From positions 28,376,466 through 28,440,465 of the forward strand of contig OX345636.1 in NCBI GenBank assembly GCA_947044365.1: DNA of 64,000 nucleotides, written 5' to 3'. Source of the stretch: Petrosia ficiformis. Its lineage: Eukaryota > Porifera > Demospongiae > Haplosclerida > Petrosiidae. The notes beneath the pieces are model-generated. The model saw only the letters and a program-made list of their open reading frames with translations. It did not search any database and was not told the origin of the DNA. Positions within the stretch are counted from its first letter, which is position 1, and each line of letters starts with the position of its first letter. Shown piece by piece: positions 1 to 64,000 of the stretch. The translations under genes were made by a program, and so were the position numbers.

Positions 1-150
1 TCATAAACATTGCTTTAAGTAAATGGTACAAATTGTGCAGCAATTGGTCTTCCTATACCTATTGGTAATGGTTTATATTCTAATGCTGAACCAAATCTAG
101 AGCATCAAGTTGGACTTTGACAAACTCTAGCAGTACAAGGAGGTGATCCA

Positions 151-360
151 ATGCAGTCTATGTATTTTTATGCGAATGCTTGGAAATCATACAAACCTGA
201 ATATGGTATTAATGCTTTTAAAAAAGCTGGCATTGTACCATTAAATAGGAATGCAATATCTAATACCTCATTAGCTCCATCCAGTTCTTACCAAGTTACT
301 GACTATCTACCAAATTCTTCCAACAATGTAGATCCTTTGAATTGTGAAGGGAATCCATAA
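151..360 (+). pseudogene. pogo/Tigger-like transposase, C-terminal fragment
   Basis: A 69-codon open frame carries the signature following the DDE_1 domain of pogo-type transposases: an aromatic-rich W(K/E) segment, then NAFKKAGIVPLNR and a serine-rich SLAPSSS tail. The same motif occurs at 27.5 kb in a longer pogo copy (NGFRKAGIVPLCHR), which supports the call. Bases 1-150 look like the decayed continuation upstream but contain stops. No catalytic residues are in the window, so this is a truncated relic; the rest may lie left of base 1. The family acts in the nucleus as a cut-and-paste transposase. Confidence 0.6.
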
Positions 361-419
361 TTGAAATGTTAGATAATATATATATATATTATTTAATATT
401 TATAATTGAATAAACTCAC

Positions 420-564
420 ACTCTAATGTTGAACAGAATGAATCAGGTATTCCTTTACTTTTCAACCAGCTAGCGAGTTCTGGTACCGTCATATCCTCCC
501 TGACCTCTCCAAGTTCGTCCAAACAATCATCCCTTTCTGACATGCTCTCAGACTCTTGAACACC
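420..564 (-). CDS. Orphan exon encoding an acidic linker and the start of a SAM-like domain
   Basis: The minus strand has a stop-free 145-nt exon with a good acceptor (CTAAG before it) and a GTGAGT donor. It encodes an acidic stretch with SERDDCLDELGEV, then TVPELASWLKSKGIP, which resembles the first helix of a SAM domain (conserved W plus KxxGIP). It lies antiparallel to the degenerate plus-strand gene that starts at 658. The rest of its gene was not found nearby. Proteins of this type are common in transposon-like multicopy families. The exon call is good; SAM identity is inferred from one helix only. Confidence 0.5.
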
Positions 565-657
565 CTTAGTCCCTTACAAGAAACAAATTCACAATGGAGA
601 CAGGCGCCAAACTAGATAGCATCATGATAATGATTAAGTCATCATCTGAGGTAATTA

Positions 658-3560
658 ATGGAAGAAACTGTTGAGCAACATTTTTACAAGTGCCCCCTCT
701 GTGTCTTTGTTGCACTCACTATTCCTTTAGTCTTGAGCCATTTGCGTCTTGTTCATTCCAGTGATCCCAACATTTCTGTTGTCTGTGGTATAGGCGGTTG
801 TTACATGACTGCTAAAAGTTTCTCTGCTCTCTCTATCAACATATCCGCAAGAAACATAAAGATGTGTATAATACAGTCTCGTTGTAATAGTAGTTCACAA
901 GTAGCAACTACCAGTGTTGATACCCATTCTTCATCTTTAGATACATCTCTCTCGGACTCAATAATGAATGGTAAGCTGTGTTTATCATTAATTTTATAAT
1001 AATTAATTTAATAATGTTACTATAATATATATATGTACGTGTCTAGCAATGGAATTGTCCCACTTGCCCCAATGTCCCTTTCTGCACTGCCAGTGTCAAA
1101 AAGCAAACGTCCCACCTTTCCCCCATAATTAGTGCATAGATACTGAATAGGGTCTAGCAGGAACCTTGCAAACCTGCATACAATGCCAGCTTACTGTACT
1201 AAAATTAGGGTGGGCAAGAGGGAGGATAAAGTATAGAATTTGGGTGTTATGTGCCAATAGCAAATTGTAATTAAGTGACCTTTATTGTCACCGCCTGTTG
1301 GCATACATCAGCTATGATAGACTATTATATAATTGCACTACAGATTTTGATCATGCTGACTTAGATCACTTGTTAGGAGTTGATGCCAGTTGTCAAAAGA
1401 ATGATAGTGCCCTGTTTTTGATGAAACTAAAAGAAACGCGTCAGCTATCACAGACAGCAATCAATGATGTTGTGGAAGGCTCTAGGGCTGTATTCTCTCA
1501 TACAGTTAGAAGGAGAAGGCTCCATAGTGATGTTCGTGCTAAGCTAGCAACAATTGGAATAGATGAAGCTGCATTGGACGATGTTTTTTCTGACTTAGTT
1601 GACCCGTTCGATGGACTAGAAACAAGGCACAAGCAGGAAAAATGTTTTAAGCAGGATTTTGGATTAGTAGTAAGTGCAGTCACTGTATACATGTAATTTA
1701 AATGTTGTGTTGGGTGGATATAATCAGACAACTTTATAATAGGTATTATTGTCTGTGTGCACCTATGTAGGAACCACAGGAGATATTTGTTGGTGACCCA
1801 TACTATCCTTCAAGGTTCAATGGAAGTAAAAGATCTCTGGTCAAAAAGTGTGACTTCTTTCAATATGTTTCAATTCTTGATACTTTAAAGAGATTATTGA
1901 AGGATAAATCTACATTAGAGCATATTGACAATCCACACCAAACATCAGATGACTTTCTGGGGGATTTTTGTGATGGAGAAGTATTAAAAAACCACCCAGT
2001 CTTCTCTACTGACCCACATGCTCTTCAGATAATAATACAGTGATGAACTAAAATTGTGCAACCCGTTGGGTACTCATACCAAAAAACATAAGTTAGTAAT
2101 TATACTATTTACGCTTGGTAACATTCCTCCAAAATATCGGTCTACTTTGAGAGCTATGAATTTAGTTGCATGTGCTGTCTATCCTGTTGTTGAGAGGCAT
2201 GGCCTAGATGCGATTCTTGAGCCATTTGTAAATGATTTAAATATTTTAACAGCTCATTGAATTTCTGTTAATATTGATGGCACTCATTGAACATTTAAAG
2301 GAGGCTTGCTATGCTTTCTGGCAGACAATGCTGCAAGTAATGCATTAGGTGGATTTAAACAGTCATTTTCCTTTTCCTTCCAATTTTGTGGCTACAATGA
2401 ACTCATACTGTGAACATTTCTTGCCTCATCATTACATTAAAAGAACTGATTCTGATCATGAAGATCATTGTACTGAGATTCAAGGCCCATTGCAAGAACA
2501 CTACTCTAAGACTTACGGAGTCAACCGCCGCAGTAAGTTGGTGAATGTAACTAATTTTTCCCTGTGTAATGGTGGTTTACCACACCATTTTATGCATGAC
2601 ATTCTGGAGGGTGTGGCTCAACTTGAAATTAAGCTGCTTGTGAGGCATTGTGTTGACATGAAGTACTTCGCCCTTGATGAATAAAATCATCGCATTGTCT
2701 TTTTTGATTATGGAAGCAGTGAACTGGATAAACCCAATATTATCACTAGAGTTATCCTTCGATCTGATGACAAAAAGTTTCATTTGTCTTCATCACAAAC
2801 GTTACTTCTTTGTCGAATTCTTCCTTTAATAATTGGGGATCGTGTTCCAGAAGATGGCTCTACCTGGAAGTGTTTCATTTTGCTAAGGAAGATAATCGAT
2901 ATTGTTGCCAGCCCCATCATCTTCAAAGGACAGTGTGCAGTACTTAGAGTTCTTATTGAAGAGCACCATTCACTTTTCCGGGATATATAATATACACTGA
3001 TTCTTTCATAACACCTAAGTTTCATTTTATGATTCATCATTATCCAGACCAGATCATTGCATTGGGCCCAATGGTACAAACATGGACAATGCGACATGAA
3101 GCAAAACTTAATCTTTTCAAGAGAGCTTCACGTCTTGGTAACTTCAAAAACATAGCACTGACCTTAGCTCAACGTCATCAACGATGGATGTGTTATTATC
3201 AGTCTGCTTCTGGTGAACTGTTTCAGTCATGCTATGAATGTGGGCCAGGTGGTCCAACACATACTCTTGCTGATAAGCCTCAGTCTTTAGTGCTGTAATG
3301 TTTTACCCAACATAAGTGGTGATGCCAATATCTTTCATGTAAAGTGGGTGAAGAAAGACGGAATTCGTTATTACAGCAACAATTGCTATGTTATTACTGG
3401 TTTAAATGGAACTGATCCTATATTTAGCCGTATCATTGATTTTTTTGTCGTTAGTGGTGATTTGTTATTGCTACATCTTCAATCTTATTAGTCGATATTA
3501 TGATGAACACTTTCAAGCATATGTTGTCTGTGAATCACCAATTAATTTTTTCTCTAAATG
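658..3560 (+). pseudogene. Decayed multi-exon MHDILEG-type transposon-like gene (C2H2 start)
   Basis: I recognise a metazoan multicopy, probably transposon-encoded family of unknown biochemistry. Exon 1 (from 658) has a C2H2-like segment (CPLCVF...HLRLVH) and ends at GTAAGC near 994. Exon 2 (about 1298-1675) has MKLKETRQLSQTAINDVVEG. A third part starts after the acceptor at about 1769. Later blocks follow in order: CNPLGTHTKKHKL (about 2052), FLADNAASNALGGFK (about 2320), SKTYGVNRRS and HHFMHDILEGVAQLE (2510-2630), LLRKIIDIV (2880), FMIHHYPDQIIALGP (3025), GIRYYSNNCYVI (3360). At least four frame changes or stops (about 2040, 2260, 2370, 2990) break it. An MHD(x)LEG block is family-typical. 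Superfamily assignment (CMC-like or other) is left open. Confidence 0.7.
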
Positions 3561-3639
3561 CTATAATTATGGTACATTAATAATAATTATTATAATTAAG
3601 TATATACTTATATATAATATATTTATTAATACTGACCTT

Positions 3640-3861
3640 CATTAAATTTGTTGTGTTGCCTGCTGTTGGAACCTTGGCACCACAAATGTCATATAGGGCT
3701 AGTTTATTAGTACATGGTTGGAAGTGAATCCAAACAACACTTCTTCTTCGATTCACTGATGGAAAAAAAATGACAGGAGTTGAGGTACTGCTAGTGCTGG
3801 TTGGGGTGGTGCTGGTTGAGGTATTGATAGTCACACCAGAAGCCATAGTATGAAACCGCAC
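3640..3861 (-). pseudogene. BED zinc-finger exon of a second hAT transposase (hAT-2)
   Basis: The minus-strand frame encodes a Thr/Ser-rich leader, then RRRSVVWIHF and DICGAKVPTAGNTTNLMK, the layout of a BED finger (aromatic W..F, C-x2-C, SNL.KH). The first zinc cysteine is replaced by tyrosine (LALYDIC), so the finger is damaged. Its 5' side runs toward 4035, where the complete hAT-1 was inserted; the matching hAT terminus lies beyond hAT-1 at 6802. Only this first exon remains; the catalytic part is missing. DNA binding would be its role in an intact transposase. Confidence 0.6.
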
Positions 3862-4042
3862 AAAAATAACTCAAGAGCTCCACCAAAGAAGAATTGCAAT
3901 AACAAATCATTCAATGCGCGCTTTTTTTTTACCACCTGTTTCTTTTTGGACCAATGATATTATTTCATTTTAATGCTGCTGCTACTGCCACAGACTCGCA
4001 CAGAGCACCTGCATCATTATATTAGCTGCTTGCATTCTGCAT

Positions 4043-6625
4043 TAGTGATGGGCGATACTAATCGAAAAGTATCGAAGTAATCGATATTTTGTCGATACTT
4101 TACGGTATCGATTACTAATCGATTACGATGAAAGGTATCGGATGTTTAAAAAATGATTACCTGCGCATGCGCAGTTTGTAATTCACACGTGTGCAGAGAA
4201 TTATGAGAATACGCTCGCACTAGCCTCGCAGTCATACGCACGTCGCACGATAGAGATCGAAGTCTACTGGAGCAGCAAGCGTTTGATCAAGTATTACTAT
4301 TGTATTGCAGAGAAGAAGAAGAAACAATGCAATCAGTTTCTCCAGAAGAAAATTACGAACAATCGCTTCAGCCTGGCCCATCGAATGTGGATGACATACA
4401 GCCTAGTGCTAGTAAGAGAGCTAGCAAAAAGTATACTAGTCCAATATGGAACTATTTTGAAAAGGTCCAGGATCAACCAAATTTTGCTAGTTGTTTAATA
4501 TGTGGGTTAAAATACCAACATTCAAGCAACACATCTAATCTAGCAAAAGTTAGTAAGGAATATGACAGCTTCATTCATTATGCAGCAATATTTTATCCAT
4601 TATTCATGCAGCACCTGAAAACAAAACATTTGAAGGAATGGCAAGCCTGTGAAGAGGAGAAGAAAGAAGTGGAACTGATTAAAAAAAGAAAACTTGAAAG
4701 AGATGATGCTACCATGACTCAGCCAACATTATCTGAAGTCATAAACAAAAAATCTGTGTATCCAAGTATGACATGTGTTCAGTATATTATATAGGTTTTG
4801 AAACAAAGCTTAATATTTTTAGAAACATCTACTCGAAAGAAAAAAATAGATGAAGCTCTGATTTCAATGATTGTGAAAGACTTGGTTCCTCCAAGTATGA
4901 TAGAGGATAAAGGATTTCAAGATTTTGTTTCTGCCCTTGACCCCAGGTGACTGAATTATGAGAGTATGATGCTTAACATTGCAATTAAATTTGACATAAA
5001 ATGTTAATTGTAATAGTGAAAGTTGAATTATTTTCATTATTATGTACATGTATAGGTATGAGCTCCCTAGCAGACGTCATGTGATGAGATCACTCCTCCC
5101 AAATCGTTACATGTCTCAAAGAGATAACCTACAACACCAATTGGCCGAAGTTGAAGCATGTTCTCTTACGACTGACTTCTGGAGTTCTTGTAATACAGAA
5201 AGCTATATCACAGTCACCTGTCATTATCTTACATCTTCTTGGGAGCTAAACTCTTGTGTCTTGGCTACATATCAAGTAAGAATGAATCACACAGCAGAGA
5301 ATATATCGACTGAGTTAATGAAGATTGCAGCTGATTGGAACATTACTGATAAAGTATGTTGTATTGTTACAGACAATGCTTCAAACATGCTGGCTGCTGC
5401 TAGGATGACTGGATGGAGGCATGTCCCTTGTTTTGCTCATTCACTTAATTTGATAGTGCAGGAGGCAATTGAGAATGATGAAGAACTGTCTGAACTTCGT
5501 CAAAAGTGCAGAAATATAGTTACCTACTTTAAACAAAGTATAAAGGCAAGGGACAAACTGAGTGAGGTACAAAAGCAGATGGGTGGAGATGAAAAAAAGT
5601 TGATAAGAGATGTTGTTACAAGGTGGAACTCTTCTTACTATATGTTTCAAAGCTTGATCGAGGAGTATCAAGCTGTGAATGCCACACTTTGCTTCCTTGA
5701 TCATAGTCAACTGTGCCTGTCATCAAGTGAGATTGATGCCTTAAAGGATGCATGTAAGATGTTGCAGCACTTCGAACGTGCTACAAGGGAGATTTCTGCC
5801 GATAAATACTTGTCTATTTCTAAAGTAATTCCTTTAGCTCGGTCACTTCAGCGTGCCACAATTCAATGTAGTTCTTCCCGTGACAGACTAAAAGATGAAT
5901 TGGTTAGAAGTATGGCAAAGAGGTTCACCGGTCTTGAATCACACTACTCACTGGCAGTGAGCACTTTGCTGGATCCCAGGTTTAAAAAGATAGGTTTTGG
6001 TGATCCATCAGCTTATAACAACACAGTACAAAGGCTTACAGCAGAGGTGGCAGCAATTGTTGCTACAGGAACCCAAGGAAGCAGTTCTGAATCTAGAAGC
6101 TCAACTCCAACAACAGAAAAGTTGGTGCCTGAAACTGATGAGCTATGGTCATTCATTGATGACTCAGTGGCTGCTACTCAATCAAGGCCATCCACTTCAG
6201 ATGCTAAAGTTATGATTAGGACTTACACTGAACATCCGAATTTAGCAAGAAAGGAAGATCCCTTAAAGTGGTGGGCAGAAAATGAGAAGTGTTTCCCATT
6301 TTTGGCTTCACATGCCAAAAAATTCTTTTCCATTCCTGCTACGTCTGTGCCTTCTGAGAGGCTATTTTCCAAGGCAGGCGAAATAACAGCGAGTAAAAGA
6401 AATCGAGTGAAGTCAAAAAATGTGAACATGCTTTTATTTCTAAATAAAGCCACATAATGTATATTTAAAAAAAAAAACTGATAGAAACTGTTCAAACTGA
6501 TTCATTAAGTGCATTATTAATTACTCAAAAGTAGTAATCATATTAGTAATCGATACTATCGATACTTACATGAGCAGTAATCAGTATCGTATCGTACTGG
6601 AAATTTATGGTATCGCCCATCACTA
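4043..6625 (+). mobile_element. Complete hAT element (hAT-1), 2583 bp
   Basis: Both ends share a perfect 16-bp terminal inverted repeat (TIR), TAGTGATGGGCGATAC, and are flanked by a perfect 8-bp direct repeat TTCTGCAT (4035-4042 and 6626-6633), the hallmark of hAT insertion. Subterminal regions at both ends are rich in short ATCGATAC/GTATCGAT motifs, possible transposase-binding sites. The element contains one multi-exon transposase gene. Intact TIRs, exact TSD and an open catalytic frame indicate a recent insertion. It sits inside the 5' part of hAT-2 (3640-3861 plus 6626-6802). Confidence 0.93.
4300..6457 (+). CDS. hAT transposase, BED finger plus RNase-H-like domain and hATC
   Basis: Cut-and-paste transposase of hAT-1. 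The BED finger (CLICGLKYQ ... HLKTKH) is reconstituted by removing a 63-nt GT-AG intron, 4549-4611. A small exon at about 4825-4948 (KKIDEALISMIVKDLVPPS) joins the long 3' exon starting after the acceptor at about 5055 and open to 6457. The catalytic domain shows LTTDFWSS (first Asp), CIVTDNASNML (second Asp), the VVTRWNSSYYM block, and the C-terminal dimerisation region WWAENEK ... SIPATSVPSERLFSKAG, including the family-conserved Glu. No stop or frameshift was seen in the 3' exon. Exon borders are my reading; the start is the first Met before the finger. Could be functional. Confidence 0.88.
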
Positions 6626-6802
6626 TTCTGCATGCAATCGATCACAATACGTTTATTAATTAATAATAAATAAGTGGTTAATTAATATTAATACTATTTA
6701 ACTATTAAATAGGTGTGGTTATCGTATCGGACCGGTGTTTGTAAAGCCTTTCGTATCGATACACAAAATATCGAATGAATATCGATATATCGCCCAGCCC
6801 TA
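6626..6802 (-). mobile_element. Terminal piece of hAT-2
   Basis: Reading inward on the minus strand from 6802 gives TAGGGCTGGGCGATATATCG, a typical hAT terminus distinct from that of hAT-1. It is followed by TATCGATA-type subterminal motifs. With the BED exon at 3640-3861 on the same strand it forms the 5' portion of one older hAT into which hAT-1 inserted. The partner terminus and 8-bp TSD were not found, so the left side is truncated. Confidence 0.6.
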
Positions 6803-7702
6803 GTCAGCAGCTCTTCTTCAGCTGCATCTTTCTAAAAGGAAAGCTAATATACCCCTTTACTGTTGAAGACTGTTACTAACCTGCAATCAGCCTTAATTCT
6901 TTCACTACAGAACACATATTCCTCTCTCATCTCAGGTCAGCAAGATTTCAAATGGTTACTAATTACTAACATCTATGTATAATAATTTTGCTCACGTAGT
7001 ATTACTTGTTTTGAAGTTTAGATTTATGATGATAATTATTACTTATTATATACATAATAACAATATAACAATAAAACATACATGATTATATGTATATATG
7101 TAGGCATAGATATATAGTATAACATATATGCGACGAAGGAAATTATATAAAATTTTAACAGACAAATATAATGGCGAGAACACCACATCTTTCCACGCAA
7201 GACGTGTTAAACATGTTGGAGATTGATGGCAAAGATGACTGTGGCAACGAGATTTTCTTTGAAGGTAGTGATGATGAGTTCTCAGTATTCGACGATGATG
7301 AAACACATGATCCTGTAGAGAGGTTAGATGATCTAACACATAGTTTAATTTCATGAAATTGATGCTAATTTTTTTAACATTAGTGAGACTCTACAAACCA
7401 ATGCATCCTCAAGTACATCAGATCTTGAGGAACTCAGGTAATATTCATATAAAATTTATCTACAAAAAAAGGTTCAATTATGGGTGAAATAGTAAAAATA
7501 CTTATCAAAACATGGGCTCTGGTTATGAATATTTAATTTATACTAAAGAAGGAGTTAAGTATGGTGGAAGAGTAAATATACTTACTAAATTTAACATGGG
7601 GTTTGGTTATGAATATTTATAATTTATACTAAAGAGGGGTTAGTTATATATGGTACTTTAAAAATAGTTTGGCTATAAATAAATATTTATTTTCAAAAAG
7701 AG

Positions 7703-7731
<29 letters not shown>
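7703..7731. repeat. (AC)n microsatellite in the piggyBac-1 intron
   Basis: About 14 uninterrupted AC units within the AT-rich intron of piggyBac-1. Confidence 0.95.
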
Positions 7732-7734
<3 letters not shown>

Positions 7735-9033
7735 CAACAAATTTAGTTTATATACATACACAGAGATAAAAATAATGGAATAAATTTATTTGGCAGGACA
7801 AGATGCCTTTTTGGAAATGAAGTCACAAATTGTAAACAGTAGTTTGAGTTATGGGTTGAGCTGTAAAATAAATTTACTGTAATTATTCAAAAGGGTAAGT
7901 ATGTATGCAAGTATGTGGTTATGGGTGGAGTTTTTATATTGTAATTTAGCACATTGCCATAATTATGCTCTAACTACACATGTATTTCATAGAAGTAACC
8001 CTGGATACAAAATATTTTTTTAAAAATGGGTTTGGTTTTGGGAGGAGCAGATACAAATTTAATCATTTACCTATAATTATATATATATAGTACTATTATT
8101 TTTCTCAGTGCTAAAGACATGATCTGGACTACTGACCTAAAACCTCTTGTAATAAAGCCTTTCACTGAACTTTCTGGTCCTTCTAACGCTCTTCCTTCTT
8201 CAATTCTGGATATCTTCTTTCTTTTCTTCAACCTGGACCTTCTAACTCTGATCGTTGATCAAACAAACTTATATGGTAGCACTTGCCTAGGTGAGACATA
8301 CGAGATGTGGAATAAGGTAACATTAGATGAATTAAAAGCATATATGGGATTCATGATTTTGATGGGATTAGTGAAGTTACCAAGAATTAATGACTACTGG
8401 AGGAAGGATGGGATTTTCCTTTATCAAGCAATCGCCAATAGAATTACACGAGATCGCTTTTATGAAATACATAGGTATTTACATTTTGTTGATAACTCAA
8501 CTCTGGCAGGTTATGGTGAGCCTGATTATGATAAATTAGGAAAGGTATGACCAATAATAACTGTTCTCAATGAGCGTTTCCTGGAAGTATACCAACCTGG
8601 ATGCCATCAATCTATAGACGAGGCAATGGTGCCATTCAAAGGCCGCTCCTCATTAAAACAATACATGCCTAAAAAGCCCGTAAAACGAGGCTTTAAGATA
8701 TGGATGAGGGCTGACGGAGAAAACAGATATGTATCTGAGTTTGAGATATACACTGGGAAGAAGGGTGATCAAGTAGAGAAGGGTTTGGGGGAAGGGGTTG
8801 TTAGACGACTCACACATAACATACTAAACAGAAACCATCAAGTATATTTTGACAATTTCTTTACTAGCATTAATCTGTTAGTTTATCTTTTGAAAAATGG
8901 CACTTATGCTAGTGGAACCCTGAGAACAAACCAAATAGGTTTTCCCTGTCAATTAAAACAATTCATTAAAAAAGGATTACCAAAAAGGGGTGACAACATA
9001 ACCGTACAAAGTGGACCTGTTGCTGTCAGTATA

Positions 9034-9259
9034 TGTGACCGAGAATGAGAAAACGTGACTTGTGCGACTAAAATTCAAAATTGAGTTTTTGCTATCAGCG
9101 GATTCTCCATGTTTCAAGCTACTTCCTGATGGTTTCGATTTTGCAATCTGATGTTCCGTTGCTGAGTTACACGCCCTCAAAGCTTTGACAGCAATTAAAA
9201 TTAAAATGCTAGAAAAGCCATTTATAAAATGTTTCACGTTTTTCCGTAAACTATCCGTT
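9034..9259 (+). mobile_element. 226-bp interspersed repeat, copy 1 (MITE-like)
   Basis: Starts TGTGACCGAGAATGAGAAAA and ends ACTATCCGTT; an almost identical copy (a handful of substitutions) lies at 33815-34040 in the same orientation. Its insertion splits the piggyBac-1 frame, which reads on correctly on the other side. No poly-A tail and no convincing TIR; the ends share only a weak inverted AAAACGTGA. No coding capacity. Class unresolved (non-autonomous DNA element or other). No clear TSD can be defined for both copies. Confidence 0.8.
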
Positions 9260-9582
9260 TACGCTAGCATGTGGGAGAGAAACAAGGTTTTGGAGGTTTG
9301 TAAATGCCTGTTTTTTTTACTGTTAATAGCCAATATTGTCATTAATTTGGAATCGTAAACTTCACCCTTAGTTTAGAGTGTCTTGTTCTGCAATCCAAGG
9401 CCCAAATTGATGGAGGAAATCTCATAAATGGTGAGTATGATTATTGTAGATAAAATTTATTGTTTACCTTCTTGGAATGCATTTGTTGTACTTGACATAA
9501 AACTGGGATGTTATTAACTGTAACAGTTTTATCTTGTATGCGTGTAGTTATGCTAACTCAGTTGGTTTTAGTTATTTGAGTT

Positions 9583-11177
9583 GGATCAACTGGCACAGAC
9601 GGCCCCTCATTAATTATGCACGATAACGATTAGCCACACCCACCAACGTAAATCCACATACCCACGTCCACGCCATAATTAATTAGGACGTATCAGCCAC
9701 ACCCACACCCACTTATATTGCAAGAATATGAGAATGCAAGTATGTAAAAGGTGAGTACTGAGTAGATGATTAATATACAACAAGTGAATAAATAAATATT
9801 GTGATGGAGTATAATATGGAGTCTCAGACAGGATAAAATGTAGCTATATCTGAACATGTTATTAAAGCACTCCCTGGCATTAAAACCACCAGTGGCATTT
9901 CTGGCATATCGTTCCATCCACATATGTTCATCTAGATATGATGGTAATTCAGTTGCATGGCATCCTTTCATGTTTTTTAACTTTCGTTTTGCCTGAGCCC
10001 AATAACTTTTCAATGTTCTGTGTGTGTGTACCTGTACCAGGGTCCACAAAATGCAAGGAGTGGTTTACAGTGGAATGACTTGCAATATTTGCTAGACTTG
10101 CTACTCTTGAATATGCCCTCCACTCGTCTGAATGTATAATAGTTCCAGGGGCAGTGTGTGCTTGAATTATTGGTAACAAGGTAGTGGCATCTCGTTGCTG
10201 TACAATTTCCCTGTAGCCTAATGCTGGAGTGTGAGAAGTGTCCACAAGTCCAAAGACCCATTCTTCTGATGCTGTGGGTCTACCCCTATGGTTCTATTAA
10301 TTTCTAGTATAATTACGAAAATTTGACATTCATTTTATTATTTACCTTGGGTTTGTGACGGAAAAGAGACTCGTCAATCTGCACAACTACTCCTTGCCCA
10401 CCTAGAATTACTGGAGTTTGTAAAAGCTTTGTGGTGCACACCTCTCTCAGCCATCTGTATACATCTACAGCTGTTCCAACATCCACTTCAGCTGTGGATG
10501 CTGCACTTGTAACTGGGAACTGTCTTGACCACCAGAATATTAAGATTAACCATTTTTGCAAACTCAATTTTGATTTGGAAAAGAAGCTGTTATCTCTAAT
10601 AGACTTCCTGCTTTTGCATACAGTACATCGCCAACTTACTCCATCTGAAACATCATTTCTCACTCTTTGGACCATTGCAACATTACATCTTCAGTTCAAA
10701 AATATAAAATTTTAATTATTTTTAATTATAATTATAATATTTAATTATTGCATACCTAAGTAATTAATTTGATTGTCATACTTAATAGTAATATTATAAT
10801 TATTAATTAGAATGAATTAATGTGATAGATACATTAATAGCTGTACTAATAAAAAAAATTATAATTATTAATTTTATGCATACTTGCCTTGTACAGTTTT
10901 GTGATCTTGCAAGCAGGTTATTTGTTCTCAAAAAATGAATAATTTTATCATTTCCACCGAATATGATTGGTCCAAGTCCCAAAAATGACATTATCGAAGT
11001 AAAGGAGCAAGCATATAAAATCTTTGTATTTGCTGCCAAGTATCCCGGTAAAACATAGTGCGCTTGCGCCATAATATAATATATAATAGCGTGAGTGGGT
11101 ACGTGGATTTACGTTGGTGGGTGTGGCTAATCGTTATCGTGCATAATTAATGAGGAGCCGTCTGTGCCAGTTGATCC
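9583..11177 (-). mobile_element. Merlin-1 (ISXO2-type) element with about 80-bp TIRs
   Basis: The ends form near-perfect TIRs of roughly 80 bp beginning GGATCAACTGGCACAGACGG, including CCACACCCACCAACGTAAAT. The flanks share GAGTT (9578-9582 and 11178-11182), possibly the remnant of the 8-9 bp TSD usual for Merlin. The interior encodes an ISXO2-like transposase on the minus strand. Confidence 0.85.
9840..11072 (-). pseudogene. Merlin-1 ISXO2-like transposase
   Basis: Related to the bacterial IS1016/ISXO2 transposases. Exon 1 (11072 to about 10890) encodes an N-terminus with FLGLGPIIFGG and FLRTNNLLARS; an AT-rich intron follows to about 10690. Exon 2 has a Cys-rich finger (WRCTVCKSRKS), SFFSKSKLSLQKW, GQGVVVQIDESLFRHKPK (first Asp), an intron near 10345-10265, then HSDEWRAY (second Asp), VNHSLHFVDPGTG and a third acidic residue in the NIE/SYW block. 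A frameshift at about 10020, exactly between NIE and SYWAQAKRKLK, inactivates this copy. Otherwise conserved, so decay is recent. The copy at 35.7 kb is more diverged. Confidence 0.85.
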
Positions 11178-11489
11178 GAGTTGTTTCCTTTTATTTATAT
11201 TTGTGAACTAAAGTTTAAAAAAATTATTATTACATGTATTTTCAACAGGTTCAAGCTCCTTATCACAAGTTCTCAACATCACCGAGTCTTTCTACATCAT
11301 CACTGAACATCAAAATCTGTTATAAAACATTATAAAATGTTATTTATTTTTTAATGATTTTTAATGAGAATTTTCTCGCCATCCCACAAACAAGCACAGT
11401 TCTAACAGCTTCCGTATGGAACACCAAACAGGACAAAAATATGGAGTGCCATTAGGGTCAAAATAGTATTTAAAATGTCTGTGTTATGT

Positions 11490-11985
11490 GGTGAATATAT
11501 AAATCAACGTATTTATAAATACGTTGACGTATATAATAAATACGTCGACTTATTTGTAAATACATCGACATACTTATAAATACATCAATGTACTTATATA
11601 TACTGCAACGTACTTATAAAGACTGCAACTTATTTGTAACGTACTTATAAATACTGCAACTTATTTGTAAATACATCAATGTACTTATATATACTGCAAC
11701 GTACTTATAAAGACTGCAACTTATTTGTAACGTACTTATATATACTGCAACAAACTTATAAATACTGCTACTACTTATTTGTAAATACATCGACATAACT
11801 TATAAATACTGCAACTTATTTGTAAATAAATCAATGTACTTATGTATACTGCAATGTACTTATAAATACTGGAACTTATTTGTAAATACATCAACGTACT
11901 TATAAATACTGCTACTTATTTGTAAATACATCGACATAATTATAACTACTGCAACGTATTTGTAAATAAATCAACATACTTTTTT
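11490..11985. repeat. Left subterminal tandem array of element A
   Basis: About 500 bp of degenerate 18-40 bp units built from ACTTATAAATACTGCAACT, TTATTTGTAAATACATC and CGTACTTATA; many units are near-palindromic. The reverse-complement array is at 14325-14560. Confidence 0.9.
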
Positions 11986-12058
11986 ACACTCACAGAATTA
12001 CAATAATGTTATAATTATATATAAATGTTTGTGCTGACACAAGTATACATTAACAGAA

Positions 12059-13437
12059 ATGAATACAGCATCAAGTGCCTCTGCCTCTAGAGCTGGGAGT
12101 AAGGATGAGAGTTGTTAACTTGCCTGTAATAAACCATACAATTAATATTGTTATATAGGAAAGCGAATTGAGATCAACCGTTCACAAGTTGAGCAGCTTG
12201 TAACTATAGGAACACCATTTAAAAGGTAAGTTAATTGCTCTATATAATTATATCAGCATGTATATATTTAGTGTTTCTGCATAATTTCAGGATTACTATC
12301 ATAGTTGGAGTATATCATATTCCACTTTGAAAAGAAGACTTCGTGAATGGAATGTGAAAAGATCTTACTCTCAAATTTTTGAAGAAGCTTTGTGCTCCAG
12401 AATTGAGGACTGCATTAGTGGTTTACCAAATGCAGGAGAGAGAACAATCATTGGGCTTTTACGGTCACAAAGAATACATGTTCAAAGAGAAAGGTACATT
12501 TTTAATTATACAATGACATTTCAAAAATGTTTAAATATAAATTTGCATAATTATGCATTTTCAGATTGCGAAATACAATTCATACTCTACGACACCCTGT
12601 AGCAATGCATTCAAGACTGTGTCGACGAGTGCCAGGTCCAAATGCATTATGGCACTTGGATGGCCATCATAAGTTGATTCGATGGAACTTCGTTACACAT
12701 GGATGTATTGATGGCCATTCACGCCTGATTGTATATTTAAAATGCAATGTTAACAATACAGCTGAAACTGTTATGAACCTGTTCCATTCAGCTGTTTTAG
12801 AGTATGGATTACCTTCTCGGGTAAGAACAGACAAGGGGGGAGAAAATACACTTGTCTGGCAGTATATGACAGAAAACAAAGGTGATAATAGAGGTTCTTA
12901 CATTGCTGGATCAAGTGTACATAATACCAGAATTGAGAGGCTGCGGAGGGATGTTGGTGAACAGGTAGCATCTGTATTCTCAAATGTATTCCAAAGAATG
13001 ACAAATGAAGGATGTTTGGACAATACAAATCCTGTCGATTTGTACTGTTTGCATTTGGTATTCCTACCTGGAATAAATGAAGCTCTCAAAACATTTGTTT
13101 GCTCTTGGAATAACCATCCACTCAGAAATGAAAGGAATCGTTCACCCATGCAGATATTTGTAGAAGATAGTTCTCTTTATAATTCTGATAGTGAACATGT
13201 ATAGATTCACAATTCTATGGCAGAGACTTAGCTTCAGAAAATGATAACGCAAATAGAGGTGAAGTAAATACAGTGGATATACCAGAGACATCACTTCCTT
13301 TATCAAATGAACATTTGCAGGAACTGATAGATGCATACAATGCATCACCACAAGAAAAAGATTTGGTTGACATATATTCTGACATGCTAGGTCAGGCATG
13401 TCAACTTCTTGAAGAGGAAGGATATACATTGGAATAG
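12059..13437 (+). pseudogene. Integrase-type DDE transposase of element A
   Basis: Integrase-core transposase of the type common as multicopy genes in animals. A short first exon (from 12059) precedes GKRIEINRSQVEQLV and an HTH-like STLKRRLREWNV. A clean 77-nt intron lies at about 12494-12564 and joins GLLRSQRIHVQRE to the core: [19 protein letters not shown] (first Asp), [23 protein letters not shown] (second Asp), [14 protein letters not shown] (Glu). The C-terminal acidic tail (DIPETSLPLSNEHLQELI) is in another frame after about 13195, so a frameshift or small unspliced intron lies there; the tail ends at TAG 13435-13437. The residue normally W in RIERLWRD is R. Probably inactive or nearly so. 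Confidence 0.8.
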
Positions 13438-13757
13438 TATTATTAATCTTCTGTACCTCTTCCAGTATACATACATAATAAAATCAAAGCATGTTATAGA
13501 AACAGAACTAACTCTCACCTTGTATACTCATGCCAATAATTATAATTATAGTTCATATTTTTTATCAGTTATTCATGCAAAATACCAGCACCACAAGATC
13601 ACACATAATGAAGTGTATATAGGCTGTACTCATGATTAATAAAGAAAACAAAGTGACCATACATATAATTAAGTATATAACTATGTGTTAGAGTATATAT
13701 ATATATATATATATATATGAGAAAACCATAGTAATAAACTCCATTGCAACAATTAAA

Positions 13758-14286
13758 TTAAACAACAGTAAATGATTTCGATTCCTTTCGATATATAATA
13801 GAGCGTATAGAATTAGCAAAGTGATCATACTGATGTCTTACCAGAATCATCAATGTCTTGGAACAAGTTGAGCTATAAAAGTCTCCTTCAGAACTAAATT
13901 CGATGTTTACTGTGTTGCCAACAACACTTGTCAATCCAGTGACGAAATGCAGTAGCATCTTTAGTTCTGTGTGAAACAAAGAGAAGAAAATAAAAAAATT
14001 TAGTGGTATCCATAAAAAGTAGAAACACTTGAGTTTCAATATATATCCCACACGAATGTTTGTTAATAGTTAACAGCGTTTCAAAACAGAGGTAGTAAAA
14101 ACTCTATAGTTTATGACTAACCATCATCACTTGTGGAATCAATGAAGTACAACAAGGCGAGTGTGTTAAAGTGTTACTAGTGGAACGACCAGTAGGAGTA
14201 GAGAAATGGTTATTGATTTCTCTGCTTACAGCAGAAGCAATAGCTCCAGTCAAACGCTCGGTAGTGTCTCTGTCCATCAGCGGCAC
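13758..14286 (-). other. Two short minus-strand open frames of element A, function unknown
   Basis: Frame 1 (14286-14104) begins MPLMDRDTTERLTGAIASAV and is Ser/Thr-rich; frame 2 (14051-13758) begins after a possible acceptor TTTCACACAG and encodes HFVTGLTSVVGNTVNIEF. They may be two exons of a small gene. Their place and orientation (starting next to the TIR, convergent with the integrase) match those of the HECT gene in element B, so they could be a decayed or different cargo. I do not recognise the protein. Confidence 0.35.
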
Positions 14287-14324
14287 TCCACAATTACACG
14301 CTACTCACACTAATAATTATTGCT

Positions 14325-14560
14325 TCATCATGTACATCGTATAAATACGTTGCAGTATATATAAATACGTTTCAGTATATATAAGTATGTTGATGTATTT
14401 ACAAATAAGTAGCAGTATTTATAAGTACGTTGCAGTATATATAAGTACGTTGCAGTATTTATAAGTACGTTGCAGTATATATAAGTACTTCAATGTATTT
14501 ACAAATAAGTCGACGTATTTATTATAATATGCCAAAGTATTTATAAATACATTGGCTTAT
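14325..14560. repeat. Right subterminal tandem array of element A
   Basis: Units of ATATATAAGTACGTTGCAGT and TTTACAAATAAGT; reverse complement of the array at 11490-11985. Shorter than the left array, so copy number drifts between ends. Confidence 0.88.
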
Positions 14561-14654
14561 ATATTCACCACACTACGCAGACATTTAAATGCTATTTTGA
14601 CCTCAACGGCACTCCATACAAAAATACCAGTCCCGATTTACAAGTCTAAATAAC

Positions 14655-14870
14655 CAATTTTTGATTTTGAGTAATCGATTTTGAGTAACCGATTGTCGAT
14701 TATCGATTTTAGTAACCGATTGTCGATTATCGATTATCGATTTTGAGTTGAGTAATCGATTTTGAGTAACCGATTGTCGATTATCGATTATCAATTTTGA
14801 GTAACCGATTTTCGATTATCGATTTTCCATTTTGAGTTTTCGGAGTTTTCGATTATCGAATAAAAACTGT
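14655..14870. repeat. Left subterminal tandem array of element B
   Basis: Short units AGTAACCGATTGTCGATTAT and TCGATTTTGAG repeated in variable order, just inside the TIR and 5' to the HECT gene start at 14918. A reverse-complement array lies at 20505-20695. Confidence 0.9.
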
Positions 14871-14917
14871 GAACAGATTATAGAAACCACGTGCGTAAAA
14901 AACCGTTAACAATTTAA

Positions 14918-16475
14918 ATGGCGCTAACCCAAGAGGATTTGGAGAAGGCTAAAGAACTTCTTATCATCTCTTTCAGAACAGTCTGTGGCTTGTCCAAACC
15001 AAAGTAGAGAGCCATCAGTCTCAGAAAGCCAACCGTCTACAAGCAGTGGTAGAGGTAAGTAATCATTCCAGCATAAATTATTATTGTATGATAAAGAGCC
15101 GACAATATGAATATTCTAGTACAACTGTGAGCTATCTCCAAGTATATTATACTTGTTATAAAGGGATATGAAACGTTATGACAGTGTATCACAATATAAT
15201 TGTGATTATCATTCAATTTAGGATTCATAAGTACAAGATGTCAGGCTGTATTGGATAATTTAGCTAAAGTTCGATCTAATTTTGGCCAGAACAACCAAAC
15301 AAGAAGTAAACGTTATTCAGAAGTTGGCAAACTCTTTAAGTCATCCAAGAAATTAAAGATGACTACAAGAAAAATCACTCCTTGGACCCATCAATTTGTT
15401 TGCTTGTCAGACTGCAGTCAGCACTATATACCAACAACAGCTAGTCAGAAAGACACTTTGATGTCTGCTGGTCTTGGGAGAAAAAGATAGTTTTTGAAGA
15501 TGTTGATTGTTCTGCTGAAATACTTTGCTACAAAATTATCCTAAACTGAAAGAAGGAGGCGGATATCATCTCTGTAAATGCAAATCAAATTCAAGAGAAC
15601 TTGAGTCACTCTCATCAGCTGTTTTAGTTTCACCAAGGGCACTACAACAATGTGGTGGAAACTCACGAACATATATATAAGGCCATTGCAAAGAGATCTA
15701 GATTTATCTCGTGAAAATGAATCTACTGAGAAGATAGTAAGTGTTGTAGAGAAATTGTGTATTAAAGACTTTACATGTATGTTTTAGATTACAGAAGTGT
15801 GTCTTTCTTGTGGAAAAGATATCCCAATAGATGACTTAGAACTTCATGTTGTAGTTTGCAGAGTTGAAGATAGAAAGTCACCAAGGTATTAATGTAAAAT
15901 CAGAGTTTTTAAAAAGATATAATAATTATATAACAACAATCCTTATTGTGAATGTTACTCTCTTTATAATTATCATTGCCTATGTAAGTACTTTATTACA
16001 ATTCAAAACAAGTAAGAGAACTACAACATAAAGGCATCATAATCTGAACATTATATACCTTGAAGGTACAAATATTTAAACAGACTATATTTAGTGAAAT
16101 GCTGCTAATGGAGATTTTAATTAATTTTAGCGATTTCAAAAAAATCTAATTAAAAATTCATAACTCAATAATACAGCCCTCACAGAGGGCATGCGAAAAA
16201 GTCAATTGTTACTTACAAAAGCCTAACAAACACTGCTAAAGCACTATTTCAGCTGATCATGTGTTCGAAATTATGGGCGTGGCACGTAAGTTATTTAATT
16301 AATTGATAATTCAGTATGCAAAATTTTGCAATACTGTACTGCACTATAGGAAAGAATTAATTATATTCATAACAAATTATTCACAATGATTATTATTAAC
16401 GTGTATAAAATTTTGCGTTTTTATTAAGCTCGCTAAAAATCGCTAAAATTAATACCCGCAAATTATAGTAACATT

Positions 16476-16518
<43 letters not shown>

Positions 16519-18489
16519 TCATTAGACAGGGCAAGGGCCCTGCACCAGTACAACAATAAGCACTATATAATTATATAGGGCAACAGGCCAACTATAAATT
16601 AACACATGGTCATTACATAAAACTTGATTCATTACACCTACACTCTTTTTTTAATCAAGTTCTGAATTGATTGACATCTCTGATGATGATGATTTACCAA
16701 AATATCCTGCTTTTAGTGTTGATATTGATGATGCTCGATCACCATTTCACTCAATAAATCAAGAGTAAGTTCATACAAATTATTGTGTCAACAGAAATTT
16801 TACACCATCAAATGGTTACGGTAGCTCTTCTCACTTAATGATACCGACTCTTTCGAATGATGTTCAGTAGTAAGTAATCTATTAAATCACTCCTGTATAT
16901 AGGCATCAGTGTTTTAATAAAGTCTTGTAGGCATCCTAAATTATAATTTAAGATTTTTAATCCTATAGCAATAAATACAGCTCTCCGACTCCTCCACCCT
17001 ATTCACCTGTTGCGCAGTGAGTTTGATATTTACGTGTTTGCTGTTTGTCATACAAATTATTACAGATATCCTGCAGTAAACATATCACTCAGTGCCATAA
17101 TTAAAATGATTCAAAAGAAGTTTAATATTGACATGTCTCCAGAATGCGAAAGTAAGTTGATTTTAGAAATCAGAAGGACTGATGTCATAGAAGATGCATT
17201 AATGCATGCATCAAAAAAGAAGTTTTGTCCTACTAAGACCCTCAAAGTATGTACACAGGTCACCATTACCTATATATTTACTTATGCTTTGCTTATAATT
17301 GGCAGATAATTTTTGTTGGTGAATCAGGAGAAGATACTGGTGGTCTCCGTCGCGAGTTTTTCCATCTTTTATGTCATGGTATAACTGAAAATTACTTTAT
17401 TGGAACGGATTATATTAAAACCTTCCAGCAGAATGTACCAGCATTACAGGTATTAATTTAAATGCAAAATTATTTTAAGTACACTGCTTCATTATAACAG
17501 AAAAACATTTTCAAGTATCTTGGTATATGGACAGCGATGTCCATTACTCAGGATGGTCCTGGGCTCCCTGTACTTATGCCTGCATTATATGAATACATGA
17601 TTTCAAGAGATTTGACTTCAGATAGCACTATTAAAAATGATGAAATTCCTGATCTTTATGTCAAGGGATTGATTGAATTAGTAAGCTGTATATAGAGTCA
17701 GTAAACCATTATCTGAATAATTGCACTTTGCCATTTATATAGATCATATCTGCATCTGATAACAAACAGCTTCAAGCAATTTTTTCTGATGAGTTATATA
17801 GTAGTTTACTAATTGAAACAGGTTACTGTAAGTCCCTTTTACATATCACTACAGCTGATGCTGAACATGTAGTTGATATTTTAAAGAGGTATCACTGCCT
17901 TATCAAAGTGAAGGCCCAGATAGACCAATTCATTGATGGTCTTCATTGCCTTGAAATTGATGCAATGATACAGCAATATCCAGATAAATTGAAACCTTTA
18001 TTTGTAGATGATATCTGTAAACGAACTATTACACCAGGTTTGTAAACATGAATTTTGTTAACAACATGCACATCATACATTCTCCATTAATTTTTTCCTA
18101 GACTATATTAAATCTTTAGTAGTAGCTCATTTTTCACCAAAAGAGAATCAAGAAAAACGGAAAAAAGAGGAGGCTATGTACATGTACTTTGTAAACTTCT
18201 TGGATGAATGTGAAGGTTATTTTCAGCAACAAATACAATAATCACAAACTTACTATAATATCTTTACACAGAAGGAACTACAGATGTTAGTATGGGGGAG
18301 ATATTGTCGTTTTTCACTGGTTCTGAGCGTGAGCCACCATTGGGCTTCCCATATATCCCAACTTTATTATTTGATGAAAAAAATACATTGGCAACTTCCT
18401 CAACATGCTCTCTTACTTTAACCCTACCTGTTCATAAAGATTACAACACTTTTAAAGAAAAATTGATCTTATCCTTTAAAGGGACATGA
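14918..18489 (+). CDS. Transposon-borne G2E3-like HECT E3 ubiquitin ligase (12 exons, damaged 5')
   Basis: A HECT-type ligase accepts ubiquitin on a cysteine and passes it to substrates. My exon reading: 14918-15054, 15222-15736, 15788-15885, 16660-16764, 16795-16869, 16969-17016, 17066-17246, 17306-17449, 17501-17680, 17743-18037, 18102-18215, 18272-18489. The N-terminal module has HQFVCLSD and LMSAGLG; exon 3 is a UBZ-like finger, CLSCGKDIPIDDLELHVVVC; exons 4-6 are an acidic Ser/Pro linker; the HECT domain has VGESGEDTGGLRREFFHLL, FFTGSEREPPLGF and the presumed catalytic Cys in SSTCSLTLTLP. Apparent one-base frameshifts at about 14960 and 15485 break the N-terminus, while the HECT exons are open. 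The 770-bp intron 3 holds AT-rich MITE-like sequence and (TA)n at 16480-16514. It lies convergent with the integrase inside element B. It resembles multicopy G2E3-like genes in other animals. Confidence 0.85.
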
Positions 18490-18999
18490 TGGTTTTGGAG
18501 TTATTTGAACAGATCATTGTTATAGACTTGTTGAGTTGTATTCATCCATCCCAGAGTTTAGACTGGTGAATCGTATTGTACTTGGATTCAGAACTTGTAA
18601 CCAGTTTGCAGTGGTGTTGAATTAGTACTAGTTGTGTTGAATTAGAACTTATTTATAGTAATTTAATAATATAAGAAACTGACCAAATAATTATTATATG
18701 AACTGGACATGTACACTGCACTGCATTTAAGTAAGTGGTGAACATCACTGCCAATCAACTACCATACAATGTAGTGAACAACACTACATAGGAGTAGGTG
18801 TGGTTCATTTTGATACATGTTTGTAGTATAGCTGGCTGCTCTTCTAGAAGGCATATTATCTGTTGGTGGGACCACTTACACATGCCTCCACATGTGCAAT
18901 TTGAAAAATTGAAACTCAAAATTTTGTATATAAAACATGAAGTATAATTTTTTATTATGATTTGTAATAGTCTGAATAATAACTGAACCAATACAGTTT
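18490..18999. other. Intergenic space between the two convergent genes of element B
   Basis: About 510 bp between the HECT stop (18489) and the integrase stop (19000-19002). AT-rich, likely holding both 3' ends. No further gene seen. Confidence 0.6.
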
Positions 19000-20490
19000 T
19001 CATGCAGTGTTATGGTCTTCAGAAAGACAAGACAAAACATAATGCTTAACATTAATATACTGTTGTATCCAGATGTGATGATTAGATTGAAGACACACTA
19101 GGTCACTGCTCCCGAGTGTCATCTGAACAATTATGCTGTCAAGATTGGCTAATTGTGTCTGATCAAGTAAAGCTGGTAGTTCCGGTACGTGAACAGTTTC
19201 ATCAATATCTCCTGCAATTAGTTCATTCCAATCATTACCATAATCATCGTAATTAACCTAATAAAAATGGTGTAATTTCATTTCAGTTGCATTAGCTGAA
19301 CTAACCTCTTCAATTGGTGGTTGAATTTCTGATATCCACAACTGTAGTGGTGTTTTATTATGCTCAGTTCGCAAGCGATGATTACACCATCCATGTCTAA
19401 ATTGGTCCAAATGAGTCTGGATCTTGGAAAGAAAAACCATATGTAATACATAAAGGTCAACATTGGAATTTGGATTCAACAGCCCTTCCTCTTCCATTGC
19501 ATAAAATAAGTAATAGTAACAACTAACGCATCCAGCAAATAAGTCACGCCATAACCGTTCGATTCTTTGGTTATGGACACTTCTGCCAGTTATCATGCTT
19601 CCACGGCCACTTCCCCTGTGACTGATCTTAAAATGTGCTATCAACACATTCTCTCCTCCATAATCACTTCTTACTCTCAAAGGAATGTTGTAGTTTTCAA
19701 CACCTTCAAGGAAAGCATCAAAAGCTGTCTCTGCTTTGCTATTTGTAGCAACTTTAAGATACACGACTAATCGGCTATATCCATCTATCCCTCCATGAAT
19801 TACAAATTTCCATCTTATCAATTTGTGATAGCCATCAACATGCCATAAATGATTTGGTCCTGCAACATTATAAACTCTTCTATGTAGAGCTCTTGTCGAT
19901 CGGGATTTAGTTCCTTCTGGATCAGCAAAATAAAGTGCTTCTCTGACTCTGCGCCTTTGTACATGAATATTCTGACTTCTGAGAAGACCATCTATGCTCT
20001 TTTCTCCTAAATTTGAATTTTCATCAGTCCATCTAGTAATCTTTTGGACTAACTCATCATCAGAAATCTGTGAATAAAAGTCGCTTTTAGTCAATCCAGC
20101 CTCCCTTAAACGACGCTGGATTGTTTTTTCTGAACAACAATAAATATCAGCTATGGCAACAGTTGTAAATCCATGCTGGATGAAAAATGCCACTTGACGG
20201 GAAGTGATTATTAATTTTGGTCATCCAACTTGCCCTCTTACTACAGTTTCAAACATGCCTAATAGTGCATCCCTGATCTCTTGTATCATGCCTACAACTT
20301 CACGGCCTACAGTAGCCTCCATAAATAAAGCACATTGCAGTAAGTCATCAGAAATTTCTACCAGATTCTGAACATCAGCATTTTCTCTGGCTATTTCAAG
20401 TTTTATGAACAATATTCCATCTGAAATGGTATCCATTTTGATTCCTGTCACGTGCACATCACTTGCATGTACTAAAAAAAACAAAAACAA
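19000..20490 (-). pseudogene. Integrase-type DDE transposase of element B (one stop codon)
   Basis: Presumed transposase of element B. The N-terminal segment (20490-20222) is followed by a TGA at 20219-20221 where the family has Arg (GRPKLIITSRQ), consistent with CGA to TGA CpG decay. After it comes an HTH (CCSEKTIQRRLREAGL), then NHLWHVDGYHKLIRWKF (first Asp), RVRSDYGGEN (second Asp) and SVHNQRIERLWRD (Glu). The long frame runs 20193-19258. A 48-nt intron (GTTAGT...TTATTAG, about 19258-19305) joins the acidic tail VNYDDYGNDWNELIAGD, open for 87 codons to 19000. Apart from the single stop everything expected is present. Convergent with the HECT gene. Confidence 0.88.
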
Positions 20491-20504
20491 AAAAAAGGAG
20501 AACT

Positions 20505-20695
20505 GAAAATCTAAAATCGGTTACTCAATATCGATAATCGATAATCGACAATCGGTTACTCAAAATCTAAAATCGGTAATCGACAATCAGTTACTCAAAA
20601 TCTAAAATCTAAAATCGGTTACTCAAAATCTAAAATCGGTTACTCAAAATCGACAACCGGTTACTCAAAATCTAAAATTGGTTATTTAGACTTGT
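20505..20695. repeat. Right subterminal tandem array of element B
   Basis: Units ATCGGTTACTCAAAATCTAA and ATAATCGACAATCGG; reverse complement of 14655-14870. It sits directly upstream of the integrase start, so it could also influence its promoter. Confidence 0.9.
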
Positions 20696-21665
20696 AAATC
20701 GAGACTGGTATTTTTGTCCTGTTTGGCATTCCATACTTCCGATCTTCAATAAACAAGCACAGTTCTAAAAGTTTCCAGATTTCAATAGCACATGTGCTAT
20801 AAAACGTTTTCAATTTTAATAGTAGAATTGCTACGGAAAGTTTCCGGACCGGGTGTTGAAAGTGATTGGAGTCACATCCACTCCCTAGTACCACCTTAAC
20901 CCTTAGCGGGCGACGCCCATTTAATTAAACGTGATCTCGTTAAAAAACGGGTGATTTTTAGCAAAGAAGGACTTTGCGTGCTGCTCTCTTTTCAGACTAT
21001 TTAACCAGTTTTAAATGTTTTTCTACTATTTGTGAACTTTCTACGTTCACAGTGACTCAGAGCGCCCTATAGGGGAAATGTGGCAATTATGGAACACTTA
21101 AGTTCAAAGTGCAATATCTTTGCTTGTAGGTGTTCCTACCACACCCAATCTGATCTCAAGAATATTTCAACACACTATTATATCTTCACCAAATATCAAG
21201 AATTTTTAATTATATCAAAACAATTTCACAGGAAATACTACTCATATGGGATATTATGGTACACCCTAGGGGGTTATGAAACACAAACAAAAATCTACTA
21301 AATAAGGACACAATATTTTAAGTATGACAGTCAAAGCACAAAAAAACATCTGGAATACATTGATCATCAGTATGTACACAAGAGGTGTGGAACCAAAGTG
21401 TACATTCATTACATTCAATCCAAAGCTTATCATCAGTACCATACTTGACATCACAAATACCACATGAACACTCATCCACATCTGATTCAGAATTAGTGCT
21501 TGTATCATTGTCTAGTAGAGCTTGAACTTGAGGCCTTGAGTGAACAGCTACAGTCTGTTTTCGGTTGCCAGGAGTCCTGACCTTGGGCTTAGAGTGGGAT
21601 TTAGACTTGGATTTAGACTTGGGCTTAGATTGCTTTGGTTTAGACTTAATTTTGGTCGTCCCTTT

Positions 21666-21826
21666 TGAAATGACCGAATTTGCACTCAACAATAAATGAA
21701 AAAAAAACAAACTATAAAATCAATCTCTACTGACACAACTGAAATAAATTAATTAAAACACAGTATATATAGTCACATGTAAACTCATGAATATTAATGA
21801 ACTTAATAACTAGTCAGGATATCACA
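21666..21826 (-). repeat. 3' LTR of the Gypsy element
   Basis: About 161 bp, nearly identical to 25832-25991. Outer flank is the TSD CCTTT; inner flank is the polypurine tract. Confidence 0.93.
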
Positions 21827-21837
21827 CTCCTCCCCCT

Positions 21838-24800
21838 CTAGTTTGAAACCAGTGGAGCATAAGTCGTAACTGGTCGACGTACTCTATTTGAACGACGAAG
21901 TGTTTCACTTCTATTTGTGGAATTAGTCTGTCTTGCTTCAACAGGTGCTTGACTTTGCACTAGGTGTGGGGGTGTAATCATTTTCCAATCCTCAAATAAA
22001 TCTTCAAAATTATCTGAACTGTCTATCACCTGATCTTTAGCATGACGAAAACGAAGCTGATCAACATGTCTCTTTATGACATTGCCTGAAGTAGTTTGAA
22101 CTCTATAAGATACTGGACCAGTAATTTTGATTACTGTAACTGGAATCCATTTGATTCTTCCTGAATAATTTCTGGCAAAAAGAGTATCACCAATTGAAAA
22201 TTTCCTGACAGCACGCCGATTAGTTTGGGATACTTTGTCTTGTTTATCTTTAACTTTTTTGTAGATATCAGGGTGCAATAAATCAAATCTGGAACGTGGG
22301 CGTCTGCCCAATAGAATTTCTGCTGGACCTAAGCCTGTAGTTGACTGTGGGGTAATCCTGTAACTGAACAAAAACTTAGAAATTTTGGACTCTAGACTGC
22401 CATCCATTTTTTTAATTGCTTGTTTAAATGTTTGAACTGCACGTTCAGCTAAACCGTTTGATCGCTGCACGTTCAGCTAAACCGTTTGATTGAGGGTGAT
22501 ACGGAGAAGTTAGTGTGTGGTTTATGCCGTTGTTTTCCATGAATGCTCGAAATTCATTGCTGGTGAACGCTGATCCATTATCAGATACTAGCTGTTCTGG
22601 TATACCATGGATAGCAAAAATGTCACGTAATTTATCAATGGTCACTGAAGAAGAAGTGGATGAAACTATATGAACTTCCAACCACTTAGAATGTGCATCC
22701 ACTAAAAGTAGGAAATGTTTTCCAAGAAATGGTCCCGCATGGTCAACATGGACTCTTGCCCAAGGTCTATTCGGATATTCCCATGGATGTATAGGAGCTT
22801 GTGGTGGAACCGGTTGGTGAATTTGACAGGTATTACACTTTGAAACAGTATTTTCGATATCTCTATCGATTCCAGGCCACCAAACATATGACCTTGCTAG
22901 GTTTTTCATCTTGGACCTCCTGGATGAGTTTCATGTAGTTGCTTTAGGATAACATCTTGTACGGAATGTGGAATAACAACTCTTGATCCCCAAAGGAGAA
23001 TACCATCAACAACACTTAGTTCTGTTACTTTCTGAGAGTAAGGTCTGAACTCTGCTTCCGTCTCAGGAATTTCACCATCACTTTGAATAATTTTTCTAAC
23101 TCTAGCTAATACTGGATCTTTCTCTGTGCATAACTTGATGTGTTCAGCTGATAAAATTTGTTTTGATAACTGGCTGAATAGAAGAAGCAAATTTCCTGGT
23201 GTTGGTACATGTTCAATTGTTTCTTTGAGTGGTAATCTGCTGAGAGCATCAGCATTGCTCATGTATGTTCCTGGTTTGTACTGGATACTGTAGTCATAAG
23301 CTGATAATGTTAATGCCCAACGCTGGACTCTTGAGGAAGACATTGCTGGTATTGGTTTGTTTTCATTGAATATGTATTTCAGTGGCTGGTGATCTGAGTA
23401 TATGGTGAAGTGACGACCATAAAGATAATGATGTAATCTTTTGACAGCGAAAATTATTGCTAAAGCCTCTTTTTCCAGCTGTGAATAATTCTTTTCTGCT
23501 GGGGCCAAAGTACGGGAAATAAAGGTTATTGGTTTTTCGCTACCATCATCCATGCGATGGGAAAGTACGGCACCAATGCCATATGGCGATGCATCACAGG
23601 CCAGCAATAGTGGTTTGCTGCTGTTGTAGTGGACTAAAAGAGAAGAAGATTGTAATAGGTTTTTTTACTTGATTAAATGTGTCTGAGTGTTCTTTAGACC
23701 AATTCCAACGGCTATTTTTACGTAGTAGGGAATGTAGTGGGGCCAGTGATGTAGACAGGTTAGGGAGGAACTTGTGGTAATAGTTAACTAAACCAAGAAA
23801 AGATTTCAATTCAGTAACATTGGTTGGTTGTGGAGCTTGCTTAATTGCTTGTACTTTGGACTGAGATGGATGTAATCCATTTTTGTCAATTACATGTCCA
23901 AGGTATTCAACTGAATTTGCAGTGAAGACACATTTTGACTTCTTGAGAGTTAATCCCGCTGATGCTAATCTTTGTAACACGAGGTCAAGGTTATGTAGAT
24001 GATTCTGTTCATCTGTTCCTGTGACGAGAATATCGTCGATGTAAACACAAACATGTGGTAAGTCTCCGAGAAGTGTTTCCATGGATCTTTGAAATACTGC
24101 AGGTGCGGTTTTAATTCCGAAAGGTAATCTCTCGTACTGAAACAATCCTTGCTGAGTGGAAATAGTTGTGAATTTCTTGGAGTCTTCATGTAACCTAATT
24201 TGTTGATACGCATGACTGAGATCTAGTTTTGAGAAAATTACACCACCTGTGAGAGCTGCGAAAAGATCTTCCACCCTGGGCAATGGATAGGGGTCTGGTT
24301 GTAGTGCTTTATTTACTGTAATTTTATAGTCACCACATAGTCGTAATGTTCCATCTGTTTTAAGGACAGGAACAATCGGGGCTGCCCATTCAGAAAAGGT
24401 AACTGGAGACAAAATATTTAGCTCTTGAAGCCATTGAATTTCCTTTTGTACCTTTTCTTTGAGTAAGTATGGAACAGGGCGAGGTTTGAAGAATCGTGGT
24501 TTAGCTTGTGGGTCAACAAATAGCTTTGCAGTAAAATTATTTAAGCATCCTAACTCTGATCTGAAAAGTGACGCATGTTTCTCTAGTAAGGTGTCCAATT
24601 TAGACTGGAAAAATACAGCATTTATGCTGGACCAATTTAGTTTAACCTGTTGTAACCAATTTCGTCCGAAAAGACTACCTTGAACAACAAGTAAGGGTAA
24701 TGTGAACTGCTTATCATCATATGAAACATCTACATCTACTAAGCCTAAGATAACAATATTTTCACCTGTGTACGTGTGTAAGATGATATCAGTTGGTTTG

Positions 24801-25858
24801 AGCTCTGGAAGAGTTTGTAATGAATGGTAAGTGCTTTCACTAATAATGGAATAGGAGGCACCAGTATCTACCTCCATTGGCAACTCAAAACCATTTATTT
24901 CAACATTGACCTTTATGGGCTTGCCATTCCCAGGCAAAGTAAACAAGGGGTAAGCCTTGGCAGGTTGATTAGTCTGGTTTGAAGTACCAGGGGAATGGTC
25001 AGGATTGTGTTCTAAGACATGTGTGGGCTGACCTTGTGAAATTGTAGTTTTAGTTCTGGGTGAATTAGATTTTGGGCAACCTCTGCACACTCTTGCTATA
25101 TGACCTTTCTTGCCACACGATCTACAGACTGCACTGAAGAACTTGCATCTGTTTGCATAATGATTTCCTCCACATCTATAGCATTCGACGGCGGAAACTG
25201 TTCGTTGTTTCCCCGCTTGAGTCTGAAACGAGTTGAGTCTATGAACTGGTTGAGACGGTGTCACAGTTCTTTTTTGCATCTCTGCAATATCTTTGGCAGC
25301 TAATTCCATAGCTTGAGCTGTGTCCAAAGCGTTTTGAAACGTCAAGTCTCGTTCTTGTAACAATCGACTTTGAATTCGTGAATTATTAATACCACATACA
25401 ATGCGATCTCTCACCATTTCATCTAATTTAGTTCCATAATCACAGTATTCGGCGAGCGACTTCAAGGCTGCCACATAGCTTGCAACAGATTCTCCTGCCT
25501 CTCTAACACGAGTGTTAAATTTGAAACGTTGTACAATAATGCTCGGCTTGGGGTTGAAGTAATCGGAAAGAACTTTAACTAGTTCATCGTAAGTTTTGTC
25601 ATTAGGACTATCAGGTTGCAAAAGGTTCTTTAAGAGATCATACGTAGCAGCTCCACTGCACGATAGTAAAATCGACTTCTTCTTTGTATCGTTTGTAATG
25701 TCGTTAGCCGTGAAATAGTATCCAAGTCGTTCTGAATATGAAATCCACGATTCGCTGTGTTGATCGAACGTGGAAAGTTTCCCGTGAGCCATCTGGTGAA
25801 TATCTTCAATCGTTTGATCCTCGTCGCCAAATGAAATGACGGAATTTGCACTCAACAA
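21838..25858 (-). pseudogene. Gypsy gag-pol with frameshifts
   Basis: Order on the minus strand: Gag (from a Met at about 25796, MAHGKLSTF), two CCHC knuckles (CYRCGGNHYANRC, CRSCGKKGHIARVC), aspartic protease (MEVDTGASYS), reverse transcriptase (LPFGIKTAPAVF, YIDDIL), RNase H ([14 protein letters not shown]), integrase zinc region, and the integrase core with HVDHAGPF, SDNGSAF and SNGLAERA. The order RT-RNH-IN and lack of envelope place it in Ty3/Gypsy. Frames break near 23600 (RT to RNase H), 22908 and 22460; the last break coincides with a tandem duplication of about 27 bp (22438-22492). Defective as it stands; described only. Confidence 0.92.
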
Positions 25859-25991
25859 TAAATGAAAAAAAACAAACTATAAAATCAATCTCTACTGACA
25901 CAACTGAAATAAATTAATTAAAACACAGTATATATAGTCACATGTAAACTCATGAATATTAATGAACTTAATAACTAGTCAGGATATCACA
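25832..25991 (-). repeat. 5' LTR of the Gypsy element
   Basis: About 160 bp; ends with TGTGATATCC on the minus strand, next to TSD CCTTT at 25992-25996. A candidate primer-binding region (TTTGGCGACGAGGATC, minus) follows on the inner side. Confidence 0.93.
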
Positions 25992-26682
25992 CCTTTCATC
26001 ACACCTTTCTTTCTCTCTCGTTCATCTCTCGTTGCCTTCCTCTCACGAAGTATTTTGAGAAAAGGACTCGCTGTTACATACTGTGCATTACTCGTCAAAC
26101 AAACTATAGTCTGCTTAGAAGTCATCTTCGCTTTGGGCAAGAGCAAAATGTCATCAATACTTTTAGATTCACTTGAAGAGCACACAGGTAAAGAAGAGGA
26201 TCTAGCATTCAGAGGTGAAGACTGTATGGATAACAAGGAAGAAGACTGCACAGATGCAGAGGACTGTTGGGATTGTCCTGATGTATTACTATTAGTGTTA
26301 GATGGGGAATTAAGAGACCGTGAATGCTCATTCTCCCCATTATAAGCGGTAGAAGGAGCCATATGACGGTCAGTGATTCGTCCTGGATTTAAAGGGTAAA
26401 TCCCACATTTGCAGAAACCAGAGATCAAATTACTAGGAGTGAGAGCCAGTGGCCAAGCCTGTCCCACAAGACCAGCAAGATCAGCTTCAGTAATAACTCT
26501 ACCAGGATTCTGAGCCAAAAAACGTTTACATGCTTTTCCAAAGTGATTCTTCAGGCTTGACATAACCGACACATCTAATGGCTGGAGAACATGTGTGCAA
26601 TGGGATGGCAAACAAAGAAGGTGAATGTCATTTGCCCTTGCCTTCTCTATTACTTCAATAGATAAATGAGATGTATTGGGTT

Positions 26683-28388
26683 GGGAAAAAAGGATGTGAT
26701 AGGTGTAGTTAGAGACTATTGTAAGAACAACAAAAAAGATCATCTTTTCCCAAATGGCACACCTGGAGAGGAGTGGTGGAGAGGTTTTATAAAACGCCAT
26801 CCTCAATTAGCTCTTCGAAAACCACAAAGTTTGCAACTATCGAGGGCTAAAGCAGCTTGCCCTGAGATCATTGATCATTGGTTTTTCAAGATTTTGGAAC
26901 CATTACTTCAGAAAACTGGATTGATTAATCATCCGGATCAGATTTATAATGCGGATGAAACCAGCTTCTGCCTTACTGGAAGACCACAGAAGGTAATTGC
27001 TCGTAAGGGGGCTAAATCTCCCCAGTGTGTCATAGGTGGTACAGGGAGAGAAAACATCACAATACAGTGTTGTGTTTCAGCGACTGGTCACTTTCTACCT
27101 CCCTATATTCTTTACTCAGGGCAACGTCTCATGTTCCATTACACCCAGGGAGGTCCAGCTGGTGCTAAATATGGTGTCTCGCAAAAGGGATGGATGACCG
27201 AAGTTAATTTTTTGGATTGGTTTCGCAATCATTTCATACCATTCCTACCTGACAAAAGACCAATACTACTGTCTTGGATGGGCATGAATTGCATGTTAAG
27301 TATGAAGTACGGCAACTTGCTGTTAAACATAATATAGAGATAGCAAAAATACCTCCTCATACAACACACCTGTTACAGCCACTTGATCTCACTGTGATTA
27401 AGCCTCTGAAGGAAGCATATGATAGGGCTGCCCACTAAACGTGACTTCCCTGGGTTAGTTTCTGATACCTGGAAAACCTTTCGGCCAGAGTCTGCCATAA
27501 ATGGATTCAGAAAGGCAGGCATTGTACCACTATGTCACAGAGTTATCGGTGTAGAGTCATTGGCTCCATCTAATCCATTAATGATTAACTCTTCTGTTGT
27601 CAATGATTCCACTAGTGATGATGGTGATGGTAATACTGATCTTGATGAGCAATCACTGACAAACCTGCTTGGGGAAAATGTAGAAGACATAACTGAAACC
27701 AATTCCAATCAATCAAGATACCACACCATCTATTTCCCTACAATCTAGCCCAGATATACCATCCATTAAACTACCATTCATTAATCCACTCCACCATCCA
27801 ACTATTATACCATACCACAATCTGATAACATATCACCATTTATTGACCCATCCACCGATACACCAACAGCCACTCCAACTACTGTTTCAATCTCACCAAT
27901 AGTTACACCTACTACTGTTTCCACTTCACCAATGCCCACACCTACTGTTTCAATATCCACTGTTTCAACCTCACTAACAGCCACACCTACTGATGTTTCA
28001 ACAGATTCTTCTGGTCTTCGAGAGAAAATTGATAGAAAAGGAGGAAAGGAAGCGTGTAAGATTAGAAAAGAAATGAGAAAAACAAAAACAAGAAGAAAAG
28101 AAAAAAAGACAGGAAGATCGAAGAAAACGAAAAAATATGGATTGTAATGACCTTAGAAAGAGTTCCAGAAATAAAAGGAAGAGATTTTCTGAAGACAACA
28201 CAGAAATTTGTGGAATATGCGCTGAAGGATGGGAGGAAGAAACAGAGGAAATTGAGCTGTGGCTGGGAGCTGTGGCTGGATTGCTCATTATGTGGTGGGT
28301 GGATGGTTCCACTCAAAATGCGTTGGGTTTGAAAATCTAAACCAAGAAGAGATTACAGACCTTAATTATGTATGCAATAGTTGTAATT
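26683..28388 (+). pseudogene. pogo-2: pogo/Tigger transposase with C-terminal PHD finger
   Basis: Lacks the first DNA-binding HTH; starts LGKKDVIGVVRDYCK, then TPGEEWWRGFIKRHPQLALR (second HTH), YNADETSFCLTG (first Asp), GGTGRENITIQCCVSATG, KGWMTEVNFLDWF, a damaged second-Asp region near 27285, PPHTTHLLQPLDLTV, and SAINGFRKAGIVPL. After a Thr/Pro-rich and a Lys/Arg-rich stretch comes a PHD finger (EICGICAEGWEE, GWFHSKCVGF, YVCNSC) ending at about 28388. Frames change near 27290, 27425, 27740 and 28260. Head-to-head with pogo-1. The tail of 28400-28830 is AT-rich and contains two copies of GTCTGGAATTACCCC (28610, 28788), perhaps terminal sequence. Confidence 0.8.
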
Positions 28389-28977
28389 AATGTCCAATAC
28401 TTTTTAGCACACACATGCACATATATTCTATAATATATATATATATATACACATATATATGCTACAATAGTTCATATTTACTAAGAAAAAAACACATTGT
28501 ACTCTACAACTAACAACTTAAACATAGTTAACATACCTTAGCAAGAAAAAAGTAGAAACACGTGGTACTGCAGATTTCCGTATATTTCCGTGGATTCTTT
28601 CATATACTAAAGTCTGGAATTACCCCGCTCTTGGTAGTTACTGTTGATGAACGATACTTGCTCCAGTTTTTACTTACACCACTGAAATGAGCAAAGGTTG
28701 GTGATTTTGCCAGTATTTTTTTTAAAGTGTATAACTACTCAAATAGCAATTTACAGAGCCATCATCATTCGAGAAAGAGCGTATTGAAAAACGCGTCTGG
28801 AATTACCCCACCTTACTATACATTATATATATATAATTATATATATACATATTTATTTATATATTGTGTATTATAGGTATAAGGTTATCTACATGATTTA
28901 TAAAGTTATATAACTATGTATAATTTTATATATCTTCTTAGTGTGGTACAGCTGGAAGCATTCCCCAGGACAAAGTG

Positions 28978-29393
28978 TAGTCTCGCGAGCCAGACCCATA
29001 CCATGAGAAAGGGTCTGGTTGCATGCTGTACATCAGTTTGTTCCGGGAAGCCGTATAACAACATGTATGACAACACAAATGCAATATGATGTAATAGACA
29101 CACCTTTTCCAAATCCTGTTGGTAATACGTCTCTTTTGTAAAAAAAAAAAAGCATAATGGCTTCCTTCTGTTTTGCTTTCAATGACTCATAGCCCATATC
29201 CAATGTTACTTTATCGATCACTGCTTCCAGCTCCATTTTTCTAAATGTGACGTCATGAAATGGGTGTATAAACATATGTATCATGATGTTCTGCAATCTG
29301 ATTGGGGCACAGATTTTCATGCGCCTGGAACAAACTGATGTATAGCATGCAACCAGACCCTTTCTCATGGTGTGGGTCTGGCTCGCGAGACTA
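28978..29393 (-). mobile_element. 416-bp TIR element with 9-bp TSD and captured helicase start
   Basis: TIRs of about 66 bp start TAGTCTCGCGAGCCAGACCC at both ends; the flanks are a perfect 9-bp direct repeat GACAAAGTG (28969-28977 and 29394-29402). The element sits in the 3' coding end of the piggyBac-2 transposase. Inside is the start of a helicase gene on the minus strand. It looks like an internally deleted copy of a larger autonomous element. A 9-bp TSD is typical of Mutator-like elements, but no transposase is present, so the superfamily is open. Confidence 0.9.
29090..29236 (-). pseudogene. 5' fragment of a RecQ-like SF2 helicase
   Basis: Starts MELEAVIDKVTLDMGYESL, then KAKQKEAIMLFF and VLPTGFGKG, matching the Q-motif and Walker A (PTGxGKS, here GKG) of RecQ/SF2 helicases. 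It ends just after Walker A where the left TIR begins. Thirty bases upstream of the Met is a palindromic TGACGTCA (CRE-like), so promoter and start codon have been kept by the deletion. Confidence 0.65.
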
Positions 29394-30976
29394 GACAAAG
29401 TGATGGATTGTCGGTACACGTTGTACTATATAGGGTAAGATGACGCATTCCATTTTCACTTCAACACAATCTTTTCTTTTTCGTCTTATCATCTCCATGT
29501 AATGAGCGTTTTGATGCTTCAGTCGTTCTTTTGATATTGGCTGTGGAATGAGAGGTTGAAGTCTGGATGTTAGTAGCGGTTCAATGAGATGATGTATTAG
29601 TTCTAGTCTGAATGCCAGGTGAACACTGTTTTGTTTGATTTCATTGCGTGTGTGTTGATAGATGATGTAGGAATTTACAACTGTCAACTCTAAGATCCAA
29701 AAAAAAACCTTTCTCCACCATTTAGTGGATTTATGTATGAAGCTATAGTAGCACATCATCTGGTCTAACTTGTCTACCCCAAGCATGTATCTGTTATATT
29801 GCTGTATAACATTTGGCTTGTTTTTGGGGGGTTCTGTTGGTCTCCTAAAGTGATGACATAACAAATAGACATATATAAACATACTGTGATGGTATATCTT
29901 TACTGTTGTTACTGTGTTTGGTGGATAGCATGTAGATGATTCGCTTATCCCTCCAAGCTAGAGCCATCATATCTCCACACCTGTAATTCTCTGTTGAGCC
30001 TATATCCATTTTATGTTTTCCCTTGAACTGCTCTGGTAATCCATGCCTATTACTCATAATAGTTCCTGTTAGAGAGCCTATCAGCTAGTGCTGGGCTAGT
30101 GTAGAATCGGTCTGTGTAAATGTCATAACCTTTATTTTTCAAGTGAGCACTACTTTCACAGTGTGTGATAATTCTGTGTCATCTATTAGGCTAGTCTGTT
30201 TCCCAAAATAAATTCTTAAGTTGTGCATGTAGCCAGTTGTGCTGTCGGAAAGCACATAAGCTTTAATCCCCCAAGGATTTGGTTTTCCCTTGAGGTATTG
30301 TCGAAAGCTGACTCGTCCTTTGAAGGTTATTACTGATTCATCTACTGCTACTTCTCTGTGTGGAGTATAGTTCTCTTGTATGATGGGGACTAAAAGATCA
30401 ATGAAAGATTGAATTTTCTGGTACAGGTAATTTCGCCCACATGTAGCATCCAAAGATTTGAAAAAATCAATCTCTAGAAAAGACAGATCTGAAAAAAGGT
30501 ATGCTACTTGTTGGGTTTGTACTCCAGTAATCTTGCAGATTTTGTAACTGTATAATTCCCATATTTAGAATTACACCGACAAATGCCTTCATCTCATTAG
30601 TAGTTATCGGCTTCCATTTTTTATATCGTGAATGTGTTTTTGTGTATTATGACAGCTTATGTTGACCATATTCATTTGTGTTATTAACCAAGTAATCCCA
30701 TATTTTACTGGTAAAGAGCAAGCTGAAGCACTGTAGTGGGGTCAGCCGTTCACATTGGAGTGTAGTTGGTCCTGGACATTCAATAAATGCCATTGTTGGT
30801 GGTTGTGTGTCACTTCCTATGTGTAAATTTACAATATAATAGGGTACTTCTCCATGTAGAAATTCAATATATTACATCATTTTGGTACCAATTAGGTGTT
30901 ATTGGCTGTAATTGTTATGTGTGTGTGTGTGTGTATGTATGTAAGTACATGTATGTATGATAAAATTTTAAATTTT

Positions 30977-31310
30977 GAATCATGGGCCAAATTGGGTCAA
31001 CAACAATGGTTAGTGTGTGAGCCATTGGGAATACATCTTGAACCAATTAACAAACAGTGCTGTTAGTAACAATTGAATCATAATAATTAATTGTGCCACT
31101 GGCCTAAAGAGAGAACTGCCCAGTGCCAATGGTGTGCTATATGAGCTTATCAAAAACACTGGTGCACATGTATGTATATGCATATCACAGTTTTTGATAC
31201 ATTTTGAATCATGGGCCAAATTGGGTCAAGAACTGCCCAGTGCCAAATAACAAGCTCATTGGGCCAATGGTGTGCTATATGAGCTTATCACAAACACTGG
31301 TGCACATGTA
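30977..31310. repeat. Local direct duplications
   Basis: GAATCATGGGCCAAATTGGG occurs at about 30977 and 31206; a block from GAACTGCCCAGTGCCAA through GGTGTGCTATATGAGCTTAT and ACTGGTGCACATGTATG occurs at 31102-31175 and 31228-31311. (GT)n and TGTA-rich sequence lies just before, at 30915-30957. Confidence 0.85.
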
Positions 31311-31816
31311 TGTATGGAAGTATATGTAAATATGTGTATGTATGTTTGTATGAACAAGCAATCTGTTGCTATTACATGTAAAACCACTAGTACTAGTACT
31401 AAAATCATTAGATGATGATGATGATGTAATGTAGTGAATTGCTACATGGAGTAGCACCTTAAAAATTGGCCTATCAAATAATGTCACCATAGAACATTAT
31501 TGTGAAACAAAAAGTGGTAGTCTTACCTTCTATTTTTTTCCATGCATATTTGTCCTCTGTCGTTGCTCCACCTCCTCTGTCTGTTCTCCTGCCATCTCTT
31601 CCTCTGCCCCAATAATATTTCATTTTCATCACTTGTCTTCTGTACTACTATCTTCATCCAACTCATTACTGTCACTCTCGGGCTCAGTTTTCAATCACTT
31701 CTTCTGCATTCATTGTTGCCATTATATACTATAATATATTTTTAAAATTTCAAATGATAATAAAAACTTCACTATAATAACTTACTGGTGACTGCTTAAT
31801 AGTGATAATATATCTG

Positions 31817-31921
31817 CTGTCACGTATACGTGACAGCCGCTTTTTAATTACACCTGCTGTGTCACGAATATGTGACCACCGCTTTTCGTGAATGGCGCCG
31901 CGTATGTCACGAATTCGTGAC
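31817..31921. promoter_or_regulatory. Three spaced 16-bp palindromes at the right end of piggyBac-2
   Basis: GTCACGTATACGTGAC (31819-31834, perfect), GTCACGAATATGTGAC (31861-31876, one mismatch) and GTCACGAATTCGTGAC (31906-31921, perfect) are spaced 42 and 45 bp. The last ends exactly 16 nt from the element end at 31937. Probably transposase (Cys-rich domain) binding sites; also upstream of the transposase gene. Confidence 0.75.
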
Positions 31922-31941
31922 ATCCACGCGCTAAGGGTTAA

Positions 31942-33030
31942 AAGTAATGCAATATATTACCAACACATACATACAAAACTCTTACAGGAAAATGGCAAAC
32001 AAGATGAATACGATGGTTAAAGTATCCAGTCACTGTTCACAGCATACATTGCATGTTGTGTATTACTTTCTCTACACATGTAACAACAATTCACTATGAA
32101 TTATTGTATTTAAGGACCATGGGAAGAAACAAACCGACTCGATAAGAATATTACTATTTTAATTGGAGACGATTTCATTTCTTTTTGTACTATTTATAAA
32201 TACCGATAATTCCTATAAGATATTGCTCCCATCAGTTAAACCCTACTATATCAGAGAAAAAATCGATGGTTTTATGGAAGTTATGAAATTTTGCAGTGAC
32301 CCAGCTTCCATCAGATTATAGCATTTATGATCAGTATACCCTCATTTGAACTCAGCTGCAAGTGCCGTTAGAATTCATAGAACCTTCCAATATCGGTTTT
32401 TAAAAACTTACACAAATAATTCATGGCTTGTACAAGTCTATAATGACCATTTTGTAGAATATCAAAGATTGTTTTGTTGAAAATGTGGCATAAGAATTTT
32501 GCTGCCAGATCCACCACAACGGTTTTTTAGAACAGTATGTTGTTGCATGGAAATCTGTGTCAAGTGTGGTACAGACAATGTTTTGTCCAGAATGTCAAAG
32601 GTACACCACGCCCTCATAACAAGCTAGAAGAATGATTCTCTTCAAATACAACATATAACTCTCTTGAAGAGGCATACTTTCTCTGGAGTTACCCTTCATC
32701 ATCATATAATTATTCATTCATAGGGGTTGCTCTTCATCAGTCATAATTATTCAATCATAGGGGTTGCCCCTCATCATTCATATTGTGTTCTCTCTCAAAA
32801 TAGTTATAGGGGTATACCTTATTCTTTTTCTCAGTATAGAGTAAATAAAAAGTTGTGAAAGGGGAAGTCCGTATTTCGTCGAATAGTGCCTGCACTATAT
32901 TGTAGTGATTGAATGAAAATAGTATCCGCCCCGCCCACTCAGGCAACATGTTCACGTTGAAAGGCGTGAAAGCATGGCCACAGTAAATCCTGTGAAGACA
33001 CGCTCCTTTGATGCAAGGTAGTTGTCTGTG
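31942..33030. other. Non-coding stretch, no gene recognised
   Basis: AT-rich unique sequence right of piggyBac-2; I see no convincing frame, TIR or RNA gene. Short repeats of TCATCATTCATA/ATTATTCATTCATAGGGGTTG occur at 32700-32780. Confidence 0.6.
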
Positions 33031-33770
33031 CCATGAGCACCACTAATAGAGCAGCAGCAGCCAATGTTTTTGTGGACGAAAAAGTGTGTGAGAGTGGAGA
33101 AAACAGGTAAATTTGCTTGCACTGCCCGAGAGAATATGTGGAGGAGGACGAAAGGCGAGTAAACCTGACATGGAAGAAGTGTTAGTGGCGTGGATCCACC
33201 TTAGAGCTGAAAAAATGAGAGTCCACCAGAACACAAAGGTATGTGTTTATTACTAGAATAGTGCGTAAAATGTCTCTTGGTTGCCATCATTCTGTCTGTT
33301 TTAGGCATTCCCTGTCCCTCCGCAGAAAAACAATCATAAGCCAGCGACTCCCAAGTGATCTAGATAGACCCCAAAGTCACTGCATTCATCATCCCCTTAT
33401 AGGAAACATGGACGAGACACTGCTCTGGCTGGACATGCCCAGAGAAACTACCGTAACACACACAAATGACCGATCAGTGCCGAGTTGGACAGAACTGGGA
33501 GTCATTACAGTAGCCTACAGCAAGAATGGCTGGATGAACGAAAATCTTACTAAGGACTGGCTGGGTACAGCGAGGGTGCCGGATTGCCTGCAATTGTCAC
33601 CTTACGAATACAGTACGAGATGTGGTTGACAAGCAGGCAATGTCAGATGCTTCTGTTATTCCTGGTGGATTGACCAGACTAGTACAGCCAGCTGCATCAA
33701 GGATGGTGAGGTTGCTGTGGCAGAGTGATGATGACCCATTTGCTGACATGATGGAAGATGTTTAACTGAG
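33030..33770 (+). pseudogene. pogo-like transposase remnant with internal deletions
   Basis: Frames from about 33045 (AAANVFVDEKV, then a TWKKC/EVLVAWI-like stretch) lead to LIGNMDETLLWLDMPRETTV (first catalytic Asp of the DDE_1 domain), NGWMNENLTKDWLG, and, after a gap, SVIPGGLTRLVQPAASR (33650) and ADMMEDV (33760). The second Asp is lost in a deletion. It is another pogo/jerky subfamily than the PHD-bearing copies. The 226-bp repeat copy 2 follows 45 bp downstream. Confidence 0.65.
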
Positions 33771-33814
33771 CACAACACTTATCATTAGAGTTATTATTCA
33801 TTTAAAGAATAATT

Positions 33815-34040
33815 TGTGACCGAGAATGAGAAAACGTGACTTGTGCGACTAAAATTCAAAATTGAGTTTTTGCTATCAGCGGATTCTCCATGTTTCAAGC
33901 TACTTCCTGATGGTTTCGATTTTGCAATCTGACGTACCCTTGCTGAGTTACACGCCCTCAAAGCTTTGACAGCAATTAAAATTAAAATGCTAGAAAAGCC
34001 ATTTATAAAATGTTTCACGTTTTTCCGTAAACTATCCGTT
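33815..34040 (+). mobile_element. 226-bp interspersed repeat, copy 2
   Basis: Same ends and orientation as 9034-9259 (TGTGACCG...ACTATCCGTT), with only a few substitutions, clustered near 33935. Minus-strand open frames across it are shadows; both copies share them. Confidence 0.8.
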
Positions 34041-34189
34041 ATCACGCAGGAGACTTCCCCAGAGTGCTTCAAGAAATAGTAGAGGACTCGGGATAGTTCA
34101 TGAGGAACATGACCAACTATGTCATCGTCCTTCATCGCTGTAATGGCATTCATGTTTCCATCTCATTTCAACGGGAGCTGTGATGGAAA

Positions 34190-34480
34190 GTATCACGAAA
34201 GCAATGAGGCATTCAGACGATATCAGCAGGACATCTATGATAAGATGACCATCAACAAAAAAGTAAAACTGGATGTCCAATTTGCTTTAAAAACAACTCT
34301 GGCAAGTAAGTACTACATTGTCCAATACCAGCCACAGATGTAACATATTTATAAAGCTCAATTGATGACAATGACAAATATTGATAAACCAAGTGGCTCT
34401 AATACTGTCGTTCCTGGAAAATTAGTTGCCATGCTGGCTGGTGATTCAACTGAGAGTAGTCCAAGGTCATAGAGATCAAC
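34190..34480 (+). repeat. Fragment of an unknown dispersed gene family (pair with 47560-47850)
   Basis: Blocks FRRYQQDIYDKMT, KLDVQFALKTTLA and a region containing GCTGGTGATTCAACTGAGAG are shared with 47560-47850 over nearly 300 bp, with different indels. The protein is not recognised. Both copies have stops. Confidence 0.6.
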
Positions 34481-34699
34481 ACTATTAAACGCAATTTTGG
34501 AAAGATCTTCCATCTGAAGATCGAATTAGACAGGTGGGAAGAAAAACTGTGAACACAAAGACGTTATTAGCTGCAACAGTTTTATCATGTATGCATGTAG
34601 AGTTTTTTGCTACCAATAAAATTGTTAACAATTTAACATGCAGTAACATTAAGGAAAATACTACAGTAAGTAATTTTTTACTTGCATTATCTTAGCTGG

Positions 34700-35170
34700 T
34701 TTTACATTTAATTCGACCGAAATAGCGAATTTATCATATTTTTTAGCTGCACAGAGAAAAAGTAAAATGAAGTATGTAATCATAATTATGATTTTTATCT
34801 TGTAAAACATACCTGGTGTGATGGACACATCACAATGTAACACTTCTTTCCACTGTATGGATTTACAAAACATGTAGGAATTTTATGTCTGTCAGGTAGA
34901 GTATCATCGTACCCGTAAAAACCATGTTTACCAACAAGAAGTTTCATCATTGTAAGATTTGAGGATGCTCCATCACAAATAAGAACGGAAATTTTAAAAC
35001 CATAACTATGAATGAATAAATTTTAAAACCATAATAATTATGTGACCAAATTTGCGAAAATCAGGCTTATGGGATAAAATTTGAAAATTGATTTTTTGTA
35101 TTACCTGAATAGAGTATTCAATTAGCTCTAGAATGATATATGATACATCCCAATCACGCAAAAGACGAAG
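34700..35170 (-). pseudogene. Three exons of a P-element/THAP-type transposase
   Basis: Short spliced exons on the minus strand. Exon a (about 35170-35105) encodes DWDVSYIILELIEYSIQ and ends at a GTAATA donor. Exon b (35005-34813) follows a TTCATAG acceptor and encodes YGFKISVLICDGASSNLTMM, then FVNPYSG and IVMCPSHQ before GTATGT. Exon c, after CTGTGCAG at about 34752, begins LKNMINSLFRSN and then hits a stop. The order DGA(S)xN ... NP ... CPSHQLKN matches P-element-like/THAP-type transposases expanded in animals. The N-terminal THAP finger and the C-terminus are missing. Confidence 0.6.
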
Positions 35171-35369
35171 CTACAGTATAATTATTGCTATACCATAATA
35201 ATTATAATCAGTTAGATCAGTAATTTTCTATTTTCATATTTAATATAATCAGATGATTATCAATCACAGTTGAGTCAATAACAGCATTGTTGATAAAAAT
35301 TAATCATAATTGTTATTATTGTTTTAATTAATTATAGCATTTGTAAAAGCTTTAAATGCAGGTTTCATG

Positions 35370-35575
35370 TCTTTGGTTGCATATGTTTCCCACACATGGA
35401 AACATTTTGAAACACTAAATATCACTACACATTTCCAGAAAAGGAAACTAGCCATGTCACTAAGTTTCCAAGTAAAGGAAACATGATTTGTTTCATGCAT
35501 TAGGAAACTCTGGCAACATATTTGAAAACAACATGTTTCCTTTTAATTTCATTGTAAAGAAACACCAATTTTGTT
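35370..35575. repeat. Cluster of GGAAAC/GTTTCC motifs
   Basis: About ten GGAAAC or GTTTCC hexamers (or one-base variants) in 200 bp, in both orientations, giving many small potential hairpins (e.g. GTTTCCAAGTAAAGGAAAC at about 35462). Confidence 0.7.
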
Positions 35576-35709
35576 TTGCAGTAAGCCCCGTGTGCATGCA
35601 GGAGGAACACCACACACACCTGTTTTTGGATGATTTATTTTCCAATTATTAATTATGGCAAAAAAGCCTGAGAATTAGGTGTATAGTGTAGAGGAAATTA
35701 CTACATGAG

Positions 35710-36530
35710 ATGAATTACAGTGTGATTATGGAATCCCTACCACAGAGTGCCATGGAAAGGTGCAATGATCGATGGAGGTGTCCTGATTGCAACAAAACAG
35801 CAAGTATAAGTTTTTTTGAACAGAGCAAATTAACTTTACAGAAGTGGCTATTACTGATGCATTGGTGGGCAAGGCAGTATCCAGTTACTGATGCTGCAGT
35901 AGAAGTAGAGGTCACAGAGAAAACAGCAATTCAAGTATATCAGTGGCTCAGAGATGTTTGCAGTTATCGACTTTGTTCTGTTGATCCACCAATTAAACTT
36001 GGAGGTCAAGGAGTAGTAGTGGCAATTGATGAATCTTTATTTTCGCATAAGCCAAAGGTATAATACAAATGAATGGAAGAACAAGTATAATTATACATAA
36101 ATATTTGTGTGAATGAACGAATGAATAAATGAATAAATGAATGAATGTGACTATACTGTTTCTTTTGTAGTGCAACAGAGGTCGTCCAGCAGATGAACTA
36201 GTATGGGTATTCGGGATGTGTGACATTTCTCAACAGCCAGCCTTGGGATATATGGAGATAGTAAATGACAGAACTGCTGCAACACTCCTCCCCATCATTG
36301 AAGACCATACACACAATGGTACAATTATATGGTCAGACAGTTGGGCAGCATATAACAATATTCAACAGCTACCAACTGTACAGAATCACGATACAGTAAA
36401 TCACTCACTAGAATTTGTTGATAGCTAAACTGGGGTACATACTAATCACATAGAAAGTTATTGGAATCGTGTTACATCTAGTGATGTACTGGAAAACATG
36501 TACAGAGATATAGCCATTTGGTATCCTGTC
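35710..36530 (+). pseudogene. Merlin-2 ISXO2-like transposase
   Basis: Second Merlin copy. Exon 1 (35710-36058) has WRCPDCNKTASISFFEQSKL (Cys finger damaged upstream), LQKWLLLMHWWARQYP and GQGVVVAIDESLFSHKPK (first Asp). A GT-AG intron of about 110 bp follows. Exon 2 (from about 36170) has RGRPADELVWVFGMCD, IIWSDSWAAY (second Asp), VNHSLEFVDS, then a TAA at about 36426, beyond which TGVHTNHIESYWNR (third acidic residue) continues in frame. The N-terminus is absent and no TIRs were found, so this copy is older than Merlin-1. The intron after HKPKV is at the same codon in both copies. Confidence 0.82.
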
Positions 36531-36597
36531 TGAGGTTCCCACACTGTGCACAGTATATTCTTTAACAGTTCTTTTCAGAGCTACAAAAACCAGTTCT

Positions 36598-36887
36598 TTT
36601 CAGAGCTTACATTTTGCAAAAGATCCACCTTTAATGGTTCATGCCACACCCCCAACCTATGACGTTTGAAATGTCATAGCGGAAATCACGTGTTCCGGCC
36701 ACGCCCCCGATGCCTTAAAGTGCCCTGTCCGTGTACCATATTACAGTTGATCCAAACTAAGTAGTTTTAACAAAGTTTGACAGCTAAAAAACACGTCCAA
36801 ACACAGAGCGTTTCTTCTTTGACAAAACCTCAAAACTAATCTCGTGATCTGGTGGATAACGCACATGCGCGTTTCGTCGGTAAAGGG
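36598..36887. mobile_element. Lone piggyBac-type end
   Basis: Ends CGTCGGTAAAGGG followed by TTAA (36888-36891). Near the end is AACGCACATGCGCGTT (36858-36873; AACGC/GCGTT arms). The inner sequence TTCTTTGACAAAACC...AATCTCGTGATC resembles the reverse complement of the piggyBac-2 left end. No partner end was found nearby. Merlin-2 lies just upstream. Confidence 0.5.
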
Positions 36888-36896
36888 TTAAAGTGA

Positions 36897-37380
36897 TATT
36901 TGATCACTAATGGTTGCAAATTATATTCAGATGTCAGTTTCAGAGAATTTTCATACAGTGCCATAATTGATTGCAGCCTGTAGGCTATCAGTTTTTGTCA
37001 GTATCCTATCCACTCCAAGTTTGGATCTACTAATCTTTCCCATGTAGAGGGGATCCTGTTGCAAAAGGCAAGGTAACTTCTAGACATTTGCCTCCATCGA
37101 AGCTGGTAAGATTTTCTGTCAAGGCAACAATAATTGCCGCCTCTTTATTAATATCATACCTGGGAATAAGCTTTTGTGGACCTTGGCTTGGCTGGCATTG
37201 TTTTAAGTAGTTTGGCTTTTTGGAGACCTTGGTCCTTAGCTTGGTTTTATCGTGAGTGTTATGTACTACAATTATATGATTCGAGAGCTTCTTGATAGCC
37301 GTTGTGGTATGGCACCCTGGCTTGGCTGGCACTTGATAATTTTGATTTTCTGTATTTCTCAAAGTATCTGTGTAATGTGA
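36897..37380 (-). repeat. Unknown dispersed coding repeat, copy 1
   Basis: Shares long blocks with 58600-59050, e.g. TTCAGAGAATTTTCATA, GTCAGTATCCTATCCACTCC, CTGTTGCAAAAGGCAAGGTA and AAGCTTTTGTGGACC. On the minus strand it reads PSQGPQKLIPRYDINKEAAI, FDGGKCLEVTLPFATG and IMALYENSLKLTSE, so it derives from a protein-coding family, not recognised. It lies between two piggyBac-type ends (36887 and 37669). Confidence 0.65.
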
Positions 37381-37637
37381 TTAATTTTTACTATCATTAA
37401 ACAATAAACAAACAACATTTAAACTGATTTCTTAATGAAGATTGTCTCAGTAGTGATTTTTATACTCTAAAAGAAAAGCCTAAATAAAAGATTATAGGAC
37501 ACAGTTCTTTCGTGATCATCATGATAACTGACTCTAGAGGATCATGAATCACTCTTTTACACATCCAAAAGGTAAAATTAATATAAATATATCGTTATTG
37601 CACTATATTATCACCCGCTTCGTATCTCTGTGCTCAG

Positions 37638-37673
37638 GTTGCAGATCTGCAACTTTCGTCGGTAAAGGGTTAA
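37638..37673. mobile_element. Second lone piggyBac-type end with a perfect palindrome
   Basis: GTTGCAGATCTGCAAC (37638-37653, perfect 16-bp palindrome), then exactly 16 nt ending CGTCGGTAAAGGG, then TTAA (37670-37673). Same terminal 13 bp and orientation as 36887. Confidence 0.65.
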
Positions 37674-37938
37674 GGGTAAGCTCTGTATACAGTCCTGTTG
37701 GTTGTAGCGACTGTAGCCCTAGTGTACATTTCTTTATGTGCATAATACAGTATAGGACAATAAAAACTTAACGTAATGGAAAAGTATTACGCAGTAATTA
37801 CGCTGCAGAGTACACACGTAGGCGTAACGTAAAGCAATAATTATTATTATAAGGCGTTAACGCTTACAGCGTGTGTAAGAAACGTGTGAAAGAGCTTGAA
37901 ACTGCTATATACAAGAAGTCTAGAATAACGAAAAGATC

Positions 37939-38630
37939 ATGGCTTTAAGGAAAGCAATTCAGAATTCAAGTAAGTAATTTTTTGTGTAACTCTAAAATTT
38001 AGGTGTGTAATTAAAATTATCTGTTTAGTTCTTCACTATTTGGTGCATTGGCCTGATGAAGATTGTGTGAGTGTAGTGACAGAAAAAAAGATAGTCTTGG
38101 AAGAGGAGAAAAGATGTGCAGTTGGTGATGAATGTAAAGTAAAGAATGGAAAAGAACTTTGGTGTGGTATTGTAGCTGGAATAGGTAAGCATTTAAGATT
38201 AATATTTTGCTGTGGAAAAAGATTGAAATAATATAATAATGCTATAGGAACAAAGGACGAGATGATTAAAAAAGAAGAGCTATTCCTTAAAGGTGAATAT
38301 CATCCATCAATGGAAGTGTCAAGTGTGAAAAGTAAGTCAGTACCAGATAAATACTAGGAAATAATTCATGTTTTTTTTTCCAGATGATAATGTAAATGAC
38401 CAAAACAAAAAAAAGACAACAACTAAAAAAATGAAAAAGCGAAAGTGTAAGTAAATATAAATGCATCTTACTAAAAGTTGATCGGTATAATAATTCTGTA
38501 GGAGCTGAAAATGACAAGGAAAACAGGAAACCATCAAAGGCCAAGAAATCTAATGGAAGTGCAAGAATTGAAGGATAAAGTGAAACAGTTAGAAGAAGGC
38601 CAGTGTTTATTAGAATCTGTCTCTTAAGGC
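37939..38630 (+). CDS. N-terminal half of a BEN-associated protein, inside the Tc1/mariner element
   Basis: Starts about 190 bp inside the left TIR. Exons by my reading: 37939-37969 (MALRKAIQNS), about 38025-38184 (LHYLVHWPDEDCVSVV, VGDECKVKNGKELWCGIVAG), about 38250-38330 (GTKDEMIKKEELFL), about 38384-38447 (basic KKKTTTKKMKKRK) and 38504-38625. Another frame of the last exon gives a coiled-coil-like LMEVQELKDKVKQLEEGQ. The pattern of a small Tudor-like V.W..EDxVSVV module, basic linker and coiled coil is typical of the region before a BEN domain; the BEN domain itself is not here. It stops at the join with the hAT fragment near 38630. Could be cargo of the element or an older locus trapped between. 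Confidence 0.55.
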
Positions 38631-40071
38631 TTGTCAAAAGTGCTTCACAAAATGCATTGACAGCTGCATTCTCACGATTGGTTTGAAGTAAAGCATTTTC
38701 GAGAGAATCGACAACAGGAATGACACGATTAGTAGTAGGATCTATGTAGAATGTTTGTAGCTTCTGAAAAGAATTGTAATACTTTTGTGATAAGTGAAAG
38801 AATATCCCCCTGAGGCTTTGTAATAACTAAGTCATTACGATCGATGGATTTTAAAGCATCATTGATTTCTTCGATGTGCTTTAAGACATGATCATACAAC
38901 TTAAAATAAGAGTTCCATCTTGTGTCACAGGGAACAGGAAGCCTGTGAGACAAAGCGTATGCTAAATGACTTGATCTGTGTGACAGAGTTGCGATTGTTT
39001 TCACCTTAGCAAGTACACTACAAATTCTAGGATACCCTCTTAGCTCTTTACAGCCGTCATGAACCACTAACTGTATCAGGTGAGCATTGCAACCAATCCA
39101 TCCTTCGATTTTGGTATAGTAGTCCAGTATTCTAAATTGCCATTCTCAGCTGCTTCATCATCATGCTCACAAACAGCACTTGAACTGTCATCATTTTCAT
39201 CTTCCGTCATTAGCAACTCAAAGGCGTGTTTCATATTTGCAGCGTTGTCAGTTACCACCTGGAAGCATGAAATACCATGATTATCCAACTGAACCTCAAA
39301 CTGATCTTTGATGACTTCCGATGAATGAGGAGGCTTGACCTCAACAAAATACAGAACATGACTTTTAAGTTTACTCTCATAAATATAATGAATGGTGGCA
39401 CCCATGTAGCTTTTAGAATTGCAACCAGTCCAAAAGTCAATGGTTAGGGACGGTTTTACGTTGGCTAACTCATCTAACTCCACTAACAACTCCCTTTTTT
39501 CTTGTTCATACAAAGCATCCAATCTTGTGCTGATAGCTACCCTTGAGGTGTGCTCAAACTTTGGTTCAATGTCCTTCATAAAGTCCCTAAACCAATCCTG
39601 CTCTACAACATTGAGTGGCAATCCACCTCTCCCACCCCACACAAATTCTTCACAATGCTGGTGAGAGTTTTCCTTTGATTTTTGAATGGCAACTTAGGTC
39701 TGCTTATGACTGAACCATCACTGTTCAAGGTACACTGGCCACCAGGGCAACCAGGCAACTCTGTCCTTCTTTTCCTCTGTTCTTCTTTGTGATCATAGTT
39801 TCTTAGGGTGAGCTTTTTCGAGATGCTTCAGCAAATTTCCTTTCAAAGTGAGCGTATATTTATATGTCTTTTGACACAGTTTACATCTTGCTAAACACTT
39901 CGATGAAACGGTAGGCCTTGTTTCAGGAAGTAAAAAAAACATGTTGTACTTAATACAGACCTTCGACGTACTGTCTGATTCCTCCAATGATTCTCTGTCT
40001 GTTTCACTAGGCCCGGGGCTGGCCAATGTTGACAAAGACGAAGGAGGCGAGTATGCTGCCATTTTCCACAC
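38630..40071 (-). pseudogene. hAT-3 transposase, truncated at the C-terminus
   Basis: On the minus strand: BED-like finger (CKLCQKTYKYTLTLKGNLLKH...H, about 39870-39793), YEQEKRELLVELDEL, KPSLTIDFWTGCNSKSY (first Asp, about 39420), CFQVVTDNAANMKHAF (second Asp, about 39240), LVHDGCKELRGYP, LPVPCDTRWNSYFKLYDH (about 38935) and VIPVVDSLENALLQTN (about 38670). Frame breaks occur near 39660 and 39075. The hATC dimerisation region and the catalytic Glu are missing; coding ends at the BEN fragment near 38630. No TIR or 8-bp TSD found, so it is a fragment. Confidence 0.78.
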
Positions 40072-40230
40072 AATTTAAAACACGTGCTTATTATTTTAGC
40101 CACGCCCAGTATATGAAAAGTAAACGAAAAATCGTCTTATTTACTTCATTTTTGATCATGTATGTACATGTATGAAGTTTTACACTGTTTTTTCGTCAAA
40201 ATACACGTATATTGTCTGATTTTAACACTA

Positions 40231-40320
40231 TTAAGTAAAGTTGATGCTTTTGGTACAGTAAATTAAAGCAATCCATCATCAAAGTTCTTCTGTACCAAAA
40301 TCATCATCAACTTTACTTAA
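40231..40320. repeat. Fold-back repeat, about 30-bp arms
   Basis: TTAAGTAAAGTTGATGCTTT...GGTACAG pairs with CTGTACCAAAATCATCATCAACTTTACTTAA around a loop of about 32 nt. Possibly a tiny MITE. Confidence 0.8.
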
Positions 40321-40525
40321 TCAAAATTTAATATAGTATTTTATGAAATTAATGTTCTGTTAGAATTATAATTGAAACGACAAACAAACATTATTAGTAA
40401 TATAAAGAAACAACAAACAAACACTATTAGTAATGTTATAAAGAAATATATATAAAGAAACAACAAACATTATTATACAACAATATAGTACATGTAAATC
40501 CAATTAAGAACCTCCCTGTAGCTAA

Positions 40526-41580
40526 TTAATATCCTGTTGCTTTGCCTTCCAACTCTATAACACGTGGAATTACTTTTCTAAGGTGATTTATGTATTCAGT
40601 ACACTTAGCAACATCTACTGTCTTCCAAAAGGCTAAAATACCATTTACTAACTCAGCTTTCGTCTTGGGCTTCACCTCGCGCCGAATATATTCTTTTAAT
40701 TCATGCCAGAGGTTCTCTATTGGATTTAAATCAGGAGACTCTGCAGGAGTCTTCCACCAGTTAATATCTTTGTTTTCAAAGAAGTCTTTAGCAATCCGAG
40801 ATGTGTGTTTTGGGTCGTTGTCTTACATATATCGAGGTTCATCAGGGAAAACACTTTTCAGGAAAGGTACAAGAGTCCGGTCGAGGATTGATACAAACAG
40901 TACTGCATCCATAGTCCCATCAAATACACAGATTGGTGTGGGACCTTTCTTGCTTATACCTGCCCACACATGTACTTTCACAGGATGTTTAGGTCTATAA
41001 TAGAGAAAAAAATAATTATTATTATTACAACAATAAGAATGGTAATAATACCTTGGCTTAGGCTTTGCAGCTTGTCCTAACTTTCGACAACAAAACCTTG
41101 TGTGTGTCTCCAATTGAATACTAGTTTCATCAGTCCATATCACATTGTCAAACTCCATCATCATATTCTCTTGAGCCCATAATAACCGGTTCTCCTTGTT
41201 ATTTTCTCTTATCATCTGACAGTACGCACTACCTCTGAATGTCCAACCAAGCGATGATCTACATCTTAAAATATTCTTTTCGAGATGTTGAAACCACGTT
41301 CACGAAGAATATGGTAAAGTTGAATCGCGGTCGTTTCATCATCAAGCTGCATCTGGCTATCAACTATTCTTTTAATGTCCATGGATATTTTTGTTGGCCT
41401 CCCTGATCCTGGTCTTCGTGCGATCGATCCACTCAAGAGGTATTTTTTCACAAGGTTCCTGACTCCTTGCCTCGTCGTCGCTATCTCTTCACGTCTCAGA
41501 GCTTCTGTGATGGCATATGGTCGTAATCCCTGAAAATGAAAATAGAGAATTCGTTGCTGTACGTAAGTACTATAAACCAT
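40526..41580 (-). pseudogene. Tc1/mariner transposase
   Basis: The N-terminus (41580-41266) has the paired HTH: FHFQGLRPYAITEAL and RRPGSGRPTKISMDIKRI (GRPR-like hinge). After a frame change near 41266 come WAQENMMMEFDNVIWTDETS (first Asp), an unspliced intron of about 55 nt at 41050-40997 (CCAAG|GTATTA...TATAG|ACC), VHVWAGISKKGPTP, DNDPKHTSRIAKDFF (second Asp) and SPDLNPIENLWHELK (third acidic residue, Glu). A TAA precedes DNDPKH at about 40825, replacing a Gln codon. Stop at 40526-40528. All three catalytic residues remain; two lesions inactivate it. It belongs to the element bounded at 37748 and 41815. Confidence 0.86.
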
Positions 41581-41943
41581 GGTGAACTTATCTCTCTTTT
41601 CTTGAATCTTTGAGCAATGAAGAATACAATGAGTAAATAATATTTATATTGTTGACCACGTGTGCCATACCTACATTACGTCTTTACCGTATACACTCCG
41701 TACCGTAATCCATGCATAATTCCGCTGTAATTCCGCTTTAATCCTTGTAATCAACGGAGCGGTAGTACGCGCGTAGTACTTTTCCGTTACATTAAGTTTT
41801 TATTGTCCTATACTGTATGTGTATATGTGACACATGCATGTACATGTACATACAAGTAAATAAATATAAAATTATGAACTGCTTTGAAAGCGACTAATTT
41901 GGACCCGGCCAGCTCAGTTGGTAACAGCATCTGTCTGGAGTGC

Positions 41944-42010
41944 TGCCTTGATAGCTCAGTTGGTAACGGCATCTGCAGAATGTCGTGGGTTCAAATTCTA
42001 CCTGCGGCAA
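41944..42010 (+). other. tRNA-derived SINE head (A and B boxes)
   Basis: TAGCTCAGTTGGTAACGGC (A box) and GTGGGTTCAAATTCTAC (B box plus T-arm stem) lie at tRNA-like spacing with a partial acceptor stem TGCC/GGCA. The anticodon arm is degenerate and the unit is only 67 nt, so not a functional tRNA. A second A-box half (CCAGCTCAGTTGGTAACAGC) sits directly upstream at 41909. Confidence 0.6.
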
Positions 42011-42205
42011 CTCATTTTTCATTTTTTCATTTGCCTCAGGAGCCTGTGTTTCTTTAATCTCAAGTCACCATGTGCAACTCATGTATCATTTTTTCATTTG
42101 CCTCAGGAGCCTGTGTTTCTTTAATCTCAAGTCACCATGTGCAACTCATGTATCATTTTTTCATTTGCCTCAGGAGCCTGTGTTTCTTTAATCTCAAGTC
42201 ACCAT
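42011..42205. repeat. 67-bp tandem repeat, three copies
   Basis: CATTTGCCTCAGGAGCCTGT recurs at exactly 67-bp steps (42031, 42098, 42165 for TTGCCTCAGG); the units are nearly identical. It follows the tRNA-like head and may be the SINE body. Confidence 0.93.
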
Positions 42206-43283
42206 GTATACACTTAGGTTTAGTGTTGGTGTCTTTGGTGGTTTAATTACCCCAGTCTTCACTTGGGTATATGTGACATGCTCTGTGAAAAGGTGGCTAT
42301 CTTAATATTTCAGTATTGGCTCAATAATGCAATAAACACACCAAGTGGCGAATTCGTGTTTGTTCAGAGATAGTCAGAAGTTTTCATAATGCAAAACTAC
42401 ATGAGATGTAACACTAAATAAAACACGGAAATTCCCTGACCGTTGGCCACACCCCCCTGGCAACAAGCATAGTATCGTGTCTTGGCTTCAAGGAGATATT
42501 GCAGGCAATTTAAACAGCTTTTTTTCAAAGCTCACTGACCCCATCGAACCAAGAAGCATTCACTTCTTTCATTACTGATTATTTTTGGAATGAGGATGAC
42601 CAGAAGGTAAGCTAATTAGTAATGTATTGTATTTATAGCATATACTTATAAATAACAAATGAATATATTTAATAGAAAATGAAGAGCAGGATGAAGACTT
42701 GGATTTTGAAGATGAATACATTCTCCAGAGATATAAATAAGCTGCAAATGACCTCATGATGATGAAGTGGTTCAAAGGGTGGAGATTACTGATAGTTAAT
42801 TCGCTGCAGGGCATTATGGAGAGCTGTGTAACAACATGATGCTTTAGATCTAGTGATCATGGGTCGTCAAATAATGGCTGGTACAACTGTGTCAAACCAA
42901 AAGATATTCGCACATTTTTATCACCAAGGAAAATCAGTGAGTGTACTTCACATCATTATGTGTAAAAATTAAGGCTGGGACGAATATTAATAAATGTATT
43001 CGAAGCTTCGTTAAAAAATACTTCGAAGGCTTCGAAGCTTCGCCCACTTTACCCACAAACACTGCCTTCACAATTTTGTGGTTATTTGTGTAAACTTATA
43101 TTATATATAATTAGTTTTTTCTTAATTTGAAATAAAATGTGTGCGCTGTTCAATGTAGCATGTCTTATATATAATTATATATATATATATAGTTGTTAAC
43201 AGAATAAATAAAGTGTTTAAACTTTAAAGTACAACATTTACTTGAGCTCAGACATATTCTTGTTTAACCGATTAGGCGCCACG

Positions 43284-43343
43284 GTCGCATTTAAGCGACA
43301 AGGAAATTATGTATTGGAAACGCCCCCGTCGCATAAATGCGAC
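43284..43343. promoter_or_regulatory. Two 16-bp palindromes at the left end of piggyBac-3
   Basis: GTCGCATTTAAGCGAC (43284-43299) starts exactly 16 nt inside the element; GTCGCATAAATGCGAC (43328-43343) lies 44 bp further. Arms GTCGC/GCGAC are perfect. Likely transposase-binding sites, upstream of the gene. Confidence 0.72.
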
Positions 43344-43630
43344 GTAATAATCGACACGCAAAAAAAGCAACGTAACTCAAAAAGTAAAACGAGTAAGTCC
43401 CTGTAACTTTTGCGATAACCAGTTCATGCTATTGACTATATTTTTGATGTACTGATATACGAAGGTTTACATAAGAAAAACGGGAGAAAACGCACATGGA
43501 AATAGACTCACAACATTGTGAAAACAGCTGATAAGGTAAATGCTTTGATATAAATTTATTATATTTTACTTGAATTAATGATAAAAACTAAAGAATATAT
43601 AGCTACATAATGATAATATAAATCTTCTAG

Positions 43631-45592
43631 ATGGCCCATAGAATCCAATATTCAACTTTAGAGGTATTGAATCTCCTAGATGTATCTAACGATCAAGATG
43701 AACCGTTCATGGAAGGTAGTGATGAAGAATTTGAGGATTGGCTTACTGATGAAGAAGATGAAACTGCACCACCACCTACAGGAAATGTAACACAACATAC
43801 ACTCACATCACCACCACAATCTTGCAAACAATTAATAGCAGCTACTAATGCATCTCCTCCATCCACAAATAACACACATCTGTTGACAGGTCCAAGTGGT
43901 TCAAATGCATCTCCATCCACAACAGCTATAAATAACACAGATCTCTTGACAGGCCCTAGTACAGTCACAAACCAAGCTACAAAGTTCACAAACACATGGT
44001 CTTCATTAATCCAACCAGTACAAATACAAGCATTTACTGGAAGCGTTGGACCAACATTTTCTATGCCTGATATGCCTGTTGATGTGTTCACACATTTCTT
44101 TACAAATGATCTAATAGATAAAATAGTAGTTCAAACTAATCTCTATGCTAGTCAGGTAATGACTGAAGATAGCTTTAGCAACTGGGAGAAGACAACAGTG
44201 GAAGAATTAAAGGCATATTTTGGCTTCTATATTTTAATGGGTATAAATCATTTGCCATCACTTGATGATTATTGGAAGCTCGATAGTGTTTTACATTATT
44301 CACCAGTTGCTGATAAAATCACCCGTCAAAGGTTTAGAGAAATATCTCGTTATTTGCACTTTACAAACAACATGTTACTAGACTCGGAAAAGTAAGACCT
44401 ATCATGGAACATTGTTCAGAAGTATTTTATAGTAATTACTCACCTCATTGTCAATTGGCTATAGATGAAGCCATGATTCCTTTTCAAGGTAGGAGTAGTA
44501 TGAAGCAGTATATGCCTCTAAAGCCAACTAAACGAGGGTTAAAAGTTTGGGTGAGGGCAGACAGTTGTAACGGATACTTTTGTGAGTATGATGTATATAC
44601 AGGAAAGGGGAATGATGATGTCAAAGAGTTTGGTCTTGGAGGTTCTGTTGTTATGAAACTCACGAGAAAAATTGTCGGCAAACACCACCAACTCTTTACC
44701 GACAATTTCTTTACATCAGTAGATCTCTTTAAAAGGCTTTCAAATGATGACATCTATGCCTGCGGAACCATACGTATAAATCGAAAAGGTTGGCCAACAG
44801 AACTAAGAGACAAGAGCAAAAAGAATAAAGAAAAATTGAACCTAAGAAAACGGTAACTATACAGTTATCATAATGATTATAAACTAATATAATTAGCATG
44901 CACAAATTTTTAACACATTAACTATATATAATCAACTGTTTCTTACCTTTCACAGGGGTGACGTAGTCTTTCGACAGAGTGATAATATGCTTGCTACAAT
45001 GTGGTTGGACAATGATGTTGTGACACTTTTATCTGATAACGTTCAACCAGGGAAGACTGAAATCATCAGACGAAAACAGAAAGATGGCAAGCATTTAGAT
45101 GTACCTTGCCCTTTAGAAGTGATATCTTATAATTCCTACATGGGTGGAGTAGACAGAGGGGATCAGTTAAGGCAATATTACCATGTCCGATATAAATGCC
45201 ACAAGTACTATAAGTACGTCTTTTGGTTTCTGTTTGACACATCAATTACAAACGCTTTTATTTTACTGAATCACAGTAAACCGAACTATACTATTAAAAA
45301 CTTTAGAATTGAGTTAGCTAAGGCACTTATAGGTAATTACAATAGTAGAAAAAGATCAATAGATGGACCATCACCTTCACAACGTCGTATACCTGTTAGA
45401 CACTTTCCCATGAAAAAGCGTACAGGAAGTAAGAAGGGGATTAGTCGATGCCACTACTGTGCCAAACACCGTTCCACACCAGTCAGGAAAGAGACCTTTT
45501 GGTACTGTGAAGAATGTAAAGTTCACTTGTGTCATTCTGGAACAATTGAAGACTGTTTCTTAAAATACCATGAAGAATTATCTCTATTTTAG
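43631..45592 (+). CDS. piggyBac-3 transposase, nearly intact
   Basis: TTAA-specific DDD transposase. The first frame (43631-44395) holds an acidic N-terminus, a Thr/Ser/Pro linker and VEELKAYFGFYILMG. A small deletion/frameshift near 44380 precedes the second frame: QLAIDEAMIPFQGRSS (first Asp), LFTDNFFTSVDLF (second Asp), YACGTIRINRKGWP. A GT-AG intron (about 44853-44955) leads to GDVVFRQSDNMLATMW, YNSYMGGVDRGDQLRQYY (third Asp), and a Cys/His-rich C-terminal domain (CHYCAKHRS, YCEECKVHLC, CFLKYH) ending at 45592. All three Asp residues and the Cys-rich domain are present; the only clear lesion is at 44380. Most similar to piggyBac-1 here. Confidence 0.9.
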
Positions 45593-46522
45593 CTCTCTGT
45601 ACTGTACATTGTATGATGACCTAATTACAAAGATTATTATAATTATTATATCTATAAAATAGTTTATCTGTTCAATATTAGCACTATTAGGCTTTATTCA
45701 ATAACCATACAACTTTATTTTTAGTACTTATTTCATGAGAAGCACATATACAGCTAAAACAGTAAGTTATATATCGAAAAATGAACAGAACTTACTAAAA
45801 CATCTCGAAAGTAAAGATTCTTGGAGAAGAAGGTAGCCATCTTTGGGATTGTTCTGTTCCTCAGAAAGTGGCCTGATCAACTGCGTCATCATGACAATAC
45901 AAACAACGTACCGTATTTGTGTTATAGCTCTTTTTCTACAAACAGCCTACTTCACAAGAAAACTTAAAATTATTGTGGCGTTTTCGCTACGTGATCTGGG
46001 AAAACCTTCCGGCGCCTAATCGGTTAAAAAAATCAATGCATCTACATTGCTAGGTTTAAGGCAGCTTCGCAGCTGTTACAGTCTGTCCTGCTGTCGAGAA
46101 AACATGCTCAGATGGAGTAGATGTAGCTGGAATGTTGAGAACAGTTTTAGCTAGTTTTTATCAACATTACTCTCACCTTGTTTGGCAATATAATGCCTCC
46201 AAAACTGGATTATTGCTTTATAATAAGTACTAGTCTTGTTCCTGTCATTATTTCTACTTGAATTTAGCATCGCTTGAATGAAAAATTAGGCAGAAACAGC
46301 CAACTACACAGCCTCAACTTTTCTTGGACACACCCACAACTTTAACCACACGTTTAGATTGCAAAAGTGCACATGTGCAAACATTGAAGTGGGCGTGACA
46401 GCGAAGCTTCGAAGGGAGACATTTAGCTTCGAATGCGGAATAAACGAACGAAGGTTCGAATATTCGAACCTTTTTCCCAGCCTTAGTAAAAATAATGACT
46501 TGCTTTTATCAAATGCTTGCAG

Positions 46523-47204
46523 GAAGATATTTCTTTTTCTTCATGGAATTAGTAAGAAGAGACTAGAAGCAGTTAGAGCTGCATACATGAAAAATGGACT
46601 TGTACCTCGGTGAGATATGATCACTTATCAAAACACTAAAATTAATCAACCAACCATCACTGAGTGTTGAGGAACTTCAAGATGCTGTGAAGTACATTCT
46701 CAGCTATGCTAAAAAAAATGCCATACTTCTATCTGGACAAATATCCTAGGTATAGAATTATAACGTTCAATTATTTATTGCCCTCCAGTTATACAAAAAA
46801 AAAAGGGGTATGGCAGCTATATGAATCAGCAAATGAAAAATTAGATGGTAAGGGAGTGGTTCACCAAAGTACTTTTAGGAAGCCATGGAATAAATACACT
46901 CCACATGTTAGCATGAAACCTCGTTCTGATTTGTGCTGCACTGCACATATAAGGAGTGTGAACACACCTGAGGAGAGCATACAAGAAGTGAGTGGATTAA
47001 ATTAAATGTTAAAACATCAAATAATATGTGTGCATTGATGTTAAACATCTACTCACATTACTTCAGTTGTACAGACAAGCTCTCAGTCACTTGGAAAGGG
47101 CTACAACAGAGAGGAAATATTATAAAGATGCCTGTGAAGAATCATCCAAACAAATACATGCTTTATTCACAGAAGATGCCATATATTCTCCTCCTCGTCA
47201 GGTA
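46523..47204 (+). pseudogene. Fragment of an expanded uncharacterised animal gene family (ILLPGR-type)
   Basis: After an acceptor at 46522: CRKIFLFLHGISKKRLEAVR, AAYMKNGLVPR, then VEELQDAVKYILSYAKKNAI followed by LLSGQIS (family form ILLPGR), SSYTKKKGVWQLYES, KYTPHVSMKPRSDLCC and HLERATTERKYYKDACEES. The order matches a multicopy, transposon-like family of unknown function I have seen in animal genomes. Frames change near 46615, 46740 and 47005 and the presumed catalytic part is absent. A possible upstream exon at about 42850-42936 (donor GTGAGT) lies across the hAT-4 insertion, but its phase does not fit cleanly. Confidence 0.6.
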
Positions 47205-47559
47205 AACTTCCAAATCGAGTTGTTTCTATTATCAGTTTTGGTTATGTTATATAATTATATATACAATTGGTTTTGTTTACACTAATTATAACTTGACAAA
47301 TAATTAAGCAAGCAACACATTATACACCTAGTGTATATTTCACACTTAAATTCAATAAACGTGTACTGCATGTGTAACCTGGTGTGTGTGCCTGGAGACA
47401 TTTGTGGCACACCATCTTTGGTGTGAAACGCACACTTCATTTTTTGTGGTAGACTAAATACATTCAATCAATATACTTCAAGTACGCTGGAGCTAAAAGG
47501 AACATGAATACACACACATGCACTGAGGTCCTCGTTTGTCATTTTTGCTGGCAACAAAT

Positions 47560-47850
47560 CAATAGAAGCAGTGATGGAAAGTATTGCCAAAGAAATGAGT
47601 CATTGTAGACGATATCAGCAGAACATTTATGATAAGATGACCACTAACAACTGGATGTCCAATTTGCTTTAAAACAACTCTGCCAAGTACTACTTCAAAA
47701 GCTCAATTGATGAACAGTGACAAATTCTCTGATAAACCAAGTGGATCTAATACTGTTGTTCCAGGAAAATTATAGTTGCCATGCTGGCTGGTGATTCAAC
47801 TGAGAGTAGTCCAAAGTTATTTTCGCCCAAGGTCATAGAGATCAACACCA
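47560..47850 (+). repeat. Second fragment of the unknown family at 34190-34480
   Basis: Shares CGATATCAGCAG(A/G)ACAT, GATAAGATGACCA, CTGGATGTCCAATTTGC and GCCATGCTGGCTGGTGATTC with 34190-34480 in the same orientation. Stops in all frames. Confidence 0.6.
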
Positions 47851-47859
47851 TAATGAAAA

Positions 47860-48960
47860 TGGCACTATTAAATGAACAACCTCCGGACACTACATCTTGT
47901 TTGTTTACCCATACTGACATGGGTGCACTTGTGTGAGCACAAAGCATATGAAATCAGGACTCCTGTTGTACAGTAATGAACCATTAATTATTTAATGTTG
48001 GCTATAACCATTAATATTATTATTATGCACATAATCCTCTTGCATAACAATTCAGACTACACGTGACACTGGGTCTGATATTTCATACAGTAGTGCTTGT
48101 TTTAGGATTTCCCCCAACAGAGATTGTGTATGTACACAGTTGTACAGTAGAGCACTCTCTGAAAGGTTAAACTTGATATTTATCAGGCCAATCATTAAAT
48201 TTTAATTATTAGTTCATGCGTATTATATAGCTTTTGAAAGATTCTGATTTGTCAAGAGATTAAGTACGATTCCTTGCATGATAAATGCTTCAATAGCTAT
48301 TAGTCTATATCTTATACATATATATAATTATAGATGGAGAGTACTGTATTTTAATGCTTGACTTGTCAGTACCAACCGGTGGTGAGGTGGTGATGCAGTT
48401 GTGTAGTTATACTGTTATACATAATTATGTTTTGAATAGCTACTCATTATATATAATTTTATAGTTTTGTATCAGATGCATTAATGTAAATTACTGTATT
48501 TTAGCACCTCACTGTCAGTACTACTGCAACATGTCCAAATGTAGATACTGTAGGTAAGAAAGTGGGAAAGTGGAAGTAGAAATGTATACCTCATGTCACA
48601 ATTCATCATTATTCATTATTTTCCCCTGAATATCCACAATGAACCAGCTCTTGGATCTTTCCATTGTTGATTGAAATTCTTAATTTATCAAAGAGTCTAC
48701 CAGTTGACTTCCTTTTAGACAACTTGCCTGCTAGCGTACATGTATTAAGAGGTGAGCCTATCACTAGCAACAGAAGTGGTACAAGTAGCTCCACAAGTAT
48801 CATACCCTCTTCCACGAAATATTTATTGCCTAGCTCTGTGCCTGTACCATCATCATCTATAGGTCTGCATTGTCTAACTCTGCATTACATATGACTAGTT
48901 AAAGGAGATCACATAATGATGGGAAAGAGGGTTCTAGTGTTTGTTCAGGTCACACAAATT
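47860..48960. other. Non-coding stretch, no gene recognised
   Basis: AT-rich, without convincing open frames or TIRs. The minus frame at 48609-48815 is short and Leu/Gly-rich, with no recognisable domain. Confidence 0.55.
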
Positions 48961-48967
48961 GTCCCTA

Positions 48968-49044
48968 ACAATATAAATTGTTTTTTTTAACAGGTAGTGG
49001 ATTGATTTCAATCCACTACCTGTTAAAAAAACAATTTATATTGT
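48968..49044. repeat. Near-perfect hairpin, about 37-bp arms
   Basis: ACAATATAAATTG, poly-T and AACAGGTAGTGGATTG are followed after 3-4 nt by the exact reverse complement (one T-run length difference). No element or gene is associated. Confidence 0.92.
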
Positions 49045-49711
49045 TTATAGTTCTACTTTAAATAATAGACTTGCAGTAATTATAGTACACACTCGAGGGC
49101 GACTGAGGAAAAATGTGCCTCTTTTATCCAGCGGTCAAAATCATAGCAGCGAAGTCTTACAATTGTATCTTGCTATAGTTCTTCGTGTGGAATGACTTGG
49201 GACAGCTCTTTTGAGTTACAATCAAACATTTACTTTTGTCAGAGTAAATTAGATGCATTTACTGCTTTAGATTCTTTTGTGTTTGGTTTATGTTTCCACA
49301 CAATGAATATGACATTAATCATTACAATAACAAACTGAATAACACTTGAACTACCTTTGAGAAGAATGGGAAGATATGTGCATCACCTATCAACTCTGTC
49401 TGATATACTTTCAGCAGTCAGCCACACCCATGTAATTCAATGTCTCTACCTTTCTGTGGGACCTGAAGAAGTAAGTCTAACTTCTAAGTGAAGACAAACT
49501 AAGTTACTGAAGTGCTCTCTCAAGGTTCTAAATGATAACTTTCTCATGTCTGAACGCTGAACAACTTATTAAAGATTCCTGCATCATCTTTATACTGTTT
49601 CTCTGCTGTGTACAACAGTCAATTGGCAGCTCAACATTCTCCCTGCTCACTCAAGATCAAGCGCGCGTTCTTTTACGCGCCACGCCCATTAATTAATTGA
49701 CCGAGCCCCCC

Positions 49712-50132
49712 TAGGCCTGAGGAAAACATAATTTTAAAGAATAATTGGGGAGATAAAATTTACGGGAATATTCTGAGCATAATTGGAGTGAGCACATGTA
49801 AAATGGCTGATGAGTGAGGCAACATAATAGAAAGTGACAACGAGCTGCTAACAAGTGACACAAAACTTGAAGCTGAATTAAGCTCTTCTAGCAGAAAGAG
49901 TGTTTTCCATACTGAATGATTTATTGTCAGATCGACAAGATTCATCCTTGCAGGATTATATCCAGACATCTTTAATTAATGTTACACAATTTAATAAATA
50001 ATATTATTAAGTTCAGTATACATATATGTTTTTTTGTCCTTTTTCTAGCGTAATTTTAGAATAAGTGAGTTTTTGAAAGAATAATTGGAATTTTTAAAAA
50101 CACAGAAGAATAGAATAATTTCCTCAGGCCTA
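49712..50132. mobile_element. 421-bp MITE-like element
   Basis: Inverted ends TAGGCCTGAGGAAA (49712 on and reverse complement from 50132), with further AAGAATAATTGG-like inverted motifs inside. The flanks are C-runs (5-6 C on each side), so a TSD cannot be resolved. Termini starting TAGG and the size fit a non-autonomous hAT. Confidence 0.65.
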
Positions 50133-50615
50133 CCCCCTGAATGACGCAACTTCCTTGACTCGCGTAAGTGACACAAACAAAGTTCACCCCTAGAAAAGCG
50201 GGATGGCAAATATCATCAGTGCATGTATAGTTAACTACTATTATGATTATATTAGGCATCATTGTTGGGTTAAAGTTATTTGTCAATTTTTCTGAGTAAT
50301 AATAAATATAGCCAGCCTTTTTTAACTGGCTTATCATTACTATTATCAATAGATGCTACTTAGTCAAATATTTAATCTTGATCAAAAATGTGTTTTAATT
50401 GAATTTCTTATTTGGTGTAAAATAGAGTAAAACTTGCACCTTAAACTGAGTACCGTAGGTGTCGTAAATTCCGTGGGGTATAAAATTTCGCATTTTTCGT
50501 GGGTGGCAGTCAAACCACAAAATTAAATACCCAAAGTGTGGGTGTGGTTCACACGTTGACGCACGTGTTACGGTATTAGTAGTTTAGTACGATAGTTATA
50601 GCACTGTACAAGTAT

Positions 50616-51055
50616 TTGAGACCTGTTAATAATTCTTTGCTGGATCCTCATGGGCTTTTGTCTTCTAAAATAGAGCCTTCGGTAATTTCTGAAGTTAACA
50701 GACAAGTAACAGCTGTCCAGGAGCAAACAAACAAGAGAGGAGAGTACCTGAAGTTCTCTGACGAAGAAAAGGCGACTGTTGCCTGCTATGCAAGTGAGAA
50801 TGGAGTAGCAGCAGCAGTTCGACACTTCAAGCGATCAAAAGGAATGATTCTGAAAGAATCCACTGTCAGGGATTGGAAGAAGGCTTATCTGGCAGAAGTT
50901 ATCCAAAAAGCAGTTTGATCTGGTAAGGACTTAGTTATTGACAAATTACCTGCAAAACAGAGAGGAAGACCACCACTGCTATATAGGAGGAAAATTAGAT
51001 AATGAACTTCAAATTATCATCAAGGCAATGCGTGCTAGAGGTACTCCCATAGATG
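50616..51055 (+). pseudogene. N-terminal part of a pogo-like transposase
   Basis: Open to 50918: NKRGEYLKFSDEEKATVACY, ASENGVAAAVRHF and LKESTVRDWKKAYLAEV, the first HTH of a pogo/jerky-type transposase; then (with a TGA at 50916) LPAKQRGRPPLL and, in another frame, LDNELQIIIKAMRARGTPID. The rest is missing. It is a different subfamily from the PHD-bearing copies and could be the missing N-terminal type of the 33-kb fragment. Confidence 0.7.
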
Positions 51056-51076
51056 AGATGAGATGAGATGGGAATG

Positions 51077-51106
51077 TAGATTTGTTTGTTTAAACAAACA
51101 AATCTA
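51077..51106. repeat. Perfect 30-bp palindrome
   Basis: TAGATTTGTTTGTTTAAAC followed by its exact complement with no spacer (centre TTTAAA). Confidence 0.95.
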
Positions 51107-51884
51107 AGATATGTCACCCATAATAATTGTTTGAAACAATTAAGCCACATATTTAAAACATATTTGATCGAATTGAGCATGTGCAGATTCCATAAATTGG
51201 CATCAAAGACTCAAAGCGTTTAGTTGATTGTCATTTTTACAATCAAGCATTAAAAATGAGTAGTACTTCTGAAAGAAGAATTATTGCTCAAAAAGAATGA
51301 CGTGAAAGATAAAATGGTCAGACAACTCAGAAAACCATACAAAGCTGAAGGGATATTTTCAAAAGCGATCGATAATGCAAAAATAACTTTTTGTCCCCAA
51401 AATGCCAAATTATACCAAAGGTAAACAACATTTTAACCTTTGGGTGAACCATAGACACTTGTATCACTTCAGTTTTCGCAGATGATTTGATTGTCTAAAA
51501 ACTTCGAGACAACATCTAGACGTATTGTGGTAACATTTGTGGTGGTCCCTGAACCTAAAGAACTCAAATCTTAGTATGCCTCAACCTCATAATACGCTTT
51601 GTTTCTGTCCATGAATGCTTAAGACCAACATATTGTAGTGGTGGGCAATAACACTGATATTTCTATGATAGCAATTTTTCAAAAGCAGTAATTCGATATA
51701 AAATTTGTGACAGTGACAACAATCACATTAAATAATTTTATCAGTGAAACTATAAAAGCTGCTCATTCAATAGTATTCATATTATTTGAAAATACTAGCA
51801 ACCTTTTCAATTTAAAAAACACTGCTTGGTTAAAAGTACAAATGTGTAGAAAAAGTGAAAACAAAAGAACACAAGTAATATATG

Positions 51885-52080
51885 TACTTTTAAGGTCCAG
51901 TTTCACCAATAGTGTCCCCACACGTACATCTCTTAGTATGTCCACAGCCTGATCTATGGAGGCATTTATATTTCTAAAATGCCACTATCCTGGTTTTGGT
52001 AGGTATAATGCCTATTGGACTGCAATGTACTCCTAGTGCTTGATGATGCATAAATGAGCCATTAATCCTGCCCAGATGGG
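51885..52080 (-). pseudogene. DIRS-like or Gypsy-like reverse transcriptase fragment
   Basis: Minus-strand frames give SPIGIIPTKT and then NINASIDQAVDILRDV, followed by GTLLVKLDLKSTY, similar to the start of the RT palm in DIRS/Ngaro elements (VDxAV...GTLLAKxDIKSAY). Only the first catalytic-Asp region is present. Frames are broken and no termini were found. Confidence 0.5.
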
Positions 52081-52260
52081 ATTCAGTCGGAAGAGGCAGA
52101 CCAAAATGGCTGAACAGAAGAATCCTTGGTCTTGCCCAGCCCTTTCATCAGTGTATCTCTGCCATTCATTTAACATACAGTCCAGTGAAGCACTCCAAAA
52201 GCTCTACCAACTGATCTGAGAATTGGGTAGCAACGGGAATTTCACTGTCAACAACAGATA

Positions 52261-52960
52261 GTGGCCTTGATTGAAGTAGGTCAACCAACTGAAGAGGATA
52301 CATTACGAATACACAATTCTAATCTTTCAACTGGATATTCGCCATATGATTCATTAGTAGTAATTGCATGTCTGGTTAATTCTGCAGAAAAAGAGACTAT
52401 TATTAAATTCATTGTGCTACATAGTCTCATTGTTCATAGCTTTGTGTATGTAGTACATACACAAAGCTATGATGAAACACAAAGAACATCTGTCCATACG
52501 ATTATAGAGGTAAATACATATAACATTTACAAGATATCTGTATGTACTTAGTTACAACTCTGGTACACAAATATTTATACTATCTTCTCCATACTCAAAT
52601 AGAAAATGAAGGTTTAAGCATTGGCACATCTTCCAGCAATTCTGCAAATAGACATAATTGAAAATACTGTGAAAGAAATAACAACAATTGATGGTTGTAC
52701 GTAATCTCTACGGGAATGATCCATATAGCATTGCACATGAGCAAGAATATGGAACAGAATATGGGACACCGTCAATATTTGTGAAGGAGTTGGTGAATCA
52801 TGCACACTGCCTATCCTCCCTCAATGGAGCCTCAATCAATATTCAAAACTCCAGGCCAGTGAGCAGCAACAAACAGGTGATCTTGTTGAATATGATCCAG
52901 TTGAAACAACTTCTTCATTGTTGCTTTGATTATAGAAATTATCAAGATCCATGATCTGAA
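52261..52960 (+). other. Short open frames of unknown nature
   Basis: Frames 52261-52424 (VALIEVGQPTEEDTLRIHN, SPYDSLVVIACLVN) and 52688-52954 (YGNDPYSIAHEQEYG, KELVNHAHCLSSLNGASIN) have protein-like composition but no domain I recognise. A palindrome at 52435-52471 breaks the first. Could be exons of a decayed gene. Confidence 0.25.
52435..52471. repeat. Perfect hairpin, 18-bp arms, one-base centre
   Basis: CATAGCTTTGTGTATGTA, G, then the exact reverse complement. Confidence 0.95.
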
Positions 52961-53301
52961 TGCCTAAACAGATTATCATCTCTGCATATCATTTCAGTGA
53001 AATATAGGGGAATAATGTACAGGTTTCACCTACCAGGGATTAACAGTATTGTCTACGTTGTGCAGAAATAACCAATTTCTGGAGTCTACATGCTTTCCTG
53101 ATACATTTATTATAAACATAAATTGTAAATTTACTGTCACATACCTCGGTCTCTCCTCGTCTCTTTCTTTTCTGCTTTTTATATGCTTTGCTTGAGCTAA
53201 AAAAACGAACGACAATCTATCAATACTAACAAGTATGGAAAGCCAAATATATATTGTGTCTCTCACATTATACCTTCATCTCTTCTTCCTTTTCTTCTAT
53301 T

Positions 53302-53333
53302 GCAACCATCTTTACAAATGCAAAGATGGTTGC
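53302..53333. repeat. Perfect hairpin, 12-bp arms, 8-nt loop
   Basis: GCAACCATCTTT, ACAAATGC, AAAGATGGTTGC. Confidence 0.9.
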
Positions 53334-54539
53334 CCCTCCATAACACCATGTATTCTTTTCTAATCATTGTATCTTTCATCAATTTGCAAGTCATACTCTT
53401 TTTCAACTTCCTTCAGTTCAGTAACATTTATTGCATCTGATTCTCTACCACTGGATCTTGCAGGACTAAGTAATAGAATGAACTTCAGCTAAAGTGCTAA
53501 TCAAATGATTTCTTTGGTATAAGTAACACCTGTTTAGGGAAAAAATCCACGAGCATCGGAATCCAGCCTGAATGTTATTGTCATATGGGCAGAATATATC
53601 CCATTGATATGCCTGATCATGATGAGCTCATCTTTCGCAATTGACCGAAAAATGTAACCTCCAGGTAGCCTTCACATCATTAACCTGTAACTTTCAATAT
53701 AGTATATACATATACACAGAACACAACTGCAGTATGTCAAGTAAAATCATGTCGTGTGTTTTGATTATATATAATTTTTGCTGCTACTTTATCTATATAT
53801 TGCAATATAAAAATCCAGGATATGAAGTAAAATCTTCGTAGTGCAACACAGCATAAACTTACAATTTTCACTTGTTTCTTACTTTTACTTTTACTGCTTT
53901 TAGAAAAGCACTCGCACATGTTAGAATAGGTATAGGGCAACATCTGGCTGATTCGAAATGACATTTTAACAACAACTTACTGTGCAGCACTTACACTTTC
54001 AGAATACGCAACACATTGCCTAGGAGGACTCACACTATTTTAGCATACTTGTAACTCATGAAAAATTAATGAATATTACTGTGAATTCATTAACTAGTAA
54101 AGTATAAATTCCACACATTGTTACTGTTAAGCATCAAAATTGTCCAAATTTTAAAGAGATTGATATAAAATATTGATTTCAGAAGCAATGCAAAATTGGA
54201 GGTTGTGGTGAGTTGTACTGTATTTATATCAATATATTATATATGCACATGTGCAGTTGTAAAAACATGGCATCGGTATATAATAACAAATGTTTAACAT
54301 ATTGGGTCTTAAACTCCAATGTTCTCATCTGCTCTGCTTTCAAGCAGTTTTTGCGGTTCATCTCCTCACTATACCCTGCTTCTTAGTAAATCCACTACCT
54401 CTCTGATGTAAGTTCTTCAAGACAGTCAAAAAAGCTCTTTACAAATGTCAGTGGTCTTCCCCGACTTGTCATAGGTCTTCACTGGTAGTTTTAAAAGCAG
54501 GTGCATTGTTTTTATTGTCATCCAGCAGCATAAATCACT

Positions 54540-55140
54540 TCAGGACACAGTAATGACCATATAATAACAGTAAAAGAGAACGGGACGAAGGAATGAAGTG
54601 ATTAATGAAACAACCAGAAAAAACAGAGACCTGTCAATCCACCCCTTCCTGGATAAACCATAAAGTGTTCCTGGTATTTCCCCAATGGTCAATTGAGTGT
54701 TAACGGTCTTTCTTCTGTCAACTGGTGGAATTGTGTATTCAGTTGGATTAGCACAAACTAATACTGTTTGTGAATTATTATCATTTGTCAAATGAGAAGG
54801 TTGTTTCAATCCTTTTTTTTTTGAGATTGCAAGTGGAATCATCACAATTAATGATGTTAACTAGGTTGGTTAAAAATACCATTGGCTTCAATTGTGTGCT
54901 CGTGGTTCAAATTCTTTCTATTGAATGTCACTTGTGTTTTTGTATTTGACACCAGAGCGTTAATTTGTTTGGCCATTTTTTACCAGGTCTGAAATTGTGA
55001 TGCATTCCACTTTCATCACAGTTAAATAATAATCCATGCTTTGATAAAATTAAATTTTTCCCACCCAGACTAACACTTGCTGGCTGTTTCCAGTTTGCAA
55101 TAATAGCTCCAACTATAACTCCCCAAAGTGTTTGTTTGGG
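54540..55140 (-). pseudogene. pogo-like transposase fragment
   Basis: On the minus strand: ANWKQPASVSLGGKN, LLFNCDESGMHHNFRPGKKW (first catalytic Asp; NCDE), then after a frame change TQLTIGEIPGTLYGLSRKGW, IDRSLFF and RPVLF, just before the expected second Asp, where stops follow. The PGTLYGLSxKGWID block is typical of a subfamily of DDE_1 (pogo/jerky) proteins. Flanks show no TIRs. Confidence 0.65.
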
Positions 55141-55175
55141 TAGCCTATGGTAGCTGCTGGGGCTCTAAGCTTGGC

Positions 55176-55421
55176 ACCAGGAAGGACCCTACCAACCCAA
55201 TCATGGCACCAGGAAGGACCCTACCAACTAGTCATTAAAGAGCAAACTTTGGATGCTCCTCCCTTACCCCCCTAGAAAAAATGTTTTTTATTTATTATAC
55301 CAGGAAGGACCCTACCAACCCAATCATGGCACCAGGAAGGACCCTACCAACTAGTCATTAAAGAGCAAACTTTGGATGCTCCTCCCTTACCCCCCTAGAA
55401 AAAATGTTTTTTATTTATTGT
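55176..55421. repeat. 123-bp tandem duplication with internal sub-repeat
   Basis: ACCAGGAAGGACCCTACCAA recurs at 55176 and 55299 (period 123); within each unit CACCAGGAAGGACCCTACC occurs twice. The units are almost identical, so the duplication is recent. Confidence 0.92.
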
Positions 55422-56969
55422 ACCAAGGCAAGCACAAAGCTGTTAATTGCAGAAAAATCAGAAGCCCTCAAGCCAACAAAAGCTTAACTGTAAGTTTACC
55501 TTCCGGAACTTCATTCTCTCTGGAAGGCTTCCTACATTGTACTGATGTATATCTGATACACCCCTCCCTTGGTGGCATGTTCTAACTATTACATAGTCAA
55601 TACTTTTCTTGGGGATGATATACCTCAAAACATGGATACAGACAAAGGGGGGTCTTACACACTTTACATTGATATGATGTCTGCTTCCCTTTCTTTTTGC
55701 TACAGACATGGCAATTTGGTCTGCCCCACCATGTTCAGTTGTCTTTGGACAAATTGGTTGCTTTTGTCAACCCCACCCATGTTCTGATTATAGTCTTCCA
55801 CACTACAGCTGGTTTGGATAATACTTCCTGACCACTAACAGCATTCCTCGTTCGTCTTCATTTGCTTACCATCGAATCATCATTGAATGTTAACAACATA
55901 TTGACCTCCCATTTGTCCTTCCACTTCATGGCCATCATTCCATCAAAATTTTCAGTTACTTCCTCGCCTTTTTGAAGCTTAGCTGTCTTTACAGCTAGTT
56001 GATAATTTTTTCAATTGGATCTTACTGTCCAACAAGCATTGAAACCCCTGGATTTTAAATCAGCCAGTGTAAATCATGTAACCCTTTCCTTCAAGCTCTT
56101 TCAACAAATCAAGCACCACTCTGTGTGCTAGTCCTAAATCACTGTGTTGATTCTTCCTTCCCTGTGTACAACTTCCATCCCCATGTATAACCACTGCAAT
56201 GATTCTGCTAAGACCCATACTTTCATGCCCCACTTTGTGGGCATTTTAAGAAAGATGTCCTTTGAATCCAATAATGCTTTCATCAATACTCAAATTTTGT
56301 ACTGGAATGTAGGTAGTTTGGAAATTATGTACAAGGGCTTCAACAAAACCACAGACTTTATATAATTTGTCAAAGTCTGGATGAGCCCTTTGAGACTGTT
56401 TCTTTGCATCAATGAAATGTAAGAACTTCATTATCATCTGAAATCTACGCTGTGACATTATGGAACGGCAATTTTGTGTTGCAGTATTGTCTGAATAAGA
56501 AAACAAAGGTTAACATACATTTATTTACTCGTAGTGTGGTGCCAAAATAAACTTACAATTTTAATTTTTTATTGTGATGATGGACTGTTGCAACAGTCAA
56601 TTCGAACTCTCCAAATACAGAGAACGTATTGACATTGGTTCAGAAACATACTATATCTCGTAATTGATGCTCAGTTGCTAGAACATAAGTCACCTCGGGA
56701 GCAGCTTGTATGCAGCCAACCAATGGATCTACACATGATTGATCGTTGATACACAGTGTCATCTTTGCGAGGTTGTGGATTAGACACATCACCAAGACTG
56801 ACACTCCACCTCGTTCCTCAAATAATTCATTGAAAGCTTTTGTTGGCTTGAGGGCTTCTGATTTTTCTGCAATTAACAGCTTTGTGCTTGCCTTGGTACA
56901 ATAAATAAAAAACATTTTTTCTAGGGGGGTAAGGGAGGAGCATCCAAAGTTTGCTCTTTAATGACTAGT
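55350..56969. repeat. Long inverted repeat, about 136-bp arms, around piggyBac-4
   Basis: 55350-55485 is repeated as reverse complement at 56834-56969 (starting ACTAGTCATTAAAGAGCAAA), nearly identical. The 1.35-kb centre holds piggyBac-4 coding remains. The left arm is partly included in the 123-bp tandem duplication. Confidence 0.88.
55597..56506 (-). pseudogene. piggyBac-4 transposase remnant
   Basis: The minus frame 56506-56246 encodes MSQRRFQMIMKFLHFIDA and NLSIDESIIGFKGHLS (first Asp). Below it are PTKWGMKVWVLAES, a scrambled middle, YNQNMGGVDKSNQF (third Asp region, about 55785) and a Cys-rich tail YQCKVCKTPLCLYPCFEVYH with stop at 55597-55599. The second Asp block (DNFYT) was not found. 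Frames change several times. Subfamily differs from piggyBac-1 and -3 (PGBD-like, as piggyBac-2). Confidence 0.72.
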
Positions 56970-56999
56970 AATATACAATTAAAGAATAAACAAACGACA

Positions 57000-58430
57000 A
57001 TAACAGATAATTATTGAACCTACCTTCTACAATATGCATATTACATATGCACTAAATAATTGTAATCCACAATTCAAAGATGGTGGTTAAAAACCTCCTC
57101 TTCCAAAAAATCCTGGGTCTATATCAGTTTTTTTCCCTGGGATATAAATCAAGTGTGTCACAACTACACCCACTAACCACACCTATTGTTTACACCTTAA
57201 TTACGTTAGCTGCACGCTGTTTAAATTATTACTATAGAAATGATATGCATGCAAGCAAATTATCTGATACAAACATCTCTTTTTAAGCTCCTAGCTAGCA
57301 TGCATATACTGTAGTTCAAGACATTATACATGTAGATCTAGTATTAAACGAGCTCAAATTAGGAAAAATACACCCAATACAAAGAACTAAATTATTTAAT
57401 TCCTTACAAATGTTGAAATCTACAAAACATTTCACTACTTCAATCATCTCACAATAGCTACTACTCAACTTAACTACATCTATCACAGGGCTTTGAGATG
57501 TAGCCACACTTATAAAACTCATTGGCAGCTAGCTCCTTTGCAGCTCCACCCTTTTACACGTGGTTAGTTAATTATGGTCATGTGTTTTCTTTAATTAGAG
57601 GTTCAGATTTTGAATGAAGGATTTCAGGAACAGTTGAAAATGTGATAAGAGACTGTATTGCTGCCCCTTGACAGACAGCTTCTATTATTTAACATCTTCA
57701 TATGCTCTTAACATATTCTCCTTGTCCCAATCTTTGTATGATGGATGTCTTAATGCTCCCATAGCTGGAGTACTCCAATGACTAGGATGTGAATAGAATG
57801 CCCATTGATCCAAATGAAGAGTCATAAAAATTCAGCGACAGCTAGAAGATATTAAAGAAACCACACACTGCTGTATCAGGAGTTCTTATAATTATGGAAA
57901 ATGACTTCACGCCAGTTAATTGTTTTAGCAGTCACACTTCATTACCTAATTTAAAATGAAAAATATATATAATAATAACAACAATAACATAATTATCTAT
58001 AATTACTATATAACACACTGCAAGTGCTATGTCAGATTTATAATCATTAAATCCGAGGGTGTGGTGATTACGAATGTAATAAAAGCACGAGTAGGCATAT
58101 ATTTCTAGAGACAAAATTATAGCAGCTATGTGTACTATATGTGAAGCTTGTAGTACCACCAAGGCTTTTTTTATTGTGTGGTGGGTGATATATATCTATA
58201 ATGTTGTGGAAAATGGTGAACATAATTTGTGTTATCAATTCACCTGAAATTGAAGTAATGTTTTCAAATGTAGTCACTGCTGATGCATCCGGCTGCCTGT
58301 GACAGTAATACCTTTCAGAAGTAGATGAATTCTTAACCAAATATTTTTGTCAGTGCTGACACAAGGTCTCTCTAGTTTTGTAGTGGCCTGCCATTACAGC
58401 TCATTGTCACAGGTGTTGGCCTAACTACAT
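57000..58430. other. AT-rich stretch, no gene recognised
   Basis: No convincing coding frame, TIR or RNA gene; short minus frames at 57316-57522 and 57932-58340 lack recognisable domains. Confidence 0.5.
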
Positions 58431-58435
58431 GAGCA

Positions 58436-59234
58436 TCACCGGTCATAAGTTCCTGGTGTTTTGTGGTTTAGGCAGCCGACGACACATTTGTCATCCACCA
58501 CCTCTTTAAGGGTAATATGATGGTAAGATTTACAGGGTGCATCTGGTTTTTCAGCTACTGACAAATACCCCCTTTCTATCTGAATAGATGGTCTCCCATT
58601 GTGATATTTGGTCACTAATGGTTGCAAACTGTTCAGATGTCAATTTCAGAGAATTTTCATATAATGCCATAATTTATTGCAGTCTGTAGGCGATCAATTT
58701 TCGTCAGTATCCTATCCACTCCAATTGTGTCCTTTTCAAGTTTTGAGATGTATTGTTTTATTTTTTCTCTATCTACTGAGGAGGCCCTGTTGCAAAAGGC
58801 AAGGTAACCTCTAGACATTTGCCTTCATCGAAGGCAACAATAATTGCCTCTTTTATCAATGTCATACCTGGGAATAAGCTTTTGTGGACCCTGGCTTGGC
58901 TGGCACAGTAGAAATCCACTACTCTCTATTCAAAGCAGTATTATGTGTTTTTTTGCCTTTGGAAGGCTTTGCCTGTTGTTATGATTATTTTAATTAGCTT
59001 GGGTTTTTGGGGGACCTTGGTCCTTAGCTTCAAGCAGTAGTTTCTTTGCTTGGTCGTAAAAAAACCTAGAAGGTGTGTAGTTTGCGCCAAGACGTAGACA
59101 CCAACTGGAAAAAAAGGGATACAAAAACAGTGAACTTTTGCAAAGAATGCAATGTTCATCTTTGCATCTGTTGTTACTTTCAAAGGTCTCACAGTTTCGT
59201 TAAATATTGACTTCACACAATAACAGTTTTTCAC
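58436..59234 (-). repeat. Unknown dispersed coding repeat, copy 2
   Basis: Paralogue of 36897-37380. It extends further: minus-strand frame 58627-58436 (AEKPDAPCKSYHHITLKEVV, DDKCVVGCLNHKTPG) and GANYTPSRFFYDQAKKLLLE at about 59080. The first part contains an extra block (58727-58775) not in copy 1. The family is not recognised; the Cys/His spacing hints at a metal-binding segment. Both copies are broken. Confidence 0.6.
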
Positions 59235-59563
59235 ATTATTGATTGTTATTTACAATAAAAATGATATGATTTTAAAAAGCTACAAGCATAATATTACTGC
59301 TAAGGATTCTTCTATGAATATACATATCCCAGAGAAAGTGTCTATACAAGGTGCTTTATTGCATCTTGAAATTTTTGATCTTTCCTTTTATAGCCCTTCT
59401 CCAGGTCATCATCCAGCTGACAATGTTTCTGTTTAGACATTTTATACTAGCCCTAAAAAGCAAATCATATGTAAAACCAATACAACAAAAACAAAAGACG
59501 AAAGATATGTAAAGCCTTAATGTAATAGTAAATACAAATATTTATTTTGAGTCTACTTTTAGC

Positions 59564-59680
59564 AACTAGTCAGCCACCTTGTTCTTAACAGAAGCCAGGC
59601 TTTTATTAATTAATAAAGAACAATCAGTCCAGGAAGCATCCTGTGTGTTATACTGAAACAAGGTGGCTGATGGACTAGTC
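59564..59680. mobile_element. Fold-back MITE of about 117 bp
   Basis: The ends ACTAGTCAGCCACCTTGTT and AACAAGGTGGCTGATGGACT(AGT) are inverted repeats with a 3-nt insertion. A TSD is not evident. Confidence 0.7.
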
Positions 59681-59689
59681 ACTAAATTC

Positions 59690-61790
59690 TTGATCAGTGG
59701 ACTCAAAACACATAACTATTTAAATTTATTTGTTGGTAATAATTGTTTAGTATTATAACTTTTCTTTCTCCTCCCTATCCTCCTCCACTTCCTCGTCCTC
59801 TCTCTCTTTTTATTTCTTTTCTGTTTGGTGGTGGAGATTGATCCATATATACTATTATGAAAAAGAAAGACAAAAGGCTTTACTTATTATATAGCATTCA
59901 ATTGATGTATAAATATCTTTTACTTTAGGTTCAAGAAATACTTTGCTTGATGGATTATTGACTCAACTATTATGAAGAAAGACAAGGAGCTTCACTTATT
60001 ATATAGCATTCAAAACAGAATTAAAAAAACCAAAAACAATTTTTATATATATATCTTATTACTTACAATTCCAGAAACTAGTTTAGTTTGCAAACTTGGT
60101 GGAGTTCTAAAGAAGGATGGATGTAGTGATTATATATTATAGAGTAAATCATAAACATATTACTTACTTACTTCTTATTATTAGCAATAATAATTGTACA
60201 AAATACAAAATAGTAGTCTACTGCTTATATAGTCCTACAAATATTAATTAGGTTATGATAGTTGAATATAGTTTTCCTAATTATTCATAATTATTTTATT
60301 TAATTTATTTAATTAATCACCCTGCTTTGAAATTAAGGTGAATTAAAGTTTCATTTCTTGCATAAAATGAATGTTAACCTACAAATACATCTTGATTTTA
60401 TTACGTACTGACTAATATTTTTATTTCAGAATGTTTATATATATATATGTATGGATATCAAAACTGAAAAAGCACAGGAACAGGTACCTTAGCAACAAAA
60501 TGAAACTAAACATTTCCACATAACAACCCTACACAAGCATCACTTCGTGTTTTACTTTCAGAATGTTTATATAAATATATAAGAAATTAATATAATACAA
60601 TTATATAATTTTATATAAATTTTTTTTCTTTACAATGGACTTACTGCTCCTTCACAGATTCTACAATTCAAAAAAAAACAATCCTCACATAAATCATTAT
60701 GATTTAACCAGAGAGGAACTTATCAAAGTCATCACAACTATACTATAATTTTAAAAAAAAACAACTTTTCAAAATTGGCACTATAAAAGTGCTTAAAACA
60801 CTTACTGAGTCTTTATCTGTTTGTCAATTTCAGAAAAAAAAGGAACATAAAGGAAGGTCATTACACTTGAAGCTTGTTTGTATGAAACATTCGCACAGCT
60901 ACAATGATACCACTTGCCACACTTCAGACATTGACCCATTTTCTATGTTTTGGATGGACACAGGTGCTTCTAACATTCTAACACAGTCGCAATGATCATG
61001 AACACATTCTATTTTATATCAGGAAAATATTTTTCTATTTTCGTTCCTGTCAAAATTGCAGGTTTTGTAAAATTGATAATTTTTACTTATCACAGAATGT
61101 AGATTTCTTCAGAATGTGAAACATCTGCACCCAGTATTCACTAACTTATGAATTCCGTCAATAATATTGTCATCACATTTGCAATTATCAAAATAAAGAA
61201 AAAAAGTGTTTAATTGGAAGTATAATTTTTAGAATTTTTTGGTGACCAATAAAATTAGAAGAATTTATTATTTCCAATTGAACTCTATACTAATTACAAA
61301 AAGGTGTGGCCGATTATTGATTGCTCAGAATGGCCCAGATAGTTGAATACAAAAAATCAGTCAAGCAACTTTAAGAGACGAGATTTGGTTTATGACTACA
61401 GTAGATGTTGTTGCAGCTTATGGTACAGTAACCATTTATTTCCAGCAGTTCCATAAGACGTATGGATAGCTGTCCGTCAATATATTAATTTTTCCGATCA
61501 TAGGTGAGTCCGAATTTCATTTTTGCAAGCTTATAACTCTAAGACCAAGCAAGCGATCGTCATGAAACTTGGTATGCAGAGATATTACTTAGTATACTTT
61601 CTTACTACGGTGTAGTAATTCCAGTTGCAGTGGTAGAGAGAGCGCTATAAAGTCCGAATATGGGTGGTGTCCGATAATTGACATTTTACTCTATAGCTAC
61701 TAAATTTGAAACTATTAATATATATACCTGTTCCTGAAAGTATCCAGTCAATTTTTGTTTTTACTGTACTGCTTCACTAGCGATTGGGAT
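59690..61790. other. AT-rich stretch, no gene recognised
   Basis: Simple AT-rich sequence with a duplicated phrase (ACTTATTATATAGCATTCAA at 59880 and 59994). The frame 60789-60995 has no recognisable domain. Nothing further supported. Confidence 0.5.
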
Positions 61791-62072
61791 CTCGTCTTTA
61801 GGATTTTCAATTTCACATATGAAAACAGTACTGGTATTTGTATCATCTTCTTCAATGTTGTTAAAGATTGCGACTATTCCATAAGCATAATGCATTAGCT
61901 ACTGTTCCAATGTCCTCCAGGTTAGTTTAAAAATACGTGAGTATAGGTTTGAAGACCCACATTGAAATTGATAGCTCTAACAGAAGTTGCCAATGTACTT
62001 GGAGATAAAATCTGTAATTATAATTATACATATTCAACAATCAAGTGTAATAGTAATAATAATTGTGCTGTA

Positions 62073-62198
62073 TACACCTTTGTCTGTTCAGTACAGTTGA
62101 AATGATTTCTTACATCCATAAGAATAAGGGTAAAATACACCTTTGTCTGTTCAGTACAGTTGAAATGATTTCTTACATCCATAAGAATAAGGGTAAAT
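62073..62198. repeat. 63-bp tandem duplication (21 codons)
   Basis: TACACCTTTGTCTGTTCAGT starts both units (62073, 62136). On the minus strand FTLILMDVRNHFNCTEQTKV is duplicated in frame. Confidence 0.95.
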
Positions 62199-63384
62199 CC
62201 TAGAAACTGAACTTGATGCTCAACAATACAATTGACCTGAAATTCAGAAAACATGCACAGTATAAACACTAATATAATTATATATCCAACACATTTTTTT
62301 AACCTTTTTCCATACATCTTCCAACTTCTCCCTAAGATCCAACACATTCTCCTTTAAAAACAATGATAAACAGATCATCATCACTTTTGAATCTGTATGT
62401 GATTTAGAAATGGAGCTCAGTCGTTTTGCTTTCATAATTTCATGAAGGGCTCTGGAATAGTAGGAGACGAGAAGTTCAGTTTACAAAATGTTTCTAGTTT
62501 TTCTGTTTTCATATGCTCAGGATATCTTTCATTAGCTTCTTTCCAACTAGAAAGGTTTGTTACCTTTAAAAAGCGTGTTTGAGTTGTTTAACTGCTGAGC
62601 ATGCATTCCCCTGATAGTTCAACCAAAGATGACTTCTTGTCTACTACATCTTTCAATAATTTATGACAAACCTCCAAATCCACTCCACGAAGGCATTTTA
62701 ATTTACTGCCCTTGAGGTCTGGTGGTGTAGCAGCAACAGACTTTTTACTGCGAGGAATTTTTTGTCCTTTCAGTTGGCCTTTTAAGTATAATAAAAACAT
62801 TTTCTCCACCGTTTTAAAAATTCCATTTGGAAGGGAGGCCAGGTAAAATACCATTGCATCATCTAATATAAATGTTTCATGGGAAGAAGGTTTGGTTAAC
62901 TCAAAGCAAGACAAAAACAAGTCACATTATAAGCATTAGACATATCACATTAAATTCATGATTAAACTACATGTTTAGATAGGTTCTATCACCTATAGTT
63001 GTCTAGTAAACACAAAGGGTTTCTTGAAAGTGAGAAACCTAAAATCCCTCCCTTCCTCGGAAATAAACACAACTGTACAACACAGTACAGTGATTGATTG
63101 CATTAACAATAATATTAATTTCTTATGGAGGTAATATAACCTTTTGAGTCAACAGCAGTGAGTAAGTCTTTTTCCACCCAGATGGCCTTTCAGGAGGATC
63201 TGTTTCTTCATAAGAAATATGAGACATTTCAAATAGCAATTTTCTACACTGCAAAACATTCAAAAAATAAAGATATAAGCATGTGTATTTCGAATAATAA
63301 TTATTGTAACTCACTCTGTCCCAAGCAGTCATATCATGACTGAAGTTAGTAGCACGGTTATGCTTGGAGGCTAACCAAATAAAG

Positions 63385-63605
63385 ATGTGATTCCATTTTG
63401 GGTGATGTGCAGCCCATCCTCTGTGTTGTTCAGTTGAAAGACAAAGAAACGTTTGATTCAAAGATGAAGGAAGTATACACTTATTACACAATTGGAGGTA
63501 ATCATTCACGTGAGGCTCTTCAGCAAATCCTCTCAGAAAAACCTGAATTAAGCCGTAATAGAACCTACACTCATAGATATTCCAAAATGGAATCACATTT
63601 TTTGG
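63385..63605 (+). other. Inverted segment of the ParB-like gene, flanked by 17-bp inverted repeats
   Basis: ATGTGATTCCATTTTGG (63386-63402) and CCAAAATGGAATCACAT (63588-63604) are exact inverted repeats. Between them the plus strand encodes GDVQPILCVVQLKDKE and YTIGGNHSREALQQIL, while both outer flanks read on the minus strand. Confidence 0.6.
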
Positions 63606-63659
63606 TCCATGTCTGTTTCATCACAAAGGTCATGGAGTGAAATTTCAGTGATGAGAGGC

Positions 63660-64000
63660 AAACTAACGAGTTCCAAACATGATAACTTCTTTCTTTGTAA
63701 GGTAAGAATGTAAGAATATTGGGATAAACTGAAAAGAACGATCACAGCATCTGGCGACAAAGCCACACCTACAAACGTTCACGTGACACACCCACAATTG
63801 TCATGTGACTTCCGGTGGGCATTTTACTGTACTGTTAATTAATACTGTATGATGGACTTTTTTGTGAGTTTGTGGTTTAAAAAAAACCGTTAAAAAAGAA
63901 AATAAAAGGCTTTTAAAAAAAGCTAGTGAACAGGAAGTTACACAGGATATATATCAGCGATACCCTGACAAAGGCTTTGAAAAGCCTGTCAATGAGTTCT
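63660..64000. other. Right edge, no gene recognised
   Basis: A/T-rich with poly-A runs at 63880-63925; no supported feature. Confidence 0.5.

Follow-up and report, generated by a model that had tools for sequence, protein, structure and literature searches.

A DNA transposon of the IS3EU type lies at positions 11415-20735 of the window, a 64,000-nucleotide stretch of the Petrosia ficiformis genome, and its identity as an element carrying a transposase gene and a convergent 12-exon HECT gene is confirmed. The element begins with TATGG and finishes with CCATA, and CTTCCG flanks it on each side. Its inverted repeats are approximately 90 nt long with at least 85% identity, once a second, nested element is skipped. 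A paralogous empty site (C1:49288852-49288959) shares 94% identity with the joined flanks of the outer element across the junction. The matching terminal inverted repeats, the 6-bp target-site duplications (TSDs) and the 6.1-kb length reported in an earlier note on this DNA are thus all borne out. The following features were mapped.

11409-11414, no strand: left target-site duplication, CTTCCG
11415-20735, plus strand: outer IS3EU-type element, 6136 bp long when the insertion at 11440-14618 and the additional TSD copy are subtracted
11415-11439, plus strand: first 25 nt of the left terminal inverted repeat, which resumes at 14625 behind the nested element
11440-14618, plus strand: nested second element, TSD CAAAAA at 11434-11439 and 14619-14624
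12305-13159, plus strand: fragment of the nested element's transposase in two segments, 12305-12493 and 12565-13159 (Pfam rva_4)
13758-14069, minus strand: open stretch in the nested element, remnant of a HECT C-lobe (STC motif)
14104-14304, minus strand: open stretch in the nested element, containing what is left of the first coding exon of its HECT gene
14918-18508, plus strand: HECT gene of 12 exons, mapped from sister copy D, with five frameshifting indels in the window copy
Plus strand, HECT exons 1-6: 14918-15054, 15222-15736, 15788-15885, 16660-16764, 16795-16869, 16969-17016
Plus strand, HECT exons 7-12: 17066-17246, 17306-17449, 17501-17680, 17743-18037, 18102-18215, 18272-18508
15222-15736, plus strand: HECT exon 2, containing the conserved N-terminal domain in diverged form
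16058-16481, no strand: 424-nt stretch in HECT intron 3, absent from copies B and D
16660-16764, plus strand: HECT exon 4, acidic linker with the SUMO-binding-like motif LIDISDDDD
18406-18408, plus strand: catalytic Cys codon TGC in the HECT C-lobe
19258-20220, minus strand: main open stretch of the transposase, 320 aa, DDE core
20221-20520, minus strand: upstream portion of the same transposase frame, ending in a TGA stop at 20221-20223
20646-20735, minus strand: right terminal inverted repeat, approximately 90 nt, at least 85% identity
20736-20741, no strand: right target-site duplication, CTTCCG

The minus-strand gene was correctly read from the sequence as an integrase-type transposase. 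It matches Pfam rva_4 (E 8e-80), and a match to rve (1.7e-6) falls under the curated cut-off of that family. The window copy has the single in-frame stop at 20221-20223, and in sister copy B the frame is open over 419 aa. No relative of the transposase was found in viral contigs. PMC10045372 describes the IS3EU / GingerRoot superfamily by an integrase-like DDE transposase, 6-bp TSDs and TA..TA termini, and the outer element is like it in all three features and fits within this superfamily. All nine complete elements examined, F76 among them, have perfect 6-bp TSDs, and the same nine have TATGG..CCATA termini. Genome-wide there are 231 matches to the motif TATGGARTGCC and 57 to a reversed control pattern, showing that the end motif is commoner than chance. 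The locus had been labelled IS3-like; its transposon nature stands, and IS3EU fits better than a general IS3 likeness.

It had been overlooked that the insert at 11440-14618 is an independent element with its own TSD. This nested element is an internal-deletion derivative of the type found at C2:12780126-12785961. The broken HECT frame was overlooked as well. With five frameshifting indels in the HECT gene and one stop in the transposase, the window copy of the outer element is dead.

The HECT protein is best read in sister copy D, which encodes an uninterrupted protein of 714 residues. This protein matches Pfam HECT (E 6.6e-15; 56 bits against a cut-off of 23.9), and its whole HECT domain can be aligned to solved HECT ligases, catalytic Cys included. 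As in AREL1, Rsp5 and E6AP, whose structures have been solved, the domain is bilobal; unlike these ligases, the sponge protein has a different N-terminal domain and its gene lies inside transposons. A Pfam search of the 714-aa protein with E up to 0.1 reported HECT alone and no PHD finger, and no relative was found at E ≤ 0.001 among 7993 candidates scored. The UBZ-like finger proposed from the sequence corresponds to a CxxC..H..C stretch in exon 3, seen in D, but Pfam reports no finger there. G2E3 and G2E3-like genes encode HECT domains and are multicopy, and G2E3 proteins have N-terminal PHD fingers. The sponge gene resembles them in its HECT domain and its multicopy state but differs from G2E3 in having no PHD finger by Pfam, and the label "G2E3-like" was not upheld.

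To what extent the two genes belong together was assessed across the genome. Two further complete copies of the window family have distinct 6-bp TSDs and contain the transposase and HECT genes, again convergent, and divergent families also hold both genes. Eight of the nine complete elements contain both genes, one of them with a partial HECT, whereas in the ninth, which has suffered deletion, HECT remnants persist. Among seven divergent elements, six were picked for a nearby Pfam HECT match, the seventh (F2) was not, and F80, F32 and F11 represent a single family. Genome-wide, HECT sequence lies within 5 kb of 51 of 93 transposase loci, and no HECT was detected near the other 42. Conversely, 51 of 93 HECT loci have a transposase within 5 kb, against a mean of 0.65 and a maximum of 4 in 2000 shuffles. 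The HECT queries were drawn from elements and are therefore biased to transposon HECTs, and Pfam hits alone served as a control, with 26 of 95 linked (shuffles: mean 0.4, maximum 4). Chance proximity of the two genes was rejected on these two shuffles. Of the 51 HECT-adjacent transposase loci, 41 show the convergent order seen in the window, 9 are divergent and 1 is tandem. All 17 family representatives that were read retain the catalytic Cys.

The phylogenies of the transposase and the HECT protein were compared over 16 families. The two trees share 6 of 13 splits, with a distance correlation of r 0.74, and none of 5000 permutations was as high for either measure. The trees are thus largely congruent. 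They disagree on a single deep clade, F76 and C1_24325, which joins the D clade by its transposases but the F80/F18 clade by its HECT proteins. Linkage and trees together show that the acquisition of the HECT gene predates the divergence of the sampled families and that it was mostly inherited with the transposase. The conflicting clade would fit a HECT gene that recombination carries from one transposon family to another and whose tie to any given transposase is only loose; fungal TET/JBP genes, according to PMC12730594, do switch superfamilies. We consider such loose association improbable given the shared splits, the correlation and the permutations.

Between families, HECT dN/dS is 0.12-0.25 in four of six pairs, and the other two pairs were not computable. 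Within families dN/dS is not low, and one pair exceeds 1. The between-family purifying selection and the kept Cys support retention of HECT as a probable working enzyme. If the HECT gene were a host gene, flanked by insertions or picked up a single time by accident and of no use to the transposon, this could account for the 42 loci lacking a detected HECT, for several broken HECT copies and for the within-family ratios. This explanation is very hard to reconcile with the same two genes bounded by different TSDs at several loci, the existence of an empty site, the linkage over 16 families with largely congruent trees, the selection between families and the retained Cys; the trees and the dN/dS ratios between families already speak against chance capture or flanking insertion. 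Taken together, the different TSDs, divergent families, trees and dN/dS indicate that this lineage regularly carries the ligase, as first suggested, and that insertion around a host gene by accident does not explain it, even with HECT undetected at the 42 transposase loci. Most probably the window element is an IS3EU-type cut-and-paste transposon with two genes, one of them a HECT ligase that is co-inherited and under selection.

The N-terminal domain of the HECT protein is uncharacterised and widespread in databases, where a search with this domain alone retrieved 382 relatives; none was found in viral contigs. It is possibly ubiquitin-like. Its predicted model has a pLDDT of 93.9, and the structural matches are mostly beta-grasp folds, none of them reaching E ≤ 0.001 in Foldseek. 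The domain occurs at 26 places in the genome; 18 of these have a transposase or HECT locus within 5 kb, and the other 8 do not. Some of the ubiquitin-like-domain matches (E > 0.001) are to USP7, a nuclear ubiquitin enzyme. The acidic linker contains LIDISDDDD in D, and EIIISDDE in F18 and INLVEDSD in F80 were recognized by eye; all three are candidate SUMO-interacting motifs, and their functional meaning is presumed.

That the ligase is largely inherited with the transposase suggests that these elements use it to act on host proteins. From the anatomy, the DDE transposase would act on the TATGG...CCATA ends and leave 6-bp duplications. The second gene would supply a HECT E3 ubiquitin ligase composed of a possibly ubiquitin-like N-domain, the acidic linker and the C-lobe with the catalytic Cys. 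This ligase may ubiquitylate host proteins that silence the element, and possible targets are SUMO-marked chromatin factors reached through the SUMO-binding-like linker motifs. Such an anti-silencing step, which would parallel the TET/JBP dioxygenase of some fungal IS3EU elements, is our leading guess, a tentative one at somewhat less than even probability.

The ligase may instead regulate the transposon itself by ubiquitylating its own transposase, setting its turnover or clearing it from the ends after strand transfer. Close gene pairing and largely congruent trees fit touching partners, but congruent trees are also expected from linked inheritance alone, and convergent and divergent arrangements both occur, so that no shared transcription unit is needed; we regard self-regulation as unlikely. 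Cut-and-paste elements rely on host repair, and the ligase might target DNA-repair or replication factors of the host, biasing the repair of excision and insertion gaps in the element's favour. General plausibility and, weakly, the USP7 matches speak for this, but Pfam finds no repair-specific domain, and this role appears slightly less likely still than self-regulation. The anti-silencing role remains the preferred reading. More speculatively, and with a probability nearer one in three than one in two, a large clade of IS3EU elements, in sponges and perhaps in further aquatic animals, may have a transposase paired with a ubiquitin-like-domain HECT ligase as its standard plan. In that case the ligase would counter host defence by removing SUMO-linked silencing factors, and many of the multicopy HECT genes annotated in such animals would be transposon cargo.

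The IS3EU superfamily and fungal accessory cargo are already known, and HECT cargo was not found in print. PMC12730594 describes fungal TET+ IS3EU elements with TAYGG..CCRTA ends, 6-bp TSDs, and a TET/JBP dioxygenase and an alpha-kinase as cargo. The sponge elements are like these in their ends, TSDs and possession of accessory genes, the fungal alpha-kinase also facing the transposase, but differ in that their cargo is a HECT ligase. They also differ from IS3EU as treated in the passages on it in PMC10045372, where ubiquitin and HECT have 0 occurrences, in carrying HECT as a regular second gene. No description of HECT cargo in DNA transposons was found in the papers searched, and Repbase may contain an entry with a HECT gene. 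Literature on IS3EU and ubiquitin was unrelated, as judged by title, and PMC4255032 and PMC4284660, searched for HECT, gave nothing useful. A repeated element with a G2E3 match has been described in Cottus fish (PMC5638112) and may be the same kind of thing as the sponge HECT elements.

If true, a DNA transposon that maintains a ubiquitin ligase would mean that a selfish element of eukaryotes edits the proteome of its host. This raises the testable question of which host proteins the ligase removes, and whether they take part in silencing DNA transposons. Caution is also called for, as some lineage-specific HECT gene expansions may be transposon genes.

The outer element of the window, on contig 1 of the 191,215,263-base Petrosia ficiformis genome, agrees with IS3EU transposons on every feature testable here. 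With the nested element left out, its two ends are inverted copies of each other over about 90 nt, with at least 85% identity. C1:49288852-49288959 (contig 1) is a paralogous empty site of the outer element; its match to the joined flanks has 94% identity, runs from position 15 to 122 of 122 and spans the junction. Similar repeat units (AACAAGCACAGTTCTAA...) are present at both flanks, at window 20742-20845 and left of 11409, indicating that the outer element inserted into an older repeat. A period-34 tandem array occupies window 20766-20845. The window elements and the sister copies B, C and D are as follows (TSD, target-site duplication).

Window 11415-20735: outer element; first bases TATGG, last CCATA; CTTCCG at either side
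Window 11440-14618: nested element; own ends, own TSD CAAAAA
C1:8911686-8917132: copy B, complete; TSD GCAGAA; both genes, convergent
C1:28766834-28772594: copy D, complete; TSD GTTTTC (HECT orientation); both genes, convergent
C1:25981072 onwards: copy C; one end seen, HECT gene partial

The outer element encodes a transposase on the minus strand (Pfam rva_4, 8e-80) and a 12-exon HECT gene on the plus strand. The window transposase has a single stop (20221-20223), and that of copy B is open over 419 aa. The HECT exons of copy D have GT-AG borders and encode 714 aa with no stop; the same exons in the window carry five frameshifting indels. The HECT domain scores 56 bits against a Pfam cut-off of 23.9 and aligns over its full length to AREL1 and Rsp5, including the Cys. 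The last HECT exon is 52 nt short in copy B, the first HECT exons are missing from copy C, and the transposase of copy D carries one frameshift; no locus intact in both genes is apparent among the four loci of this family. A 424-nt stretch of intron 3 (window 16058-16481), lacking in B and D, could be a small insertion.

The earlier note proposed that the ligase is a regular component of this transposon lineage. Further copies with both genes in convergent order were found in B and D, each with its own TSD. Over the gene regions, B, C and D align to the window copy in pieces of 94-98% identity, a range that excludes low-identity pieces inside the terminal repeats. HECT sequence was present in all seven further divergent elements, representing five families (F80, F32 and F11 share a family), with a Pfam HECT match being the selection criterion for six of them and F2 being picked without it. 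Their transposases share 36-61% identity with that of the window, by aligned piece. Five are complete with perfect TSDs.

F80: TSD GACGTA
F32: TSD TGTAAT
F18: TSD GAAACT
F2: TSD GTTTTG
F76: TSD AACAAT; HECT gene partial

Both genes are present in eight of the nine complete elements (partial HECT in the F76 copy); the nested element, a deletion derivative, is the remaining one. The nested element shares 95% identity across 2.4 kb with an element at C2:12780126-12785961, relative to which it has lost about 2.7 kb of its middle. It retains remnants of the first HECT coding exon and of the C-lobe, the latter with an STC motif; thus both window elements are of the HECT-carrying kind.

Genome-wide, 128 transposase matches clustered into 93 loci, and HECT matches from Pfam (95) and two element HECT queries (107 and 45) together gave 93 loci; these match counts are lower bounds. 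A HECT lies within 5 kb of 51 of the 93 transposase loci (41 convergent, 9 divergent, 1 tandem), and none was detected within 5 kb at the other 42. Five HECT-less loci are distant transposases (23-26% identity). Among eight near-identical F76-type transposases, a HECT lies inside 6 kb in six, and none does in two. Of the 93 HECT loci, 51 are near a transposase, compared with a mean of 0.65 and a maximum of 4 in 2000 shuffles of HECT positions inside their own contigs. For Pfam HECT matches alone the count is 26 of 95 (shuffle mean 0.4, maximum 4).

Chromosome 1, a third of the genome with the window at 28.38-28.44 Mb, contains 67 of the 93 transposase loci (binomial p 2e-14); the starts of 38 of the 93 fall at 23-34 Mb, an interval picked after the data were seen. 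A HECT locus at C1:12030799-12032027, with one stop in the core and no transposase match within 5 kb, adjoins an N-domain (the conserved N-terminal domain of the element HECT protein). C10:3248289-3248660 holds an N-domain copy identical to the one in the C18 element; in the loci found, neither a HECT nor a transposase match lies within 5 kb of it.

Trees were built from 16 family representatives, each selected for having a HECT found; the C1_40517 transposase was taken from a close relative on C14. The ligase and transposase trees, whose comparison had been suggested earlier, largely agree: 6 of 13 splits are common and patristic distances correlate (r 0.74), with 0 of 5000 label permutations as high for either measure, but F76 and C1_24325 are placed differently in the two trees, so exchange is possible there. 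HECT dN/dS across copies, likewise suggested, is 0.12-0.25 in four of six between-family comparisons, with dS >2; dS was not computable in two. Nine of 11 within-family HECT pairs gave 0.19-0.57, F2 versus C1_28735 gave a value >1 with one silent change, and one pair had zero silent changes. Within-family transposase pairs gave values of 0-1.4. The Cys is kept in all 17 family representatives with the C-lobe read (the 16 and C2_8723). Among the 28 transposon rows examined for the Cys, the C14 and C4 copies are frameshifted at the Cys and C1_29327 is uncovered there.

Protein searches matched 382 proteins with the N-domain and gave 6122 transposase matches of 7992 scored; named sources among the transposase matches listed include the sponges Corticium candelabrum and Dysidea avara and the coral Porites lobata. 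The best 120 of the 382 and the best 120 of the 6122 have five contig sizes >3500 in common (4158, 5051, 6034, 2548678 and 10003546; jittered-size control among the matches listed, mean 0.06, maximum 3). This suggests that N-domain and transposase occur on the same contigs in other samples, equal sizes not being proof. The transposase of the window family has an identical counterpart encoded on the 10-Mb contig, which therefore may be Petrosia itself. An unclassified repetitive element of Cottus fish, raised in copy number, is described as matching G2E3, a HECT ligase (PMC5638112), possibly the same kind of cargo.

HECT cargo of IS3EU-type transposons was not found in print in literature searches on IS3EU, HECT, G2E3 and transposons. 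In fungal TET+ IS3EU elements, a TET/JBP gene is described as having the transposase on one side and, on the other, an alpha-kinase gene in the opposite orientation (PMC12730594); accessory genes are therefore known in the IS3EU superfamily. As to the role of the ligase, we infer that it may act in anti-silencing, which we rank first, followed by autoregulation and repair.
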